Assembly (NCBI GenBank): GCA_021816775.1
Contig: JAKAXA010000001.1
Span: 17,589-81,588 of the forward strand
Origin: Pseudomonadota bacterium
GTDB lineage: Bacteria; Pseudomonadota; Gammaproteobacteria; Steroidobacterales; Steroidobacteraceae
DNA length: 64,000 nt
Reading direction: 5' to 3'
Part shown: positions 1-64,000 of the stretch, piece after piece
Layout of the letters: every line of letters begins with the position of its first letter
How positions within the stretch are numbered: position 1 is the first letter of the stretch
Position numbers and translations under genes: made by a program
The notes under the pieces: model-generated
Told to the model about the DNA's origin: nothing
Seen by the model: only the letters and a program-made list of their open reading frames with translations
Databases searched by the model: none

Positions 1-216
1 TCGGGGTTGATGGCGGTGGGCACAGCGCCTCGATCAAGCTCGGCGTCGATGGCGGCGGTAGTGCAACGACCACCCTGGGCGTCGACGGCGGCGGCCATGC
101 GTCAACCTTCGGGGTTGATGGCGGTGGGCACAGCGCCTCGATCAAGCTCGGCGTCGATGGCGGCGGTAGTGCAACGACCACCCTGGGCGTCGACGGCGGC
201 GGCCATGCGTCAACCT
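1..216 (+). repeat. Two tandem copies of a 108-bp unit
   Basis: Bases 1-108 and 109-216 appear identical, and a third copy starts at 217 but diverges after about 20 bases. The 108-bp unit codes for 36 residues made of three shorter units, each beginning GVDGGG. The window edge cuts the array, so the true copy number is unknown. Confidence 0.9.
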
Positions 217-245
217 TCGGGGTTGATGGCGGTGGCAAGAAGTGA
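1..245 (+). CDS. C-terminal end of a GVDGGG-repeat protein (5' end outside window)
   Basis: In the frame whose codons start at base 3, the reading is open from the edge to a TGA at 243-245. It contains seven GVDGGG units spaced 11-13 residues apart, with spacers such as HSASIKL, SATTTL and HASTF, and ends GVDGGGKK. The regular Gly/Asp turns and Ser/Thr-rich spacers suggest an extended repetitive tail, perhaps secreted or surface-exposed, but I do not recognise the family. A hairpin with a T-rich tail lies about 60 bases after the stop. The overlapping open frame beginning at base 7 is a shadow of this repeat. Function is unknown because the N-terminus is missing. Confidence 0.75.
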   Translation, partial: GVDGGGHSASIKLGVDGGGSATTTLGVDGGGHASTFGVDGGGHSASIKLGVDGGGSATTTLGVDGGGHASTFGVDGGGKK

Positions 246-302
246 ACCGCGCCTTTGGAATCTGCGGAACCGGCTGAACGCCAAGATCCGCGCACGATCA
301 GA

Positions 303-335
303 CGCCGGCATTCCCGCGGGGATGCCGGCGTTCTT
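303..335 (+). terminator. Rho-independent terminator after the repeat protein
   Basis: A 9-bp stem (cgccggcat at 303-311, atgccggcg at 322-330) is followed by ttctt. It lies 58 bases past the stop of the repeat protein, between it and the convergent fadD. The T-rich side faces the plus-strand gene. Confidence 0.7.
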
Positions 336-350
336 GCATCTTGAGTCAGG

Positions 351-2015
351 TCAGCGGACGAGTTCGTCCCGCAGCGCCTTCCGCAATATCTTCCCCACGT
401 TGCTCTTCGGCAGCTCGCTGCGGAAATAGACATGCCTCGGCACTTTGTAGCCTGCGAGAGACTTGCGGCAGTGCTCGATGATGTCCTCGGCGGTGACCGA
501 AGCATCCTTCAGGACGACGAACAGCGCGACTACCTCGCCGGAATGCTCATCGGGCTGCGCAATTGCAGCGGCCTCGAGGACACCAGGGTGCGTGACGACG
601 ATTTCCTCCACCTCGTTGGGGTACACGTTGAATCCTGACACCAGGATCATGTCTTTCTTGCGGTCCTGCAGGTACACGAATCCCTTCTGGTCGATGTAGC
701 CGATGTCACCGGTACGCAGCCATCCATCCGGCATCAGCACCTTGGCGGTCTCGTCCGGTCTGTTCCAGTAGCCGCGCATCACCTGCGGCCCGCGTACGCA
801 GACTTCGCCGGACTCCCCGACCGGCAGGTCCTCGCCCGCATCGTCCTTGACGGTCACCTCAGTCGAGGGAATCGGCAGACCCACCGAGCCGTTGAAGTCC
901 TCACCGATGGGGTTGATGGACACCGCAGGGGAAGTCTCGGTGAGTCCCCAGGCCTGACTCAGTATCTTGCCGGTGACTTCCTTCCAGCGCTGGGCGACAG
1001 CAGCCTGCACCGCCATGCCGCCACCCAAAGTGATCTTCAGGTGGCTGAAGTCGACCTCGGCGAAGCCGGGCGTGTGCAACAGCGCGTTGAACAGCGTGTT
1101 GACGCCGCTGAAGAATCCGAACGGATGACGCTTCATTTCCGCCACCAGCGATGGGAAGTCGCGCGCATTGATGATGAGGACGTTCTTCCACCCCAGGTAG
1201 GCGAACAGCAGGCAGTTCGCCGTCAGCGCGAACACGTGATAGAGCGGAATGGCGGTGATCAGCGTGCCGGGTTCGCCCGTGAACTGCCCGTCGATCCAGG
1301 CCAGCGCCTGCAGGAGATTGGCGCAGAGATTGCCGTGGCTGAGCATGGCGCCCTTGGCGACGCCGGTCGTGCCGCCGGTGTATTGCAGGAAGGCCAGATC
1401 GTCCCCGCTCAGCGGCTCGGGGCGCCACCGCAAGCCGCGGCCGGTGCGCAGGGCGGCACGCAGCGACATCGCCTGCGGTATGTGCCACGGCGGCACCTGC
1501 TTGCGGCGATGCCGGACGACGTAGTTGACGATCCAGGACTTCGGCGCCGGCAGAAAGTCCCCGACCGCCGTGACCAGAATGTGCTTGAGCCGGCTGTGCG
1601 GCGCGACTTCCTGCACGACGTGGGCGAAGTTTTCCAGCACCACGATCGCCAACGAGCCGGAGTCCTCGAGCTGATGCGCCAGCTCGCGCGCCGTATAGAG
1701 CGGATTGGTGTTGACCACCACGAGGCCGGCGCGCAGCGCCCCGAACAGGACGACCGGATACTGCAGACAGTTGGGCAGCATGATCGCGATCCGATCGCCC
1801 TTGGTCAGGCCCACGGACTGCAGCCACGCCGCGAACGCGCGGGTCAGTGCATCGAGCTCCCCGTAGCGAATCGTGGTCCGGAACTGCTCATATGCCGGCA
1901 GGTCGCGATAGGCGGTGCAGGCGTGATCCAGGAGTTCCCCGAGCGAGCTCAGCCGCTTCAGATCGATCTCGGCCGGTACCCCCGGAGGATAGGACTTCAG
2001 CCAGATTCGGTTCAT
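351..2015 (-). CDS. fadD: Long-chain fatty-acid--CoA ligase FadD
   Basis: This 554-residue protein activates fatty acids to acyl-CoA with ATP, the entry step of beta-oxidation and lipid recycling. The adenylate-forming enzyme motifs are present in order: the P-loop-like YTGGTTGVAKGAM, WGLTETSP, the GWLRTGDIGYID hinge region, and KDMILVSGFNVYPNEVEE, with the catalytic lysine near the C-terminus in KSNVGKILRK. Length is close to E. coli FadD (561). I chose the ATG at 2015 because AAAGGGGCG precedes it and the protein begins as the family does; an upstream extension in the same frame is low-complexity and unlike the family. It is transcribed away from the cupin gene. Related acyl-CoA synthetases of other specificity cannot be excluded. 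Confidence 0.92.
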   Translation of the reverse strand: MNRIWLKSYPPGVPAEIDLKRLSSLGELLDHACTAYRDLPAYEQFRTTIRYGELDALTRAFAAWLQSVGLTKGDRIAIMLPNCLQYPVVLFGALRAGLVVVNTNPLYTARELAHQLEDSGSLAIVVLENFAHVVQEVAPHSRLKHILVTAVGDFLPAPKSWIVNYVVRHRRKQVPPWHIPQAMSLRAALRTGRGLRWRPEPLSGDDLAFLQYTGGTTGVAKGAMLSHGNLCANLLQALAWIDGQFTGEPGTLITAIPLYHVFALTANCLLFAYLGWKNVLIINARDFPSLVAEMKRHPFGFFSGVNTLFNALLHTPGFAEVDFSHLKITLGGGMAVQAAVAQRWKEVTGKILSQAWGLTETSPAVSINPIGEDFNGSVGLPIPSTEVTVKDDAGEDLPVGESGEVCVRGPQVMRGYWNRPDETAKVLMPDGWLRTGDIGYIDQKGFVYLQDRKKDMILVSGFNVYPNEVEEIVVTHPGVLEAAAIAQPDEHSGEVVALFVVLKDASVTAEDIIEHCRKSLAGYKVPRHVYFRSELPKSNVGKILRKALRDELVR

Positions 2016-2298
2016 CGCGACGCCCCTTTGGTCTTCTGACTCAGGCGGTCTCGCCGCCTCTGCAGGGCGGTTGCGCGCCCGTGAGCGCGGCAGTGTAACG
2101 TGCGGCACCGGCCCGCGGAATCGGGCGCGGACGGCGCCCTGGGCGCGGGTTTCCCTGTGCGGTAACTCACGGAAACCCGGATCGACGACCCGTATGCTGC
2201 GCGCGGTGACCGAGCGGCCCGCCGATGCGTAGGACGGGCACGAGCGCTGCAATCGAGCGGACCACCCACCCGGTCCGCGCCGCCGTGGAGAGCGTCTT

Positions 2299-2808
2299 TT
2301 GGGAAAATCGCCACAACCCACCCCATCCAGCGTGAGGGGACATGAGCCGACCGACCGCGACATGCTGGAGCAGACCGTCTCGCTTGAGGGTCCGGTGCCC
2401 GGCCGCCGCGAGTCCTATGGCCTCGATCCGACTCCCATTCCTGAGGCCTGGATCCTCGAGGGCGATCCGCTCGCCCGCGAGAAATCGCTGGTGCAGAGCA
2501 CCGATGGCGTGGCGTCGGCCCATATGTGGGACTGCACGAGCGGGCGCTTCCAATGGGAATACCCTGTGGAAGAGATCGCTCACGTGCTGCAGGGGTGCGC
2601 GATCGTCGAGATCGCGGGTGTGAGCAAGCGCCTGCAGCCCGGCGAAACCCACGTGTTTCCGGCCGGCTCGCGCTTCCGCTGGACCGTGCCCGATTACGTG
2701 CGGACCGTCGTGTTCCGCCTGCGTCCCCCGGCGGGCGGCCCTCTCGGGCGCCGGCTGCAGGCGGCGCTCGGTCCGTCGTGGCGTAACCGGCGCACCCGGC
2801 CGGGCTGA
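2299..2808 (+). CDS. Cupin-domain protein (DUF861/Cupin_3-like)
   Basis: A small protein (up to 169 residues) with one cupin fold, seen in the run EIAHVLQGCAIVEIAG, then LQPGETHVFPAGSRFRW and a final beta-strand. This resembles the Cupin_3/DUF861 (EutQ-like) group, in which the glycine-rich and PAG turns define the barrel. No substrate can be inferred. The start is uncertain: the frame opens with a TTG at 2299, and a GTG at 2332 or the ATG at 2362 are alternatives, none with a convincing ribosome-binding site. It is divergent from fadD and its end lies 18 bases from the convergent response-regulator gene. Confidence 0.7.
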   Translation: MGKSPQPTPSSVRGHEPTDRDMLEQTVSLEGPVPGRRESYGLDPTPIPEAWILEGDPLAREKSLVQSTDGVASAHMWDCTSGRFQWEYPVEEIAHVLQGCAIVEIAGVSKRLQPGETHVFPAGSRFRWTVPDYVRTVVFRLRPPAGGPLGRRLQAALGPSWRNRRTRPG

Positions 2809-2826
2809 TCCGGCTGCACCCGCCCC

Positions 2827-3666
2827 TTACTCCGCCGCGCTGCGCTGCAGGGGGCTGTTGCCGAGGAAAATCTCGATCTTGTCCCGATAGGTGCGCGAGA
2901 GCTTCAGCTCCTGCCCGCCATCGAGGGTCAGAAAGTACTCGCCGTTCATGTGCGCGCGCAGACTCTTGACGTAGCGCAGATTGACGATGGTGGAGCGGTG
3001 CACCCGCTGAAACAACCGCGGATCGAGCACTTCCTCCAGCTCCTTCATCGTGCCGCGCAGGATGTGCGTATCGCCTTCCGCGTGCACGCACATGTAATCG
3101 CCCGCCGCATCGATCCACTGAATCGAGGCGACCGGTACGCGCGCGGTGTGCCTTCCCTGACGGATCGGCAGGATGTGCGGATGACCGGACTCGATCGCAT
3201 TGCTGCCGTGCTCGAGGATCGTCTCGAGTTCAAGCTCACCCGAGCCGGTGATCTCGGCCACGACCTCCATCAGCTTGTCGCGCTGATCGACCGCGTGGCG
3301 CGCCTGCAGATTCTGCCGGACCCGCTCTAGGGTCATTTCGACGCGGCGCTCATCCAGGGGCTTCAGCAGGTAGTCCACGGCGCGAGCCTCGAATGCGCGC
3401 AGCGCATACTGATCGAAGGCCGTGACGAAGACCACCAGCGGCGTGCTCTCCTTCGGCAGGCGCGCGAGCACTTCGAATCCGGACAGCATGGGCATCTGGA
3501 TGTCCAGAAACACCACATCCGGCCGCTCCCGCTGGATCAAGCCGACCGCGTCGCGCCCATTGCCACACTCGGCGATCACTTCGAAATCGGGCGTCTTACG
3601 CAGCAACCGTTCGATGCCTCGCCTCGAGAGCGCCTCGTCGTCGACGATGACGGTCTTGATCTTCAT
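2827..3666 (-). CDS. LytTR-type response regulator
   Basis: This 279-residue transcriptional regulator has an N-terminal receiver domain (about residues 4-120) with the acidic pair DD at 9-10, the phosphoacceptor aspartate in VVFLDIQMP (D55) and the lysine in YLLKPLD. A LytTR DNA-binding domain follows from about residue 170, with the family run FQRVHRSTIVNL and C-terminal SRTYRDKIEIFL. Start is taken at MKIKTVIVDDE; a 13-residue upstream extension is poorly conserved in character. No sensor kinase is adjacent, so it is an orphan here, unlike the algZ/algR pair at 50-52 kb. The EAL protein upstream lies in the same direction and may share regulation. Confidence 0.9.
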   Translation of the reverse strand: MKIKTVIVDDEALSRRGIERLLRKTPDFEVIAECGNGRDAVGLIQRERPDVVFLDIQMPMLSGFEVLARLPKESTPLVVFVTAFDQYALRAFEARAVDYLLKPLDERRVEMTLERVRQNLQARHAVDQRDKLMEVVAEITGSGELELETILEHGSNAIESGHPHILPIRQGRHTARVPVASIQWIDAAGDYMCVHAEGDTHILRGTMKELEEVLDPRLFQRVHRSTIVNLRYVKSLRAHMNGEYFLTLDGGQELKLSRTYRDKIEIFLGNSPLQRSAAE

Positions 3667-3748
3667 GAATTTTTGGACCGCGCGCCGTTTCAGGGGCGGC
3701 GGCAAGCCTGCAAGCTTACCCTATCCGGGCGCTTCAAGGCGCGGGGAG

Positions 3749-5188
3749 TCAGCCGGCCGTCGAGGCCTGCAGCCGCGCGATCGGCAGCGGCCGCGCCAGG
3801 ATCGATCCCTGCCCGAAATCGCACCCGACGGCCGTGAGCCAGCGCAGCACCTGCTGCGTTTCGATCCCCTGCGCGGCGCAATGGATGCCGAGCACCTTGA
3901 CCGCCTGAACGATCGCCACCACCGTGGCCTGCGCCAGCTTGTCGCGCAGCGCGGCGGTGCTCAGGCGCGCATCGATCTTCACCAGCCGCACCGCCTTGGA
4001 GCGCAGCAGCGGCACCACCGCCGAGTCGAACGAGAATCCGTCGATCACGACGAAGCAGCCGAGGCGCTCGCAGCCGCTGATGAACCGCTCCACAGACGCG
4101 CGCCGCTGAGTGCACAGCGGCTCGGCGATCTCGAACCCGACGCTGTCCGGTGAGATACCGCTGCGGCTGAAGGCGGCGCCGAGCTGGCGCAGAAACTGCT
4201 CGTCCTCGAGCGTCGCAATGGACAGGTTGAGCGTGAAGGAGGTGGGCTCGAGGGTCCAGTCCGGCCGGTGGCCGGCCATCCACGCGAGCAGCCCGTCCAT
4301 CGCCAAGGTATCGAGTGCGGCCGGATCACGGTTCTGGCGCGCAGTCCCGCGGGGCAGCACTTCGAAGCGGCGCATCCGGCCGCCGCTGCGCAGTTTGACG
4401 AACGGCAGCACCTCGAGCGTCACGGTGTCAGCGGTGCCCACCGCAGTGGCCTCGGCGGGCTGCACCGCCGGCGGTGGCGGCGGCTGCAGCACCGGCGGCG
4501 CGGGGGTGGGCGGCACCGCGCCGGCCGCCGGAGCCGCCGGCGGGCTTGCTCCGGTGGCCGGCACGAGCTCGAGCGACAGCTCGCCGCGCTCGAGAATCTC
4601 ATCGACCGCCGCCGGCGCCAGTTCGCGCCCGCCCTCGCGGCGCGCCGGCGCCCCGCCCGCCGCTTCAGGCGGCGGGCCCTCATCCGCAAGAGTGAGCACC
4701 AGGCTCGTAGGGTCGTGATCGACTCGCCGCGGCACGGCCGGCCGAACCACGACGGTGAGCTCGCGCATCAGCGCGTGCACCGTCGCATTGGCGATCCGGG
4801 ACAGCAAGCCCTCGCCCGTGGCCTTGGTATCGGCGAGCACCATCACCAGGCCGGTCAATGCCGCCTGCGGAGGCCGCACCGCGAGGAATACCGCGACGCG
4901 TCCGTCTTCCACGCGCTGCTCGAAGCTCTCGCTCATCTGCCCGGCACCGAACTGCTCCAGAGCATCGAGCACCAGCGCGTGCTCGTCGGGGCCGAGCGCG
5001 CCTTCGCTCAGCCACAGCACGTTGCATTGATTGTCGTAGATCGAAACCGAGTGCAGGCGCAGCGGCGGCAGCGCATCGCACAGACGCCGTCCGATCGACT
5101 CGACGCTCTGCGGCATGTCGGTATCGGCGGAGCTGATTTCCCCGGAACGGGCGGTGTGCAGCGCCGCCGAGTGCATGACTTTTCCCAT
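3749..5188 (-). CDS. Degenerate EAL-domain protein with proline-rich linker
   Basis: A 479-residue protein. Residues 1 to about 160 resemble an uncharacterised sensory region, followed by a low-complexity Ala/Pro linker (PPTPAPPVLQPPPPP) and a C-terminal EAL domain from about residue 265. EAL landmarks are recognisable but altered. The first motif reads EVL, the second FEIAE, the usual DDFG is replaced by IDGF, KID is kept, and the usual AEGVE reads AQGIE, so the catalytic glutamate is lost. This argues that it cannot hydrolyse c-di-GMP and instead senses or binds it, or acts through protein contacts. The ATG at 5188 is used; the ATG at 5176 has a better GGAAAA upstream and is a good alternative. 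Confidence 0.82.
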   Translation of the reverse strand: MGKVMHSAALHTARSGEISSADTDMPQSVESIGRRLCDALPPLRLHSVSIYDNQCNVLWLSEGALGPDEHALVLDALEQFGAGQMSESFEQRVEDGRVAVFLAVRPPQAALTGLVMVLADTKATGEGLLSRIANATVHALMRELTVVVRPAVPRRVDHDPTSLVLTLADEGPPPEAAGGAPARREGGRELAPAAVDEILERGELSLELVPATGASPPAAPAAGAVPPTPAPPVLQPPPPPAVQPAEATAVGTADTVTLEVLPFVKLRSGGRMRRFEVLPRGTARQNRDPAALDTLAMDGLLAWMAGHRPDWTLEPTSFTLNLSIATLEDEQFLRQLGAAFSRSGISPDSVGFEIAEPLCTQRRASVERFISGCERLGCFVVIDGFSFDSAVVPLLRSKAVRLVKIDARLSTAALRDKLAQATVVAIVQAVKVLGIHCAAQGIETQQVLRWLTAVGCDFGQGSILARPLPIARLQASTAG

Positions 5189-5605
5189 GGAGAGCGAAAA
5201 CGAGGCTTTGTGTATTCGACGTAGTCAAAGAGTGACAGCATGTGACGCGCTGCGCCGTGAACTCCCTCGCGTTCCGCCGGACGTTTCGGCTCGGCGCATG
5301 CCCCGCGCACGAAGTTTTTCATAACCGCTTGTCATATTCAGGCGCGGTGCGCGCGGCGGAAGCGGAAGTTTTGACATATGCGATGCTTCGCCGCCCGCTG
5401 CGCCGCACCGTGGCACCGGCTCGCGCACCCGGCGCCCGGCGGCATCCGCGGCTCACCCGGCGCCCCGCGAGCCGCCCTTTGGGGTGCGCCGCGCACAGCG
5501 CGGGCCACCGCATCCTACCGGTGGGAAGGAACGTTACTGCGCAGTAGGATGAGGTGGAAAAACGGTTAAACTAGTTGAATTAATCGCCGTCCGCGGAGAT
5601 CGACC
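5189..5605. other. Intergenic region between divergent EAL-protein and acyl-CoA dehydrogenase genes
   Basis: No convincing gene is seen in these 417 bases. The last 60 are AT-richer than their surroundings and probably hold the promoter of the acyl-CoA dehydrogenase gene. A perfect 12-bp palindrome lies just upstream of that stretch and is listed separately. Confidence 0.6.
5535..5546. promoter_or_regulatory. Palindrome, possible operator of the acyl-CoA dehydrogenase gene
   Basis: TACTGCGCAGTA is a perfect 12-bp palindrome about 60 bases before the start codon, next to an AT-rich stretch (gttaaactagttgaattaat). It could bind a TetR- or GntR-type fatty-acid regulator, but it matches no consensus I can name with certainty. 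Confidence 0.3.
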
Positions 5606-7384
5606 ATGTATCGCGCGCCGCTGAGAGAGCTGCGTTTCGTACTCGAGGAGCTGCTGGGTACCGGCGCGCTCAGCGCCTGTCCGGCCTATACCGATTATTC
5701 CGACGAACTGGGCGCCTCGATTCTCGAGGAAGCCGGCCGCTTCGCCGAATCGGTGCTCGAGCCGCTGAATCGCCCGGGCGACCGCGAAGGGGCGCATTGG
5801 AGCCCCGATGGGGTACGCACGCCCGAGGGTTTCAAGGAAGCCTACCGGCAGTTCGCGGCGGGCGGCTGGCCGCAGCTCGGCGCGGATCCGCGCTTCGGCG
5901 GACAGCGCGTGCCGCTGGCGCTCAATGGCGCCGTGCAGGAGATTCTGGCGTCGGCAAACCTCGCGTTCAAGCTCTGCCCCATGCTCACCCACGGGGCGGT
6001 GCACGCGCTGACCCTGTGCGCCTCCGAGGCGCAGCAGCAGCTTTACCTGCCCAGGATGGTCAGCGGCGAGTGGACCGGCACGATGGTCCTCACCGAACCG
6101 CAGGCCGGCTCGGACCTGGGGCTGATCCGCACCCGCGCGCTGCCCGAGGGCGATCACTACCGGATCTTCGGGCAGAAGATATTCATCACCTGGGGCGAGC
6201 AGGACTTCACCGAGAACACGATCCACATGGTGCTCGCGCGCATCGAAGGAGCGCCGGCGGGCGTCAAGGGCATCTCGCTGTTCATCGTGCCGAAGGTGCT
6301 GGTCAGCGCCGACGGCACGCTCGGCGAGCGCAACGAGGTGCGCTGTGCGTCCATCGAGCACAAGCTCGGCATTCATGCCAGCCCCACCTGCGTCATGGAA
6401 TTCGGCCGGGACGCAGGCGCGGTCGGCTACCTGGTCGGGGAAGCGAACCACGGCCTGGAATACATGTTCGTGATGATGAACACCGCGCGGCTGGCCGTCG
6501 GCGTCGAAGGCTACGCCGTGGGCGAGCGCGCGTTCCAGCAGGCGGCCGAACACGCGCGCACGCGGCTGCAGGGCAAGCCGCCGGGCGCCGAGGGCCACTC
6601 AGCCGTGCCCATCGTTCAGCATCCGGACGTGCGGCGGATGCTGCTCACCATGAAAAGCTGCACGGAGGCCTCGCGGGCGCTGGCCCTGTATGCCGGATCC
6701 CAGCTCGATCTCGGCGCGCACCATGCCGATGAGACGGTGCGCCGCGCCGCCCAGGCCCGCGGCGAGCTGCTCATCCCGATCGTCAAGGCGTGGTGCACCG
6801 AAACCGGCAACGAGACGGCGGCGATCGGCATGCAGGTGCACGGGGGCATGGGCTACGTCGAGGAAACCGGCGCGGCGCAGTACGTGCGCGACGTCCGCAT
6901 CACGACGATCTACGAGGGGACGACCGGTATCCAGTCGAACGACCTGATCGGGCGCAAGCTCGCCCGTGACCGCGGCGCGGCGATGATTGCGCTGCTCACT
7001 GACATGAGCCGGGAGCTGCGCTCACTTGAAACGACGGACGGCACCGTGGCCCAGACTCGCGATGCGGCGGTGCAGGCGGTCGCGGTGCTCGAACACACGA
7101 CGCGCTCGCTGCTCGCGGGCATGGCCGCGCGCCCCGCAGGGACTCTCGCGGTGTCCGTTCCCTACGTGAAGATGTGCGGCGTGGTGATCGGAGGCTGGCT
7201 GCTGGCCAAGTCCGCGGCGCTTGCGGCCGCAGGACTCGGCGCAGCGGACGAGGCGTTCTATCGGTCGAAGATCCGCAGCACGCACTTTTATGCCAAGCAG
7301 ATCCTGCCGCAAGCGCTGGGGCTGGCCCAGGTGGTCGAGGACGGGGCGGAAAGCGTGCTGGAGACGGGGCCGGAGGACATTTGA
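5606..7384 (+). CDS. Acyl-CoA dehydrogenase (long form with extra C-terminal domain)
   Basis: A 592-residue FAD enzyme that oxidises acyl-CoA to enoyl-CoA. The acyl-CoA dehydrogenase core is plain: MVLTEPQAGSDLG (flavin-contact motif), the helical C-terminal domain with QVHGGMGYVEETGAAQ, and YEGTTGIQSNDLIGRK. About 130 further residues form the extra C-terminal domain of the long subgroup that includes DmdC (methylmercaptopropionyl-CoA dehydrogenase) and many fatty-acyl enzymes. GGAGATCGACC precedes the ATG. Substrate cannot be told from sequence; the fadD gene nearby suggests fatty-acid catabolism. It is transcribed alone. Confidence 0.9.
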   Translation: MYRAPLRELRFVLEELLGTGALSACPAYTDYSDELGASILEEAGRFAESVLEPLNRPGDREGAHWSPDGVRTPEGFKEAYRQFAAGGWPQLGADPRFGGQRVPLALNGAVQEILASANLAFKLCPMLTHGAVHALTLCASEAQQQLYLPRMVSGEWTGTMVLTEPQAGSDLGLIRTRALPEGDHYRIFGQKIFITWGEQDFTENTIHMVLARIEGAPAGVKGISLFIVPKVLVSADGTLGERNEVRCASIEHKLGIHASPTCVMEFGRDAGAVGYLVGEANHGLEYMFVMMNTARLAVGVEGYAVGERAFQQAAEHARTRLQGKPPGAEGHSAVPIVQHPDVRRMLLTMKSCTEASRALALYAGSQLDLGAHHADETVRRAAQARGELLIPIVKAWCTETGNETAAIGMQVHGGMGYVEETGAAQYVRDVRITTIYEGTTGIQSNDLIGRKLARDRGAAMIALLTDMSRELRSLETTDGTVAQTRDAAVQAVAVLEHTTRSLLAGMAARPAGTLAVSVPYVKMCGVVIGGWLLAKSAALAAAGLGAADEAFYRSKIRSTHFYAKQILPQALGLAQVVEDGAESVLETGPEDI

Positions 7385-7431
7385 GATCGACAGCGAGCAG
7401 GGGCCTTGTTCGGACCTGCGTCCCCATCGGC

Positions 7432-7760
7432 TATGCGTCAGACGCGGGAATTCGACCCTCGGACTCGCAACGCAGTGCGCATCGATGACGCGCATTCCAC
7501 CGGGGCGGTGGAGCGCGCCATCGTGTTTGGTTCGCGCGCGCGGCGGCAATCGAGCCGATATCGATTCGGCGCTGCTCATCGAGCATGCAAATGAGTGGCC
7601 AGTTCTCGACGCAATGGCTGGATTGGCATTCGAGGTCTTCCTGGACACCGGGATCGTCGTGCCGCCGGTGCCGATCAGCGCGCAGAAGTGGAACCCGCCG
7701 CAACGAGCGCTGCGGCCCGCATTGCGGCGCAACGTGGCCCGGGAAAGTATCCTCGTGTGA
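7432..7760 (+). pseudogene. Frameshifted MNT-type nucleotidyltransferase
   Basis: Two frames together give a small nucleotidyltransferase. The first reads VERAIVFGSRAR (about 7507-7540) and the next reads RGGNRADIDSALLIE and continues to VVPPVPISAQKW and the family-like end ALRRNVARESILV with its TGA at 7760. The switch occurs in the tract at 7532-7547 (tcgcgcgcgcggcggc), where restoring one CG pair would join GSRA to RGGNRADID. MNT proteins are usually antitoxin-like partners of HEPN toxins; no HEPN gene follows. The simplest reading is a dead remnant, although a sequencing error in the CG tract would give an intact gene of about 110 residues. Confidence 0.75.
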
Positions 7761-7776
7761 CCCGAGGAAGCCCAAC

Positions 7777-7799
7777 GGCCGCAGGATGAGCCTGCGGCC
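7777..7799. repeat. Perfect 9-bp inverted repeat
   Basis: GGCCGCAGG (7777-7785) and CCTGCGGCC (7791-7799) flank a 5-base loop just after the broken nucleotidyltransferase gene. Neither strand has a T run after the stem, so a terminator is unlikely; it may be a REP-like element or a chance stem. Confidence 0.45.
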
Positions 7800-7896
7800 C
7801 GCAGCGCACGGGGAAGAATCCAACGACGAGACCGGCGAGCCGTGAAGAAGGATGGGCTGCGGCATCAATCGGGCCGCGCACTGCGGGCCGGGATTC

Positions 7897-9237
7897 TCAT
7901 TTGAGACCGCCCGCTCGAGCGGCCAGGCGCAGCTGCAGGGGCGGCGGCTCGTTGAGGTTGTCGAGGAACGCCTGACGCTGCAGTGGCGTGAGGCGTGCCC
8001 AGTCGAGCTTGCCCGCCGGCAGGCGCAAGAGCTGCCGGTCGCTGATCGTGGCGCGGGCATGCGCTCGGCTCACCCAGCGCGCCGGCAGACGCTCAGTGGC
8101 GCCCAGCTTCAGCACATCGATGATCGCCGCGGCGACCTGCGCATCGCGGGTGAGCTCACTATGCGCGGCGCGCGTGTAATAGGCGTGCATACCGTGCGGC
8201 GCCGCGCTTGATGTCGGCACCGTACCGTCCCCGCCGCGTGTCACCATGTAGTGGAAGCCGTCTTCCCGGCGAGCGGCCGCGGTAACGGTATTGCGTCCTA
8301 CCCCGGCGATCGCGGTGAAGCGGCCGTCGGGCGCCGGCAGTGCCGCGTGAAAGTGCCGTGCGCGCACCAGCAGCGGCTTCCTCGGCGCAGGCCCCTGCGC
8401 CGGCCAGTGCAGCGGATCGGCGAGATCGAGCCCCTCGGAAGTCGCGCGCGGCAGCATCTGGTAGAGACTCGGAAAGCCGCCGAACACCTGCTCGGCCAGC
8501 TCGAGCGCCGAGCGGCCGAGATCGAGCCGCGCGATGTTGCGCACCACCGAGTACGTGCCGCGCAGAGCCTGCAGCGGGGCGAAGGCGCCCAGATTGGGTG
8601 TGCCGAGCAGTACGGCACGGCGCACGTGCGCGGTGCCCTCGAGACCGAGCGCGACGCGGCTCACCAGCCCGCCCATGCTGTGCGCGACGATGGCGGCCGG
8701 GCGCGCCGCGTGCGCACGCAGGCGCGCCGCCAGAGCCTCGCCGAGCGAAGCGATGTCGAGCCGCCAGTCATAGTCGTGCAGGGTGGCGGGAAAGCCTGCG
8801 GCCCGCAGGCGCAGTTTGAGCTTCAGATGGGAGTAGAGCACCACGCCGAGCGGCACGATGGGCGCGCCTGCCTGCGGGTCGAGCAACGCGAGCCGCCCGC
8901 CCTGGATATCGAGCGGATCGAGCCAGAGCACGTCATCCGGCAGCGGCGCGCGCCGCCGCATGCCGAGCTGCGAGCCGAGGATGCCCGGCACGATGAGCAC
9001 GTGTGGCAGCGACTCATCGACGGGGCAGCGCGCCGCGACTGCGGCGAGCTGTGTCAGTTCACGGTACTCGCGCGCACCGAAATACGCCTCGAGCGCCGCC
9101 CGCTGCTCGCCCGCGAGCAACAGCCGCTCGACCTCGGCATCGTCGTGGCAGAAGCGGTCATACGGGGTTACGTGGTCAGTGACGGCGGCAAGTCGGCTCA
9201 CGGCCGATTGATTATGCCACCCCGGGGCGACCGTCAC
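7897..9237 (-). CDS. LCAT-family alpha/beta hydrolase (lipase/acyltransferase-like)
   Basis: About 446 residues. The lecithin:cholesterol acyltransferase family landmarks are visible: VLIVPGILGSQL near the start of the domain, DVLWLDP, and the nucleophile elbow AHSMGGL with serine near residue 187. The likely acid is in GGDGTVPTSSA and the histidine in RAAHSELTRD. No signal peptide is apparent, so an intracellular lipase, phospholipase or acyltransferase role is likely. The GTG at 9237 overlaps the oxyR stop (GTGA), suggesting coupling to oxyR translation; a second in-frame GTG at 9201 is possible. Membership in the oxyR transcript would link lipid repair to oxidative stress, but that is inference. 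Confidence 0.8.
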   Translation of the reverse strand: MTVAPGWHNQSAVSRLAAVTDHVTPYDRFCHDDAEVERLLLAGEQRAALEAYFGAREYRELTQLAAVAARCPVDESLPHVLIVPGILGSQLGMRRRAPLPDDVLWLDPLDIQGGRLALLDPQAGAPIVPLGVVLYSHLKLKLRLRAAGFPATLHDYDWRLDIASLGEALAARLRAHAARPAAIVAHSMGGLVSRVALGLEGTAHVRRAVLLGTPNLGAFAPLQALRGTYSVVRNIARLDLGRSALELAEQVFGGFPSLYQMLPRATSEGLDLADPLHWPAQGPAPRKPLLVRARHFHAALPAPDGRFTAIAGVGRNTVTAAARREDGFHYMVTRGGDGTVPTSSAAPHGMHAYYTRAAHSELTRDAQVAAAIIDVLKLGATERLPARWVSRAHARATISDRQLLRLPAGKLDWARLTPLQRQAFLDNLNEPPPLQLRLAARAGGLK

Positions 9238-10154
9238 CGGGGCGCGAGGCGGCCCGAGCGGGCGATGCGCTCGGCGATGACGTCGCAGACCGCCTCGACC
9301 GCCGGCCCGCGCGCAGTGGACTTGCGCCACACGGCGCCAACACGGCGGCTCGGCACGGGCTTGGCAAAGGGCAGCGCCACCACGCCGCGCGCATTGCCAT
9401 AGGCGCCTTCGGTCGCGAGCTGGGGCAACAGCGTGATGCCGGCGCCGGTGGCCACCATCTGGCGCAGCGTCTCGAGACTGGTGGCGCGGAAGTCCTGGCG
9501 CTCCCCGAGGCCGGCCCGGCTGCATACCGCCAGCGCCTGGTCGCGCAGGCAGTGGCCCTCCTCGAGCAGCAGCAGTGACTGCCCCTCCAGATCGCTCATG
9601 TGCACCCGCTCGCGCCCGGCGAGAGCATGGCGCTCGGGCAGCAGCACCTGGAAGGGCTCGCTGTACAGCTCGCGCGCCTCGAGCCCCTCGAGATCCACGG
9701 GCAGCGCGAGGATCCCCAGATCCAACTGTCCCGCCTTGAGCTTCGCGAGCATCGGCGCGGTCTGGTATTCGTGCAGGTGCAGCTCGAGGCGCGGCAGAGC
9801 GCGCTGGATCGGTCGCGCGATGTGCGGCAGCAGATATGGACCGATGGTCGGCAGCAGCGCCACGCGCAGCGTCCCGGCGAGCGGATCGCGGTGCGAGCGC
9901 GCCAGCGTCGTCACCTCGGCGCAGGCCTCGAGAATGCCCCGCGCCCGGCCCACGATCTGCTCCCCGGCCTCGGTCAGCGCCACGTTATTCGGCTGGCGCT
10001 CGATGAGCTGCACGCCGAGGGAGAGCTCGAGCTTCTTCAGCTGCGCCGACAGGGTCGGCTGGCTGACGAAACAGCGCTCCGCGGCCCGGCCGAAATGCCG
10101 CGTATCCGCCACGGCCACCAGGTAGCGCAGGTCTTTGAGCTTGATATCGGGCAC
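9234..10154 (-). CDS. oxyR: Hydrogen-peroxide-sensing regulator OxyR
   Basis: A 306-residue LysR-family regulator, matching the E. coli length of 305. The N-terminal helix-turn-helix lies in HFGRAAERCFVSQPTLSAQ. The redox pair is present in the OxyR-specific context EEGHCLRDQALAVC, followed by FRATSLETLRQMVATGAGITLLP. The GTG at 10154 is chosen because AGGAG sits 8 bases upstream and the length then fits; an ATG at 10190 would start inside the promoter. It is divergent from ahpC, its expected target, and shares the operator region at about 10181-10230. Confidence 0.95.
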   Translation of the reverse strand: MPDIKLKDLRYLVAVADTRHFGRAAERCFVSQPTLSAQLKKLELSLGVQLIERQPNNVALTEAGEQIVGRARGILEACAEVTTLARSHRDPLAGTLRVALLPTIGPYLLPHIARPIQRALPRLELHLHEYQTAPMLAKLKAGQLDLGILALPVDLEGLEARELYSEPFQVLLPERHALAGRERVHMSDLEGQSLLLLEEGHCLRDQALAVCSRAGLGERQDFRATSLETLRQMVATGAGITLLPQLATEGAYGNARGVVALPFAKPVPSRRVGAVWRKSTARGPAVEAVCDVIAERIARSGRLAPR

Positions 10155-10180
10155 AGTCTCGCTCCTCGCTGGGCGGGTGA

Positions 10181-10230
10181 TATACCGCATCTATCGATAT
10201 TATACAGTCAATCGATTGGATCAATGAAGC
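10181..10230. promoter_or_regulatory. oxyR-ahpC divergent promoter and probable OxyR site
   Basis: This AT-rich island lies between the divergent genes. On the minus strand a perfect TATAAT (10204-10199) serves as the likely -10 of oxyR. The stretch tataccgcatctatcgat and the following repeats of ATCGAT/ATTG spaced about one helical turn resemble the loose ATAG/CTAT-type OxyR recognition elements. OxyR sites overlapping its own promoter while activating ahpC are typical of the family. Exact base contacts are not determinable here. Confidence 0.55.
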
Positions 10231-10300
10231 GGCGGCCCGCATCATGCGCCCATCCCCGCCGGGGAAGCCCCCTGAACCCAGACATCGAGGAACCCACGAC

Positions 10301-10840
10301 ATGTTAGCGATCGGCCAGCGTTTTCCGGAATTTTCCCTCACCGGGGTCGTCACGAACGACCTCAGCAGCGCCTTTCAGCCCTTCACGGAGAAGAGCTTCC
10401 CGGGCAAATGGCTGGTGGTGTTCTTCTGGCCGAAGGACTTCACCTTCGTCTGCCCGACCGAGATTGCCGCCTTCGGCCGTCTCGACCCGCAATTCAAGGC
10501 GCGCGACGCGCAGGTGCTCGGCGCCAGCATCGACAGCGAGTTCGTGCATCTGGCGTGGCGCGGCAGCAAGCAGGAGCTTCGCGAGCTGCCTTTCCCGATG
10601 CTCTCGGACATCAAGCGCCAGCTGTCGGTGCGGCTCGGCATCCTGGACGCCGAGGCGGGCGTGGCGCAGCGCGCGACGTTCATCGTCGACCCGCAGGGCG
10701 TCATCCGCTTCGTGTACGTCACCGACCTGAACGTCGGGCGCAGCCCCGAGGAAGTGCTCCGAGTTCTCGACGCCCTGCAGACCGACGAGCTGTGCCCGTG
10801 CAACTGGAAGCAGGGCGAAGCGACGATCAAGGCCGCCTGA
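10301..10840 (+). CDS. ahpC: Alkyl hydroperoxide reductase AhpC (2-Cys peroxiredoxin)
   Basis: A 179-residue cytoplasmic peroxiredoxin that reduces hydrogen and organic peroxides. The peroxidatic cysteine is in FTFVCPTE and the resolving cysteine in DELCPCNW near the C-terminus, as in the AhpC group that works with AhpD. GAGG precedes the ATG at 10301, giving the family-like start MLAIGQRFPEFSL. It is followed 27 bases later by ahpD, and no flavoprotein AhpF gene is present, so AhpD is the probable reductant. OxyR control is expected from the divergent oxyR gene. Confidence 0.95.
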   Translation: MLAIGQRFPEFSLTGVVTNDLSSAFQPFTEKSFPGKWLVVFFWPKDFTFVCPTEIAAFGRLDPQFKARDAQVLGASIDSEFVHLAWRGSKQELRELPFPMLSDIKRQLSVRLGILDAEAGVAQRATFIVDPQGVIRFVYVTDLNVGRSPEEVLRVLDALQTDELCPCNWKQGEATIKAA

Positions 10841-10867
10841 GGCGCCCGACGCACCGGAGAGTCCGCA

Positions 10868-11434
10868 ATGAACACACTCGATGCCATCCGTGACGCCCTG
10901 CCTGACTACGCCCGGGACCTGAGACTCAATCTCTCGAGCGTGCTCGCCGCGCCCGGCGCGCCCGGACTGACCGACACCCAGATCTGGGCTGTGGCGCTCG
11001 CCGCCGCCGCCGCGTCGGGCAATCCGCGGTTCACCGCCGAGATGGAGACGCTCGCCGCGGTGCACCTGGATGCCGCCCATCGCCAGGCCGCCCACGCGGC
11101 AGCCGCGATCATGGGCATGAACAACGTGTACTACCGGTTCGTGCATCTGGTCGAGGACGCCGAGTACGCCACGCTGCCGGCCAGGCTGCGCATGAACGTG
11201 ATCGGCAATCCCGGCATCGCGCGGGCGGACTTCGAGCTGCTGTCGCTTGCGGTATCCGCCATCAACGGCTGCGGCGCCTGCGTCGCCTCGCACGAGCGGC
11301 AGGTGCGCCAGCAGGGAATGGGGCGCGAGGCGGTGCAGAGCGCCGTGCGCATCGCTGCCACAGTGCACGCCGTCGCGCGGGTGTTGAAGAACGCTCAGCC
11401 CGCCGACGCCGCACGGGAAGCGCGGGCCGCGTAG
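10868..11434 (+). CDS. ahpD: Alkylhydroperoxidase AhpD
   Basis: A 188-residue all-helical protein with the AhpD active-site motif CGACVASHE (thiol pair plus histidine). In the characterised mycobacterial system AhpD passes electrons to AhpC from lipoylated proteins. It follows ahpC directly with GGAGAGTCCGCA before the ATG and forms a two-gene peroxide defence operon. The C-terminal tail is alanine-rich. It ends 43 bases from the convergent membrane methyltransferase-like gene. Confidence 0.95.
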   Translation: MNTLDAIRDALPDYARDLRLNLSSVLAAPGAPGLTDTQIWAVALAAAAASGNPRFTAEMETLAAVHLDAAHRQAAHAAAAIMGMNNVYYRFVHLVEDAEYATLPARLRMNVIGNPGIARADFELLSLAVSAINGCGACVASHERQVRQQGMGREAVQSAVRIAATVHAVARVLKNAQPADAAREARAA

Positions 11435-11477
11435 ATCGCACCGCCCCCGAGCACGCGGCGCCAGGGGGTGCCGGCGC

Positions 11478-12032
11478 TCAGAAAACGAACGGAATCAGCA
11501 TCCGGGTGCGTGTCTTGTAGGCCGGATACGCCTCGGGAAACTGCTCGCTCATCATGCGCTCTTCGGTGAACGCGCTGTAGAGGAAGTACGCGAAGAACAG
11601 GGCCATCATCCACAGCCAGGCGACCGCCACGGCGAGCGCCGACCCCAGCATCGCGAGCAGGATGCCGGTGTAGATCGGGTGCCTGACGTAGGCGTACGGG
11701 CCGGTCGTGACCAGCTCGTGCCCCTCGCGCAGCGACATCGGCATGCCCCAGTTGCGCCCGAGATGAATGCGCGCCCACACAGCAAATCCGAGGCCGAGCG
11801 CACAAAACACCACGCCCGCCCACTGCCAGGAGGACGGCAGCACGGCCAGCGCGCGGCCGCCGGGACCGAAGCGCAGGTTCGCCGCGACGATCACCGCGAT
11901 GACCACGAGACGCACGGCCCAGCTCTTCCACAGCGTATGTCTGCGGCTGCGCTTGGTGAACAGCGCCGAGACGAGCCATGTCGCGAGGAACGCCAGCCAC
12001 AGGCCGGCGATCACCGAGTACGCGCTCACCAT
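11478..12032 (-). CDS. Isoprenylcysteine carboxyl methyltransferase-family membrane protein
   Basis: A 184-residue integral membrane protein with about four hydrophobic helices. The C-terminal half carries the family core: HLGRNWGMPMSLREGHELVTTGPYAYVRHPIYTG, in short stretches of which GPYAYVRHP and the later EERMMSEQFPEAYPAYKTRTRMLIP are diagnostic of the ICMT/PEMT-like phospholipid or protein methyltransferases that bind S-adenosylmethionine at the membrane. Prokaryotic members are mostly uncharacterised. Start at MVSAYSVIAG gives a clean first helix; a 30-residue upstream extension is Cys/Arg-rich and overlaps yajQ. It lies 10 bases after yajQ, so the two are probably co-transcribed. Confidence 0.82.
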   Translation of the reverse strand: MVSAYSVIAGLWLAFLATWLVSALFTKRSRRHTLWKSWAVRLVVIAVIVAANLRFGPGGRALAVLPSSWQWAGVVFCALGLGFAVWARIHLGRNWGMPMSLREGHELVTTGPYAYVRHPIYTGILLAMLGSALAVAVAWLWMMALFFAYFLYSAFTEERMMSEQFPEAYPAYKTRTRMLIPFVF

Positions 12033-12042
12033 ACCTGCGGCC

Positions 12043-12525
12043 TCAGTCGCGGAAGTTGTTGAACTGCAGCGGCACGCCCACCTTGGCGCCACGCAGCAGC
12101 TGCATGGCCGCCTGCAGGTCATCGCGCTGCTTGCCGGTGACGCGCACCTTCTCGCCCTGGATGCTGCCCTGCACCTTGATCTTGGAGTCCTTCAGCATCC
12201 GGGTGATCTCTCTGCCGGTGTCCGCATCGATACCGTGCTTCAGCTGCACCTCCTGGCGCGCCGAGGACAGCGTGGTCTGGGGCTCCTTGACCTCGAGGCA
12301 GGCGAGATCGATGCCGCGCTTGCCGAGGCGCAGCTTGAGGATTTCCAGCATCTGCTTGAGCTGAAAGTCGACCTGCGCGTGCAGCGTCACGGTCAGGCCC
12401 TCGCGCTCGAACCGTGCGCCCGTGTCCTTGAAGTCGAAGCGCTGCGAGAGCTCGCGGTTGGCCTGATCCACGGCGTTCGCCACCTCGTGAGCATTGAGCT
12501 CGGAGACCACATCAAATGACGGCAT
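12043..12525 (-). CDS. yajQ: YajQ-family nucleotide/c-di-GMP-binding protein
   Basis: 160 residues, against 163 in E. coli. The family start MPSFDVVSELNAHEV and internal FDFKDTGARFE, KLRLGKRGID and KVQGSIQGEKVRVTGKQRDDLQ are all present, giving the two ferredoxin-like domains. In Xanthomonas a YajQ homologue binds c-di-GMP and controls virulence genes; that role is family knowledge and not shown here. It is divergent from the trp operon, whose promoter region begins just beyond its start. Confidence 0.93.
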   Translation of the reverse strand: MPSFDVVSELNAHEVANAVDQANRELSQRFDFKDTGARFEREGLTVTLHAQVDFQLKQMLEILKLRLGKRGIDLACLEVKEPQTTLSSARQEVQLKHGIDADTGREITRMLKDSKIKVQGSIQGEKVRVTGKQRDDLQAAMQLLRGAKVGVPLQFNNFRD

Positions 12526-12594
12526 GGCGCCATACCCCAGGGCGGAACGGGCGGGTATTGTATCGCGTGCGGCGCTGATGATAGGCTGCCGGCC

Positions 12595-12669
12595 ATGCTT
12601 CAGCCGCATCCGACCAACCGGCATTGGTGGTGGCGCGCTCCCCCTCCGGAGTGGGCCCTGGGCTGCTGA
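12595..12669 (+). CDS. trpL: trp operon leader peptide TrpL
   Basis: A 24-codon frame from ATG 12595 to TGA 12667-12669 containing the run HWWWR, three consecutive TGG codons at 12625-12633, and a fourth Trp codon at 12652-12654. Four tryptophans in 24 residues directly before a terminator and trpE is the signature of a translational attenuation sensor. When charged tRNA-Trp is scarce the ribosome stalls at 12625-12633. That leaves 12646-12655 free to pair with 12704-12713 and blocks the terminator. No strong ribosome-binding site is visible upstream, which is the weakest point. Confidence 0.85.
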   Translation: MLQPHPTNRHWWWRAPPPEWALGC

Positions 12670-12713
12670 CTTCCCCGACACGACAGCCGTAGATCAGCCA
12701 AAACCCATTCCGG
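12646..12713 (+). promoter_or_regulatory. trp antiterminator (alternative 2:3 pairing)
   Basis: ccggagtggg (12646-12655) can pair along all ten bases, with one G-U pair, with cccattccgg (12704-12713), which is also the left arm of the terminator. The two structures are mutually exclusive. The left arm contains the fourth leader Trp codon and would be covered by a ribosome that reaches the leader stop codon. Confidence 0.8.
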
Positions 12714-12736
12714 TCATGCGCCGGAATGGGTTTTTT
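12701..12736 (+). terminator. trp attenuator terminator
   Basis: The stem aaacccattccgg / ccggaatgggttt has a 7-base loop and is followed by a run of six T (12731-12736), a textbook intrinsic terminator 27 bases before the trpE start. yajQ is divergent, so the hairpin can only serve the trp transcript. Confidence 0.92.
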
Positions 12737-12762
12737 AATGCCTGAATGCTCTGGAGACCGCG

Positions 12763-14148
12763 TTGAAGCAGCCATTCGACATACCAGGGGATCTCGACAC
12801 GCCGGTCTCGGCGTTCATGAAGCTCAAGGCGTTCGCGCCGCACTTTCTGCTCGAGAGCGTCGAGGGCGGCGAGCGCGTCGGACGCTACTCGTTCATTGGC
12901 TTCGGCGAGGCGCTCACGGTGCGTCTCGGAACCGCCGGCTTGCAGATCGGCGCCGAGCGGCGACCCGTGCCGGGCACCTCGGCCGAGCTGCTCGATGGGC
13001 TGCGCGCGGCGCTCTCGCGCACGCCGACGCCCGGGCCGCAGGTGCCCGGCGTCCCGCTCGCCGGCGGTCTGGTCGGGTACGCCGCGTATGACGTGGTGCG
13101 CTTCTTCGAGCGCCTGCCGGTGCCCGCGGGCAAACAGCCCGAGGTGCCCGCGCTGCACTACATCGCGCCCCGCTCGCTGCTCGTGTTCGATCATCTGACA
13201 CGCGGCATCGCGCTGCTGCACGCGGGCAGCGAGGATGAGCGGCAGCGGCTGCGCAAGGAGATCATTCAGGCGCTGCGCGGGGCGCTGCCCTCGGTCGGCC
13301 GGCGCGGCCGCTGCAGCCCGGCGAGCGCCTCGAGCGGCCGCGCCGAGTACATGGCCGGCGTCAGGCGCGTGAAGGAATTCATCGCCGCGGGCGATGTGTA
13401 CCAGCTGGTGCTCTCGACGCGCTTCGCGGGACGGCACGAGCTCGATCCGTTCCAGGCGTATCGGGCGCTGCGGCTGATCAATCCCTCGCCCTACCTCTAC
13501 TACTGCGCGCTCGGCGAGGTGACCGTGGTCGGCTCCTCGCCCGAGGCGCTGGTGCGCCTGAAGGACGGCACCGCGCAGCTGCGGCCCATCGCCGGCACAC
13601 GCCCGCGCTCGGATGACCCAGCGATCGATCGCGCGCGCGAGGCGGAGCTGCGCGCCGACCCGAAGGAGAACGCCGAGCACGTCATGTTGGTCGATCTGGC
13701 GCGCAACGATCTCGGGCGCGTGGCGCGCGCCGGCACCGTCGCGGTCGACCCGTACCGCTCGATCGAGCGCTACAGCCACGTGATGCACATGGTCAGCGGC
13801 GTCAACGGCGAGCTCGCCGAGGGCAGCGATGCGTTCGACCTCTTCGCCGCGGCGTTTCCGGCCGGGACGCTGGTCGGCGCGCCCAAGGTGCGCGCCATGC
13901 AGATCATCGACGAGCTCGAGCCGGTCAGCCGCGGCCTGTACGGCGGCACCGTCGGCTACTTCGGAGCGCGCGGCGACATGGACCACGCCATCACCATCCG
14001 CACGCTGGTGTTCCGCGGCGACGAGTACAGTTACCAGGCGGGCGCCGGTATCGTCGCCGACAGCGTCCCGGAGTCCGAGCACGACGAGGTGCTCGCCAAG
14101 AGCGGCGCGATGGCCCGGGCGCTCGAGATGGCCGAGGAGGGTTTCTGA
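12763..14148 (+). CDS. trpE: Anthranilate synthase component I TrpE
   Basis: A 461-residue enzyme that makes anthranilate from chorismate using ammonia from TrpG. The N-terminal region has DLDTPVSAFMKL and LLESVEGGERVGRYSFIG (feedback-site region), and the catalytic domain shows SPEALVRL, PIAGTRPR, LVDLARNDLGRV, YSHVMHMVS, FPAGTLVGAPKVRAM and the final YQAGAGIVADS. The start is a TTG with GGAGA spaced correctly upstream; no in-frame ATG fits. It is the first structural gene after the attenuator and its stop overlaps the trpG start (TGATG). Confidence 0.96.
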   Translation: MKQPFDIPGDLDTPVSAFMKLKAFAPHFLLESVEGGERVGRYSFIGFGEALTVRLGTAGLQIGAERRPVPGTSAELLDGLRAALSRTPTPGPQVPGVPLAGGLVGYAAYDVVRFFERLPVPAGKQPEVPALHYIAPRSLLVFDHLTRGIALLHAGSEDERQRLRKEIIQALRGALPSVGRRGRCSPASASSGRAEYMAGVRRVKEFIAAGDVYQLVLSTRFAGRHELDPFQAYRALRLINPSPYLYYCALGEVTVVGSSPEALVRLKDGTAQLRPIAGTRPRSDDPAIDRAREAELRADPKENAEHVMLVDLARNDLGRVARAGTVAVDPYRSIERYSHVMHMVSGVNGELAEGSDAFDLFAAAFPAGTLVGAPKVRAMQIIDELEPVSRGLYGGTVGYFGARGDMDHAITIRTLVFRGDEYSYQAGAGIVADSVPESEHDEVLAKSGAMARALEMAEEGF

Positions 14149-14762
14149 TGGCGCGGCTGCTGCTCATCGACAACTACGACTCCTTCACCTACAACCTCGT
14201 GCAGGCGTTCCTCGTGCTCGGCGCGCAGGTGCGCGTCTTGCGCAATGACATGATCGGCATCGCCGAGGCCGAGGCGCTCTCGCCCACGCACCTGTGCATC
14301 TCCCCCGGACCGGGCACGCCGCGCGACGCCGGCGTCTCGATGGACATGGTCCGCGCGTTCGCCGGACGCATCCCCGTCCTCGGGGTGTGCCTCGGCCATC
14401 AATCGATCGTGGAGGTGTTCGGCGGCAAAGTGGTGCGCGCCGGCCGGCTGATGCACGGCAAGACCTCCCGGATCCACCACGACGGCCTCGGGCTGTTCGC
14501 GGGGCTGCCCGAGCCCTGCGAAGTGGGGCGCTATCATTCGTTGATCGCCGCCCCCGAGGCGCTGCCGGCCGAGCTCACCGTCAGCGCCCGCACCGCGGAG
14601 GGCGAGATCATGGGCGTGCGCCATGGCCGCTTCCAGGTCGAGGGCGTGCAGTTTCATCCGGAGAGCATCCTGACGCCGGACGGCGCACGGCTGCTCGGTA
14701 ACTTCCTCGCGCAGCATGCCGGTGCGCGCGCCGCCGGAGTCGCCGATGTCCGTCCTGTGTGA
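14148..14762 (+). CDS. trpG: Anthranilate synthase component II TrpG (glutamine amidotransferase)
   Basis: A 204-residue class-I glutamine amidotransferase supplying ammonia to TrpE. The nucleophile is in GVCLGHQSI, with the oxyanion glycines in SPGPGTP and the catalytic His/Glu in VQFHPESIL. It could also serve p-aminobenzoate synthase (PabA), as in other bacteria with one shared subunit. It overlaps trpE by one base and trpD by 17. Confidence 0.95.
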   Translation: MARLLLIDNYDSFTYNLVQAFLVLGAQVRVLRNDMIGIAEAEALSPTHLCISPGPGTPRDAGVSMDMVRAFAGRIPVLGVCLGHQSIVEVFGGKVVRAGRLMHGKTSRIHHDGLGLFAGLPEPCEVGRYHSLIAAPEALPAELTVSARTAEGEIMGVRHGRFQVEGVQFHPESILTPDGARLLGNFLAQHAGARAAGVADVRPV

Positions 14763-15777
14763 GCTGCTCGAGAAGCTGCTCGAGGGCGTCGATCTCACCC
14801 AGGCGCAGGCCGAAGAGCTGCTCGGCCTGCTGACCGACGGGGCGACCCCGCCGGCGCTGATCGGCGCGGTGCTGGCGGCGCTGCGCGCCAAGGGAGCCGT
14901 CGCCGATGAGGTGCGGGGATTCGCCGAGGCGATGCGCCGCCTGGCGCGCCAGCCGGCGCTGCCCGCGGGCATGCGCGCCATCGACATCGTCGGCACGGGC
15001 GGGGACCGCTCGGGCAGTCTCAACATCTCCACCGGCACCGCGCTGCTCACCGCGGCGTGCGGCCTGCCGGTGATCAAACACGGCAACCGCTCGGTCTCGA
15101 GCCGCGCCGGCAGCGCCGATGTGCTCGAGGCCCTGGGACTGCCCATGCCGCTCGATGAGCGCGCCTCAGGGGCGTGCCTGGCGCAATGCGGGTTCACCTT
15201 CCTGTTCGCGCCGCACTACCACGCCGCCACGCAGGCGGTGGCCGCCGCACGACGCGCGCTCGGGGTGCGCACCGTTTTCAACATCCTCGGGCCGCTCACC
15301 AATCCCGCGCAGCCGCCCCTGGGGCTGATCGGGGCATTCAGTCTGCCGGTCGCGGAGCTCATGGCCGACAGCCTCGCGGGCATGCGGATCGAGCGCGCGT
15401 TCGTGATCCACGGCGCGGAGGGTTGGGACGAGCCCACGCCAGTCGGCCCGTTCACGCTGTTTGACGTGCGGCCCGGGCGGGTGAGGCGCGAAGTCCGCCA
15501 GCCGCAGGACTACGGGCTGCCGAGCTGCCCGACATCGGCGTTGACCGGCGGCGATGCGTTGCACAATGCCGCAGCGTTGCGCGCCGTGCTCACCGGCGAG
15601 GCGCACGGCGCATACCGGGATTGTCTGCTGCTCGGCGCCGCCCTGGCGCTGGAAGTTGCGGGCCAGGCGAGCAGCCCGCGCGAGGGCATCGAGCGCGCCG
15701 CGCAAGCGATCGACGACGGCGCGGCCGCGCGCGTGCTGACGGGCCTGCGGCGCGTGGGAGCGGCGTGTGCGCAGTGA
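14746..15777 (+). CDS. trpD: Anthranilate phosphoribosyltransferase TrpD
   Basis: A 343-residue enzyme that joins anthranilate to PRPP. Family motifs are IDIVGTGGDRSGSLNIST (PRPP-binding), KHGNRSVSSRAGSADVLEALG and NILGPLTNPA. The start MSVLCELLEKLL at 14746 has GGAG upstream and lies inside the end of trpG, a coupled overlap. A 10-residue upstream extension is unlikely. Confidence 0.95.
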   Translation: MSVLCELLEKLLEGVDLTQAQAEELLGLLTDGATPPALIGAVLAALRAKGAVADEVRGFAEAMRRLARQPALPAGMRAIDIVGTGGDRSGSLNISTGTALLTAACGLPVIKHGNRSVSSRAGSADVLEALGLPMPLDERASGACLAQCGFTFLFAPHYHAATQAVAAARRALGVRTVFNILGPLTNPAQPPLGLIGAFSLPVAELMADSLAGMRIERAFVIHGAEGWDEPTPVGPFTLFDVRPGRVRREVRQPQDYGLPSCPTSALTGGDALHNAAALRAVLTGEAHGAYRDCLLLGAALALEVAGQASSPREGIERAAQAIDDGAAARVLTGLRRVGAACAQ

Positions 15778-16660
15778 TTTCCTGGCCCAGATGGCCGCCA
15801 CGAGCCGCGCGCGCGCCACCGCCGCGCGCGCCGCATGCCCCGAGTCCCGCATGCTGCAGCTCGCTCGCGAGCAGACGCCCGCACCCGCGTTGCGGCGCGT
15901 GCGCGGGGACTTCGGGTTGATCGCCGAGCTGAAGCCGCGCTCGCCGGCCGCCGGCCCCCTGGCTGAAACCGACCCCGACGTCGAGGGACGGGTGCGCGCC
16001 TACGGCGCCGCCGGCGCCGCGGCCGTCTCGGTGCTGACCGAGCCGGAACGCTTCGGCGGGGACCTGGAGCACCTGCGCCGCGCCGCAGCCGCGCTCGCGC
16101 CGCTCGGCGTGCCCGCGATGCGCAAGGACTTCCTGGTCGATCCGTATCAGGTCGCCGAGGCCCGCGCGGCAGGCGCCGGCGGCGTGCTGCTGATCGTGCG
16201 CATGCTGGAGCAGGCTGCGCTGGAGGCGATGATCGGGCGGACCCGCGAGCTCGGCCTCTTCGCCCTGCTCGAGACCTTCGATGAGCGCGACATCGAGCGG
16301 CTGCATGCACTGACTGCGCGAGTGGGCGCGGAGGGTCTGCTCGCGGGTGTCAATTGCCGCGACCTCGCCACGCTGAAGGTGGTGCCGAGCCGCCTCGAGG
16401 CGCTCGGGCCGCTGCTGCCTCGCGCGCTGGCGCGCGTGGCCGAAAGCGGTGTCACGACACCGGAGGATGCACGGCGCATGAGCCACGCCGGCTATGATCT
16501 GGCGCTGGTCGGCAGTGCGCTGATGCGCGCCGCTGACCCGGCCGCGCTGGCCGCAGCAATGACGGCGGCGGGACGAGCCGCCAAGCACGGATCCGCGGGA
16601 CAGGCAGGCCGCGCCGGGGGGCTCGCCGCCCGGCACGGCCGAGAGCGCGGCCCGACATGA
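15767..16660 (+). CDS. trpC: Indole-3-glycerol phosphate synthase TrpC
   Basis: A 297-residue (beta/alpha)8 enzyme that closes the indole ring. Recognisable are IAELKPRSPAAG (catalytic lysine), SVLTEPERFGG, MRKDFLVDPYQV, GVNCRDLATL and VAESGV. It is single-function; the PRAI activity is encoded separately by trpF, unlike the fused E. coli TrpCF. A Gly/Ala/Arg-rich tail of about 30 residues extends past the barrel. GTG start inside trpD. Confidence 0.94.
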   Translation: MRSDFLAQMAATSRARATAARAACPESRMLQLAREQTPAPALRRVRGDFGLIAELKPRSPAAGPLAETDPDVEGRVRAYGAAGAAAVSVLTEPERFGGDLEHLRRAAAALAPLGVPAMRKDFLVDPYQVAEARAAGAGGVLLIVRMLEQAALEAMIGRTRELGLFALLETFDERDIERLHALTARVGAEGLLAGVNCRDLATLKVVPSRLEALGPLLPRALARVAESGVTTPEDARRMSHAGYDLALVGSALMRAADPAALAAAMTAAGRAAKHGSAGQAGRAGGLAARHGRERGPT

Positions 16661-17277
16661 ATCCCGGCCACGCCCCCCTGTGGATCAAGATCTGCGGCAT
16701 GACCACGCCGGAGGCGGTGGAGGCGGCGCTCGCCGCCGGCGCCGATGCCATCGGCTTCGTGTTTGCCGACTCGCCGCGCCGGGTCACGGTGGCGCTTGCG
16801 CGCCGGCTCGCCGGGCCGGCGCGCGGAAAGGCGCGCTGCGTGGCGGTGACGCGCCACCCCGGGCAGCATGAGATGGATGAGATCGTGTCCGTGTTTCGCC
16901 CCGACCTGCTGCAAAGCGACGCGCGCGACTTCGAGCGGCTGCGCCTGCCCGACACGCTCGAGCGGCTGCCGGTCCTGCGAGGCTTCAGCGCGGGGGACAG
17001 CCTGCCGGCGCGGCTGCTGTTCGAAGGGGCGGCGAGCGGCACCGGCCGCACGTGCGACTGGCACAGCGCCGCGCAGGTGGCGCGCCGCGCGCAGCTGGTG
17101 CTCGCCGGCGGGCTCGATCCGGGCAACGTCGCCGCCGCGATCGCGGCGGTCCGGCCGTTCGGCGTCGATGTGTCAAGCGGCGTCGAGGCGAGTCCCGGCG
17201 TGAAGGACCCGCGTGAGATCAACCGATTCGTGAGCGCGGCGCGCGCGGCGCGCGCCGCATTGCAGGAGCCGACATGA
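16657..17277 (+). CDS. trpF: Phosphoribosylanthranilate isomerase TrpF
   Basis: A 206-residue barrel that isomerises phosphoribosylanthranilate. WIKICGMTTPEA carries the catalytic cysteine. GADAIGFVFADSPRRV, LLQ at the third strand, LAGGLDPGNV and FGVDVSSGVEASPGVKD follow in order. ATGA overlaps couple it to trpC on one side and trpB on the other. Confidence 0.95.
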   Translation: MNPGHAPLWIKICGMTTPEAVEAALAAGADAIGFVFADSPRRVTVALARRLAGPARGKARCVAVTRHPGQHEMDEIVSVFRPDLLQSDARDFERLRLPDTLERLPVLRGFSAGDSLPARLLFEGAASGTGRTCDWHSAAQVARRAQLVLAGGLDPGNVAAAIAAVRPFGVDVSSGVEASPGVKDPREINRFVSAARAARAALQEPT

Positions 17278-18503
17278 GTGTGAATGCAACCGATGCCCTG
17301 GCGGACCTCACCGCCGGAGGAATGCCCGATGCGCACGGCCGGTTCGGTCCGTTCGGCGGGCGGTATGTGCCCGAGACGTTGATTCCGGCGCTCGAGCGTC
17401 TCGATGCCGGCGTGCGCGAGCATCTGCACGCCCCACCCTTCCAGCGGGAATTCGCCGGCGAGCTGTCGAGCTGGGTGGGGCGTCCCACCGCGCTCACCTT
17501 CGCGCGGCGCCTCTCGGCCGAGTGGGGCGCGCGCATCTGGCTGAAGCGCGAGGATCTGGCGCACACCGGCGCGCACAAGATCAACAATGCCCTCGGCCAG
17601 GCGCTGCTTGCCCGGCGCCTCGGCGCGCGGCGCATCGTGGCCGAGACCGGCGCGGGGCAACATGGTGTGGCCAGCGCCGCGGCGTGCGCGCGGCTCGGGC
17701 TGCCCTGCACGGTGTACATGGGCTCGATCGACATGGAGCGCCAGGCGCCGAACGTCGGACGGATGCGCCTGCTCGGGGCGACGGTCGTGGCGGTGGCGAG
17801 CGGCGACCGCACGTTGCGCGCGGCCATCGACGAGGCGCTGCGCGATTGGGTGTCCGATCCGACGCAGACCTACTATCTGCTCGGCTCGGCGGTCGGGCCG
17901 CACCCGTATCCTTACCTGGTGCGCGAGCTGCAGGCGGTGATCGGCCGGGAGGCCCGCGCACAGATCCAGGAGGCCGAAGGACGGCTGCCGGATGCGGTGA
18001 TGGCCTGCGTCGGCGGCGGATCGAATGCGATCGGGATGTTTCATGCGTTCGTGCCCGACGCCGGCGTCGAGATCATCGGCGTGGAGGCCGGCGGGCGCGG
18101 CACCGCCCTCGGCGGCAATGCAGCGACGCTGTCCTTCGGACGGCCCGGCGTCCTGCATGGCAGCTACTCCATGCTGCTGCAGGACGCGGACGGCCAGATC
18201 CAGGAAACCCACTCGGTGTCGGCCGGTCTCGACTATCCCGGCGTCGGCCCCGAGCATGCGCTGCTGGCGCGCATCGGCCGGGTGCGCTACGAGAGCGCAA
18301 GCGACGAGGAAGCGCTCGAGGGCGTGACCGCCCTGTGCCGGTTCGAAGGCATTCTGCCGGCCCTGGAGAGCGCGCACGCGCTCGCGGGGGCCCGGCGCTG
18401 GGCCCACGCTCATCCCGGCGGCACGCTCGTCGTGTGCCTGTCCGGGCGCGGGGACAAGGACATGCCGACCCTGCAGCAGACCCTGCTCGCGGAGCGCGCA
18501 TGA
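17274..18503 (+). CDS. trpB: Tryptophan synthase beta chain TrpB
   Basis: A 409-residue PLP enzyme condensing indole with serine. The N-terminus FGPFGGRYVPETL is typical. The PLP lysine lies in HTGAHKINNALGQ, the catalytic glutamate region in AETGAGQHGVA, and the phosphate-binding loop in CVGGGSNAIGMF. ATGA overlaps join it to trpF and trpA. Confidence 0.97.
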   Translation: MSVNATDALADLTAGGMPDAHGRFGPFGGRYVPETLIPALERLDAGVREHLHAPPFQREFAGELSSWVGRPTALTFARRLSAEWGARIWLKREDLAHTGAHKINNALGQALLARRLGARRIVAETGAGQHGVASAAACARLGLPCTVYMGSIDMERQAPNVGRMRLLGATVVAVASGDRTLRAAIDEALRDWVSDPTQTYYLLGSAVGPHPYPYLVRELQAVIGREARAQIQEAEGRLPDAVMACVGGGSNAIGMFHAFVPDAGVEIIGVEAGGRGTALGGNAATLSFGRPGVLHGSYSMLLQDADGQIQETHSVSAGLDYPGVGPEHALLARIGRVRYESASDEEALEGVTALCRFEGILPALESAHALAGARRWAHAHPGGTLVVCLSGRGDKDMPTLQQTLLAERA

Positions 18504-19282
18504 ACGCGCACGAGCGCATCGGCGCCGCCATTGCCGCGGCCAACGCGCGCGGCGAGCCCGCCCTCGTCGCCTACCTCACCGCCGGCTTTCCGCGTCGCGA
18601 GCGCTTCGAGGCCGATCTGCGGCGCATTGCCGCAGCGGCCGACGTAATCGAGATCGGCGTGCCGTTCACGGACCCGATGGCCGACGGGGTGACCGTTCAG
18701 CGCTCGAGCCGCATCGCCCTCGAGCAGGGCGTGAGCCTGCGCTGGATCCTGCAGACGCTCGAGGCGATGAGTCCGCCGGTCGCGGCCCCGCTGCTGCTGA
18801 TGAGCTACCTCAACCCGCTGCTGGCCTTCGGGCTGGAGCCCCTGGCCCGCGCGGCCGAGCGCGCCGCGGTGGCCGGATTGATCGTGCCGGATCTGCCGTT
18901 CGATGAGGGCGATGCGCTGCACGAGGCGCTCTCCGCGCGCGGGCTCGCCCTGGTGCAGATGGTCACGCCGGTGACCCCGCAGGAGCGCCTGGAGCGCATC
19001 TGCGAGCGCAGCCGGGGCTTTATCTACGCGGTCACGGCGACCGGCACCACGGGGCGCAACCTCAGCGTGCCGGTGGAGGTGACCGACTACCTCGACCGGG
19101 TGCGCCGCCAGGCGCCGGTGCCGGTGTGCGCCGGTTTCGGCATCCGCGGCCGCGAGCAGCTCGAGCGCCTGCGCGGGCACGTCGATGGCGTGATCATCGG
19201 CTCGGCGCTGGTGGAAGTGCTCGAGCAGGGGGGCGATCCGACGGAGTGGCTGTGCACGCTGCGCGGCCGCGCGGGCGTCTAA
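18500..19282 (+). CDS. trpA: Tryptophan synthase alpha chain TrpA
   Basis: A 260-residue barrel that releases indole from indole-3-glycerol phosphate for TrpB. Key segments are ALVAYLTAGFP, DVIEIGVPFTDPMADG (catalytic Glu and Asp), MSYLNPLLAFG, GLIVPDLPFDEG and VCAGFGIRG. It starts within the trpB stop (ATGA) and is the last gene of the complete operon; no clear terminator is seen after it. Confidence 0.96.
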   Translation: MNAHERIGAAIAAANARGEPALVAYLTAGFPRRERFEADLRRIAAAADVIEIGVPFTDPMADGVTVQRSSRIALEQGVSLRWILQTLEAMSPPVAAPLLLMSYLNPLLAFGLEPLARAAERAAVAGLIVPDLPFDEGDALHEALSARGLALVQMVTPVTPQERLERICERSRGFIYAVTATGTTGRNLSVPVEVTDYLDRVRRQAPVPVCAGFGIRGREQLERLRGHVDGVIIGSALVEVLEQGGDPTEWLCTLRGRAGV

Positions 19283-19327
19283 GCGGCGCTGCGCAGGCGG
19301 CATGGCCGGTGGTAATGTGGGCCCGCC

Positions 19328-20029
19328 ATGGCCACGCTCACCATTGCCAGACGTTTTCGCGGCCCGGCGCAATCCGCCAACGGCGGCTACTTCGCCGGGT
19401 GCGTCGCCGCGCAGCTCGCGCAGACGGTCACCGTCCGGCTGCTCAGTCCCCCGCCGCTCGATACGCCGCTCGAGGTGCAGACGCTGCCGGACGGGACGCT
19501 CGCCATCACCCACGCGAATGAGCCGATCGGCTCGGCCCGGCCCGCCCACCTGACGCTCAGCTCTCCCCAGGCGCCGGCGTACTTCGAGGCCGTCGAGGCC
19601 TCGCGGCGCTACGCGGGATTCAAGCATCACCGGTTTCCGACCTGTTTCGTGTGCGGCACGGAGCGGCCGCGCGGCGACGGGCTGCGCATCTTCGCCGGGC
19701 CCCTGCCCGAGCGCGACCTGGTGGCGGCGCCCTGGGTGCCCGATGCCTCGCTCGACCAGGGCGACGGGAAGGTGCGCCCCGAGTTCATGTCGGCCGCGCT
19801 CGACTGCCCCGGCTACTACGCCGTCAGCCCGGAGGATCGCATGATGCTGCTCGGGGAATTCACGGCCCACGTGAATCGCCGGGTGCACGTCGGGGAACGC
19901 TGCACGGTGATCGGTTGGGCCCTGGAATCCGACGGCCGCAAGCACGGCGCCGGCACCGCCGTATTCGGCGAGGACGGCGAGCTCTGCGGCAGCGCCCGCG
20001 CGCTGTGGATCGAGCCCAAGGGCGAGTGA
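19328..20029 (+). CDS. Hotdog-fold thioesterase-like protein
   Basis: 233 residues. The sequence reads as two half-domains: the first begins FRGPAQSANGGYFAGCVAAQL (split here as the hotdog signature NGGYFAG), and a second follows from about residue 150 (SAALDCPGYYAV). A CxxCG pair (FPTCFVCGTERPRGDGL) lies between them and may bind metal or stabilise the fold. Proteins of this layout are annotated as acyl-CoA thioesterase-like, but no catalytic role is established. It follows trpA by 45 bases without overlap and its end meets the convergent ppa gene. Confidence 0.65.
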   Translation: MATLTIARRFRGPAQSANGGYFAGCVAAQLAQTVTVRLLSPPPLDTPLEVQTLPDGTLAITHANEPIGSARPAHLTLSSPQAPAYFEAVEASRRYAGFKHHRFPTCFVCGTERPRGDGLRIFAGPLPERDLVAAPWVPDASLDQGDGKVRPEFMSAALDCPGYYAVSPEDRMMLLGEFTAHVNRRVHVGERCTVIGWALESDGRKHGAGTAVFGEDGELCGSARALWIEPKGE

Positions 20030-20030
20030 A

Positions 20031-20675
20031 TCAGCGCGGAACGGTGTCCTCGGCGCCCGTCCCGGCCTCGCCGTAGGTCTCGCGGTAGTCCTCGATCGCG
20101 GCGCGGATCACGGCGGCGGCGGCCGCGTGGCCGTATCGGCCGGCGATCTTCAGGCCCGGCGGCTCGCCCGGCACCAGCTTGTAGGTCGCGAAATAATGCT
20201 CGAGGCGCTCGATGAGTGTCCCCGGTAGGTCGGTGAGCTCGCGCGCCCCGCCCCACACGTAATCGCCCTCCAGCACCGCGACGATCTTGTCGTCGGCCTC
20301 GCCCCGGTCGATGATTTTCAGGCCGCCGAGGATGCGGGCGCGCAGCAGGATTTCCGAGTGGGTGATCGGCCGCTCGCTGATCACGCAGATATCGAGCGGG
20401 TCGCCGTCACCGCGCTCGCAGCCCGGCGCCAGACGCCGGACACGCTCGCCGCAGTAGGTCTGCGGGATGAACCCGTAGAGCGAGGGCGGATGGGATGAGG
20501 TGCGCTGCGGGCGGTCCACCCGCAGGTAGCCGGTGACCTTGTCGACCTCGTACTTCATCAGGTCGAACGGCGTGATCTCGATGTAGGCGGTCACCACTTC
20601 CGGACAGTCCGGGCCCGGATCCAGGCCGTGCCACGGATGCGGACGCCAATGGAAATGTGCGACGGGGGCGGTCAT
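20031..20675 (-). CDS. ppa: Inorganic pyrophosphatase Ppa
   Basis: A 214-residue family-I soluble pyrophosphatase. Diagnostic pieces are [15 protein letters not shown]-like [27 protein letters not shown], the metal-binding [11 protein letters not shown] and [11 protein letters not shown]. The enzyme pulls biosynthetic reactions forward by removing pyrophosphate. Start taken at [15 protein letters not shown]; no good ribosome-binding site is seen, and a start at 20720 would add 15 residues. It lies downstream of the THX gene in the same direction. Confidence 0.93.
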
Positions 20676-20747
20676 GGGGGAAAACGTCCCGGCTTCCTGG
20701 CCGGCCGCGGCACGGGCCACTGGCGCGCCATCGGGGTCGTGCGCCGA

Positions 20748-20861
20748 TTACTTGCGCGTGGGGCGCTTGGCCTTCTTCGCGCCGGGGTCCTTGGCGCGAG
20801 TCTTGCCGAAGGAGCCCCGGTAAATCTTGCCGCGGCGGGTTCTGATGTCGCCCTTGCCCAT
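20748..20861 (-). CDS. 30S ribosomal protein THX
   Basis: A 37-codon gene whose product starts [20 protein letters not shown] and ends in a Lys/Arg-rich tail. This is the signature of the very small THX protein known from the Thermus 30S subunit and found in many proteobacteria. Of 37 residues, well over a third are Lys or Arg. TGAGGAG precedes the ATG at the right distance. It is easily missed because of its size. Confidence 0.92.
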
Positions 20862-20944
20862 CGAATCGTCTCCTCAGACGGTGAAAAAGCGGGGCGCGAA
20901 GTGTAGCAGAGCGCCCGGCCAAAGCGCCCAAAATCCGCATGAAA

Positions 20945-20983
20945 CCGGCCGGCCCCGAAAGCAGACCTCTCGGGGCCGGCCGG
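20945..20983 (-). terminator. Terminator after the RRM protein gene
   Basis: A perfect 14-bp inverted repeat (ccggccggccccga / tcggggccggccgg) with an 11-base loop lies 15 bases past the RRM gene stop. On the minus strand the stem is followed by only a short T run (tttc), so termination efficiency is uncertain, but the stem is very stable. Confidence 0.7.
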
Positions 20984-20997
20984 CTATCGCCAGGGGA

Positions 20998-21279
20998 TTA
21001 CCAGCGCCGGGGGGCGCCGCCGCGGCCGCCGCCGGCGCCGCGCTCCTGAGCCTCATTGACCCGCAGCGGGCGTCCGCCGAGGTCCTTGCCGTTCAGGTTC
21101 TGGATCGCGCGGGTGGCATCCGCACGCGCCATTTCCACGAATCCAAAGCCGCGCGGCCGGCCGGTTTCCCGGTCGGAGATCAGGCTTACGGACTCGACGG
21201 TCCCGTGCTGCGCGAACAGCTCGCGGACCTCGCTCTCAGTGGCCGAAAACGGAAGGTTTCCGACGTAGATCTTCGTCAT
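20998..21279 (-). CDS. RRM-type RNA-binding protein
   Basis: A 93-residue single-RRM protein. RNP2 is KIYVGNLPF at the N-terminus and RNP1 is RGFGFVEM about 50 residues in, both intact. A short Gly/Arg-rich tail (GGGRGG) follows, as in bacterial cold-inducible glycine-rich RNA-binding proteins. GGAGT precedes the ATG at 21279. About 240 bases of non-coding DNA lie upstream and could hold a long 5' leader, common for cold-induced genes; no specific element was recognised. Confidence 0.93.
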   Translation of the reverse strand: MTKIYVGNLPFSATESEVRELFAQHGTVESVSLISDRETGRPRGFGFVEMARADATRAIQNLNGKDLGGRPLRVNEAQERGAGGGRGGAPRRW

Positions 21280-21520
21280 GCAATCAAACTCCACAAACGG
21301 GATGGGCCTCCCCGGCGCGCTCTGTTGGTGTTCTGCGGACGAGGGGCTTCCAAACAATTACCGGCAGGGTCACTGCCACCTGGTCGGGAACGATTCGGCT
21401 TTTCTCCGTAAGCCGGCTCGATAACCGAGCGGCCAGCAGGCGGCAGGAAAGGGAATGATCACAGACCCGCGCCTAGAATAACCTGGATCCGCCCTGATGC
21501 ACAAGCGGCAGGCAACACGC

Positions 21521-22582
21521 TCAGCGGTATCGCGCCAGCACCTTGCGCAGCCCCGCCGATCCGGGCGAGAGCTGCTCGTAGGGCAGGGCGTTCAGCGGCT
21601 CCTCGGGAGTCGCGTTGACCTGGTGGAAGTCGGGACGCTCCTCGCCGGCATCGACGTAGATCAGGCCCGTCAGGTACTCCCCGGAGCTCATTCTCGCCTG
21701 CACCGCCGCTGCCGCAGCGGCGCGATCGGTCGGATCGTAGTCGGAGTCGATCTTGCGCAGCACGATCCGGCTGCCGTCGTGCAGGGTCACCTCGCGTGCC
21801 TCGCCGACGCCGTAGTCGACGGTGATCGGCGCCTCGCTCGGCACGAAATCGGCGAGCACGGCGGGCTCGTAGTGCTCCCGGGTGTACGCGTAGCTCTTGG
21901 TCGAGCCCTCGTGATCGTTGAACGTCACACACGGGGAGAGCACGTCGATGAGCGCGAAGCCCCGGTGCTTCAGGCCGGCCTCGATCAGCGGCACCAGCTG
22001 GTGCTTGTCCCCGGAGAAGCCGCGGGCGACGAACGTCGCGCCGAGATCGAGCGCGAGCAGGACCGGGTCGATCGGCGGCTGCAGGTTGGTCTCGCCCTTC
22101 TTGGCGCGGGTGCCGACGTCCGCGGAGGCGGAGAACTGTCCCTTGGTGAGGCCGTACACGCCGTTGTTCTCGATCATATAGAGCATGTCGACGTTGCGGC
22201 GGACGGCATGGCAGAACTGTCCGAGTCCGATCGACAGCGTGTCGCCGTCGCCGGAGATGCCGATGTAGGTCAGGCGCCGGTTGGCGGCGTTGGCGCCCAT
22301 CGCGATCGACGGCATGCGCCCGTGCACGGCGTTGAAGCCGTGCGCCCCGCTGACGAAATACGCAGTGGTCTTCGAGGAGCAGCCGATGCCCGAGAGCTTG
22401 ACCAGGTTCTGCGGCTCGATCGAGCGGCGCCAGCACGCCTCGACGATAGCGGCGGTGATCGAGTCGTGGCCGCAGCCGGCGCACAGCGTCGACAGCGCCC
22501 CTTCGTAGGCGCGCCGCGTCAGCCCGAGCGCATTCTGCGGCAGCGACGGATGAGTGACTCTGGGCTTGGCGATGAAGGTCAT
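21521..22582 (-). CDS. korB: 2-oxoacid:ferredoxin oxidoreductase, beta subunit
   Basis: A 353-residue thiamine-diphosphate subunit. LCAGCGHDSI with its CxxC, GIGCSSKTTAYF, ISGDGDTLSIG (TPP/metal site) and MIENNGVYGLTKGQ mark the KorB/PorB beta family. The GSTKSYAYTREHYEP segment is typical of 2-oxoglutarate-type enzymes, but substrate choice is uncertain. GAGGAG precedes the ATG. It is the last gene of a three-gene minus-strand operon, 9 bases after korA. Confidence 0.92.
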   Translation of the reverse strand: MTFIAKPRVTHPSLPQNALGLTRRAYEGALSTLCAGCGHDSITAAIVEACWRRSIEPQNLVKLSGIGCSSKTTAYFVSGAHGFNAVHGRMPSIAMGANAANRRLTYIGISGDGDTLSIGLGQFCHAVRRNVDMLYMIENNGVYGLTKGQFSASADVGTRAKKGETNLQPPIDPVLLALDLGATFVARGFSGDKHQLVPLIEAGLKHRGFALIDVLSPCVTFNDHEGSTKSYAYTREHYEPAVLADFVPSEAPITVDYGVGEAREVTLHDGSRIVLRKIDSDYDPTDRAAAAAAVQARMSSGEYLTGLIYVDAGEERPDFHQVNATPEEPLNALPYEQLSPGSAGLRKVLARYR

Positions 22583-22591
22583 GTCAACTCC

Positions 22592-24430
22592 TCAGGCGCC
22601 GACCGCGCTGGGTTTGACGGCGCTCGGGCGGCCGCGCAGCTCCGCGAGAACCCCCTCGACGATGAACCGCGAGCTGACCGGCAGGCCGCTGTAGTGCAGC
22701 AGCGAGCGCAGCTTGGCTTTCTCCACCGGCGTCTCCAGCGTCAGCAGCGAGCGCAGCTGCGCATCGCGATTCTGCTCGACCACGAACACCAGCGCGTGCT
22801 CGGCGAGAAACCGCTCCACCTCCGCGCCGAACGGGAACGCGCGCACACGCATGTAGTCGACCGAGATACCTTCGGCCGCGAGCAGCGCGAGCGCTTCGCG
22901 CACCGCGCTGTCGCCGCTGCCGACGGACACGATGCCGACTTCGCGTCCGGAGCCTTCGATCAGCGGCCGCGGGACGTATGTCTTGGCGGTCTGCCACTTC
23001 TTCATCAGCCGGTCGAGGACCAGCTGGTAGTCGTGCGCGTCCTCGGTATACGTTCCAAACTGCGTGTGGCCGGAGCCGCGCGTGAAATACGCACCCTTGG
23101 GGTGCACGCCAGGCAGCGTGCGCCACGGAATGCCGTCGCCGTCGGTATCCAGATAGCGGTGGAATTTCTCCAGCTTCTCGATCTGCTCCCGGCCGAGCAC
23201 CTTGCCCCGGTCCGGCCGGTACGCATCGTCCCACTGGAGCTCCGGACACATCCAGTCGTTCATGCCGATGTCGAGGTCCGAGAGCACCATCACCGGCGTC
23301 TGCAGGCGTTCGGCAAGATCGAACGCCTCGACCGCCATGGTGAAGCACTCCGCGGGATTGGCCGGATAGAGACACACGTGCCGCGTGTCGCCGTGCGAGG
23401 CGTAGGCGCAGGCCATCAGGTCACCCTGCTGGGTGCGAGTCGGCATGCCGGTGGAGGGACCCACGCGCTGGACATCGAACACCACCGCGGGCACCTCGGC
23501 GTAGTAGGCGAGGCCGAGAAATTCGTTCATCAGCGAGATGCCGGGTCCGGAGGTGGCGGTGAAGGCTCGTGCGCCGTTCCAGGTGGCCCCGAGCACCATG
23601 CCGATCGCGGCGAGTTCGTCTTCCGCCTGGATGAAGGCGAAGCGCTTCACGCCGCTCGCCGCATCGACGCGCAGGCGCTCGCAGAAACCCTTGAATGCGT
23701 CCATCAGCGAGGTCGACGGCGTGATCGGATACCAGGCCGCCACCGTGGCGCCGGCGAACACGCAGCCGAGCGCCGCTGCGGTGTTGCCGTCGATCATGAC
23801 GTGGCCGGCGGTGCGGTTCATCGGCTCGATGGCGAGCGGCAGCGGACAGGCGAAGTGCTCGCGGGCATAATCGAAGCCCAGCTGCAGCGCCTTGACGTTG
23901 CTCTCGAGCAGCTGCGGCTTCTTCGCGTAGGTCTCCCCGAGCAGCTCGCGCATGCGCGCCAGATCGAGGTCGAGCAGCGCCGCGAGCACGCCCGCGTAGC
24001 AGATGTTCTTCATCAGGATGCGGGTGCGCACCCCGGTGAAGCTCTCGTTGCACATCCGGGCGAGCGGCACCCCGAGCACTGTGATATCCGAGCGCGACAG
24101 CAGCACCGGGCGCGGCCACGTGGAGTCGTACACCAGATAGCCGCCGGGGACGAGCTCGCGCACGTCCCGCGCGTAGGTCTCGGGATTGAGCGCCACCATC
24201 AGCTCGACCGAGCCGGAGCGTGCCAGATGCCCCGCGTGCGAGACGCGGATCTCGTACCACGTCGGCAGGCCCTGGATGTTCGACGGGAAGAAGTTCTTGC
24301 CCATCACCGGCACGCCGCTTCTGAAGATGGACTTCATCAGCAGCGTGTTGGCGCTCGCCGAGCCGGTGCCGTTGACCGTGGCGATCTTGAGCGTGAAATC
24401 GTTGATGCGGCTCGGTGCGGATGTAGCCAT
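22592..24430 (-). CDS. korA: 2-oxoacid:ferredoxin oxidoreductase, fused gamma-alpha subunit
   Basis: A 612-residue fusion. The N-terminal gamma domain (about 1-190) contains GTGSASANTLLMKSIFRSG. The alpha domain follows with IDGNTAAALGC, YPITPSTSLMDAF, TATSGPGISLMNEF and QRVGPSTGMPTRTQQGDL, all characteristic of the pyrimidine-binding subunit. Together with korB it oxidatively decarboxylates a 2-oxoacid to acyl-CoA and passes electrons to an iron-sulfur acceptor, here probably the product of the gene upstream. Confidence 0.92.
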   Translation of the reverse strand: MATSAPSRINDFTLKIATVNGTGSASANTLLMKSIFRSGVPVMGKNFFPSNIQGLPTWYEIRVSHAGHLARSGSVELMVALNPETYARDVRELVPGGYLVYDSTWPRPVLLSRSDITVLGVPLARMCNESFTGVRTRILMKNICYAGVLAALLDLDLARMRELLGETYAKKPQLLESNVKALQLGFDYAREHFACPLPLAIEPMNRTAGHVMIDGNTAAALGCVFAGATVAAWYPITPSTSLMDAFKGFCERLRVDAASGVKRFAFIQAEDELAAIGMVLGATWNGARAFTATSGPGISLMNEFLGLAYYAEVPAVVFDVQRVGPSTGMPTRTQQGDLMACAYASHGDTRHVCLYPANPAECFTMAVEAFDLAERLQTPVMVLSDLDIGMNDWMCPELQWDDAYRPDRGKVLGREQIEKLEKFHRYLDTDGDGIPWRTLPGVHPKGAYFTRGSGHTQFGTYTEDAHDYQLVLDRLMKKWQTAKTYVPRPLIEGSGREVGIVSVGSGDSAVREALALLAAEGISVDYMRVRAFPFGAEVERFLAEHALVFVVEQNRDAQLRSLLTLETPVEKAKLRSLLHYSGLPVSSRFIVEGVLAELRGRPSAVKPSAVGA

Positions 24431-24477
24431 GGCTGTGATTGCGCTCGGGCGGGAAGGGCTTGGCGGGGGCGGTCGGA

Positions 24478-26322
24478 TCAGGCGATCTTGGGTTTGCGCG
24501 CCTCGAGCACGCGGGCTTCATCGGCCGCGTGCGGCCAATGGATGTGGGACTTCTGCATGTCCCAGGCGGCCGTCGGGCAGCGCTCCGCGCACAGCCCGCA
24601 GTGCACGCAGAGGTCCTCGTCCTTGACCATCACGCGTCCGGTCTGCGGCAGGGCCACCGACACGTACAGCGGCTGCGCGGGGTTCTGGGCCGGCGCCTTC
24701 AGGCGCGTGCGCAGCTGCGCCTCCGCCCCGTTGCCGGTGATGGTCAGGCAGTCGACCGGACAGATGTCGATGCAGGCGTCGCATTCGATGCACAGCTTCG
24801 CGGCGAACACGGTCTGCACGTCGCAGTTGAGGCAGCGCTGCGCCTCCTCGGCCGCCTGCTCGGCGGTGAAGCCGAGCTCCACTTCGATGTTGAGCTTCTT
24901 GAAGCGCTCCTTGAGCGAGACGTGCGGCATCAGGCGCCGCTCGATCGGCGCGTAGTCGTTGGCGTAGGACCACTCGTGCATGCCCATCTTGCGGCTGCTG
25001 AGCGTGACCCCTGCGGGGAGCCGCTCGCCGAGCGGCTCGCCCTGGCAGTGCCGGTGGATCGAGATCGCCGCCTGATGGCCGTGCTCGACGGCCCAGATGA
25101 TGTTCTTCGGGCCGAACGCAGCATCCCCGCCGAAGAACACCCCCGCGCGGGTCGACTGGAAGGTGCGCGCATCGACCACCGGCACGTCCCATTTGTCGAA
25201 CTCGATGCCGAGGTCACGCTCGATCCAGGGAAAGGCGTTCTCCTGCCCGATCGCGAGGATCACGTCGTCGGCCGGCAGGAACTCCTCGCCGGTGACCCGC
25301 TCGGAGAGGATGCGCCCGCGGGCATCGAGCTCGTACTCCATGCAGTCGAAACGCATGCCGGCGAGCCGCCCGTTCTGCACGACGAACGCCTTGGGGGCAC
25401 GGTTGACGAGGATCTCGACGTGCTCCTCCTCCGCGTCCTCGAGCTCCCAGGGCGAGGCCTTGAAGAAGCCCCGCGGCTTGCGTGCCATGACCTTGACCTG
25501 CCGCGCCCCCAGCCTGAGGCTGGTGCGGCAGCAGTCCATGGCGGTGTTGCCGACGCCGATGATGAGCACGCGCTCGCCGATGTGCCCGATGTGCCCGAAG
25601 GCGACCGACTCGAGCCAGCTGATGCCGATGTGCACGTTGGCGGCCGCCTCCTCGCGGCCCGGCAGGCGCAGCTCCTTGCCCTTCGGGGCGCCGGAGCCGA
25701 CGAACACCGCATCGAAACGGCCATCCTCGAGCAGCGCGCGCAGGCTCTCGATGCAGGTGCCGAGGCGCAGGTCCACCCCCATGCCGAGGATCATGCCGAT
25801 TTCCTCATCGAGCACGCTCTCGGGCAGGCGGAACGCCGGGATGTTGCTGCGCATCAGTCCGCCGGGCACGCTGTAGCGCTCGAACATCGTGACCTCGTAG
25901 CCGAGCGGCAGCAGATCGTTGGCCACGGTGAGGGACGCGCAGCCCGCGCCGATGCATGCGATGCGCTTGCCGTTCTTGACCTTCGGGATCTTCGGCAGCC
26001 GGGTGGCGATGTCCTCGTGGTGATCGGCCGCGACGCGCTTGAGGCGGCAGATGGCCACCGGCTTGTCTTCGACCCGGCCGCGCCGGCAGGCCGGCTCGCA
26101 GGGGCGGTCGCAGACGCGACCGAGAATACCGGGGAAGACGTTGGACTCGCGATTGACGAGGTACGCCTCAGTGAGGCGTCCCTGGGCGATGAGCCGGATG
26201 TATTCCGGCACGTCGGTGTGGGCTGGGCAGGCCCACTGGCAGTCAACCACTCGATGGTAATAGTCGGGATGCGAGGTATCGGTGGCGTCCACAATGTTCG
26301 AGGGCTGGCGAAAGATGCACAA
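24478..26322 (-). CDS. GltD-like NAD(P)-binding flavoprotein with two C-terminal 4Fe-4S clusters
   Basis: A 614-residue protein and the first gene of the kor operon. The N-terminus has the GltD-type Fe-S region (CQWACPAHTDVPEY, CDRPCEPACRRG), then the FAD site IACIGAGCASLTVA and the second nucleotide site VLIIGVGNTAMDCC. Two ferredoxin motifs, CIECDACIDICPVDC and CVHCGLCAERCP, lie near the C-terminus. It probably carries electrons between the KorAB complex and NAD(P)H, replacing a separate ferredoxin. The frame starts with TTG at 26322; a GTG at 26292 is an alternative, and neither has a clear ribosome-binding site. Confidence 0.88.
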   Translation of the reverse strand: MCIFRQPSNIVDATDTSHPDYYHRVVDCQWACPAHTDVPEYIRLIAQGRLTEAYLVNRESNVFPGILGRVCDRPCEPACRRGRVEDKPVAICRLKRVAADHHEDIATRLPKIPKVKNGKRIACIGAGCASLTVANDLLPLGYEVTMFERYSVPGGLMRSNIPAFRLPESVLDEEIGMILGMGVDLRLGTCIESLRALLEDGRFDAVFVGSGAPKGKELRLPGREEAAANVHIGISWLESVAFGHIGHIGERVLIIGVGNTAMDCCRTSLRLGARQVKVMARKPRGFFKASPWELEDAEEEHVEILVNRAPKAFVVQNGRLAGMRFDCMEYELDARGRILSERVTGEEFLPADDVILAIGQENAFPWIERDLGIEFDKWDVPVVDARTFQSTRAGVFFGGDAAFGPKNIIWAVEHGHQAAISIHRHCQGEPLGERLPAGVTLSSRKMGMHEWSYANDYAPIERRLMPHVSLKERFKKLNIEVELGFTAEQAAEEAQRCLNCDVQTVFAAKLCIECDACIDICPVDCLTITGNGAEAQLRTRLKAPAQNPAQPLYVSVALPQTGRVMVKDEDLCVHCGLCAERCPTAAWDMQKSHIHWPHAADEARVLEARKPKIA

Positions 26323-26384
26323 TGATAGTGCAAGCGGGCTGCCACCCCCTAGCGGTCTGCGCGCCGGACGGTAAAAAACGCAAT

Positions 26385-26423
26385 AAATAAAAAAGGCCGG
26401 AGGGGTTTAGACACCGTCCGGCC
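26385..26423 (-). terminator. Terminator-like hairpin in the 5' leader of the kor operon
   Basis: On the minus strand ggccgga (26423-26417) and tccggcc (26401-26395) form a stem followed by a run of seven T and more T/A-rich sequence. It lies about 65 bases before the GltD-like gene, inside what would be its leader if transcription starts at a TTGCAT-N17-CACAAT-like promoter near 26450-26486. It may be an attenuator or a stop for antisense transcription from the ubiE side. Confidence 0.65.
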
Positions 26424-26576
26424 CCGAAGGTTTCAAGACCCCCGTACGCGGGCGCGATTGTGCGCACCGTGTGCCCCAAAATGCAAATCCTTCCCTCTGT
26501 CGGACGGAACTTGACAGCGCCGCCGCCGAGGACTAGCGCTCGCGCAGGCACGCCCGAGGCGCCGCCGGAGGATACA

Positions 26577-27356
26577 ATGGAGCGGATTTCCCAGGCGGGC
26601 GGCAGGATGAGCGAAGAACCAGCGACCGATTTCGGCTATGAGCGCGTGCCCGCGGCGCAGAAGGCCCGGCTCGTGCGCGGCGTGTTCGACTCGGTCGCGG
26701 GCCGCTACGACCTGATGAACGACCTGATGTCCGGTGGCGCGCACCGGCTGTGGAAGCGCTTCACGCTCTCGCTCACCGGGCTGCGCCCGGGGCACAGCGC
26801 CCTCGACGTGGCCGGCGGCACGGGCGACCTGACCGCGGGGCTTGCCCGGCAGGTGGGCGAGCGCGGCCAGGTCATCCTGAGCGACATCAATGCCGCGATG
26901 CTCGATCGGGGCCGCGACCGCCTCACCGACCGCGGGGTGCTCGGCAACGTCGAGTACGTCCAGGCCGATGCCGAGCGGCTGCCGTTCCGCGACGACAGCT
27001 TCGAGTGCATCACCATCGGCTTCGGGCTGCGCAACGTCACCGACAAGGCCGCCGCGCTCGCCTCGATGCGCCGGGTGCTCAGGCCCGGCGGACAGCTGCT
27101 GGTGTTGGAATTCTCCCGCCCCGTGGCCCCGGGCCTCGCCCCCCTCTACGACGCGTACTCGTTCCGCATCCTGCCGCTGCTCGGCAAGTGGGTGGCGCAG
27201 GACGAGGCGAGCTACCGCTATCTGGCCGAATCGATCCGCATGCATCCGCCGCAGGAGAAGCTGCTCGAGATGATGCGCGCGGCGGGACTCGAGGGCTGCC
27301 GCTACCACAATCTCTCCGGCGGCATCGTCGCCGTGCACCGTGGCTACAAGTACTGA
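26577..27356 (+). CDS. ubiE: Ubiquinone/menaquinone methyltransferase UbiE
   Basis: A 259-residue SAM-dependent C-methyltransferase acting on the quinone ring. The family run [24 protein letters not shown] is present in pieces. SAM-binding [34 protein letters not shown] and LVLEFSRP follow. The ATG at 26577 has a strong GGAGGATACA upstream; the ATG at 26607 would remove 10 residues and lacks spacing. A TTGACA at 26511 may be the -35 element. First gene of ubiE-ubiJ-ubiB. Confidence 0.95.
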
Positions 27357-27366
27357 GCGCCCCGCC

Positions 27367-27960
27367 ATGCTGGCCTCGGCGCTCGAGAACCTCCTCAATC
27401 GCGGCCTGCCCCGCTCGGTGCGCGCCCGAGAGCTCTGCGCCGAGCTCGGCGGCCGGCGCCTCGCCGTGGAGGCGCCCGCGGTGGCGCGCCTCGTGATCGA
27501 GTCCGACGGCGTGGCGGTGCGCATCCGGCGCGGGGAAGCGCCGGCCGATGCGTCCATCGTCGGCGGCCCCCTCAGCCTGCTGATCGTCGGCGGCGGCCTC
27601 TCGCGCGAGCCGATCACGCGCGGCGAGGTCGAGATCCGCGGTGATGCGGAGGTTGCCGGGAAATTCCAGGAGCTGATGCGCCTGCTGAGCCCGGACGTCG
27701 AGGAAGAGCTCTCGCTCGTGCTGGGCGACGTGCCCGCGCACCGGATCGGGCGGCTCGCGCGCGGCGCGGCCGACTGGGCCGGCCGGGCCGCCGCAACCCT
27801 GTGGCGGGATCTCGGCGAGTACGCGAGCCACGAGCGGCGGGATCTGGTGCCGAGGCCGGAGGGCGAGGGATTCCTGCGCGGCGTCGACGCGCTGCGCGAG
27901 GACGTCGACCGGTTCGCGGCCCGCCTGGAGCAGCTCGAGCGTCGAGCGGCCGCACCGTGA
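27367..27960 (+). CDS. ubiJ: Ubiquinone biosynthesis accessory factor UbiJ
   Basis: 197 residues, close to E. coli UbiJ (201), with an SCP2-like lipid-binding domain (about 20-115) and a C-terminal helical segment ending in a coiled coil (REDVDRFAARLEQLE). In E. coli UbiJ binds hydrophobic ubiquinone intermediates and scaffolds the Ubi complex with UbiK. Its position between ubiE and ubiB matches the enterobacterial order. Start is the ATG 10 bases after ubiE; a GTG at 27340 overlapping ubiE is less likely. Confidence 0.9.
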   Translation: MLASALENLLNRGLPRSVRARELCAELGGRRLAVEAPAVARLVIESDGVAVRIRRGEAPADASIVGGPLSLLIVGGGLSREPITRGEVEIRGDAEVAGKFQELMRLLSPDVEEELSLVLGDVPAHRIGRLARGAADWAGRAAATLWRDLGEYASHERRDLVPRPEGEGFLRGVDALREDVDRFAARLEQLERRAAAP

Positions 27961-27976
27961 CGCCGGTGCGCCGGCC

Positions 27977-29611
27977 ATGAAGCTGCGGGTCATCGGACGG
28001 CTCGTGCAGATCCAGCGCGTGCTCCTGAAGCACGGCCTCGACGACTTCGTGCGCGCGACGCATCTGTACCGGCCGCTGCGCTTCCTGTTCTTCCTCTCGC
28101 CGTGGATGTGGCTGCGGGGCGGCCGCGTCGCGCCGCGCGGGGAGCGGCTGCGCCTGGCACTGCAGGAGCTCGGACCGATCTTCGTGAAATTCGGTCAGGC
28201 GGTCTCCACCCGGCGCGACCTGCTGCCGCCGGACATCGCCGAGGAGCTCGCCAAGCTGCAGGACCGCGTGCCGCCGTTCCCGGCGGCGCTGGCGCGCGCG
28301 GCGATCGAAAGCAGCCTCGGCCGGCCGATCGCGCAGATCTTCGCGAGCTTCGAGGACGAGCCGCTCGCGGCCGCCTCGATCGCGCAGGTCCACGCCGCGC
28401 GGCTGAACAGCGGCCGCGAGGTGGTGGTGAAGGTGCTGCGGCCCGGCATGCGCGAGCGCATCGAGCGGGACCTGGAGGTGCTCTACACGCTCGCGGAGCT
28501 CGGGCAGCGCTATTGGCCCGAGGCGCGCCGGCTGCGCCCGAGCGAGCTGGTGCAGGAGTACGAGAAGACCATCCTCGATGAGCTCGACCTGATGCGCGAG
28601 GCGGCCAACGCCACGCAGCTGAAGCGCAATTTCGCCGGCTCCGATCTGCTCTACGTGCCGGAAGTCTTCTGGGACTTGTGCCGCACCGACGTGATGGTCA
28701 TGGAGCGCATCCACGGCATCCCGATCAGCGACATGGCGCGGCTGCGCGCGCTCGGCACGAATTTCGCGCGGCTCGCCGAGAACGGCGTGCGGATCTTCTT
28801 CACGCAGGTGTTCCGCCATAACTTCTTCCACGCGGACATGCACCCCGGCAACATCTTCGTGCTGGCGGACGACCCCGAGCGGCCGCGCTATGCGGCCATC
28901 GACTTCGGCATCATGGGCACGCTCGATCCGCGCGATCAGCACTACCTGGCCGAGAACTTCCTCGCGGTGTTCGAGCGCGACTACCACCGGGTGGCGGTGC
29001 TGCACCTCGAGTCGGGCTGGGTGCCGCCGCAGACGCGCATCGATGAGATGGAGTCGGCGATCCGCACGGTGTGCGAGCCGATCTTCGACCGGCCGCTCGC
29101 CGACATCTCCTTCGGCCACCTGCTGCTGCGGCTGTTCGAGATCTCCCGCCGCTTCAACATGCAGATCCAGCCGCAGCTGATGCTGCTGCAGAAGACGCTG
29201 TTCAACGTCGAGGGCCTCGGCCGGGAGCTGTATCCGCAGCTGGACATCTGGAGCACCGCCACGCCCATCCTGCGCGAGTGGATGCGCGAGCGCGTGAGCG
29301 TGCGGCGGCTGGTGAAGAACCTCTGGCGACAGCTGCCGGAGGTGGTCGAATCGCTGCAGAGCCTGCCGGGCCTGCTGAAGGAATCGGTGCGCCGCGTGCG
29401 CGAGCCGGAGCCGCACCCCGAGGTGACCAGCATGAACCAGCTGCGCGAGGCGCTGCGCGCCTCGGCGCGCCGGCGCGATGCGGTCACGGGCGCCTCGGCA
29501 GTGCTGCTCGCGGGGCTGGTGTGGCTGGCGCTGAATGCGGCGGCTTGGCCCGGCTGGGCGCTCACGGCCGGCGGCGCCGGCGCTCTGTTTGCGGTCTACC
29601 GCTGGCTGTAG
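27977..29611 (+). CDS. ubiB: UbiB, atypical kinase/ATPase of ubiquinone synthesis
   Basis: A 544-residue ABC1/ADCK-family protein. Signature elements are the KxGQ motif in IFVKFGQAVSTRRDLLP, the alanine-rich nucleotide loop AAASIAQVHAA, ExD in TILDELDLMREAAN, the catalytic loop FFHADMHPGNIFV and AAIDFGIMG. Two hydrophobic helices at the C-terminus (from about residue 500) anchor it in the membrane, as in E. coli. It closes the ubiE-ubiJ-ubiB operon. Confidence 0.95.
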   Translation: MKLRVIGRLVQIQRVLLKHGLDDFVRATHLYRPLRFLFFLSPWMWLRGGRVAPRGERLRLALQELGPIFVKFGQAVSTRRDLLPPDIAEELAKLQDRVPPFPAALARAAIESSLGRPIAQIFASFEDEPLAAASIAQVHAARLNSGREVVVKVLRPGMRERIERDLEVLYTLAELGQRYWPEARRLRPSELVQEYEKTILDELDLMREAANATQLKRNFAGSDLLYVPEVFWDLCRTDVMVMERIHGIPISDMARLRALGTNFARLAENGVRIFFTQVFRHNFFHADMHPGNIFVLADDPERPRYAAIDFGIMGTLDPRDQHYLAENFLAVFERDYHRVAVLHLESGWVPPQTRIDEMESAIRTVCEPIFDRPLADISFGHLLLRLFEISRRFNMQIQPQLMLLQKTLFNVEGLGRELYPQLDIWSTATPILREWMRERVSVRRLVKNLWRQLPEVVESLQSLPGLLKESVRRVREPEPHPEVTSMNQLREALRASARRRDAVTGASAVLLAGLVWLALNAAAWPGWALTAGGAGALFAVYRWL

Positions 29612-29879
29612 CGGCGCGTAGCCGCCTGCAGCCGCTGCCAGTCCTTGGCGCCCCATTCAAGTTTCGATTCGTGAGCCATGAAGACTCTCTGGGCGCGTAA
29701 TCAAAGGCGTGAGTGTGCCATATCGTCACGATCCGCATTCAGCGCCGGGGGCCGGGCCATAGGATCGCGGCCGCGATGGGTCCTGCATGGCGGGCGAAAG
29801 CGGCGCGGGCCGCGGCTCGCATCGCCGCGCGGGATGCCCCCCGTCCGCCCGCTCCGAACGTCCCAGGAAGCTCGATGCG

Positions 29880-30190
29880 CCGATCCGGCCACCTCGACGC
29901 CCGTGCTCGATGCCGGGTGGAGTGTGTTCAGAACACAGCTACGGTATAAGGGCCATCAGGCAAGAGCAGAGTTCCGCGAGGTCAACGAAGCCGGATCGAC
30001 CCAGAGCTGTAGCCGCTGTCCCCGCCGCACGGGCCCGAAGGGCCTGGAAGGTCTCGGAGTGAGACAATGGCTGTGCTCAGGATGCGCAGCGCTCCGCGAC
30101 GTGAACGCGGCATGGCTCATCCTCGCGGCGGGACGTCGCCGTCTTGCAGCAGCAACCCGCACTCTGCCCGCGCAAGCGGCGGCTCGATAA
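29880..30190 (+). pseudogene. Remnant of a TnpB/OrfB-type transposon nuclease (IS200/IS605 group)
   Basis: The frame read from about 29880 to the TAA-ended stretch near 30190 encodes LDAGWSVFRTQLRYKGHQ, AEFREVNEAGSTQSCSRCP, TGPKGLEGLGVRQWLCSGC and DVNAAWLILAAG. This is the zinc-ribbon C-terminus of TnpB with its four cysteines. The normal HDRD stretch is shortened to LRD, and everything upstream of LDAGW is lost or scrambled, so it is dead. No TnpA gene or clear left/right end structure was found. The 29612-29880 segment before it shows no recognisable gene. Confidence 0.8.
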
Positions 30191-30295
30191 GCCGCGGGCG
30201 AGGAGGAGGTCAATCTCGCCAATACGCGCGGCCGGTCCTTCGTTCGGACTGCGCCCGCCTCGCCCCAAGATATCTGCATGAGGAGGCCGACGGTC

Positions 30296-31000
30296 GTGTA
30301 CGCACTCTACATCGCCAACAAGAACTACTCATCCTGGTCGCTGCGTCCCTGGATCCTCATGCAGACCCTGGGCATCCCGTTCGAGGAGCGGCTGGTCCCC
30401 TTCGGCGAGAGCGCGAGCCCGCATGATTTCCACACGTTCTCCCCGAGCGGCAAAGTGCCCTGCCTGCATGACGGCGCCACGGTGGTGTGGGACTCCCTCG
30501 CCATCGTCGAGTACCTGGCCGAGCGCCACGCCGGCGTATGGCCGGGCGATCCGCTCGCGCGGGCGTTCGCGCGCTCGGCGGCCGCCGAGATGCACTCGGG
30601 CTTCGCCGCGCTGCGGCAGGTCTGCGGCATGAGCTGCGGGGTGCGGGTGCGCCTGCACCGCATCGATACGCCGCTGCAGAGCGACCTGACGCGCCTGCAG
30701 GCGCTCTGGCAGGAGGGATTCGCGCGCTTCGGCGGACCGTACCTCGCCGGCACCGCATTCAGTGCCGCCGACGCGTTCTATGCGCCCGTGGCGTTTCGCA
30801 TTCAGACCTACCGGCCGCCGCTCGCGCCGGCGGCCCTGGCGTACACCGAGCGGCTGCTCGCGCTGCCGGGGATGCAGAGCTGGTACGCCGCGGCGCTCGC
30901 GGAGACCTGGCGCGACGCGGAGCACGAGCGCGAGACACTCGCGGCCGGCACGGTGACCGAGGATCTGCGCCGCCGCGCCGCGCCCGCTCAGAACGCGTAG
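30296..31000 (+). CDS. Glutathione S-transferase family protein
   Basis: 234 residues. The thioredoxin-like N-domain begins YALYIANKNYSSWSLRPWIL, with the likely activating serine in SSWSLRPW, then FSPSGKVPCLHDG (cis-proline) and DSLAIVEYLAE (gamma-glutamyl contacts). The C-terminal helical domain has GPYLAGTAFSAADAFYAPV. It resembles YfcF/maleylacetoacetate-isomerase-like GSTs. The GTG at 30296 is preferred because AGGAGG lies 9 bases upstream; the ATG at 30278 would overlap that ribosome-binding site. Its end overlaps the convergent DUF481 gene by 13 bases. Confidence 0.85.
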   Translation: MYALYIANKNYSSWSLRPWILMQTLGIPFEERLVPFGESASPHDFHTFSPSGKVPCLHDGATVVWDSLAIVEYLAERHAGVWPGDPLARAFARSAAAEMHSGFAALRQVCGMSCGVRVRLHRIDTPLQSDLTRLQALWQEGFARFGGPYLAGTAFSAADAFYAPVAFRIQTYRPPLAPAALAYTERLLALPGMQSWYAAALAETWRDAEHERETLAAGTVTEDLRRRAAPAQNA

Positions 31001-31770
31001 ACGAGGTTGACCGTCTCGGTGGAATCCAGATGCGCGATGCCCGGACCCGGGTGCGTGTTGTCCTGGATGTCGTAACCGATGCTCATCGCGAGCCGCGTCG
31101 CGACCTTGACGTCGAGCGACAGATTGTTCGTCGCCAGCGTGTTGATCGAGCCGGCGTTGACGAGCAGCTTGTCGCTGAGCGTGGTGGTGCTGGTGAGTGT
31201 CTGCTCGTAGTCCACCCCCAGTGTGCCGATCGCGTAGCGCTGGGTGGCGAGCGGGGTACGCTCGATGAAGGTCCGCGTCGGGTTGGTGAGCGCAATGTCG
31301 GTCAGCTGCTCCAGCCGCGCGACGGTGTAGCCTGCGCCGACCTGGGTGCTGAGCGTGGTGGATTTGGTGTGCATCAGCGTGTAGCCCAGACCGGCCGTAG
31401 CGCTCCCCTGGTACTGGAAGCCGTCGAACAGGTCGTGCTCGTAGCGCAGCGAGCCGAAGGCATATGCATCGGCGCTGATCTTGCGGTTCGATTGCCACAT
31501 CGCGGTCCAGCGCTCGGCCGAGACGACACCCAGGCTCTGGCCGTAGAGTCCCGCGAGACTCAAGCTGTGCTTCCACAGCCCGGAAACGTAGGAGAGGTTG
31601 AGCACCGCATTGGCGGACTTGCCCTGTGAGTCGCCCTGCGAGGCCACGAAACCGAGCTGTCCCTTGCCGGAGAGGTGCTGCGCGGGCTTCGCGCCCGTCG
31701 GCGTGGCCGCTGCGAATGCGCCGATCGGCGTCAGCGCGATCGCGAGGAGGGCAATGCGGAGCAGTCTCAT
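30988..31770 (-). CDS. DUF481-family outer-membrane protein
   Basis: 260 residues with a signal peptide (MRLLRIALLAIALTPIGAFA, cleavage around AFA-A). The mature part has alternating hydrophobic beta-strands and ends in phenylalanine (VNLVYAF), the usual outer-membrane barrel signal. The layout GQLGFVASQGDSQGKSANAVLNLSY and the YDIQDNTHP segment fit the DUF481/YdiY family, whose role is unknown. Monocistronic by position. Confidence 0.82.
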   Translation of the reverse strand: MRLLRIALLAIALTPIGAFAAATPTGAKPAQHLSGKGQLGFVASQGDSQGKSANAVLNLSYVSGLWKHSLSLAGLYGQSLGVVSAERWTAMWQSNRKISADAYAFGSLRYEHDLFDGFQYQGSATAGLGYTLMHTKSTTLSTQVGAGYTVARLEQLTDIALTNPTRTFIERTPLATQRYAIGTLGVDYEQTLTSTTTLSDKLLVNAGSINTLATNNLSLDVKVATRLAMSIGYDIQDNTHPGPGIAHLDSTETVNLVYAF

Positions 31771-31938
31771 CGGGGTGGCACCCTTTTCATTTGACGGAAA
31801 GAGGCGATTCTATTGGCTCCGCCGCGGCAGGTCACAGAGTCTGGCCGCGCATCGGGAGGGACCGTTCATTCCCCTCGCGCGGCCCGGCCTGGATGTTGGC
31901 GCGAGTCACGCCCATGACCTTGATCGACCGGTGTGAAT

Positions 31939-32015
31939 TGGCGCGCCCGACTGGATTCGAACCAGCGACCTGCAGCTTCGGAGGCTGCCACTCTATCCAA
32001 CTGAGCTACGGGCGC
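31939..32015 (-). tRNA. tRNA-Arg (anticodon CCG)
   Basis: The minus strand from 32015 folds as a tRNA: acceptor GCGCCCG/CGGGCGC, D arm with AGTTGGATA, anticodon stem GCAGC/GCTGC with loop CTCCGAA (anticodon CCG, reads CGG), T arm GCTGG-TTCGAAT-CCAGT. The CCA end is encoded (31941-31939). Total 77 bases. Confidence 0.95.
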
Positions 32016-32313
32016 GCCGCGCCGCGGCGCGACTGACCGGTGCGAGTCACGCTGCCAGGCGCAGCCGGACGCGAGGTCCGCACCGTGCGCTCGGGCCGCG
32101 GAGACTGCGCAGCGAGAGGGTCAGGCTGGGGGCCGCCCAGGGATGTTCCCCGAAAGGCCCCGTGCGCCAGGGGGGGCGATGATACGCGGGTCACCGGCGG
32201 GACGCCACGGGCAACCCGGACGCGCTGCAGGTGAACGGCCGGGGCGTAAGCCAAGCGGCCCGCAACCGGTTATACTGCGCTCTCCGCGTTCACGGAATCC
32301 GCAGAGAGGTGTC

Positions 32314-32871
32314 GTGAGCAAGCAGGATTCGCACTTCATCAATGTGTTCAGCATGGTGATCGGCCTCCTGGTCACGGTCGCCATCCTGATTTTCGTTTTC
32401 GCCCGCTACGTCGGCAGCCGCACGCAGGAGAGGGAAATCCTGTCGGATACCGAGTACATCCATCGCGTCGAGCACCGTGTCGCGCCGTTCGAGCGCGAAG
32501 CAATCGCGGGGCAGAACAACGCGGGGCTCGCCATCGGCGCGGCGCCGAGCACGGCCGCCGCGGCCAGCCCGGCCGGTGGCATGGGCATCCCAACCACCGG
32601 CAAGGCGTTGTTCGAGCAGACCTGCAGCGCGTGCCACGGGCCTGGCCTCGCCGGGGCGCCCAAGGCGGGCGACAAAGCGGCCTGGGCCCGTCACCTCGCC
32701 AAGGGCCTGGCGACGCTCTACGACCATGCGCTGCACGGATTTCACGGCTCGACGGGCATCATGCCGGCCAAGGGCGGTCGCCCGGGCCTTCCCGATGCGG
32801 TCGTGAAGCGGGCGGTGAACTACATGGTCTCGCTCGTCGACCCGCAGATGGTCAAGGGAAAGCCGAAGTAA
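32314..32871 (+). CDS. Membrane-anchored cytochrome c5-like protein
   Basis: 185 residues. One N-terminal hydrophobic helix (FINVFSMVIGLLVTVAILIF) anchors the protein in the inner membrane with the rest in the periplasm. The single haem site is CSACHGP, followed by an Ala/Gly-rich region and a probable axial methionine in GIMPAKGG. It resembles small c5-type electron carriers. The GTG start at 32314 is preceded by AGAGAGG, and tatact at 32271-32276 may be its -10 element. Confidence 0.9.
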   Translation: MSKQDSHFINVFSMVIGLLVTVAILIFVFARYVGSRTQEREILSDTEYIHRVEHRVAPFEREAIAGQNNAGLAIGAAPSTAAAASPAGGMGIPTTGKALFEQTCSACHGPGLAGAPKAGDKAAWARHLAKGLATLYDHALHGFHGSTGIMPAKGGRPGLPDAVVKRAVNYMVSLVDPQMVKGKPK

Positions 32872-32978
32872 GCCCGGCCCGCACGGCGCCTCGGCCTCGC
32901 CATGGCGCCGGGGGTGAGGGTGTCGGCTGCCTGATCCGAGCGGCGCGAGTCCGGGCGCGCGGCCCCGCGCGTGGCGCC

Positions 32979-33227
32979 TCAGCGCTGGGAGGCGCCGCCT
33001 TCCAGCGCCTGCAGCCGCGTCTCGAGTTCGGCAAGGCGCTCGCGGGTGCGCTGCAGGACCCGAGTCTGCGTATCGAACTCCTCGCGGCTGACCAGATCGA
33101 GCTTGCTCAGGCTGGCGCGCAGCACCGCTCTGAAGTTGTTCTCCAGATCCTTCTGCACGGCGCGCAGCCCCGGCGGGACGCTCTCGGCCAGCCGCCGGGC
33201 GATCGCATCGATTCCGAACTTATCCAT
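32979..33227 (-). CDS. ubiK: Ubiquinone biosynthesis accessory factor UbiK
   Basis: 82 residues in the BMFP/UbiK family: MDKFGIDAIARRLAESVPPGL, then AVQKDLENNFRAVLRASLSKLDLVSREEFD in short recognised pieces, then a C-terminal coiled coil (RTRERLAELETRLQALE). In E. coli UbiK assembles as a trimer with UbiJ and aids aerobic ubiquinone synthesis. GAGGT lies upstream of the ATG. It is divergent from amtB, whose NtrC site lies only about 55 bases from its start. Confidence 0.93.
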   Translation of the reverse strand: MDKFGIDAIARRLAESVPPGLRAVQKDLENNFRAVLRASLSKLDLVSREEFDTQTRVLQRTRERLAELETRLQALEGGASQR

Positions 33228-33281
33228 CGTCACTGACCTCACTCAGCATGCCCCGCTTTGGGGCGAAGCGCCGCGCGGGCG

Positions 33282-33296
33282 GCACCAAGACGGTGC
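33282..33296. promoter_or_regulatory. NtrC binding site upstream of amtB
   Basis: GCACCAAGACGGTGC is a 5+5 bp dyad matching the classical NtrC enhancer GCACCAANATGGTGC at all but one defined base. It lies about 87 bases before the predicted sigma-54 start site, a normal enhancer distance. Confidence 0.8.
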
Positions 33297-33349
33297 GGCA
33301 AGCGCCCCGTGGCGGACCTAACCGCCCGGAACGCCTCAAAAAACCGCCA

Positions 33350-33365
33350 TGGCACGGATTTCGCA
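33350..33365 (+). promoter_or_regulatory. Sigma-54 (-24/-12) promoter of amtB
   Basis: TGGCACGGATTTCGCA matches the consensus TGGCACG-N4-TTGCA with one mismatch, and the invariant GG (33351-33352) and GC (33363-33364) are exactly 10 bases apart. Transcription should start near 33376, giving a leader of about 97 bases before amtB. Confidence 0.8.
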
Positions 33366-33472
33366 CCAGGGCCCGCGTCATCAGCTTACGCGCGTCCCGG
33401 CCGCCCGTGCACCCCTGGTGCGGCGCGAGCAGCCCGAAACGCGCGACTCACGCGAACCGCCCGGGAGAACAC

Positions 33473-34852
33473 ATGCGCCGCGCTGCCAAAACGCTCAAAT
33501 GCCGCCTGACGGCGGGGGCCATCGCCCTCGCGACCCTCGTCCCCTCGCTGGCCTGGGCCGGCCCGGCCGTGCCCGACAAGGGCGACACCGCGTGGATGCT
33601 CACCTCCACGGCGCTGGTGCTGCTGATGTCGGTTCCGGCGCTGGGGCTGTTCTACGGCGGACTGGTCCGCACCAAGAACATGCTGTCGGTGCTGATGCAG
33701 GTGTTCGTCGGATTCTCCCTGATCAGCGTCCTGTGGTGCGTGTACGGCTATTCGCTGGCCTTCACCGCCGGCAATGCCTTCATCGGCGGCCTCAGCCGGC
33801 TGTTCCTCGCCGGCACCTTCAATCCCGCGAGCGGCGCGTTCTCCACCATCGGCACGTTCGACAAGGGTGTGGTGCTGAACGAGCTGGTCTACGTGGCGTT
33901 TCAGGCCACCTTCGCCGCCATCACCTGCTGCCTGATTCTCGGCGCGCTCGTCGAGCGCGTGAAGTTCGCCGGCATTCTGCTGTTCATGGTGTTCTGGTTC
34001 ACGTTCTGCTACTGCCCGGTGGCGCACATGGTGTGGTACTGGCCGGGCCTGGACACGGCGGCCGGCGCGAAACCGGTCGGCGGCCTGCTCTGGCAGTGGG
34101 GGGCGCTCGATTTCGCCGGCGGCACCGTGGTGCACATCAATTCCGGCGTCGCGGGCCTGGTCGGCGCCCGCGTGCTCGGCAAGCGCATCGGCCTCGGCAA
34201 AGAGCCGATGCCGCCGCACAGCCTCACCATGACCATGATCGGCGCCTCGCTGCTGTGGTTCGGCTGGTTCGGCTTCAACGCCGGCTCCGCGCTCGAGGCG
34301 AACGGCTCGGCCGCGCTCGCCTTCCTCAACACCTATCTGGCCACCGCCTGCGCGGTGCTCACCTGGATGGGCACGGAGTGGATCCTCAAGGGCAAGCCCT
34401 CGATGCTGGGCGCGGCCTCCGGCGCGGTGGCGGGCCTCGTGGCCATCACTCCTGCGGCCGGCAACGTCGGCATTCCCGGGGCTTTCGTGATCGGGTTTGC
34501 GGTCGGTCCGCTGTGCTTCTGGGGCGTGACGGGCCTGAAGAAGCTGATCCATACCGACGACGCGCTGGATGTGTTCGGGGTGCACGCCCTGGGTGGCGTC
34601 TTCGGCGCACTGGCCACGGGCATCTTCAACGATCCGGCGCTCGGCGGACCCGGCGGGTCCGCGTACCCGGGCCTCGGGCCCCAGCTGCTGATCCAGGCCG
34701 AGGCGGTCGCCGTGGTCATCGTCTGGACCGCGGTGGTCGCCGCGATCGGCTTCTACCTGGTCAAGTGGACCGTCGGCCTCAGGGTCGCCGAGGAGGACGA
34801 GCGCGAGGGCCTGGACATCACCGTCCACGGCGAGCGGGCCTACGACATGTAG
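33473..34852 (+). CDS. amtB: Ammonium transporter AmtB
   Basis: A 459-residue Amt/Rh channel. A signal peptide (ending SLAWA) is followed by about 11 membrane helices. Family hallmarks are ALGLFYGGLVRTKNMLSVLMQ in pieces, FAGGTVVHINSGVAGLVGA with one of the twin histidines, GWFGFNAGSAL, and DVFGVHALGGVFGALATG with the other. GGGAG precedes the ATG. No glnK is adjacent, which is unusual since glnK-amtB pairs are the rule. Nitrogen control is supported by the sigma-54 and NtrC elements upstream, and a strong terminator follows. Confidence 0.95.
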   Translation: MRRAAKTLKCRLTAGAIALATLVPSLAWAGPAVPDKGDTAWMLTSTALVLLMSVPALGLFYGGLVRTKNMLSVLMQVFVGFSLISVLWCVYGYSLAFTAGNAFIGGLSRLFLAGTFNPASGAFSTIGTFDKGVVLNELVYVAFQATFAAITCCLILGALVERVKFAGILLFMVFWFTFCYCPVAHMVWYWPGLDTAAGAKPVGGLLWQWGALDFAGGTVVHINSGVAGLVGARVLGKRIGLGKEPMPPHSLTMTMIGASLLWFGWFGFNAGSALEANGSAALAFLNTYLATACAVLTWMGTEWILKGKPSMLGAASGAVAGLVAITPAAGNVGIPGAFVIGFAVGPLCFWGVTGLKKLIHTDDALDVFGVHALGGVFGALATGIFNDPALGGPGGSAYPGLGPQLLIQAEAVAVVIVWTAVVAAIGFYLVKWTVGLRVAEEDEREGLDITVHGERAYDM

Positions 34853-34873
34853 GCGGCCCCCGCCGCGCACGCG

Positions 34874-34906
34874 CCCCCGGCTGCCGCCCCGGCAGCCGGG
34901 GGTTTT
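34874..34906 (+). terminator. Terminator of amtB
   Basis: A perfect 12-bp stem (cccccggctgcc / ggcagccggggg) with a 5-base loop is followed by tttt, 22 bases past the amtB stop. Confidence 0.92.
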
Positions 34907-35002
34907 GCGTAATGAGAGCCAGCCCCTGTTCTGCCGGCGCCGGGTGTGCCACATTTCAAAATGGCGCCGCGGGGGAGGGTCCTGCAGCGGCGGGAGGCGC
35001 AC

Positions 35003-35467
35003 ATGTCACGCACCACGATGTATTTCAGTCTGCTGGCCGGGGTTCTGCTCGTCGGAGCACTGGCATCGGCGCACGCCGACGTCTACCGGTGGGTCGACAA
35101 GCACGGCGTCGTCCATTACACCGACGAGTGGCGGCCGGGCGCCACGCGGATCGTGACGGCCACCGGCACCGCGAGCGGCTCGGGCGGCGCGCCTGCGGCG
35201 AGCACCGCGACCGAGGACAAGGCGGCAAATCAGCAGATCCGGCAGGCCGCCGATCAGCGCGCCGTCCACACGGCCGAGGCGAAGCTGCGCGCCGAGCGAT
35301 GCAAGAAGGCCAAGTCCGTGTATCACCGGCTGATCTTCGCGCGGCGCCTGTACACCGTCGGCAAGAACGGCCAGCGCCACTACATGAGCGATGCCCAAGC
35401 CGATGCGGCCCGCGTGAAGGCGCGCGCGCTCGTCAATCAGTTCTGCACCCCGGGCGGCGGCGCCTGA
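35003..35467 (+). CDS. DUF4124-domain exported protein
   Basis: 154 residues with an N-terminal signal peptide (cleavage near SAHA-D) followed at once by the DUF4124 signature DVYRWVDKHGVVHYTDE. The rest is a low-complexity Ala/Ser/Thr stretch and a charged helical region with cysteines near the C-terminal half. The family is periplasmic or envelope-associated and of unknown function. GGGAGG precedes the ATG at 35003. Confidence 0.85.
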   Translation: MSRTTMYFSLLAGVLLVGALASAHADVYRWVDKHGVVHYTDEWRPGATRIVTATGTASGSGGAPAASTATEDKAANQQIRQAADQRAVHTAEAKLRAERCKKAKSVYHRLIFARRLYTVGKNGQRHYMSDAQADAARVKARALVNQFCTPGGGA

Positions 35468-35549
35468 ACGGTTCCGCATTGCGCCCGATAGCCCTATAGT
35501 GGAGGCGCCTCGGCCCGTCGGCCGACTCCAAGGGGGGGCAGCGACTGCG

Positions 35550-36437
35550 ATGCACGTAGGATTCGTCGGACTCGGCGCCATGGGCGCGCACATGGCCCGC
35601 AATCTGCACAAGGCGGGCCTGCTCAGCTCGGTGTGGAACCGCACGCCGCAGAAGGCTCAGACCCTGGCGGCCGAGCTCGGCATTCCCGCAAGCGCCACGC
35701 TCGCCGAGCTGGCCGGGCGCGCCGATGCGGTGGTGACCTGCGTGTCGGCCGATGCCGATGTGCTCGAGGTGGCGGGCGCTCTCGCGCCGGCCCTCGGCTC
35801 CGGCGCCCTGCTCATCGATTGCTCGACCACCGCCGCCGACACCGCGCGGCGCGCCGCCGACATGCTGCGGGCAACGGGCGCGTCATTTCTGGACTGCCCG
35901 GTGAGCGGCGGGGTGGAGGGCGCGCGCGAGGGCACACTGGCAATCATGTGCGGAGGCGACCCGGAAGCGTTCGAGCGGGCCTGCCCGATCCTCCAGGCCA
36001 TGGGCCGCGCGGTGACGCTGTTCGGCCCGGTCGGCAGCGGGCAGGCCGCCAAGGCCACCAACCAGATCATGTGCGCCGGCATCATCGAGGCGGTCGCCGA
36101 GGCGATGGCCTTCGCACGCGCGCAGGGGCTGCCGCTCGAGAAGCTCATCGATACCCTCGGCAAGGGCGCCGGCTCGAGCTGGTACTTCGTGCATCGCGCG
36201 CCCAACATGGTGCGCGGCAGCTACCCCGCCGGCTTCCGGGTGCGCCTGCACGCGAAGGATCTGACCATCTGCCGTGACATGGCGGCGCGCTTCGGCGTGG
36301 CGCTCCCGGTGGTCGAGCGCATGCTGGGCGAATACGCCGAGCTCATCGCCCGCGGCCACGGCGATGAGGACATCTCCTCCACGTTCCGCCTGAAGGCCGA
36401 GCTGTTCGAGCCTGCGGCGCGCGAACCGGGCGGCTGA
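35550..36437 (+). CDS. 3-hydroxyisobutyrate dehydrogenase-family NAD(P) oxidoreductase
   Basis: A 295-residue beta-hydroxyacid dehydrogenase. The nucleotide-binding start is HVGFVGLGAMGAHMARNL, the substrate loop DCPVSGGVEGAREGTL, and the catalytic lysine in GSGQAAKATNQIM. The LHAKDLTICRD segment is also conserved. Members reduce or oxidise tartronate semialdehyde, 3-hydroxyisobutyrate, succinic semialdehyde and related compounds; substrate cannot be assigned here. Start at 35550 removes a 17-residue upstream extension; a G-rich ribosome-binding site (ggggggg) is upstream. Confidence 0.88.
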   Translation: MHVGFVGLGAMGAHMARNLHKAGLLSSVWNRTPQKAQTLAAELGIPASATLAELAGRADAVVTCVSADADVLEVAGALAPALGSGALLIDCSTTAADTARRAADMLRATGASFLDCPVSGGVEGAREGTLAIMCGGDPEAFERACPILQAMGRAVTLFGPVGSGQAAKATNQIMCAGIIEAVAEAMAFARAQGLPLEKLIDTLGKGAGSSWYFVHRAPNMVRGSYPAGFRVRLHAKDLTICRDMAARFGVALPVVERMLGEYAELIARGHGDEDISSTFRLKAELFEPAAREPGG

Positions 36438-36442
36438 GCAGC

Positions 36443-37078
36443 TCAGGGCGCATCCGGCTGCGCGCCGGGCGCGGCGCTGGCGAAGGCGGGCAGCGATTCG
36501 AGGTGCGCCCCGACGGCCGTCAGCGTCGGGTACGGCGCGAGGTCGCAGTTGAAGCGCCGCGCATTGAACAGCTGCGGCACCAGGCACACGTCGGCCAGCG
36601 TGACCTGCCCGCCGAGCAGATGGCGCCCGTCGCTGCTGCGCTGCGCCTGCGCCTCGAGCCCCTGGAAAACCTGCGCGATCCAATGCCGATACCAGTCGTT
36701 GACGGCATCCTCGTCGAGCCCGAGCGGCGTGCGCAGATAATTCAACACTCTGAGGTTGTTGAGCGGGTGCAGATCGCAGGCGATCGCGAGCGCGAGCGAG
36801 CGCACCCGGGCGCGCTCGAGCGGCGCGCGCGGCAGCAGGGGAGGCTCGGGATGGGTTTCCTCCAGGTACTCGATGATGGCGAGCGACTGGCTGAGCGGCT
36901 GCGTGCCATCGAGGAGCGCCGGCACGAGGCCCTGGGGATTCACCGCGAGATAATCCGCCCGGCGGTGCGCCCCGGGCTTCAGATCCACGGGCACCGACTC
37001 GTAGGCGATGCCCTTGAGGTTGAGCGCGATGCGCACGCGGTACGCGGCGGAGCTGCGGTAATAGGTGTAGAGCTTCAT
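36443..37078 (-). CDS. maiA: Maleylacetoacetate isomerase (zeta-class GST)
   Basis: A 211-residue GST whose N-terminus KLYTYYRSSAAYRVRIALNLKG matches the zeta-class SSxxxRVRIAL signature with its catalytic serine pair. NPQGLVPALLDG and SQSLAIIEYLEE complete the glutathione site, and LADVCLVPQLFNARRF is typical of the isomerase. The enzyme belongs to tyrosine/phenylalanine degradation, but no fumarylacetoacetase gene is nearby, so the role is inferred. Start ATG at 37078. Convergent with the dehydrogenase gene before it. Confidence 0.88.
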   Translation of the reverse strand: MKLYTYYRSSAAYRVRIALNLKGIAYESVPVDLKPGAHRRADYLAVNPQGLVPALLDGTQPLSQSLAIIEYLEETHPEPPLLPRAPLERARVRSLALAIACDLHPLNNLRVLNYLRTPLGLDEDAVNDWYRHWIAQVFQGLEAQAQRSSDGRHLLGGQVTLADVCLVPQLFNARRFNCDLAPYPTLTAVGAHLESLPAFASAAPGAQPDAP

Positions 37079-37192
37079 GGTGATGCGATCCGTCCCGGGC
37101 CGTGCGCGCCGGCCCTCAAGGGTGCCACGAGCGACGCGCCGGCGGAATGGCCCGAGACGCCCCGGCGGCCGACCCGCTAGAATCACCCCCTC

Positions 37193-37642
37193 ATGAGCAT
37201 CTGGTTCTCGGACCTCACGCCGGAGTCGCTCGGGCAACTCCCCTGCGGCGGATTCGCCGAGCGCATCGGCATCCGCCTGACGGACATCGGCCCGGATTAC
37301 CTGCGCGCGGCACTCGAGGTCACGCCCGAGGTGCATCAGCGCCACGGCATCCTGCACGGCGGCGTGTCCGCCGCACTGGCCGAGACCGTCGGCAGCGTGG
37401 CGGCGAACCTGTGCATCGATCCGGAGCGCTTTTTGTGCCTGGGTCAGGAGCTCAACGCCAATCACCTGCGCCCGGTGAGCAGCGGCCGCGTCACCGCCAC
37501 GGCCCGTCCCTTCCACATCGGGCATCGCAGTCAGGTGTGGGGCATCGAAATCCGCGACGAGCGCGAGCGCCTCACGTGCATCGCGCGCCTGACCCTGGCG
37601 GTGGTTGCACGCCGCGCCCTGGGCGCCCTGAGCCCGGCATGA
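37193..37642 (+). CDS. PaaI/YdiI-like hotdog thioesterase
   Basis: 149 residues with the hotdog core HQRHGILHGGVSAALAETVGS, in which HGG and the glutamate form the active-site helix, followed by GQELNANHLRPV. Members hydrolyse aryl- or acyl-CoA such as DHNA-CoA or phenylacetyl-CoA intermediates. The substrate is unknown here. Its stop overlaps the lptM start (ATGA). Confidence 0.88.
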   Translation: MSIWFSDLTPESLGQLPCGGFAERIGIRLTDIGPDYLRAALEVTPEVHQRHGILHGGVSAALAETVGSVAANLCIDPERFLCLGQELNANHLRPVSSGRVTATARPFHIGHRSQVWGIEIRDERERLTCIARLTLAVVARRALGALSPA

Positions 37643-37851
37643 GGGTGCGCCTCGTCATCGCCGCCACTGCCGCTCTGTTGGGCTGCGCTGCCTGCGGCTT
37701 CAAGGGGCCGCTCTATCTGCCCCAGCAGAACGGCGCGGTGGTGACTCATCCGCCCACCGAGACTGCGGTCACGGCGCCCGCCGCGCAGCCGGCTGCAGCG
37801 GCGCAAAAGCCTGCGCAGAAGAAGGCCGGCGGCAGCGCCGCGCCGCCGTAG
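37639..37851 (+). CDS. lptM: LptM (YifL)-like small lipoprotein
   Basis: 70 residues. The lipobox is LGCAAC and the lipidated cysteine is followed by GFKGPLYLP, which matches the CGxKGPLYxP hallmark of LptM. In E. coli LptM helps fold the LptD-LptE lipopolysaccharide translocon in the outer membrane. The tail is Ala/Pro/Lys-rich and presumably disordered. It is coupled to the thioesterase gene and lies before polA; in E. coli the gene instead precedes dapF, which here is 12 kb away. Confidence 0.88.
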   Translation: MRVRLVIAATAALLGCAACGFKGPLYLPQQNGAVVTHPPTETAVTAPAAQPAAAAQKPAQKKAGGSAAPP

Positions 37852-37907
37852 GCGCATCGCGCGCCGGCGCTCCCCGGGAGCCGCGGCGTCATTGGCTATA
37901 CTGGGGC

Positions 37908-40652
37908 ATGAGCGAATCCGCGGATCTGGCCCTCGTCGACGGCTCCTCCTATCTGTACCGGGCGTTTCACGCCCTGCCGCCGCTGGCCAATTCGCGCGGC
38001 GAGCCGAGCGGGGCCCTGCTCGGCGTGCTCAACATGATCGCCAAGCTCGTGAAGGAGCACGCGCCGCAGCGCATCGCCGTGGTGTTCGACGCGCCCGGCA
38101 GGACCTTCCGCGACGAGTTGTTCACCGCCTACAAGGCGCACCGGCCGTCGATGCCGCCGGAGCTGCGCGCGCAGATCGCGCCGCTGCTGCAGATCATCGC
38201 CGCACAGGGATTGCCGCTGCTGCGCATCGAGGGCGTCGAGGCCGACGATGTCATCGGCACACTGGCGCGGCATGCGGCGCGCGAGGGGCGCCGGGTGTTG
38301 ATCTCGACCGGCGACAAGGACATGGCGCAGCTGGTCGACGGCTCGATCACGCTGATCAACACGATGAACAACACCGTGCTGGACCGTGCCGGCGTCAAGG
38401 CCAAGTTCGATGTCATGCCGGAGCAGATCATCGATTACCTGGCCCTCGCCGGGGACAGCTCGGACAACATTCCGGGCATCGAGAAGGTGGGGCCGAAGAC
38501 CGCCGCGAAGCTGCTCGGGCAGTACGGCTCGCTTGACAATCTCATTGCGCACGCGGCCGAGGTGCCCGGCAAGGTCGGCGAGAATCTGCGCGCCGGCCTC
38601 GAGACACTGGAGCTGTCGCGCAAGCTCGCCACCATCCGCACCGACCTGGATCTGCCGCTCGCCCCGGAGGCGCTCGTGCCCGCAGCGGCCGACGTCGCAA
38701 AGCTGCGTGAGCTGTACTCGCGCTATGAGCTGCGCTCCCTGCTGCGCCAGCTCGACTCCCCGGGCGAGGAGGCGCCGCCGGGTGTTGCCGCGCCGGCGGC
38801 CCCGGCGCAGCCCGGCGCCGCCGAGCCGGCGCCGCCGAGCGTGCCGCGCCGCTACCGCACCGTGCTCACCCGCGCCGAGCTCGATCAGTGGCTCGAGAAG
38901 CTTAGCGCCGCGGAGCTGATTGCCTTCGACACCGAGACCACGAGCCTGGATTACATGCAGGCGAGGATCGTCGGGGTGTCGTTCTGCATCGAGCCGGGGG
39001 AGGCGGCGTACGTGCCCCTGGCGCACGATTATGCGGGCGCGCCGGAGCAGCTGGATCGCGACGCGACGCTCGCTGCGCTGCGGCCGCTGCTCGAGGATCC
39101 GAGCCGCGCCAAGCTCGGCCACCATCTGAAATACGACGCGCACGTGCTCGAGAACCACGGGATCCGCCTGGCGGGCATGCGTTACGACAGCATGCTCGAG
39201 TCCTACGTGTGGGACAGCGTGGCGACGCGGCACGACATGGATTCCGCGGCGCGCAAATACCTCGGTGTCGAGACCATCCACTACGAGGACGTCGCCGGCA
39301 AGGGCGCCAAGGCGATTCCCTTCAGTCAGGTGCCGATCGAGCGGGCCGCCGAGTACGCCGCCGAGGACGCCGACATCACGCTGCAGCTGCACCGCAGCCT
39401 CTGGCCGAAGATCGCGAGCATCCCGGCTCTCGAGCGGCTCTACGAGGACATCGAGCAGCCGCTGGTGCCGGTGCTGCTGCGCATGGAGCGGCACGGCGTG
39501 CTCATCGATCGCGAGCGGCTGCACGTACAGAGCGGCGAGCTCGCCGCGCGCCTGCTCGAGCTGACACGGCAGGCGCACGAGCAGGCCGGCGCGCCCTTCA
39601 ACATCGACTCGCCGAAGCAGCTGCAGCAGGTGCTGTTCGAGAAGCTGGGCCTGCCGGCGCTGCGCAAGACGCCGAAGGGCCAGCCGTCCACCGCCGAGGA
39701 CGTGCTCGAGGAGCTCGCGGGCGCCTATCCGCTGCCGCGCACCGTGCTCGAGTACCGCGCGCTCGCGAAGCTGAAGTCGACCTATACGGAGAAGCTCCCC
39801 GAGCAGATCAACCCGGACACGGGCCGGATCCACACGTCCTATCACCAGGCCGTCGCGCAGACCGGCCGGCTGTCATCGACCGACCCGAACCTGCAGAACA
39901 TCCCGATCCGCACGCCCGAGGGGCGGCGCATCCGCCAGGCATTCATCGCGCCCTCGGGCTGCGTGCTGCTCGCGGCGGACTACTCGCAGATCGAGCTGCG
40001 CATCATGGCGCACCTCTCGGGCGACGAGGGGCTGCTCGCGGCGTTCGCCGACGAGCGCGACGTTCACCAGGCGACCGCGGCGGAAGTGTTCGCGCAGGCG
40101 CTCGAGGCGGTCACGCCCGAGCAGCGCCGCCTCGCCAAGACGATCAACTTCGGGCTCATCTACGGGATGTCGGCGTTCGGGCTCGCGCGCGAGCTCGGCA
40201 TCGACCGCAGCGCGGCCCAGCGCTACGTCGAGCGCTACTTCGAGCGCTACCCGGGCGTCAGGCGCTTCATGGACGAGACGCGCCGGCGGGCCCGGGAGCA
40301 GGGTTACGTGGAGACGGTGTTCGGGCGACGGCTGTATCTGCCGGACATCCGCTCCGGCAATCCGCAGGTCCGCCAGTACGCCGAGCGCAGCGCGATCAAC
40401 GCGCCCATGCAGGGCACGGCCGCGGACATCATCAAGCGGGCCATGATCGCGGTGGACGAGTGGTGCCAGCGCCACGCGGGGCGGGCGCGCCTGATCATGC
40501 AGGTGCACGACGAGCTGGTGCTGGAGGTGCCGCGCGAGCACCTCGAGGAGGTGCGCGAGGCGGTGCGCGGCCATATGACCGGGGCGGCAGCGCTGCGCGT
40601 GCCGCTGCGCGTGGAGATCGGCGAGGGCGCCAACTGGGACGAGGCGCACTGA
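37908..40652 (+). CDS. polA: DNA polymerase I
   Basis: 914 residues, complete. The 5'-nuclease domain (1 to about 290) has DGSSYLYRAFHALP and VEADDVIGTLA. The 3'-5' proofreading domain (from about 315) keeps the metal ligands in AFDTETTSLDYM. The polymerase domain shows QTGRLSSTDPNLQNIPI, LAADYSQIELRIMAHLS (motif A), AKTINFGLIYGMSAFG (motif B, O-helix) and MQVHDELVLEVP (motif C). It removes RNA primers and fills repair gaps. An Ala/Pro-rich linker of about 30 residues joins the first two domains. Confidence 0.97.
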   Translation: MSESADLALVDGSSYLYRAFHALPPLANSRGEPSGALLGVLNMIAKLVKEHAPQRIAVVFDAPGRTFRDELFTAYKAHRPSMPPELRAQIAPLLQIIAAQGLPLLRIEGVEADDVIGTLARHAAREGRRVLISTGDKDMAQLVDGSITLINTMNNTVLDRAGVKAKFDVMPEQIIDYLALAGDSSDNIPGIEKVGPKTAAKLLGQYGSLDNLIAHAAEVPGKVGENLRAGLETLELSRKLATIRTDLDLPLAPEALVPAAADVAKLRELYSRYELRSLLRQLDSPGEEAPPGVAAPAAPAQPGAAEPAPPSVPRRYRTVLTRAELDQWLEKLSAAELIAFDTETTSLDYMQARIVGVSFCIEPGEAAYVPLAHDYAGAPEQLDRDATLAALRPLLEDPSRAKLGHHLKYDAHVLENHGIRLAGMRYDSMLESYVWDSVATRHDMDSAARKYLGVETIHYEDVAGKGAKAIPFSQVPIERAAEYAAEDADITLQLHRSLWPKIASIPALERLYEDIEQPLVPVLLRMERHGVLIDRERLHVQSGELAARLLELTRQAHEQAGAPFNIDSPKQLQQVLFEKLGLPALRKTPKGQPSTAEDVLEELAGAYPLPRTVLEYRALAKLKSTYTEKLPEQINPDTGRIHTSYHQAVAQTGRLSSTDPNLQNIPIRTPEGRRIRQAFIAPSGCVLLAADYSQIELRIMAHLSGDEGLLAAFADERDVHQATAAEVFAQALEAVTPEQRRLAKTINFGLIYGMSAFGLARELGIDRSAAQRYVERYFERYPGVRRFMDETRRRAREQGYVETVFGRRLYLPDIRSGNPQVRQYAERSAINAPMQGTAADIIKRAMIAVDEWCQRHAGRARLIMQVHDELVLEVPREHLEEVREAVRGHMTGAAALRVPLRVEIGEGANWDEAH

Positions 40653-40669
40653 GCCTCGGCGGCGCGCGC

Positions 40670-42133
40670 TCAGCCGCCGCCCTCCACGGCGATGCACAGA
40701 TACTTGAGCTCGGTGTACTCCAGGATGCCGTGGCGCGAGCCTTCGCGCCCGATGCCCGACTCCTTGATGCCGCCGAACGGGGCGGCCTCGGAGGAAATGA
40801 GGCCGGTGTTCAGGCCCACCATGCCGTACTCCAGCGCCTCGGCGACCCGCCACGAGCGCGACAGATCGCGGGTGTAGAGGTACGCGGCGAGCCCGAACTC
40901 GGTGTCGTTCGCCATGCGGATCGCCTCCTGCTCGGTCTGGAAGCGGAACACGGGCGCCACCGGCCCGAAGGTCTCCTCGCGGGCCATGAGCATCTGCGCC
41001 GTGACGCCTTCGACCACCGTGGGCTCGAAGAAGGTGCCGCCGAGCGCGTGGCGCTTGCCGCCGAGCACGACGCGGGCACCTTTCCCGACCGCATCGGCCA
41101 GGTGACGCTCCACCTTGGCGAGCGCGCGCTCGTCGATCAACGGGCCCTGGTCGGTGGGACCGGCCAGGCCGTCGCCGACGCGCAGCCTGGCGACCGCCTC
41201 GGCGAGCTTGCGGGTGAAGGCGTCATGGATGCCGCCCTGCACCAGCAGCCGGTTGGCGCAGATGCAGGTCTGTCCGCTGTTGCGGTACTTGCTGGCCATC
41301 GCGCCGCGCACCGCGGCGTCCACATCCGCGTCGTCGAACACTATGAACGGCGCATTGCCGCCGAGCTCGAGGGAGATCTTCTTCACCGTGCCCGCGCACT
41401 GCGCCATCAGTTTCTTGCCGACGGCGGTCGAGCCGGTGAAGCTCATCTTGCGCACCAGGGGATGGGTGGTGAGCTGCTCACCGATCGCCTGCGCATCGTT
41501 GCCGGTGACGATGTTGAACACGCCCGGCGGGATACCGGCGCGCGCGGCGAGCTCGGCCAGCGCCAGCGCCGAGAAGGGGGTCTGGATCGCGGGCTTGCAC
41601 ACGAACGTGCAGCCGGCCGCGAGCGCAGGTCCCGCCTTGCGCGTGATCATGGCCGCGGGGAAATTCCACGGCGTGATGGCCGCGGCCACACCGACCGGCT
41701 GGCGCAGCACCACCAGACGCCGGTCGCCCTGGGGCGGCGGGATGATCTCCCCGTAGAGGCGCTTGCCCTCCTCGGCGAACCACTCGATGAAGGACGCCCC
41801 GTAAGCGATCTCCCCGCGCGCTTCGGCGAGCGGCTTGCCCTGCTCGGCCGTCATCAGCGTGGCGAGATCCTCCTGGTGCTCGAGCATCAGCCCATGCCAG
41901 CGGCGCAGCAGCGCCGCCCGCTCGCGCGCCGGCGTCGCCGCCCAGCCGGGAAAGGCCGCGCCGGCCGCCTCGATCGCGCGGCGGGTTTCGGCCGCACCGA
42001 GCTCCGGCACGGTGCCGAGCGTCGCGCCGGTGGCAGGATTGCGCACCGGCGTCACGGCGCTCCCGTCGGCCTCGACCCAGCGGCCCGCGATATAGGCCTG
42101 CGTGCGCAGCAGATTCGGATCACGGAGTTTCAT
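40670..42133 (-). CDS. gabD: Succinate-semialdehyde dehydrogenase GabD
   Basis: A 487-residue NAD(P)-dependent aldehyde dehydrogenase. The N-terminus, [35 protein letters not shown], the catalytic glutamate in [15 protein letters not shown] and the catalytic cysteine in [11 protein letters not shown] all fit the GabD subfamily. The C-terminal [14 protein letters not shown] is typical. It completes GABA or succinic-semialdehyde breakdown. CAGGAGG precedes the ATG. It sits between polA and the engB block, which are neighbours in many gammaproteobacteria. Confidence 0.92.
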
Positions 42134-42242
42134 CAGTCAATCGCCTCCTGGACGCAGTCTCCCATGGCGGGCGCAGCGCGGCCAAGCGCAGCGCCAGGCC
42201 GCAGCGCCGCCGGTCAGGCTTGAGCGCGACAGTACGCAGGCC

Positions 42243-42270
42243 CGGGCGGCGGGCCCCGGGCGGCGGGCCC
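42243..42270. repeat. Short 14-bp tandem repeat
   Basis: cgggcggcgggccc occurs twice in direct tandem with a partial third copy, in the non-coding region upstream of gabD. It contains the palindrome gggcccc-like core and may be structural noise in GC-rich DNA. Confidence 0.5.
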
Positions 42271-42304
42271 CGGGCGCGCCGGCCCGTGCGCGACGCCGGT
42301 CCGG

Positions 42305-42450
42305 GGAACTTTGCGCCGCGGAGTGAATCGAATCCCGTGAGTGCTTCGGCACTCCCCGCTTCCCTCCCTGAGCGGGTTAAAGCCCGGTTCACACGAGACC
42401 TGTGCCGGGTTGGTCTGCCCCGGTGGCCCGCCCGGCCATCGGGGTCTTTT
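42305..42450 (+). ncRNA. Candidate small RNA between gabD and engB
   Basis: Both flanking genes are on the minus strand, yet a terminator of plus-strand polarity ends at 42450. The preceding 110 bases hold other stems: gagtgc-TTCG-gcactc (42339-42354) with a stable tetraloop, and cgggttaaagcccg. This implies a short plus-strand transcript of unknown start. The position in the polA-engB neighbourhood is where Spot 42 (E. coli) and ErsA (Pseudomonas) lie, but no sequence similarity to either was recognised. No clear promoter was found. Confidence 0.45.
42418..42450 (+). terminator. Plus-strand terminator of the candidate small RNA
   Basis: ccccggtgg (42418-42426) pairs with ccatcgggg (42436-42444), one G-U pair, followed by tctttt. 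The T tract runs into the engB stop codon. On the minus strand no T run follows the stem, so its polarity is plus. Confidence 0.7.
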
Positions 42451-43045
42451 AATCCTCCCCCGGACCGGTGAGCTCGAGCCACTCGCCGAGGCGCTGGCGC
42501 GCCTGCTCGACCCCGGCACCGCTGCGCGCCGAGAACAGCTGTACCGTGACGCCTTCACCGAGCGCCGCGGCTGCGGCGGCCAGCGCCTGCTTCCCCTCGT
42601 TGCGGGTGAGCTTATCGCTCTTCGACAGCAGCACGTGCACGCGCTGGCGCTCCTCGGTCCACGCGATCAGCTCCTCGTCTCCCGCACCGATGCCGCGGCG
42701 CGCATCGACAATCAGAAACACGCCGCGCAGCGAGGCGCGCCGCCGCAGCGCCTCGATCAGCGCCGGCCAGGCGCGCCGCTCCCGCTCCGGCGCGCTCGCG
42801 TAGCCGTAGCCCGGCAGGTCGACCAGGCGCGAGCGCTCCGAGAGCGCAAAGAAGTTGATGAGCCGGGTCCGACCCGGGGTCTTGCTGGAGCGGGCGAGGC
42901 CGCGATGCGCCACGATCGCGTTGATGGCGCTCGACTTGCCGGCATTGGAGCGGCCCGCGAAGGCGACCTCGACCCCGTGGTCCGGCGGATACTGCGCCGG
43001 CGCGGCCGCGCTCAGCAGAAAGTGGGCTTGGGGAAATCGGAACAT
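42449..43045 (-). CDS. engB: Ribosome biogenesis GTPase EngB (YihA/YsxC)
   Basis: 198 residues. The GTPase motifs are G1 GRSNAGKSS, the G2 threonine in TPGRTRLINFF, G3 DLPGYGYA and G4 SKSD (usually TKxD, so slightly divergent). EngB acts in late 50S assembly and is essential in many bacteria. AGGAG sits 3 bases before the ATG at 43045, close to the minimum spacing. A TACACT just upstream may be its -10. Divergent from cytochrome c4. Confidence 0.94.
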   Translation of the reverse strand: MFRFPQAHFLLSAAAPAQYPPDHGVEVAFAGRSNAGKSSAINAIVAHRGLARSSKTPGRTRLINFFALSERSRLVDLPGYGYASAPERERRAWPALIEALRRRASLRGVFLIVDARRGIGAGDEELIAWTEERQRVHVLLSKSDKLTRNEGKQALAAAAAALGEGVTVQLFSARSGAGVEQARQRLGEWLELTGPGED

Positions 43046-43105
43046 GCTCCTAGTGTACAATCCTCGTCTTTCGCACCATCGGTTGGAACCCCAAGAGAGC
43101 GAACC

Positions 43106-43873
43106 ATGGCGAAAAGATCCGCCCTGCTGATCGTCCCGACCCTTGCGGCACTGGTCGCGGCCCCTGTGGCCCTCGCGGCTGCTCCGCCGGCAGCTCCCGC
43201 CGCCCACACCGCGGCGGCACAAACGGCGACGGCGCCGCAAGCGGCGCCGACCGCCGCGCCGGTCGCCTCGAGCGGGCCGCCGATCGTGACGCCCGATCCG
43301 TACAGCGACGGCTCGGTGCAGGCCGGCGCGGCCAAGGCGACCATGTGCTTCGCCTGCCACGGCCCTGACGGCAACAGCGTCAGCCCCGTCTTCCCGCGCC
43401 TCGCGGGGCAGAGCGCGGTCTACATCGCCGAGCAACTGCGGCTGTTTCGCGGGGGCATTCGCCAGAACCCGATGATGACGGCCATGGCCGCGGGGCTGAG
43501 CGATCAGGACATCGACAATCTGGCCGTGTTTTTCGCGGCCCAGACCCCGAGCGGCCTCGAAGCCGACCCGACCCTGTGGAAGGCCGGCCAAGCGCTGTAC
43601 CTCTCCGGCGACCGCAAGCACGACGTTCCGGCGTGCGTGGCCTGTCACGGGCCGACGGGGCAGGGCAATCCGGCGGCCGGCTACCCGGCGCTGCGCGCGC
43701 AGCAGTCCGCCTACGTGGTGACCCAGCTGCAAAGCTACGCCAACGGCACCCGCTACAGCGGCCCGCACGCCGAAACGGCCACGCCCAACAGCATCATGAT
43801 GTTCACGATCGCCAAGCGTCTCAGCCCCGCGCAAATGCAGGCGGTGGCATCGTACGTGCAAGGCCTGCGATGA
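43106..43873 (+). CDS. Di-haem cytochrome c4
   Basis: 255 residues: a signal peptide (ending ALAA), an Ala/Pro/Thr-rich spacer to about residue 70, then two cytochrome c domains with haem sites CFACHGPDG and CVACHGPTGQG. Methionine ligands are likely in MMTAMAAGL and SIMMFTIA. Periplasmic or membrane-attached c4 donates electrons to terminal oxidases. The engB - cytochrome c4 - dsbA layout is conserved in several gammaproteobacteria. AAGAGAG precedes the ATG. Confidence 0.93.
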   Translation: MAKRSALLIVPTLAALVAAPVALAAAPPAAPAAHTAAAQTATAPQAAPTAAPVASSGPPIVTPDPYSDGSVQAGAAKATMCFACHGPDGNSVSPVFPRLAGQSAVYIAEQLRLFRGGIRQNPMMTAMAAGLSDQDIDNLAVFFAAQTPSGLEADPTLWKAGQALYLSGDRKHDVPACVACHGPTGQGNPAAGYPALRAQQSAYVVTQLQSYANGTRYSGPHAETATPNSIMMFTIAKRLSPAQMQAVASYVQGLR

Positions 43874-43898
43874 ACGGCATTCCAGGAGTCTCTCGCCC

Positions 43899-44741
43899 AT
43901 GATCCGCCAGCTCGCACTGTCCACCGCGCTCGCCCTCATCCTGTGCGCCTGCAGTTCGCGGCAGACGCCCGCGCCCCAGGGCGGCGCCTCGCCCTCCTCG
44001 GCCGGCGCCCCGGCGGCGGGCACATCCGGCCCGGGCGGCGCGGGGACCTCCGGTGCGAGCCCGCCCACGGCCCCGGGCGCCGGGGCCTCGAGCAGCGCCG
44101 CCGCCAACAGCCCGCTCGCCCTGCCCACCAGCAGCAAGTGGCAGCCCGGGGTGAACTACGTCGTCGTCTCCCCGGCGCAGCCCACCAATGCCCCGCCCGG
44201 CAAGGTCCAGGTCATGGAGATGTTCTGGCTCGCCTGCCCGCACTGTTACGCGCTCGAGCCGCACCTCGAGGCATGGCGCAAGAAAATGCCGTCCTACGTG
44301 CAGTTCGTGCGGGTGCCGGTGATGTGGGGCCCGGTGCAGCGGGCGCACGCGCAGCTCTATTACACGCTCGAGGCGCTCGGCCGCCACGATCTGATCGACA
44401 AGGCGTTCCAGTATATCCACGGCCTGGAGATGCAGACCGGCAGTGAGTCGATCCTGGTCGGCAGCAGCAAGGCGAACACGCTGCGCATCCAGCAGGCCTT
44501 CGCCGCGAAGTACGGCGTGGCGCCGAGCGCGTTCGCCGACGCCTACAACTCGTTCGACGTCAGCACGCGCCTGCAGCAGGCCGAGGAAATCGGGCAGACC
44601 TACGAGATCAACAGCGTCCCGACCATCATCATCGACGGCCGGTACCGGACCAATCCCGCCAAGGCCGGCGGCGAGAACCAGCTGATCCAGCTGATCGACT
44701 TCCTCGCGAAGTGGGATCACGACCACCAGAGCGCGGGGTGA
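43899..44741 (+). CDS. dsbA: DsbA-family thiol:disulfide oxidoreductase (lipoprotein form)
   Basis: 280 residues. The N-terminus has a lipobox-like LILCAC at about residue 14-19, so the protein may be tethered by lipid. A disordered Ala/Gly/Ser/Pro stretch extends to about residue 75. The thioredoxin-like domain has the active site ACPHC and the cis-proline in SVPTIIIDG, with a helical insert between. It introduces disulfides into periplasmic proteins and could assist cytochrome maturation, given the neighbouring cytochrome gene. AGGAG lies 11 bases upstream. Paralogous to the next gene. Confidence 0.9.
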   Translation: MIRQLALSTALALILCACSSRQTPAPQGGASPSSAGAPAAGTSGPGGAGTSGASPPTAPGAGASSSAAANSPLALPTSSKWQPGVNYVVVSPAQPTNAPPGKVQVMEMFWLACPHCYALEPHLEAWRKKMPSYVQFVRVPVMWGPVQRAHAQLYYTLEALGRHDLIDKAFQYIHGLEMQTGSESILVGSSKANTLRIQQAFAAKYGVAPSAFADAYNSFDVSTRLQQAEEIGQTYEINSVPTIIIDGRYRTNPAKAGGENQLIQLIDFLAKWDHDHQSAG

Positions 44742-44745
44742 GCCG

Positions 44746-45468
44746 ATGAGACGCACCCACTGCGCCAGCGCGCTGCTCGCCTCCGTCGCACTGTTGTTCG
44801 GGCTCTGCGCGGGCGCCGCCCGCACCAGCGCCGCCGGCTCCGACCTGCCCTTGAGCGCGCGGTGGAAGCCGAACGTCAATTACACGGTGATCTCGCCGGC
44901 CCAGCCGACCAACGCGCCGCCGGGCAAGGTGCAGGTGATGGAATTCTTCTATCTCGCCTGCCCGTTCTGCCATGCCCTCGAGCCCTACCTGGAGGCGTGG
45001 CGCAAGAGCAAGCCGGCCTACGTTCAGTTCGTGCGGGTGCCGGTGATGTGGGCGCCGCTGCAGGTGAAGGATGCGCGGCTCTATTACACACTGGAGGCGT
45101 TGGGACGCGACGATCTGGTCGGGACGGCGTTCAACACCATCCATCGGCTGGAGCAGGCGGCGGGGGGCGACGAGGACGTCATGGTCGGCGATACGCCGGC
45201 CAAGACGCTCGCAGTGCAGGAGGCCTTTGCCGAGCGGCACGGCGTCGCCGCGGGCGCCTTCGCCCGCGCGTACAACTCTTTCGACGTACACGTCGAGCTG
45301 GATCGAGCGCGCCAGCTCGGACAGACTTTCGAGATCACGCACACGCCCACCATCATCGTCGATGGACGCTACAGAACGGATGTGGCCAAGGCGGGCGGCA
45401 ATCAACAGCTGATTGAGCTCATCACGTTCCTCACCGCGTGGGATCACGATCACCAGGGCGCCGGCTGA
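44746..45468 (+). CDS. Second DsbA-family thiol:disulfide oxidoreductase
   Basis: 240 residues with a plain signal peptide (around LCAGAARTSAA) and no disordered linker. The active site is ACPFC, different from the CPHC of its neighbour; the residues between the cysteines set redox strength, so the two proteins may differ in oxidising power. The cis-proline loop is HTPTIIVDG. Long stretches such as SPAQPTNAPPGKVQVME are shared with the first copy, showing a tandem duplication. It starts 4 bases after the first gene and the pair is surely co-transcribed. Confidence 0.9.
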   Translation: MRRTHCASALLASVALLFGLCAGAARTSAAGSDLPLSARWKPNVNYTVISPAQPTNAPPGKVQVMEFFYLACPFCHALEPYLEAWRKSKPAYVQFVRVPVMWAPLQVKDARLYYTLEALGRDDLVGTAFNTIHRLEQAAGGDEDVMVGDTPAKTLAVQEAFAERHGVAAGAFARAYNSFDVHVELDRARQLGQTFEITHTPTIIVDGRYRTDVAKAGGNQQLIELITFLTAWDHDHQGAG

Positions 45469-45492
45469 GGCGGCGCGGGCGGGGCTCGACGC

Positions 45493-46830
45493 TCAAAGGA
45501 TGTAGCGGCTCAAGTCCTCGTCCTTGGCCAGGCTGCCGAGGTGCTCATCGACGTACTTCGCGTCGATGCTCAGCTGCGATCCCGAGCGCTCCGAGGCGTC
45601 GTACGAGACTGACTCCAGCAGCCGCTCCATGACCGTGTGCAGGCGGCGCGCGCCGATGTTCTCGGTGCGCTCATTCACCTGGAAGGCGATCTCCGCGATA
45701 CGCTGCACGCCGTCGGCGGTGAACTGCACGGTCACGCCCTCGGTGCCCATCAACGCCTGATACTGCGCCGTCAGCGAGGCATCGGGCTCGGTGAGGATGC
45801 GCACGAAATCCCCGATCTTGAGCGAATCGAGCTCCACGCGGATCGGGAGCCTGCCCTGCAGCTCCGGAATCAGGTCGGAGGGCTTGGACAGGCTGAACGC
45901 GCCGGAGGCGATGAACAGTACGTGATCGGTCTTCACCGGGCCGTACTTGGTGGTCACCGTCGAGCCTTCCACGAGCGGCAGCAGGTCGCGCTGCACGCCC
46001 TCGCGCGACACGTCGGCGCCGAGGGTTTCCTGGCGGCGCGTCACCTTGTCGATCTCGTCGATGAACACGATGCCGCTCTGCTCGGCGTTGGCGAGCGCCT
46101 GGATCTTCAACTCCTCCTCGTTGATGAGCTTCACGGCCTCGTCCTCGATGAGCAGCTTCATGGCCTCGGTGACCTTCACCTTGCGGCTGCGGGTGCGCCC
46201 GCCGCCGAGGTTCTGGAACATCGACTGCAGCTGCTGCTGCATCTCCTCCATCCCGGGCGGGGCCATGATCTCCACGCCCACGGGCGCCGCGCGCAGCTCG
46301 ATCTCGATCTCGCGCTCGGCGAGCTCCCCGGCGCGCAGCATGCGGCGGAACTTCTCGCGCGTCTCCGCATCGCGCGGCTGCGCCGGCTCATCGGTGGAGA
46401 ACCCCATCATGCGCGGCTTGGGCAGCAGCGCATCGAGCACCCGATCCTCGGCCGCCTGCGCGGCGCGCTGGCGCACCTTGTCCATTTCCTGCTCGCGCGT
46501 CATCTTGACGGCGACGTCGACCAATTCCTTCACGATGGAGTCGACGTCGCGGCCGACGTAGCCGACCTCGGTGAACTTGGTGGCCTCGACCTTCACGAAC
46601 GGCGCGTTCGCGAGCCGCGCCAGGCGCCGCGCGATCTCGGTCTTGCCCACGCCGGTCGGTCCGATCATCAGGATGTTCTTCGGCGTGATCTCCTGGCGCA
46701 GCGGCTCGGGCACCTGCATGCGCCGCCAGCGGTTGCGCAGCGCGATGGCGACGGCGCGTTTGGCGGCATCCTGCCCGATGATGTGCTTGTCGAGCTCCTG
46801 AACGATTTCGGCGGGTGTAAGCGATGACAT
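45493..46830 (-). CDS. hslU: HslU, ATPase of the HslUV protease
   Basis: 445 residues (E. coli 443). The Walker A motif is GPTGVGKTE at 57-65, followed by [19 protein letters not shown] (pore loop GYVG), Walker [10 protein letters not shown], and the C-terminal [17 protein letters not shown] with the tail YIL used to activate HslV. Start at [10 protein letters not shown] follows the family; an ATG at 46857 overlapping the hslV stop (TGATG) would add nine residues and is a real alternative because AGGA precedes it. Last gene of the dapF-DUF484-xerC-hslV-hslU operon. Confidence 0.96.
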
Positions 46831-46856
46831 GGCGGTAGGGTTCGCGGGCACGCCCA

Positions 46857-47417
46857 TCAGGAGGCGTCCTGCCGCAGTTCCTCGATGGTCAGATTGCGGT
46901 TGGTGTAGATGCAGATGTCGGCGGCGATTTCAAGCGAGCGCTGCACGATCTCGCGCGCGCCGAGCTCGCAGGCGCCGAGCAGCGCCCGCGCGGCCGACAG
47001 GGCGAACTGGCCGCCCGAGCCGATGGCCGCCGCCTCATGCTCCGGCTCGATGACATCGCCATTGCCGGAGATCACGAGCAGCTTGCCCGGGTCCGCCACC
47101 AGCAGCAGCGCCTCGAGGCGCCGCAGGTAGCGGTCGGCGCGCCAGTCCTTGGCCAGCTCGATGGCCGCACGCGTAAGGTTGCCGTACTTCTCGAGCTTGC
47201 CCTCAAAGCGCTCGAACAGCGTGAACGCGTCCGCCGTGCCGCCGGCGAAGCCGGCAAGCACCTTGTCGTTGTAGAGCCTGCGGACCTTGCGGGCATTGCC
47301 CTTCATGACGGTATTGCCCAAGGTCACCTGGCCATCACCGCCGAGCGCGACGGCGCCGTTGCGGCGAACGCCCAGGATGGTCGTGCCGTGGGGATTGAAG
47401 GTCGTGGAGTCGGTCAT
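46857..47417 (-). CDS. hslV: HslV, peptidase of the HslUV protease
   Basis: 186 residues, a proteasome beta-type Ntn hydrolase. A propeptide of about 11 residues ends at HG, exposing the catalytic threonine in [31 protein letters not shown] and [17 protein letters not shown] are signature regions. With HslU it forms the ATP-dependent protease that degrades misfolded proteins under heat stress. No sigma-32-like promoter was recognised immediately upstream. Confidence 0.97.
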
Positions 47418-47465
47418 CGTGCGGCCAGTATTGCCAGTTGAGCGGGAGAGGCGCCGGGCGCCTCG

Positions 47466-48419
47466 TCAGGATTTGCGGCGCGCCCGCGGGTGCGCTGCAT
47501 CGTAGATGCGGGCAAGGTGCTGAAAGTCAAGGTGAGTGTAGATCTGGGTCGTGGCGATGTCCGCGTGCCCGAGCATCTCCTGCACGCCGCGCAGCTCGGC
47601 CCCGGACTCGAGCAGGTGGGAGGCGAAGGAATGGCGGAACAGATGCGGGTGCACGTGCTGCGGCAGGCCCTGGCGGCGCGCCCAGTACGCGACCCGCTTC
47701 TGGATCTCGCGCCGCCCGAGCCGCCGCCCGCCGCGGCCGAGGAACAGCGCCGGCTCACTGCTCCCCGCCCACGCCGCGCGCTGCTTCAGCCAGCGCTCGA
47801 GCGCCTCGGTGGCCACGCGGCCGACGGGCACGGAGCGCTCCTTGCGCCCCTTGCCGAGCACCCGGACGGTGCGGTCGGCGAGATCTAGCTGCTCGAGGTC
47901 GAGCGTGGTCAGCTCCGCGAGGCGCAGCCCAGAGGAGTACAGCAGCTCCATGATGGCACGGTCGCGGATCGCCACGGGCGTCGTCTCCTTGATGGCGAGC
48001 AGCCGCGCCATCTGGTCCGCATCCAGCGTCACGGGCAGGCGACGCGGAGCCTTCGGCGCGCGCACGTCCGAGGCCGGATTGCTGCGCAGCGCGCGGATGT
48101 CGGCACCCTCGGCAGGCGCGGCCCGCTGCTCGCGCTGCACCTGCGCTTCGCGCAGCAGGAAATCATAGAAGCTGCGCACCGCGGAGAGCCGCCGCTGGAT
48201 GCTGCGCGGTCCCAGTCCGCCGGCGTGCAGCCGGGCGGCGAAGGCGCGCACCTGCGCATCATCGAGCCCGGCCCAATCGGCCAATCGCGCGCGGTCGCAG
48301 TACGTCTGGAGCGCGCGCAGATCCCTGAGGTAATTGGACACCGTGTGCGGCGAGCCGCGCCGCTCGGTCACGAGGTAGCGCCGAAAGCGCTCGACCCATT
48401 GGTTCGCCTCGGGCCTCAT
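47466..48419 (-). CDS. xerC: Tyrosine recombinase XerC
   Basis: 317 residues. The core-binding N-domain is followed by the catalytic residues R166 (SSGLRLAEL), K190 (GKGRKERSVP), H259 and R262 (HLFRHSF), H285 (LGHADI) and the nucleophile Y294 (TQIYTHL). With XerD it resolves chromosome dimers at dif. The linker around residues 95-112 (REQRAAPAEGAD) looks somewhat longer than usual. Position between DUF484 and hslV is common in gammaproteobacteria. Confidence 0.95.
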   Translation of the reverse strand: MRPEANQWVERFRRYLVTERRGSPHTVSNYLRDLRALQTYCDRARLADWAGLDDAQVRAFAARLHAGGLGPRSIQRRLSAVRSFYDFLLREAQVQREQRAAPAEGADIRALRSNPASDVRAPKAPRRLPVTLDADQMARLLAIKETTPVAIRDRAIMELLYSSGLRLAELTTLDLEQLDLADRTVRVLGKGRKERSVPVGRVATEALERWLKQRAAWAGSSEPALFLGRGGRRLGRREIQKRVAYWARRQGLPQHVHPHLFRHSFASHLLESGAELRGVQEMLGHADIATTQIYTHLDFQHLARIYDAAHPRARRKS

Positions 48420-48444
48420 CGGCGCGCCGGCGTCGGCCCGCGCC

Positions 48445-49155
48445 TCATGCCCCGCGGCGCATCGTCAGCGCATCGGCGATCAGATCGGCCATGCGCGCCA
48501 GGAACTCGGTGCTCATGCCCGGATGGAACCGGTCGCGGTCAGGGCTGCCGAGCGCGAGCACCCCGAGCGGCGTGCCCTTCTCGGTGAGCGGCACCAGCGC
48601 CACCGAGCCGATCTGCCCCGAGTCCGGCCCGAACAGCAGCTGGCGCTGCGAGTCGCGTGCCTGGCCGCAGCGCGGCTTACCGGCGCCGAAGAGCGAGTCG
48701 AAGGATTTCAGTTCCGCATCCTCGCGCGCCACGGTGCGCACAAAGCGCTGCGGGGTGAGATCGGGGTATTCGCCCATCAGCAGCAGCACGCTGTGAAAGG
48801 CGTCGAAGTCCTCGCGCAGACTGGCCTCGATGCGCCCCACCGCGTCGGCGCGGCTGCCCGACTGAAGCAGGCGGCGCGTGAACCGATGCAGCTTGTCCGC
48901 GATGGCATCGTTGGCCCGTGCCACGGCCACGAGCTCGGCCAGCTTGCCCTCGAGGGCCGCGTGCTTCTCGCGCATCACCTCGATCTGCCGCTCGACCAGC
49001 GAGATGGTCGAGCCGCCGCGCGCGTGCGGCAGCCGCAGGCGCAGCAGCACCGCCTGGTGCCGCTCGAAGAAGTCGGGGTTGTGCTGCAGGAAGGTCGCGA
49101 TGGACTCCTCGTCCATCTCGGTGGCGGCGATGCCGCGTGCTTCACGTGTTGTCAT
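48445..49155 (-). CDS. DUF484-family protein
   Basis: 236 residues. The N-terminal helix includes VATFLQxNPDFFERH-like IATFLQHNPDFFERH, then ISLVERQIEVMREKHAALE (coiled coil), and a C-terminal GAF-like domain ending with PLGVLALGSPDRDRFHPGMSTEFLARMADLI in short family-like pieces. The function is unknown, but the gene is almost always between dapF and xerC, as here. GGGAG precedes the ATG by 10 bases. Confidence 0.92.
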   Translation of the reverse strand: MTTREARGIAATEMDEESIATFLQHNPDFFERHQAVLLRLRLPHARGGSTISLVERQIEVMREKHAALEGKLAELVAVARANDAIADKLHRFTRRLLQSGSRADAVGRIEASLREDFDAFHSVLLLMGEYPDLTPQRFVRTVAREDAELKSFDSLFGAGKPRCGQARDSQRQLLFGPDSGQIGSVALVPLTEKGTPLGVLALGSPDRDRFHPGMSTEFLARMADLIADALTMRRGA

Positions 49156-49172
49156 GATGTCTCGAAGCTCCC

Positions 49173-50003
49173 TTAACGATCGATGTGGCCCCGAAAGGCG
49201 ATCTGCGCCGGGCCGGTCAGCCAGATGGGCTCCCCGGCCCCCCCCCAGCGCACCCCGAGCTGACCGCCCCGCGCGCTGACGCGGACCTCGGAATCAAGCA
49301 ATCCCCAGCGGCGGGCGACCGCTACCGCCGCGCACGCTCCCGTGCCGCAGGCCAGCGTCTCGCCGACACCGCGCTCGTAGACCCGCAGCCGGATGTGCGT
49401 GCGGTCCACGACCTGCACGAACCCGACGTTGACGCGCTGCGCAAAGCGGCGGTGGCGCTCGATCGCCGGACCCAGGCGCGCCACCGGCGCTGCATCGACC
49501 GAATCGACGGCGAGCACGGCATGCGGATTGCCGATCGAGACGGCGCCGATCTGCACCGTCTCGCCGTCGACCTCGAGGCCGTACCGGTCCGCCTCCGCCG
49601 GCGCCTCGAAGGGCAGCGCCGCCGGATCGAAGCGGACCGGTCCCATGTTCACCGAGACCTCTCCGCCGGGGCGCACCCGCGCCTCGATGAGTCCGGCCGG
49701 ACTGTCGAGGGTGAGCGCGCCGGCGCGCGCGGCGCCGCGCGCCGCGAGTAGCGCGGCGATGCAGCGCGCGCCGTTGCCGCACTGCTCGACCTCCTGGCCG
49801 TCGGCATTGAAGATCCGGTAGAAGACGGCCGTCTCGGCCCGCCGGGGCGGCTCGAGCACGAGCGCCTGATCGAAGCCGATGCCGGTGTGGCGGTCGGCGA
49901 GGCGGGCGAGCTCGGCGCACTCGAGCGGCGCTTGTCCCGCGGGCGCATCGAACACCGCGAAGTCGTTGCCCAGCGCGTGCATCTTGGTGAACTCGATGCG
50001 CAT
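49173..50003 (-). CDS. dapF: Diaminopimelate epimerase DapF
   Basis: 276 residues. The enzyme interconverts LL- and meso-diaminopimelate for lysine and cell wall. Start at RIEFTKMHALGNDFAVFD; the two catalytic cysteines are in EQCGNGARC and LACGTGACA, with VNMGPVRF and GNPHAVLAVD between. The ATG at 50003 is chosen over 50021 because the family begins at this point. First gene of the operon leading to hslU. Confidence 0.95.
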   Translation of the reverse strand: MRIEFTKMHALGNDFAVFDAPAGQAPLECAELARLADRHTGIGFDQALVLEPPRRAETAVFYRIFNADGQEVEQCGNGARCIAALLAARGAARAGALTLDSPAGLIEARVRPGGEVSVNMGPVRFDPAALPFEAPAEADRYGLEVDGETVQIGAVSIGNPHAVLAVDSVDAAPVARLGPAIERHRRFAQRVNVGFVQVVDRTHIRLRVYERGVGETLACGTGACAAVAVARRWGLLDSEVRVSARGGQLGVRWGGAGEPIWLTGPAQIAFRGHIDR

Positions 50004-50035
50004 CGACTGAGGATACTCCAACTGCCTCGGGTCGG

Positions 50036-50767
50036 TCAGATCCGGAAGCGCTCGAGCAGCTCGCCGGCCAGGCGGCGGCTGACCGGCAGCAGCGCCGCGC
50101 AGCCGCGCAGCCGCACGCAGTAGCGACCCTCGCCGGCGCGCTCGATGCCCTGCAGATGCCCCGTATTGATCAGCGTGTTGCGATGAATGCGCGCGAAGCG
50201 CTCGCCGAGCTCCTCCTCCAGCGCGCGCAGCGACTCCTCGATGAGATCCTCGCCGTGCGCGTGGCGCACCGTGGTGTATTTCTGGTCGGCCTGAAAATAC
50301 AGGATGTCCTCCAACGGGATCAGGCGCACCTGCTCGCGGCGGCGCACCGCGATGTGCGTGCGGCGCGGCGTCCCCGCGGCGGCGGCCAGGCGCTGCAGCT
50401 GCGGGCGTGTCAGGCGGCCCGCCTGGGCCAGCGCCGCGGCCAGTTTGTCCTTGCGCACCGGCTTGAGCAGGTAGCCGACGGCCCGGGTCTCGAACGCGTT
50501 GACGGCATACTGGTCGTAGGCGGTGGTGAAGATCACCGCGGGCGGCTCCTCGAGCACGCTCAGGTGGCGGGCGGTCTCGATGCCGTCGACCCCGGGCATG
50601 CGCACATCGAGCAGCACCACGTCGGGCGCGAGCCGTGCCGCCTGCTCGAGCGCCTCGAGGCCGGTCGCCGCCTCCCCGGCGAGCTGCACGCCGCCGATCT
50701 CCGCAAGCAGCTGGCCCAGCCGCTCGCGGGCCGGCGGCTCGTCATCGACGATCAGCACCCGCAGCAC
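50036..50767 (-). CDS. algR: AlgR-type LytTR response regulator
   Basis: 243 residues. Receiver domain with acidic pair in LIVDDEPP, phosphoacceptor D54 (VVLLDVRMPG), threonine in FTTAYDQYAV and lysine in YLLKPVRKDK; a LytTR DNA-binding domain follows (IPLEDILYFQADQKYTTVRH, FARIHRNTLIN). The GTG at 50767 has TGAGGAG spaced 7 bases upstream; an upstream ATG would overlap the kinase gene. It directly follows the kinase gene and is its likely partner. In Pseudomonas AlgR controls alginate, pili and other surface traits; which genes it controls here is unknown. Confidence 0.9.
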   Translation of the reverse strand: MLRVLIVDDEPPARERLGQLLAEIGGVQLAGEAATGLEALEQAARLAPDVVLLDVRMPGVDGIETARHLSVLEEPPAVIFTTAYDQYAVNAFETRAVGYLLKPVRKDKLAAALAQAGRLTRPQLQRLAAAAGTPRRTHIAVRRREQVRLIPLEDILYFQADQKYTTVRHAHGEDLIEESLRALEEELGERFARIHRNTLINTGHLQGIERAGEGRYCVRLRGCAALLPVSRRLAGELLERFRI

Positions 50768-50777
50768 GCCCGGCTCC

Positions 50778-51911
50778 TCAGCCTGACCCGGGGGCAGGCG
50801 CGGCAATGTATGGAAAGCGCAGCGTCACGATGTACTCCTGTCCGAAGGAGCCGGCCTTCACCAGCGCGCGCGCGCCGTAGAGCAGCGTCAGGCGCTCGCG
50901 GATGTTCTCGAGCGCCAGATGGTTGCCGTCGTGCGCGCCGTGCAGCGCGCCGAGGGGATTGCGCACCACCACGGAAATCAGCTCGCCCGAGCGCTCACCG
51001 TGGATGTGCACCGTGCCGCCCGCGGCGCTCGGCTCGATCCCGTGATAGATCGCGTTCTCGAGCAGCGGCTGCAGCAGGAGCCCCGGCACCCGCGCATCGG
51101 CCGGCAGCGCCGCGACCTCCCAGTCCACCCGCAACCGCTCGCCGAGACGCAGCTGCTCGATGCGCTGGTAGGTCTGCGCGATTTCCAACTCATCGGCCAG
51201 CGTGATGGTCTGATTCGGGTCGCCGAGGGACGCCCGGAACAGGTCCGCCAAGTCCTGCACCGCCTGCTCGGCCTGCCGGGGCGCCGAGCGCGTGAGCGCG
51301 GCGATGGTGTTCATGCTGTTGAAGAGGAAGTGCGGGCGGATGCGCGCCTGAAGGGCGTGCACCCGGGCGGCGGCGCGCATCTCGATGTTGCGCCGCCACT
51401 GATGGGTGACGTAGAAGTAGCGCAGCGTGACGGCGGCGATCACGAAGCCGATCACCGTGTTGCGCACCACGAACGGGCCGAGGCGCCGGGGGAACAGCGC
51501 CGCGGCGGGCGCGAGCAGCTCGCTGCGCCCGAGCAGGTACGCCCCGATCGAGATCCCCGCCACCACCGCTGTCAGCAGCGCCAGCACCGCCGTGGAGCCG
51601 CCCCGCACGCCGAGGCGCGCGAGCGGCGGGCGCAGCACGCACAGCAGCGCCGCGCACACCAGTCCGATCCACAGCAGAAACAGCGAGCTGCGCGCAAGCT
51701 CCGACCAGAAGCTCACCGTGTCGCTGCGGGCGATCGACAGCACGATGGCGGTCAGCTCCACGATCACCACGATGGCGACCGCGGCGCGCGAGGCGCAGAA
51801 GTTCGGCAGATAGAAGGGGTCGCCGTCGCCGCGGAACGTCCCGTCCGAGAGCGATTGCCGCCTCATGGTTTCGGATCGCACCTGGCCGACCACGGGGGCA
51901 TTATGCCTCAT
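50778..51911 (-). CDS. algZ: AlgZ/FimS-type sensor histidine kinase
   Basis: 377 residues. About four to five membrane helices lie between residues 40 and 165, followed by the His_kinase phosphoacceptor segment ARIRPHFLFNSMNTIAAL and an ATP-binding domain with LLLQPLLENAIYHGIEP and GNHLALENIRERLTLLYG. This atypical LytS/YehU-type layout is that of AlgZ, the partner of AlgR. The start could also be the ATG at 51866. In Pseudomonas the pair also borders argH; here a broken gene lies between them. Confidence 0.9.
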   Translation of the reverse strand: MRHNAPVVGQVRSETMRRQSLSDGTFRGDGDPFYLPNFCASRAAVAIVVIVELTAIVLSIARSDTVSFWSELARSSLFLLWIGLVCAALLCVLRPPLARLGVRGGSTAVLALLTAVVAGISIGAYLLGRSELLAPAAALFPRRLGPFVVRNTVIGFVIAAVTLRYFYVTHQWRRNIEMRAAARVHALQARIRPHFLFNSMNTIAALTRSAPRQAEQAVQDLADLFRASLGDPNQTITLADELEIAQTYQRIEQLRLGERLRVDWEVAALPADARVPGLLLQPLLENAIYHGIEPSAAGGTVHIHGERSGELISVVVRNPLGALHGAHDGNHLALENIRERLTLLYGARALVKAGSFGQEYIVTLRFPYIAAPAPGSG

Positions 51912-51942
51912 CTGCGGGTCGAGAGTTTTCCGGCGAAAGGAG

Positions 51943-52077
51943 TCAGCGTCGTGCCGCGACGGAGCACGGCGGGAGACGCATCGTGCCTGCGCTCGAGAAC
52001 CGCTCGCGTTGCGGCCAGGTTGGGCTCAGGGCTTCGAGCACGGCCATGAGGTCATCGAGGGCAAGAAAACGGGTCAT
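51943..52077 (-). CDS. Possible small protein beside the broken nucleotidyltransferase
   Basis: A 44-codon frame starting MTRFLALDDLMAVLEALSP and ending in a less ordered tail. The N-terminal part looks like a genuine amphipathic helix, and it follows the stop of the broken nucleotidyltransferase gene (52128) by 50 bases in the same direction, as a small partner gene would. No convincing ribosome-binding site is present. It may itself be a fragment. Confidence 0.35.
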   Translation of the reverse strand: MTRFLALDDLMAVLEALSPTWPQRERFSSAGTMRLPPCSVAARR

Positions 52078-52127
52078 CCGGCGACCGCGCCGCACGGTGC
52101 ACGCCACCCTCGGCGAGGAGCGGCGGC

Positions 52128-52636
52128 TCAGCCGGTTTCTTTGAGAAGCTCATGGAGCAGCGTCTCATTTCGAACGGCCGCAAGTCCGCGCGCAGGTCCG
52201 CGATGCCCAGCCGCTCTGTGTTGGCTTGCCGTAGCGCGCGGATAGCCGCCGGATCCTGGGTCCGCCGCGGACCGTCGCCCAGTCCCTGCAGTTTCCAGAC
52301 GCTCAGCCCCTCGGCGCTGATCACGCGCAACTCTCCCCGCGGCGTCGTGAGCGTCCTTGCGCCCGCCAGCAGTCGCCTGGCGATCGGGCGGTGAGCATAC
52401 GGCAGGTCGACTCGCTCCTCCTCGCGCAGGTCATTGGCCGCCTCATCGCTGCGATGCGCGCGAGGAGAGGTCGGCCCCGGGGAGCTGCGCCGCGATCAAA
52501 TCAGCGTTTTCCAGGCCCACGAGCAGATCGATATCCTCGGTAGCGCGAATCACGTTGTGCGCGGCGGGCGCCGCTGGTGTGCAGCGTCGCGGCAATCTCA
52601 CTCAACGGTTTGCCGGGGCACGATAGCCCCGCCATG
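52128..52636 (-). pseudogene. Multiply frameshifted nucleotidyltransferase-like gene
   Basis: Piecing together three frames gives a recognisable protein. ATG 52636 starts MAGLSCPGKPLSEIAATLHTS, a shift leads to AAHNVIRATEDIDLLVGLENADLI (short segments RATEDIDLLV are the nucleotidyltransferase core), another to DEAANDLREEERVDLPYAHRPIA and ELRVISAEGLSVWKLQGL, then GPRRTQDPAAIRALRQANTERL. A last shift gives LLHELLKETG and a TGA at 52128. The order matches DUF6036/AbiEii-type proteins often found in toxin-antitoxin or phage-defence pairs. At least three frameshifts make it non-functional. Confidence 0.75.
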
Positions 52637-52717
52637 AACGTCAGCCGCAGCCGTTCAACCGATCAGGCGAGCGGCAGCATCCCGAGTTGCGCACAGCAGC
52701 ATGAATGTGCGCCACGT

Positions 52718-53908
52718 TCAGCCCGGCCCCTTCAGCTTCGCCGCCACTCTCCGGTAGGCCTCACGGAACGGGATGCCCTCACTCACCACCAGGCGGTTGG
52801 CCTGCTCGGCGGCGTGGATGGCGGGGTCGAGCCGGATGCGCTCCGGGCGGAAGCGCATCCCATCGAGCGCAGCCGGCAGGATCCCGAGCGTCTCGTGCGC
52901 CACGTCGATGGCGCGGAACAGCGGAAATTTCAGCAGCTGCAGGTCGCGCTGATAGCCCGAGGGCAGCTTCGCGCACACCGCCAGCGCCTCGGCGAGGCAC
53001 GCCTGGGCGGTGGCCGAGCGGCCGCGGATCAGCTCGAAGACATCCGGATTGCGCTTCTGCGGCATGATGGACGAGCCGGTGGTGAAGGCCTCCGGCAGCT
53101 CGATGAAGGCGAACTCCTGCGTGTCGAAGAGGAGCACGTCGGCCGCCAGGCGCCCCAGATCCTGCATCAGCAGGCACAGGTGAAAGAGCAGCTCCGCTTC
53201 GGCCTTGCCGCGCGAGAGCTGCACCGCCGTCACCGGCTCGTGCACCTCGGCGAAGCCGAGTTTGGCGCGCGTCGCCTCCCGATCGAGCGGCAGTCCCGGC
53301 GTGCCATAGCCGGCCGCCGAGCCGAGCGGGCATTTGCCGAGGCGGCGGTGCGCGTGGCGCAGCGCCTCGGCGTCGTCGCGGATTTCGGCGGCGAAGCCGC
53401 CGGCCCACAGCGGCACGGAGCTCGGCATCGCCTGCTGCATGTGGGTGTAGCCGGGCAGCTCGGTCGCGCGCTCGCGCACCGCCAGCCCCTCGAGCGCCTC
53501 CGCGACCGACACGGCGCCGGCGGCGAGGCTCTCCACGGCGTCGCGCAGATACAGCCGCAGCGCCGTCAGCACCTGATCATTGCGCGAGCGCCCGAGGTGA
53601 ACCCGCCCGCCCGCCGGACCGATCCGCTCGGTCAGCCGCCGCTCGAGCGCGGTCTGCCCGTCCTCGTCCGAGAGCTCGATGTGCCACACCCCGCGGGCAT
53701 GCTCATCGCCGAGGGCGGTGAGGCCGTCGCGAATGGCCGCGAAATCCGCGGCCGCTAGCAGCCCCCCGGCGGCGAGCATCTCGGCGTGCGCGATCGATGC
53801 GCGCACGTCGTAGGCCACCAGACGCTCATCGAGCGCGAAGTCCTCCCCGGCCGTGTAGCGCAGCACGCGCTCATCGAGCGGCGCGCCCTTGTCCCACAGC
53901 CGGCTCAC
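52718..53908 (-). CDS. argH: Argininosuccinate lyase ArgH
   Basis: 396 residues, shorter than the 450-460 of E. coli ArgH because the N-terminal segment is trimmed. The superfamily signature GSSIMPQKRNPD is intact, along with HLGRSRNDQVLTALRLYLRD, ELPGYTHMQQAMPSS and LGSAAGYGTPGLPLDR. It splits argininosuccinate into arginine and fumarate, the last step. It begins 1 base from the argB stop and closes the eight-gene operon. Confidence 0.93.
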   Translation of the reverse strand: MSRLWDKGAPLDERVLRYTAGEDFALDERLVAYDVRASIAHAEMLAAGGLLAAADFAAIRDGLTALGDEHARGVWHIELSDEDGQTALERRLTERIGPAGGRVHLGRSRNDQVLTALRLYLRDAVESLAAGAVSVAEALEGLAVRERATELPGYTHMQQAMPSSVPLWAGGFAAEIRDDAEALRHAHRRLGKCPLGSAAGYGTPGLPLDREATRAKLGFAEVHEPVTAVQLSRGKAEAELLFHLCLLMQDLGRLAADVLLFDTQEFAFIELPEAFTTGSSIMPQKRNPDVFELIRGRSATAQACLAEALAVCAKLPSGYQRDLQLLKFPLFRAIDVAHETLGILPAALDGMRFRPERIRLDPAIHAAEQANRLVVSEGIPFREAYRRVAAKLKGPG

Positions 53909-53909
53909 G

Positions 53910-54848
53910 CTAGGCTCCGCCGCTGTGCTGTTCGGCGGGCGTCAGCGCGTCGATGTCCTCGACGATCAGCGTGCCGGTGCCCTCGTTGGTGAACACTTCA
54001 CCGAGAATGCCTTCCGGGGCCTGATACGACACGACGTGCACGCGGCGCACGCCGCCGCGGATGGCCGACTCGATCGCCTTGGCCTTCGGCAGCATGCCGT
54101 CGGCGATGGCGCCCTGCTCGCGCAGCCTCGAGAGGCCCTCGAGGTCCGTGTAGGAGATGAGCGAGCCCGGATCGGCGAGGTCGGCCAGAATGCCGGGCGC
54201 GCCGGTGCACAGGATCAGCTTCTCGGCGCCGAGCGCGGCGGCGAGCGCGGCGGCGACGGTATCGGCATTGACGTTGAGCAGCACGCCCTCATCGTCGGCC
54301 GACAGCGGGCTCACGACGGGCATCAGGCCGTTTTCGAGCAGCTTGCGCAGCACGGTCGGGTCGACCGAGTCGATGTCGCCGACGAACCCGTAATCGACAA
54401 GCTCGCCGCTCGCCTTGATCGTCACCGGCGGGCGCTTGTGCGCGCGGATCAGGCCGGCATCGACGCCGCTGACGCCGACCGCCTCGATGTTCAGCTCGCG
54501 GCAGATGCCGAGGATGGCGGTGTTGATGGTGCCGTTCAGCACCATCGCCGTGACGTCGATTGCCTCGCGGTCGGTCACCCGGCGTCCCTCCACCATCCGC
54601 GAGCTCACGCCGAGGGCACTGGCGAGCTCGGTCACCTGCGGGCCGCCGCCGTGCACGAACACGACGCGCACGCCGAAGTAGTGCAGGATCGCGATCTGCT
54701 CGACGAGCACGCGCGTCGCGGCGTCATCGGCGAACACGCCGCCGCCGGCCTTCACCACGAAAGTCTTGCCGCGATACATGCGGATGTACGGCGCGGCGCT
54801 CTTCAACGCGCGGATGGCTAGTGCCTGGTCGGCGGGTTGCATGATCAT
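53910..54848 (-). CDS. argB: N-acylglutamate kinase ArgB
   Basis: 312 residues of the amino-acid kinase fold. TFVVKAGGGVF (ATP lysine and glycines), VFVHGGGPQVTELA, NINADTVA-like LLNVNADTVAAALAAAL, and GMLPKAKAIESAIRGGV are family motifs. The protein lacks the C-terminal GNAT synthase domain seen in the fused ArgB/ArgA enzymes of Xanthomonas, so the operon has no synthase from this gene. If the upstream pathway uses succinyl groups, this kinase would phosphorylate N-succinylglutamate; specificity cannot be read here. A start at M3 is also possible. Confidence 0.9.
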   Translation of the reverse strand: MIMQPADQALAIRALKSAAPYIRMYRGKTFVVKAGGGVFADDAATRVLVEQIAILHYFGVRVVFVHGGGPQVTELASALGVSSRMVEGRRVTDREAIDVTAMVLNGTINTAILGICRELNIEAVGVSGVDAGLIRAHKRPPVTIKASGELVDYGFVGDIDSVDPTVLRKLLENGLMPVVSPLSADDEGVLLNVNADTVAAALAAALGAEKLILCTGAPGILADLADPGSLISYTDLEGLSRLREQGAIADGMLPKAKAIESAIRGGVRRVHVVSYQAPEGILGEVFTNEGTGTLIVEDIDALTPAEQHSGGA

Positions 54849-54894
54849 CTCGGTGACAAGCCCCTGATCTTAAGCGGACAAACACACGGCGGGC

Positions 54895-55896
54895 CTACAG
54901 CCCCTTCAGCAGGCGGTACAACACCGCCATCTGCACCGGCAGGCGATTGTACGCTTGGCGGCGCACGATGCTGCGCGGGCCGTCGAGGACCTCGTCGGCG
55001 ACGGCGACGTTGCGCCGCACCGGCAGACAGTGCATCAGACGGCACTCGCGCGCGGCCGGCTCGAACCATTCGTTGCGCACACACCAGCCGGTCAGCCCGG
55101 CCCGCCGGCGCGCCTCCTCGGCCGCATCGCCGTAGCAGGCGGTGGCGCCCCATTCCTTGGCGTAGACGATGTGCGCGCCCGCGATTGCCTCGCGCCGATC
55201 CTCGCTCTCGCGCACCGAGCCGCCCGAGAGCGCCGCAGCGCGGCGCGCTTTGTCCATGATGGACGGCGGCAGCGCGAACCCCTCGGGCCGCAGCACCACG
55301 ACCTCCATGCCGCGCAGCGCCGCCATGTGCAGCACAGCGGACGGCACGGCCAGCGGCAAGGGGCGCGGATGATAGGCCCAGGAGAGCACCAGGCGGCCGC
55401 GGCGCGGCACGCCGAAATCCTCCAGCGTCTTCCAGTCGGCAAGCGCCTGACAGGGGTGGTTGACCGCCGATTCGAGATTGATCAGCGGCTTGTCCACGAG
55501 CGCCGCGAGCGCATTGAACGTCGTTTCCGCCAGATCCGCCGCCAGATCCCGTCCGTCGGCGAACGCGCGGATGCCGAGGGCGTCGCAGTAGGAGGCGAGC
55601 ACCGGAATCCCCTCGCGCGCGTGCTCGGCCGCCGCGCCGTCCATCACGACGCCGGGGCGCGTCTCGAGCTGCCAGGTGCCCTGGCCCGGCGTGATGACGA
55701 ACGAGCTGCCGCCGAGGCGCGCCATGCCTGCCTGAAAGGACGCGAGCGTGCGCAGCGAGGGATTGAGGAACAGCAGCCCGAGAATCTTCCCGGCAAGCGC
55801 GCGCGGCTCGGGCTCGCGCTGCAGCCGCTCGGCGAGCTCGAGCAGGGCCGGCACCTCCTCGCGCGGCAGCTCCGCCAGGTCGACGAAGCGTTTCAT
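54895..55896 (-). CDS. argF': N-acyl-L-ornithine carbamoyltransferase (succinyl/acetyl type)
   Basis: 333 residues. The carbamoyl-phosphate motif is NPSLRT (residues 45-50) and HPCQ lies near 150, but the end HCLPVRRN, the GQGTWQLE loop and the HPRPLP proline-rich loop are those of N-acetyl- and N-succinyl-ornithine carbamoyltransferases and differ from ordinary ArgF. The segment WQLETRPGVVMDGAAAEH can be lined up with both known enzymes without gaps. At the residue that is Glu92 in Xanthomonas AOTCase and Pro90 in Bacteroides SOTCase this protein has Ala90. Overall it reads closer to the succinyl enzyme. Its ATG overlaps the argD stop. Confidence 0.85.
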   Translation of the reverse strand: MKRFVDLAELPREEVPALLELAERLQREPEPRALAGKILGLLFLNPSLRTLASFQAGMARLGGSSFVITPGQGTWQLETRPGVVMDGAAAEHAREGIPVLASYCDALGIRAFADGRDLAADLAETTFNALAALVDKPLINLESAVNHPCQALADWKTLEDFGVPRRGRLVLSWAYHPRPLPLAVPSAVLHMAALRGMEVVVLRPEGFALPPSIMDKARRAAALSGGSVRESEDRREAIAGAHIVYAKEWGATACYGDAAEEARRRAGLTGWCVRNEWFEPAARECRLMHCLPVRRNVAVADEVLDGPRSIVRRQAYNRLPVQMAVLYRLLKGL

Positions 55897-57065
55897 GCGC
55901 CGATGTCCGTCAGCGCCTGGCGCAGCAGGTCCACGTGCGCCTCCTGGAGGATGAACGGCGGCAGCAGCCGCACGATATCCGGGTCGCTCGCCGTGCCGGT
56001 GAGAATGCCGCGGCGCAGCAGCTCGGCCTGGATCTGCTTCGCGGGCCGGCGGGTGCGCAGTCCGAGCAGCAAGCCCTCGCCCTGCATCGCGCTCACCGGT
56101 CCGGTCAGACAGGTGCGCCGGATGTAGGCCGACACGCGCCGCACGTTCTCGAGCAGCCGCCCGGACTCGATGGCCTCGATCGTGGCGAGCAGGGCCGCGC
56201 ACGCCATCGGGCCGCCGCCATAGGTGGTGCCGAGAAGGCCGGTCTTCAGCGTGGCGGACACCCTGGCCGAGGTGAGCAGGGCGGCGACCGGAAACCCGTT
56301 GCCGAGCGCCTTGGCCGTGGTGAGCATGTCGGGCATGACTCCGTAGAGTCCGGCCGCGTACGGCGCGCCCACCCGGCCGAAGCCGCACTGCACCTCATCG
56401 AAGATCAGCAGCGCGCCGACCGCATCGCAGCGCTCGCGCAGCGCGGCGAGATACGGCGCACCGAGATTCACCGCACCGGCGAGCCCCTGCACGGGCTCGA
56501 CGATGACCGCGGCGGTCCGCTCGCTCACTTGGGCGGCCAGGGCATCGAGATCGCCGCGCGGCAGGAAGCTCACGTCGAAGGGCGTGCGCGGAAAGCCATA
56601 CCAGGCCTGCGAGCCCCAGGTGACCGCCGAGGCCGCCGCGGTGCGCCCGTGAAAGGCGCCCTCGAGCGCCGCCACGTGCGGTCGCCCCGTCATGCGCAGC
56701 GCGAGCCGCAGCGCGTTCTCGTTGGCCTCCGCGCCGCTGTTGACCAGGAACACGCTCGCGAAATCCAGCTGCGAGAACGCCAGCAGCCGCTGCGCGGCGT
56801 GCGTGCGCACGCCCATGGGCAGCGCGTTGGTCTGGAACTGACACGCGCGCGCCTGCGCGGCGAGCGCGTCGGTCCAGCCGGGATGGGCATAGCCGAGCGC
56901 TGCGACCGCATGCCCGCCATACAGATCGAGCACCCGCTCGCCTTGCGGGTCGATCAGCCACACCCCCTCGGCGCGGGCGACCTCGAACGGGTACTGGGCG
57001 TAGACGGGCGCCAGGGCGTCGCTCGGCGGCGTCGGCGTGGGTGACATGGTCGGGGTTGCGTTCAT
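55893..57065 (-). CDS. argD: N-acylornithine aminotransferase ArgD
   Basis: 390-residue class-III PLP aminotransferase. NSGAEANENALRLAL, AFHGRTAAA, FDEVQCGFGR and the PLP lysine in TTAKALGNGFP are intact, with GTTYGGGPMACAA near the end. It converts N-acylglutamate semialdehyde to N-acylornithine. ATGA overlap with argF' and 11 bases from argC place it inside the operon. A start at 57047 (MSPTPTPP) is possible since the first residues are low-complexity. Confidence 0.92.
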   Translation of the reverse strand: MNATPTMSPTPTPPSDALAPVYAQYPFEVARAEGVWLIDPQGERVLDLYGGHAVAALGYAHPGWTDALAAQARACQFQTNALPMGVRTHAAQRLLAFSQLDFASVFLVNSGAEANENALRLALRMTGRPHVAALEGAFHGRTAAASAVTWGSQAWYGFPRTPFDVSFLPRGDLDALAAQVSERTAAVIVEPVQGLAGAVNLGAPYLAALRERCDAVGALLIFDEVQCGFGRVGAPYAAGLYGVMPDMLTTAKALGNGFPVAALLTSARVSATLKTGLLGTTYGGGPMACAALLATIEAIESGRLLENVRRVSAYIRRTCLTGPVSAMQGEGLLLGLRTRRPAKQIQAELLRRGILTGTASDPDIVRLLPPFILQEAHVDLLRQALTDIGA

Positions 57066-57076
57066 GATCGCTCGCT

Positions 57077-58138
57077 TCAGGTCCAACCCGGGGCCGGCAG
57101 CGTAAGGCCATCGGTCTCGGCCAGGCCGAACATCCGATTCATCCACTGCACCGCGCCGCCGGCGGCGCCTTTGGTGAGGTTGTCGATGGCACACATCACC
57201 GCGATGGTGCGGCCGTCGCTCACCGCACCGAGGTGCGCGTAATTGCTCGCCGTCACGTCCTTGATGCGCGGTGCGCCGTCCAGCACCCGCACGAAGCGCG
57301 CGCGGGCGTAGAACTCTCGCAGCGCGCCGAGCACCTCGGCGGTCTCGAGCGGCCGCTCGAGCCGCGCCTGCACCGTCACGTGAATGCCGCGGGCGAACGG
57401 TCCGGAATGCGGGACAAACGCGAAATCGGCGGCGACGCCGCTCGCGGCGCGGGCGCAAGCGGCAATCTCCGGCGCATGCCGGTGCGCGAGCGGGCTGTAG
57501 GCGTAGAGGTCGCTGTGCCGCAGGGGATGGTGCGTGCCGGACGTCGGCTTGCCCCCCGAGCCGGTGCTGCCCGTCACGCCCGCGACGAACAGCTGCGGCG
57601 GCACCAGGCCGAGGGTGAGCAGCGGCACGCTCGCGAGCAGCGCCGCCGTGGCGAAGCAGCCCGGATGCGCCACGTGCGGCGTCGCGAGCTCGGCCAGATG
57701 CTCCGGCAGCGCACAGGTGAATTGTGCCAGGCGGCCCGGCGCGCCGTGCGCATGGCCGTAGACCCGCTCGTACTCGCCGGCCGAGCGGTAACGGAAATCG
57801 GCCGAGATGTCGACCACCCGTGGCGCGGTGCCCGCGGCTGCCGCGGCCTCGAGCAGCGAGTCGATCAGCTGCGCGGACACCCCATGCGGCGCCGCGCAGA
57901 ACACCGCGCAGCGCGGCACGCTCGAGAGCAGCGCGCGCACCTCGTCGTGCCCCTGGAAGCGCCAATCCCCATAGACCGCGGCTAGGTGCGGGAACGCCGC
58001 GGCGATCGGCTCGCCGGGCCGGCTTTCCGAGAGCACCGCGCGCAACGCAAAACGCGGATGCGCCGCCAGCAGGCGCAGCACCTCGCCGGCCACATAGCCG
58101 CTGCCGCCGAGTACAACCGCGGGAATGGGCTCGCTCAC
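57077..58138 (-). CDS. argC: N-acyl-gamma-glutamyl-phosphate reductase ArgC
   Basis: 353 residues. The NADP-binding start VVLGGSGYVAGEVLRLL, ISADFRYRS, the catalytic cysteine in AHPGCFATAALLA, GSTGSGGKPTSGTHH, and the C-terminal DNLTKGAAGGAVQWMN are all typical. It reduces acylglutamyl phosphate to the semialdehyde. The start is GTG 58138, overlapping the stop of the DUF1611-like gene as GTGA, so the two are translationally coupled. Confidence 0.94.
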   Translation of the reverse strand: MSEPIPAVVLGGSGYVAGEVLRLLAAHPRFALRAVLSESRPGEPIAAAFPHLAAVYGDWRFQGHDEVRALLSSVPRCAVFCAAPHGVSAQLIDSLLEAAAAAGTAPRVVDISADFRYRSAGEYERVYGHAHGAPGRLAQFTCALPEHLAELATPHVAHPGCFATAALLASVPLLTLGLVPPQLFVAGVTGSTGSGGKPTSGTHHPLRHSDLYAYSPLAHRHAPEIAACARAASGVAADFAFVPHSGPFARGIHVTVQARLERPLETAEVLGALREFYARARFVRVLDGAPRIKDVTASNYAHLGAVSDGRTIAVMCAIDNLTKGAAGGAVQWMNRMFGLAETDGLTLPAPGWT

Positions 58139-59211
58139 GTGCGCGCCCCGCCCGAGAGGCCCACGGCCTGCATCACGTAATCGCCGAGCGAGGCGCCGTC
58201 GCTGATGGCGTTGAATGCCGGGACTTTGAGCTGCTCGGTGATCAGATCGATGCCCACCCGATTGTCGGTGGCGGGCCCGGTGACCACGCACGGCTCGATG
58301 CCGAAGCGCTCGCGCAAGAGCTTCACGCCGCCCCAGGCGGCCACCGGGTCGTTGGCCGAGAGCGCGACGCCGGTCAGCACGGCGCGGATGTCGGCGCACT
58401 CGAGAATGGCATCGACGCCGTAGGTTCCGAGTATGCCGTCGCCCAGCTCGAACACGATCACATCCGGCTTGCCTGCGCAGAGCTCGGTAAGCATGGTGCG
58501 CGTCAGGGCCGGGCCGTTGCGGCGCGTGGTCGTTACCACGCCGAAATCGGTGAAGATCGCCGAGCGGCGCGCACCGGCATCCTCCATCGCCATGATGTCG
58601 CGACGCAGCGAGACGCCCGTGGCCTTGAAGGCATCGATCGTGAGGCCGCGGTGGCGCATGCGGCTGATCATGGCGCAGGCGGCGGCGGTCTTGCCGGCCT
58701 CCATGCACGTGCCGGCGAGGGCCACCACCGGGACCTGGCGGGTCTCGAGCGCGGCGGCCTGATCGAGCGGGCGCAGCCCGACGCGTGCCGGCACGCCGAT
58801 GCGCTCGCCGAGGTACGGAAAGCGCAGCACCACCCCGAGCACGCGGCAGTCGAACGGCTGGCCCTTGTCGGGGTTGATCGAGTCGCACGCCCCGAGCACC
58901 CCGCCGATGTTGAGCATCTGGATCGTATCGCCGGGCCTGACCGTCTCGGGGATGTGGCCCGAGTAGCCGAACAGCGCCTTGCGGTGACCGAGCGCGCCGA
59001 CCACGATGTCGCCCTTGCGCACCTTGGCCATGCGGCCGCTGGTGAGCTCCAGGGTGTTGTAGGTCGACTTGTTGGTCAGCACCTCGACGACGATCACCAC
59101 GCCTTCCTCGGCGGGAATGTCGGGGCAGATGCGCACCTCGTGCGACAGGCCGCAGGCCTGCGCCACGGAGGCGATCTTGTCCACGACCACGCTGCGCATG
59201 CCGTTGGTCAT
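58135..59211 (-). CDS. DUF1611/DgcN-like P-loop protein inside the arginine operon
   Basis: 358 residues. The N-terminal 140 or so residues form a beta-rich domain (VEVLTNKSTYNTLEL, YSGHIPETVRPGDTIQML). The C-terminal part carries a P-loop, AGTCMEAGKTAAAC (residues 166-179), and a Walker-B-like VIVFELGDGI (251-260), similar to the deviant P-loops of dethiobiotin-synthetase relatives. DUF1611 members have been linked, as I recall, to N-acetylation of D-glutamate (DgcN). Start and stop overlap argG and argC (ATGA, GTGA). No N-acylglutamate synthase is otherwise present in the operon, so this protein is the best candidate for that step; it is inference only. Confidence 0.7.
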   Translation of the reverse strand: MTNGMRSVVVDKIASVAQACGLSHEVRICPDIPAEEGVVIVVEVLTNKSTYNTLELTSGRMAKVRKGDIVVGALGHRKALFGYSGHIPETVRPGDTIQMLNIGGVLGACDSINPDKGQPFDCRVLGVVLRFPYLGERIGVPARVGLRPLDQAAALETRQVPVVALAGTCMEAGKTAAACAMISRMRHRGLTIDAFKATGVSLRRDIMAMEDAGARRSAIFTDFGVVTTTRRNGPALTRTMLTELCAGKPDVIVFELGDGILGTYGVDAILECADIRAVLTGVALSANDPVAAWGGVKLLRERFGIEPCVVTGPATDNRVGIDLITEQLKVPAFNAISDGASLGDYVMQAVGLSGGART

Positions 59212-60464
59212 GTCCGCTCTCCCGCGCCGTGGGGCTGCCCGTCGGAAGCGAGCCCGGCGCGGCGGTGAAATACGCCGCTCAGGGCGACGATCTTGGAGAA
59301 GCCGAGTGCATCCTGCGGCGTCCACTCGCCGGCCGCCTCGCCGTACACGCCCTTGGAGGCGCTCATCAGCGAGTAGGGCGACTCGACGCCCTCGATGAAG
59401 AGGTTGCCGGGGCGCAGCGCGATGCGCACCGTGCCGGTCACGCGCGCCTGCGAGGACACGAGCAGCGCCTCGATGTCGCGGCACACCGGATCGAGCAGCT
59501 GGCCCTCGTGCACCAGGTCGCCGTAGGGCTGGGCCACCAGCTCCTTGATGCGCTGCTGCCGGCCCGTGAGCACGAGCTTCTCGAGCTCACGGTGGGCGAT
59601 CAGCAGCACCTCGGCGGCGGGCGCCTCGAAGGCGACCCGGCCTTTGGTGCCGATGATGGTATCCCCGAGATGAATGCCCCGGCCGATGCCGAACGGCGCC
59701 GCCAGCGACTCCAGCGCCTCGATCAGCGCCACCGGCGGCAGCGGTCGGCCGTCGAGGCCGACCGGTCGCCCGCGCTCGAACGCGAGCACGTGGGTCTCGC
59801 ACGCGCGGGGCCGGTTGAAGGCCTCGCGCGTGAGCACCCACGCCTCATCGGGAATGGTGCCGGAGGAGTTCAGCGTCTCCTTGCCGCCGATGGTCACGCC
59901 CCATAGGCCGCGGTTGACCGAGTAGGCCGCGCCGAAGGGCGGCACGGGCAGGCCGCGGCTCTCGAGGAAGGCCAACTCCTCGGTCCGCTTGAACGCCCGG
60001 TCGCGCACCGGGGCGAGCACTTCCAGATCCGGCGCCAGGGTGCGCATGGCGACCTCGAAGCGCACCTGGTCGTTGCCCGCGGCGGTGCAGCCGTGCGCGA
60101 TCATGTGGGTGCCGAGCTTGCGCGCCATGTGCGCGATGGTCTGCGCCTGCATGACACGCTCGGCCCCCACGCACAGCGGGTACAGCTGGCCGCGCTTGAC
60201 GTTGCCCATGATCAGAAAGCGCAGCACCTGCTCGAAATACTCCGCGCGCGCATCGACCTGGTGATGCGCCACGGCGCCGAGGGCGTGCGCGCGCTCCTTG
60301 AGCGTGCGGGCCGCCTCGGCATCGATGCCGCCGGTATCGACGGTGACGGTGATCACCGGACGGTGGTAGGTCTCCTTCAGCCACGGCACCAGAAACGAGG
60401 TGTCGAGACCGCCGGAATAGGCCAGAACGATGGGCTCGCCGCCCGCGGTGGAGGCTGTGGACAT
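59208..60464 (-). CDS. argG: Argininosuccinate synthase ArgG
   Basis: 418 residues. The PP-loop ATPase motif is VLAYSGGLDTSFLV; AHGCTAAGNDQVRFE and YSVNRGLWGVTIGGKETL follow. It condenses citrulline with aspartate using ATP. From memory these segments look more like ArgG of Bacteroidota than like E. coli ArgG. Four bases separate it from argR, and its stop overlaps the next gene. Confidence 0.93.
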   Translation of the reverse strand: MSTASTAGGEPIVLAYSGGLDTSFLVPWLKETYHRPVITVTVDTGGIDAEAARTLKERAHALGAVAHHQVDARAEYFEQVLRFLIMGNVKRGQLYPLCVGAERVMQAQTIAHMARKLGTHMIAHGCTAAGNDQVRFEVAMRTLAPDLEVLAPVRDRAFKRTEELAFLESRGLPVPPFGAAYSVNRGLWGVTIGGKETLNSSGTIPDEAWVLTREAFNRPRACETHVLAFERGRPVGLDGRPLPPVALIEALESLAAPFGIGRGIHLGDTIIGTKGRVAFEAPAAEVLLIAHRELEKLVLTGRQQRIKELVAQPYGDLVHEGQLLDPVCRDIEALLVSSQARVTGTVRIALRPGNLFIEGVESPYSLMSASKGVYGEAAGEWTPQDALGFSKIVALSGVFHRRAGLASDGQPHGAGERT

Positions 60465-60467
60465 GGC

Positions 60468-60914
60468 TCAGATCCCAAAGAGTGCCTGCAGCCGCGCGAT
60501 CAGTTGATCCTGCGCATGCCGCGAGGCGGTGGCAATAAAAATGGTGTCATCGCCCGAGAGGGTGCCCGACACTTCCGGCCACTCGGCCCGGTCGATCGCG
60601 ACTGCGACGCTCTGCGCCGCGCCGATCGTGGTCCTGAGGACCGTGAGCGAGGGCCCGGCGCGCCTCATCCCGCGCACGAACTGCGCGAGCATCGCGAAAT
60701 CACCCTGGGTGCGCGTCACCTCGTCCGGCGGCAGGACGTAGCGGCCGCTCGCCTTGAGCACCCCCAGATCGCGCAGGTCGCGGCTGATCGAGGACTGCGT
60801 GACGTCGTAGCCTTCCACGCGCAGCAGGCGCACCAGGTCCTCCTGGCGATGCACCACGCCGCTGCGCAGGATGCGCACCACCGCCTGGCGGCGCTCGAGT
60901 TGCTCGGCGTCCAT
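60468..60914 (-). CDS. argR: Arginine repressor ArgR
   Basis: 148 residues: a winged-helix N-domain (LERRQAVVRILRSG, TQSSISRDLRDLGVLKA) and a C-terminal oligomerisation/arginine-binding domain (TLSGDDTIFIATASRHAQDQL). The hexameric repressor binds ARG boxes when arginine is plentiful. It is the first gene of the operon, and tandem ARG boxes overlap its promoter, so it represses itself and the whole pathway. Confidence 0.95.
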   Translation of the reverse strand: MDAEQLERRQAVVRILRSGVVHRQEDLVRLLRVEGYDVTQSSISRDLRDLGVLKASGRYVLPPDEVTRTQGDFAMLAQFVRGMRRAGPSLTVLRTTIGAAQSVAVAIDRAEWPEVSGTLSGDDTIFIATASRHAQDQLIARLQALFGI

Positions 60915-60939
60915 GGCGCAGCTCAGCGGTGACCGGGCG

Positions 60940-60978
60940 TGTGCATAAACATGCGCGAATTGTGCATATTAATTCGCG
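60940..60978. promoter_or_regulatory. Two tandem ARG boxes (ArgR operator)
   Basis: TGTGCATAAACATGCGCG (60940-60957) and TGTGCATATTAATTCGCG (60961-60978) are 18-bp imperfect palindromes separated by exactly 3 bp, the arrangement required by hexameric ArgR. They match the AT-centred shape of the ARG box though the flanks are GC-richer than in E. coli. Confidence 0.82.
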
Positions 60979-60986
60979 CAAGTCAA
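60959..60986 (-). promoter_or_regulatory. Promoter of the arg operon
   Basis: On the minus strand TTGACT (60986-60981) and CACAAT (60964-60959) are 16 bases apart. The spacer and -10 lie inside the ARG boxes, so bound ArgR would exclude RNA polymerase. The -35 sits immediately after the tamB stop. Confidence 0.6.
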
Positions 60987-60989
60987 GAG

Positions 60990-63900
60990 TCACTTGGTCA
61001 CCGTGAACACCAGGTCCGCCCCGCCGAGCTCGCCGCTCTTGCTCTGCCCGGCGAGCTTGCCCTGGCCGGCCTCGATGCGGATCGTCCAGTGCTCGCCGAT
61101 GCTGTAGCGCAGCCGTACGGCGCTCAGCTGCTCGGTGAGCCCCACGCCGTAGCTGACGTACAGGCGCGGGGAGAGATACTTGCCGAGCACCAGCGAGGTC
61201 TCGTTGTTCAGGTCGGTCTGCAGCGTGACGTCCGGCAGCCCGATGCGCGAGCCGAGCTGCTGCGCGAGGATCGCCCCGCCCTGGGCGAGCAGCTCGGCCG
61301 CAGCGGTGGTCTGGCGGCTCTGCGTGGTGCTGGTCTGCAGCGCCTGCAGCGAGCCGCCGCCGCCGGAGAGGATCAGCGACATGATCTGCGACTGCGACAA
61401 CGACGGGTTTGAGAAGAAGGAGACCTGCGGCTGCTTCAACGTGCCGCTGACGTTGACGCCGGCAGTGATGTCGGTATAGCGGCGCTCGGCGCGGATTTCG
61501 ATACCCGGATTGTCGAGCGGTCCGCCGTGGTAGAACAGCCGCCCCGACTGGATGGTGAGGCGGCGTGCATAGGCGGCGTATTCGCCCTTCTGCACGTACA
61601 GCTCGCCGGTGGCGGTCGTGCCCTTGCCCAATCCGCTGCTCACGGTGATCCGGCCGCTCAGCTTGCCGCTCAACCCCATCGTGTCGACGTCGAAATCGTT
61701 GCCTAGATCAAACGTGATGTTGGTCACCACCTGGTAGCGACGCGGGGCGCTGGCCGATTCCTCGCCGACGATCACCTGGTCGGACGTGGCGTGCACCGCG
61801 CCGGTGAGGTTGCGCGGGGAGAACCGAGCATGCGAGATGAGGACCGTGCCGGTGACATCGATGCGGCGGGACGCCAGACGGAAGTCGAGATTCGGCGAGG
61901 CATCGACGCGCGCTTCCGGCAGATCGACGACCCGCAGATCGGTGCCCTGAAGATGAAGGTCGCCGTAGGGCACGGCATCGCGCCAGCCCATCCGGCCCTG
62001 GACCTGCAGCAACCCTTTCCCGACCCGCGCCGAGCCTTCGACGGTGAGCCCGGTGTTGAGCAGCTGCGCCGTCAGGGCGAGATGGCTCATCAGCAAATTG
62101 GTGCGGTACACGTCCGCGGTGGCGTCGACGACGCGCGCGACGCCGGCGAGGCGTGGGTCACCCACGGTTCCGCCGATCGTCGCGTCCGCAATCAGGACGC
62201 CCGAGACCTCATCGACGCCCGGCATGTACAGGGAAACCAGGTTCAGCCGGTTGGTCTGCACGTGCACGCTGCCCTTGAGCGGCATGTCGCGCCAGTGGGA
62301 CACTCCTCGCCCGATATCGAGCGTCGCCCCGAGCGTGCCGATGGCGCCCGAGGTGAGCGAGGCCTGCGCATGAATCATCCCAGGCCGCGCGGTGGCCGTG
62401 AGCAGACCCGAGCCGATGGTCGTATGCTCGATCTTGCCGCTGACCAGCCGCCGCGACAGCACACCGCCCGTCAGGGTCATGTGCAGCGTTCCGACCGGCG
62501 GCAGTCCCGGACGGCCGCTGAGTTCGACTCCGGCGTCGATCGTTCCCTGGTATTCGACCGCGGGGGTCATGCCGGCCGTCAGCGTTGCGAGCGGCAGCGC
62601 GCTCGCGCTCACATACGCCGACCAGCCCGCGCTCGTCCAGGTCGCACCGGTGCACAATGCACCCGGTGTGCCGTCGAGGCACAGCGCGCTGAGCACACTA
62701 CGCTCGCGCGAGAGGGACAGCGACGTCGCGTGCCGCAAATGCAGCCGCAACGACTGCGGCCCCGTCAGGTTGAACGCGGTGACCTCGCCGTTGAACACAC
62801 CGCCTGCGAAGCTCCCGTCCGCCTGCGCCGCCAGATGCAGCCCGGGCGCATCGGCCTGCATGTGCGCCGTGAGATGCGACGCGCGGCCGGTCAGGGTGAA
62901 CTCGAAGCTGCGCACCTGCCGGTGCCGGGTCCGCAGGTCGAGCAGCCGCACGGTCACGTTCGAGGGACGGCGGGACGTCGGGTCGAAATCAACGTCCGCC
63001 GCGACCGAGGCGAGCGAGTCCGCGCCGACGTGCAGATCCGTGCCCCGGAGCGAGGCGCGCACCTGCGGCGCGGCGAGCGGCCCGTCGATCGATCCGCTCG
63101 CCTCGATGCGCCCGCGGTCGGCGGCCGAGATCAGGCGCAGATCGCCGGCGAGCGCGAAGCGCAGCTTCGCCTGGTTGTCGATGCGGCCGTCGAGGTCGAG
63201 GCGCGTGCGCCCCAGTTTCAGGCGAACGTGCTCGAAAGACCACGTGCGGTGCTCGCGGATCACCTGCCCGCTGCCGCTGGCGCTCTGGCCGCGCACTTCG
63301 CCGCTGAGGCGCTCGATCCGCACGCTGAGCGGCGCCTCGGCGCCGAAGCCCACGCCCGAGGCGGTGAGCGCAAAGCCGATGCGGCCGCGCAGTTCGGGCC
63401 GCACGGCCGCCGGATTGATGCCGCGTCCGCTCGCGCGCAGCGACCAGCGCTTGAGCGGCAGCCATGCGAGCGTGCCGCCCGCCTCGACCTCGCCGCCGAG
63501 CACATGCAGCGTCGAGTGCTCCAACGTCAGCCCGGTGGAGGCGATCGAGGCGCTCAGAGTCATCGGCACCGGCGCCGAGGCGCCGACCTGCGCGAGGCCT
63601 TGCGCGCTGATGGCATACGGCAGCCGGCCGGACAACGTGAACTGGCCGGAGGCGCTGTGCACGCGCGCACTGCCGGCGAGCGGCCAGCGCAGCGCCTGCC
63701 AATGCCCCTGCAGATGCAGGTCCGGCCGTCCGCCGGCGAAGCGCGCTGTCCCGGATGCGCTCAGCGCCGCCCCCGAGGCCAGATTGCGGATCGCCACGCG
63801 GCTCGCGCTCAGCAAACCCCCGGCGTATTTTCCCGCGAGCTCGACGTGAAACGCTCCGGCGCCGAGCCCCGCCGGATCGACGGTGCCGCCGAGGGTGAAG

Positions 63901-64000
63901 CCGTCAACTCCCCCCGTCAGCGCCAGCTGCGCGCTGATCAGGCCGAAGCGGTCGGTACGATGCCAGTCCCGCAGATCCAGACCGCGGATGCCGAGCTCGC
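60990..64000 (-). CDS. tamB: TamB, translocation and assembly module (5' end outside window)
   Basis: The C-terminal 1002 codons of a very long protein, open to the window edge. It is composed of repetitive beta-strand-rich segments typical of the AsmA/TamB superfamily and ends with the TamB/DUF490 domain (GKGTTATGELYVQKGEYAAYAR, FFSNPSLSQSQIMSLILSGG, ELLAQGGAILAQQLGSRIGLPDV, ISPRLYVSYGVGLTEQ-like YLSPRLYVSYGVGL). TamB spans the periplasm and works with the outer-membrane protein TamA in protein or lipid delivery. Its stop is directly followed by the arg promoter. Confidence 0.9.
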   Translation of the reverse strand, partial: ELGIRGLDLRDWHRTDRFGLISAQLALTGGVDGFTLGGTVDPAGLGAGAFHVELAGKYAGGLLSASRVAIRNLASGAALSASGTARFAGGRPDLHLQGHWQALRWPLAGSARVHSASGQFTLSGRLPYAISAQGLAQVGASAPVPMTLSASIASTGLTLEHSTLHVLGGEVEAGGTLAWLPLKRWSLRASGRGINPAAVRPELRGRIGFALTASGVGFGAEAPLSVRIERLSGEVRGQSASGSGQVIREHRTWSFEHVRLKLGRTRLDLDGRIDNQAKLRFALAGDLRLISAADRGRIEASGSIDGPLAAPQVRASLRGTDLHVGADSLASVAADVDFDPTSRRPSNVTVRLLDLRTRHRQVRSFEFTLTGRASHLTAHMQADAPGLHLAAQADGSFAGGVFNGEVTAFNLTGPQSLRLHLRHATSLSLSRERSVLSALCLDGTPGALCTGATWTSAGWSAYVSASALPLATLTAGMTPAVEYQGTIDAGVELSGRPGLPPVGTLHMTLTGGVLSRRLVSGKIEHTTIGSGLLTATARPGMIHAQASLTSGAIGTLGATLDIGRGVSHWRDMPLKGSVHVQTNRLNLVSLYMPGVDEVSGVLIADATIGGTVGDPRLAGVARVVDATADVYRTNLLMSHLALTAQLLNTGLTVEGSARVGKGLLQVQGRMGWRDAVPYGDLHLQGTDLRVVDLPEARVDASPNLDFRLASRRIDVTGTVLISHARFSPRNLTGAVHATSDQVIVGEESASAPRRYQVVTNITFDLGNDFDVDTMGLSGKLSGRITVSSGLGKGTTATGELYVQKGEYAAYARRLTIQSGRLFYHGGPLDNPGIEIRAERRYTDITAGVNVSGTLKQPQVSFFSNPSLSQSQIMSLILSGGGGSLQALQTSTTQSRQTTAAAELLAQGGAILAQQLGSRIGLPDVTLQTDLNNETSLVLGKYLSPRLYVSYGVGLTEQLSAVRLRYSIGEHWTIRIEAGQGKLAGQSKSGELGGADLVFTVTK

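Follow-up and report, generated by a model that had tools for sequence, protein, structure and literature searches.

A P-loop protein encoded within a bacterial arginine operon, here termed protein X, probably carries out the first committed reaction of arginine synthesis, the acylation of L-glutamate at its alpha-amino group, most likely with succinyl, as judged from sequence comparison and gene context. The operon lies in the window, by which we mean the whole 64,000-nucleotide stretch of a Steroidobacteraceae genome that was analysed. X (58135..59211, minus strand) is annotated as a remotely DUF1611-like P-loop protein and candidate N-acyl(succinyl)glutamate synthase on the combined evidence of profile scans, a conserved gene place, mutual exclusion with the NAT acetyltransferase domain and a structural model.

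Results

Protein X is the product of a 358-aa open reading frame (59211-58135) in an eight-gene arginine operon on the minus strand, with the order argR-argG-X-argC-argD-argF'-argB-argH. Four of the neighbouring genes were identified by both Pfam and NCBIfam and exceed their NCBIfam cut-offs: argG (argininosuccinate synthase, 59208..60464), argC (N-acyl-gamma-glutamyl-phosphate reductase, 57077..58138), argB (N-acylglutamate kinase, 53910..54848) and argH (argininosuccinate lyase, 52718..53908). The first gene of the operon, argR (arginine repressor, 60468..60914), and argD (acylornithine aminotransferase, 55893..57065) score over the Pfam cut-offs and below the curated ones of NCBIfam. The argF' product (N-acylornithine transcarbamylase, 54895..55896) exceeds the NCBIfam cut-off for N-acetylornithine carbamoyltransferase and was further characterised by alignment, as described below. 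As originally predicted, Pfam and NCBIfam scans revealed neither ArgA nor ArgJ in the operon and no GNAT part in its ArgB, a single-domain protein of 312 aa that passes the argB cut-off and also hits the LysW kinase families of NCBIfam, below theirs. The predicted fixed position of X between argG and argC, with both junctions overlapping, was likewise confirmed: ATGA is common to the argG stop and the X start, and GTGA to the X stop and the argC start. Upstream, between a TamB-like gene and argR (window 60935-60985), inspection by eye revealed the repeats ATATGCACA / TTATGCACA and GCGCGAATT / AATTCGCGC, which are perhaps ArgR boxes.

This arrangement is conserved. When the best 80 of 450 relatives were kept as named loci, argG was found directly upstream of X in 78/80 and argC directly downstream in 78/80, the exceptions being an upstream contig edge in one locus, downstream contig edges in two, and one argR-X-argC-argB cluster. 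The placement of X is not due to chance. Several of these relatives, from metagenome-assembled genomes (MAGs) of Steroidobacteraceae, are 78-85% identical in X. All eight genes are present in 62 of the 89 loci of a wider operon survey (the 80 named loci plus nine from the genome search), and 59 of these 62 have no gap over 150 bases, so that no deacylase gene is hidden in those 59 operons. Individual loci showed variations: a MurJ-like gene (by eye) lies between argB and argH in L128 and L130; argR and argH are present and argD was undetected in the operons of L039, L110 and L120; and a MAG titled Klebsiella pneumoniae (L092), a title that looks wrong, carries an X relative of 79% identity with one internal stop.

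Two genomes outside the order (G075 and G140) encode X at 45% and 42% identity, respectively, in a cluster of altered gene order, argD-argF'-argB-argH-argG-X-argC, in which argR is inverted. A cluster of argR-X-argC-argB without argG was found in a genome of another class (G530; L248 7089-10739) and in L119 (9460-13129), where argB meets the contig end and later genes are out of view. Both clusters link X with the opening steps of the pathway. As the G530 copy groups among close relatives of the window X in the tree (100/99), it was probably acquired by transfer.

The source genome (a 3.94-Mb draft, 97% complete) was searched for argA, argJ and argE homologues, as the original prediction had proposed. 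Profile searches identified neither ArgJ (PF01960) nor the NAT domain (PF04768) in this genome; the PF01960 profile matched in 10 of 14 control genomes, and the PF04768 profile was silent in all 14 but matched in 12 genomes of the order. Nothing exceeded the cut-off for ArgA (TIGR01890), whose matches, both below it, were the kinase part of ArgB and one short GNAT. The genome encodes 14 PF00583 GNATs: an NCBIfam scan of nine returned one RimI and one ArsN2 over cut-off and nothing over cut-off for the other seven, and two of the remaining five are long, with a MarR-like front part (by eye). Since the GNAT search covered only PF00583 and PF04768, and five of the 14 PF00583 proteins stand unclassified, a GNAT synthase may still be hidden in this genome.

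The removal of the acyl group was considered in the same way. Five M20 proteins are present, and NCBIfam scans of three identified one as DapE and one as an amidohydrolase, both over cut-off, and the third as dipeptidase-like, below cut-off; none of the three exceeded the cut-off for ArgE. The other two are amidohydrolases by eye, and DapE is the sole M20 protein shown to be of ArgE/DapE type. With no ArgJ, NAT or ArgA over cut-off and no ArgE in the M20 scan, the steps that put the acyl group on and take it off are both, by these profiles, without a recognised gene in the source genome. A separate NAGS or ArgJ elsewhere, which the original prediction had named as the finding that would explain the step without X, was not found, although one ArgA-like GNAT of ArsN2 type is present.

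The distribution of X was examined across 119 genomes of the order, each at least 90% complete. With a threshold of E below 1e-100, an X orthologue is present in 100/119; 103 have any match, those in G027, G234 and G301 being remote paralogues only. ArgJ (PF01960) was found in 0/119 and ArgA (TIGR01890) over cut-off in 0/119, and the NAT domain (PF04768) is present in 12/119. X and NAT never occur together (0/119; Fisher p 5e-12, without correction for kinship), which strengthens the case that X is the missing N-acylglutamate-forming enzyme. Since the genomes share ancestry, 100 versus 12 represents a handful of independent events in few lineages; one X/NAT exchange lies inside a single family (f7), in which G310 has a NAT-type operon.

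For argF', whose co-occurrence with X the original prediction had suggested surveying, the family is present over its cut-off in 112/119 genomes, and five of the seven genomes with neither X nor NAT have no argF'. These five (G033, G036, G228, G232 and G301) gave neither an argF' hit better than E 1e-12 nor any match to the kinase part of TIGR01890. In the sixth (G306), the rest of an X-type operon is present on a contig whose start lies 61 bases ahead of the argC match, and the seventh (G242) has argG and a NAT-type argF' on a 3.1-kb contig. Beyond the order, X matched in 13 of 184 genomes of the class, five at E below 1e-90 (the source genome, another member of its family, a further member of the order, and G075 and G140, which fall outside it), and in seven of 397 genomes of the phylum, with at most five candidates scored per genome, two at E below 1e-100 (the source genome and G530). 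X is therefore widespread within the order, with few occurrences beyond it.

The family of X was determined from profiles, alignments and models. X had been described as a DUF1611/DgcN-like P-loop protein, DgcN being, we presume, a DUF1611 protein and a D-glutamate N-acetyltransferase. The P-loop stands, as a Walker A motif is evident by alignment (G167-T-C-M-E-A-G-K-T175; 58687..58713, minus strand), and the kinship to DUF1611 (PF07755) proved only remote, at 16.1 bits and E 0.0077 against a Pfam gathering threshold of 25 bits. A match to PF07755 at E 0.01 or better was obtained for 28/52 relatives in alignment A3, which consists of 27 operon-type rows and 25 paralogues, with L092 (stop codon), L119 and L233 left out. 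Neither the classical ArgA/NAGS kinase-like and GNAT domains (Pfam, NCBIfam) nor ArgJ (PF01960, Pfam) matched X, and no CoA-binding motif was seen in it.

X was modelled twice, with a mean pLDDT of 74 from a 14-row alignment and 94 from a 52-row alignment. The predicted architecture consists of a strand-rich N-terminal part and a C-terminal P-loop domain resembling dethiobiotin synthetase and MobB, and a fold search with the better model matched the C-terminal part to dethiobiotin synthetases and other P-loop proteins. Dethiobiotin synthetase/MobB proteins, which rank with the best matches of this domain by both fold and sequence, are about 15% identical to X, over the P-loop domain only, and have no arginine link. 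The DUF1611 structure 2obn matched the first, poorer model (E 1.4e-4, TM 0.40) and is not among the 50 matches listed for the better one. A PDB sequence search returned one match for X (E 0.69), none for alignment A1 and, for A3, weak matches confined to the P-loop part, mostly P-loop fragments (best E 0.013); a search of a viral fold library gave nothing useful.

Residues that are invariant across the 27 rows of the operon type and conserved in at least 95% of the 25 paralogues include G167, M170, G173, K174 and T175 of the P-loop and, outside it, K196, G199, D205, G213, A214, F220, D222, G224, T228, E255 and others. A further set (K12, K48, Y51, N52, D258, D316, N317 and others) is fixed in the operon type and is not the commonest residue in the paralogues; these operon-specific positions are candidates for glutamate or acyl binding. 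In the tree, a branch (97/89) separates operon-type X from the paralogues, with an M20-associated branch beside it; the tree program warned of long branches meeting at this point, between the two paralogue groups. X shares 24-31% identity with the remaining DUF1611-like proteins of the alignment.

The paralogues have gene neighbourhoods of their own, with an M20 hydrolase adjoining the X paralogue in 18/26 paralogue hits. A second DUF1611-like branch is found in a conserved trio of a flavin-reductase-like gene, an M20 hydrolase and the DUF1611-like gene (L222-L231, L233, L234, L236, L239 and L033-L036; also G514, of another class), which perhaps serves N-acyl amino acid turnover. A third group (L037, L235, L240, L241, L237 and L250, and plasmid hits H2, H5 and H6) lies directly before an ABC transporter-like gene; in the three plasmid records its gene comes after an alpha/beta hydrolase or hypothetical gene. 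The paralogues were considered as DgcN with a DgcA neighbour, and this was rejected: no such neighbour was recognised, the neighbours being M20 and flavin-reductase-like genes or an ABC transporter instead. NCBIfam gave nothing over cut-off for the seven proteins scanned, namely five of the paralogues and two divergent relatives of the operon type.

The nature of the acyl group was approached through ArgF'. As given in the available text of a review (PMC4581275), acetyl-type transcarbamylases carry Glu92, Asn185 and Lys302, and succinyl-type enzymes carry A/S/P/V/Q, P and V/I/E at these positions; GapMind, in the available part of PMC7311316, takes S, P, A or V at BT3717 position 90, which we take to be the first of the three sites (Glu92), to cause a preference for the succinyl substrate. 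The window ArgF' has Ala, Pro and Ala at Xanthomonas positions 92, 185 and 302, such that the first two are succinyl-type as listed and the third is neither Lys nor a listed residue. Among 88 X-type rows, position 92 is never Glu (86 Ala, one Pro, one Val), position 185 is Pro in 88/88, and at position 302 there are 73 rows with Ala, 13 with Val and two with Glu, Ala being outside the V/I/E list of the review. These rows comprise 66 of the 80 named loci, kept for having 290 or more aligned residues (L200 was too short and left out), and rows from the genome search, which include repeats and in which G306 was assigned by operon. By comparison, NAT-type ArgF' has Glu92 and Asn185 in 15/15 rows and Lys302 in 14, with Gln in one; these 15 rows come from 12 genomes, three being counted twice, and G242 was assigned by operon. 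Given succinyl-type residues at positions 92 and 185 in X-type operons and acetyl-type residues in NAT-type operons, acyl group and synthase type appear to switch together. The X-type pathway is probably succinylated, with N-succinylglutamate as the product of its first step.

These counts bear on the reading that X is a P-loop synthase of N-acetylglutamate, with acetyl rather than succinyl as the group transferred. The NCBIfam family that argF' exceeds is named for N-acetylornithine, and the presumed DUF1611 precedent, DgcN, is an N-acetyltransferase. The succinyl-type residues at 92 and 185 in all 88 X-type rows, set against the acetyl-type residues in all 15 NAT-type rows, make an acetyl-transferring X unlikely.

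It is rather unlikely, too, that the synthase, a GNAT or a member of another family, is encoded elsewhere and that X acts as a regulator, ArgC chaperone or channelling partner. Synthases can hide outside arg operons, as described for Corynebacterium C-NAGS (PMC3827942, in its available part), and 14 PF00583 GNATs, one of them ArsN2-type and ArgA-like, are at hand in the source genome. This ArsN2-type GNAT (157.7 bits against an NCBIfam cut-off of 125, with weaker ArgA similarity) has relatives in 69/119 order genomes at E 0.001 and in 31/119 at E below 1e-20, the source genome included. At the latter threshold it occurs in eight of nine genomes of the same genus, with an internal stop in two of the eight, and it has no match in the remaining one (G002). 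Its gene (L217 6424-6864) overlaps the end of a MutS-like gene (MutS by eye) rather than following arg genes. With relatives in only 31/119 genomes, internal stops in two genomes of the genus and no match in G002, this protein (G000:C60) cannot be the general answer and was rejected as such; it is a weak rival within the genus. Its place behind a MutS-like gene and the absence of X from all 12 NAT-domain genomes also argue against a synthase elsewhere.

Discussion

We infer the reaction, donor and desuccinylase of the pathway from sequence and gene context. After X had acylated L-glutamate, most likely with succinyl, ArgB, ArgC and ArgD would act on N-succinyl intermediates, ArgF' would carbamoylate N-succinylornithine, a desuccinylase (perhaps DapE) would free citrulline, and ArgG and ArgH would complete arginine. 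The donor could be succinyl-CoA, its CoA phosphates bound by the P-loop, or ATP-activated succinate, with the P-loop binding ATP; the conserved Walker motif and the likeness to dethiobiotin synthetase suggest the latter. A P-loop points to a bound nucleotide, for which simple transfer from an acyl-CoA would have no use, and this counts against our main reading.

The X-type operon has neither a NAT domain nor an ArgE' gene and has one extra gene, so that X could replace two enzymes. As a bifunctional enzyme like ArgJ, built on an unrelated P-loop fold, X would return succinyl from N-succinylcitrulline (or N-succinylornithine) to glutamate, a reading we regard as improbable. That X serves as the missing deacylase, or partners it, instead of being a synthase is very doubtful: X-type operons do lack the ArgE' gene that adjoins argB in two examined NAT-type operons (L218, L220), but X is a P-loop protein with no hydrolase family match (Pfam, NCBIfam), is grouped with the early-step genes argC and argB in two clusters, and has paralogues whose position beside an M20 hydrolase in 18/26 hits suggests no hydrolysis of their own.

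With X as the probable synthase, the operon resembles two known systems. The Xanthomonas system (NAGS-K, an ArgB-NAT PF04768 fusion, with AOTCase and ArgE'), whose type of operon occurs in 12/119 genomes of the order, follows the same N-acylornithine transcarbamylase logic; it has an acetyltransferase domain on ArgB and an acetyl-type ArgF', whereas the X operon has a single-domain ArgB, a P-loop protein and succinyl-type ArgF' residues at two of the three sites. The succinylated pathway of Bacteroides (SOTCase BT3717, synthase BT3761 and M20 desuccinylase BT3549) shares succinyl-type transcarbamylase residues at two of the three sites and, like the X genome, has no ArgA or ArgJ found. The two differ in that BT3761 is presumably a GNAT and X a P-loop protein, and in that the X operon is without an M20 gene. 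In the available part of PMC7311316, which covers succinylglutamate synthase for Bacteroidetes, the candidate BT3761 is related to the N-acetylglutamate synthase Cabys_1732; PMC9026213, in its available part, has a table row for succinylglutamate synthase.

X would serve arginine synthesis and DgcN serves D-glutamate catabolism, and the two would belong to the same remote family if DgcN is a DUF1611 protein. D-glutamate N-acetyltransferase is named EC 2.3.1.312, its protein family unnamed, in the available text of PMC11747546, and dgcN is placed in a D-glutamate racemisation route in that of PMC12363236. The literature searched, a scope outside which most subscription papers fall, contained no prior claim for X; DUF1611 appears there in a table row on Dickeya.

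If true, this reading would make X an N-acylglutamate synthase class outside GNAT and ArgJ, and annotation pipelines limited to the named synthases would leave the first step empty in these genomes. Succinylated arginine synthesis would be predicted outside Bacteroidetes, one branch of a P-loop family would gain a function, and the first step of arginine synthesis would be filled in 100/119 of the order genomes examined.
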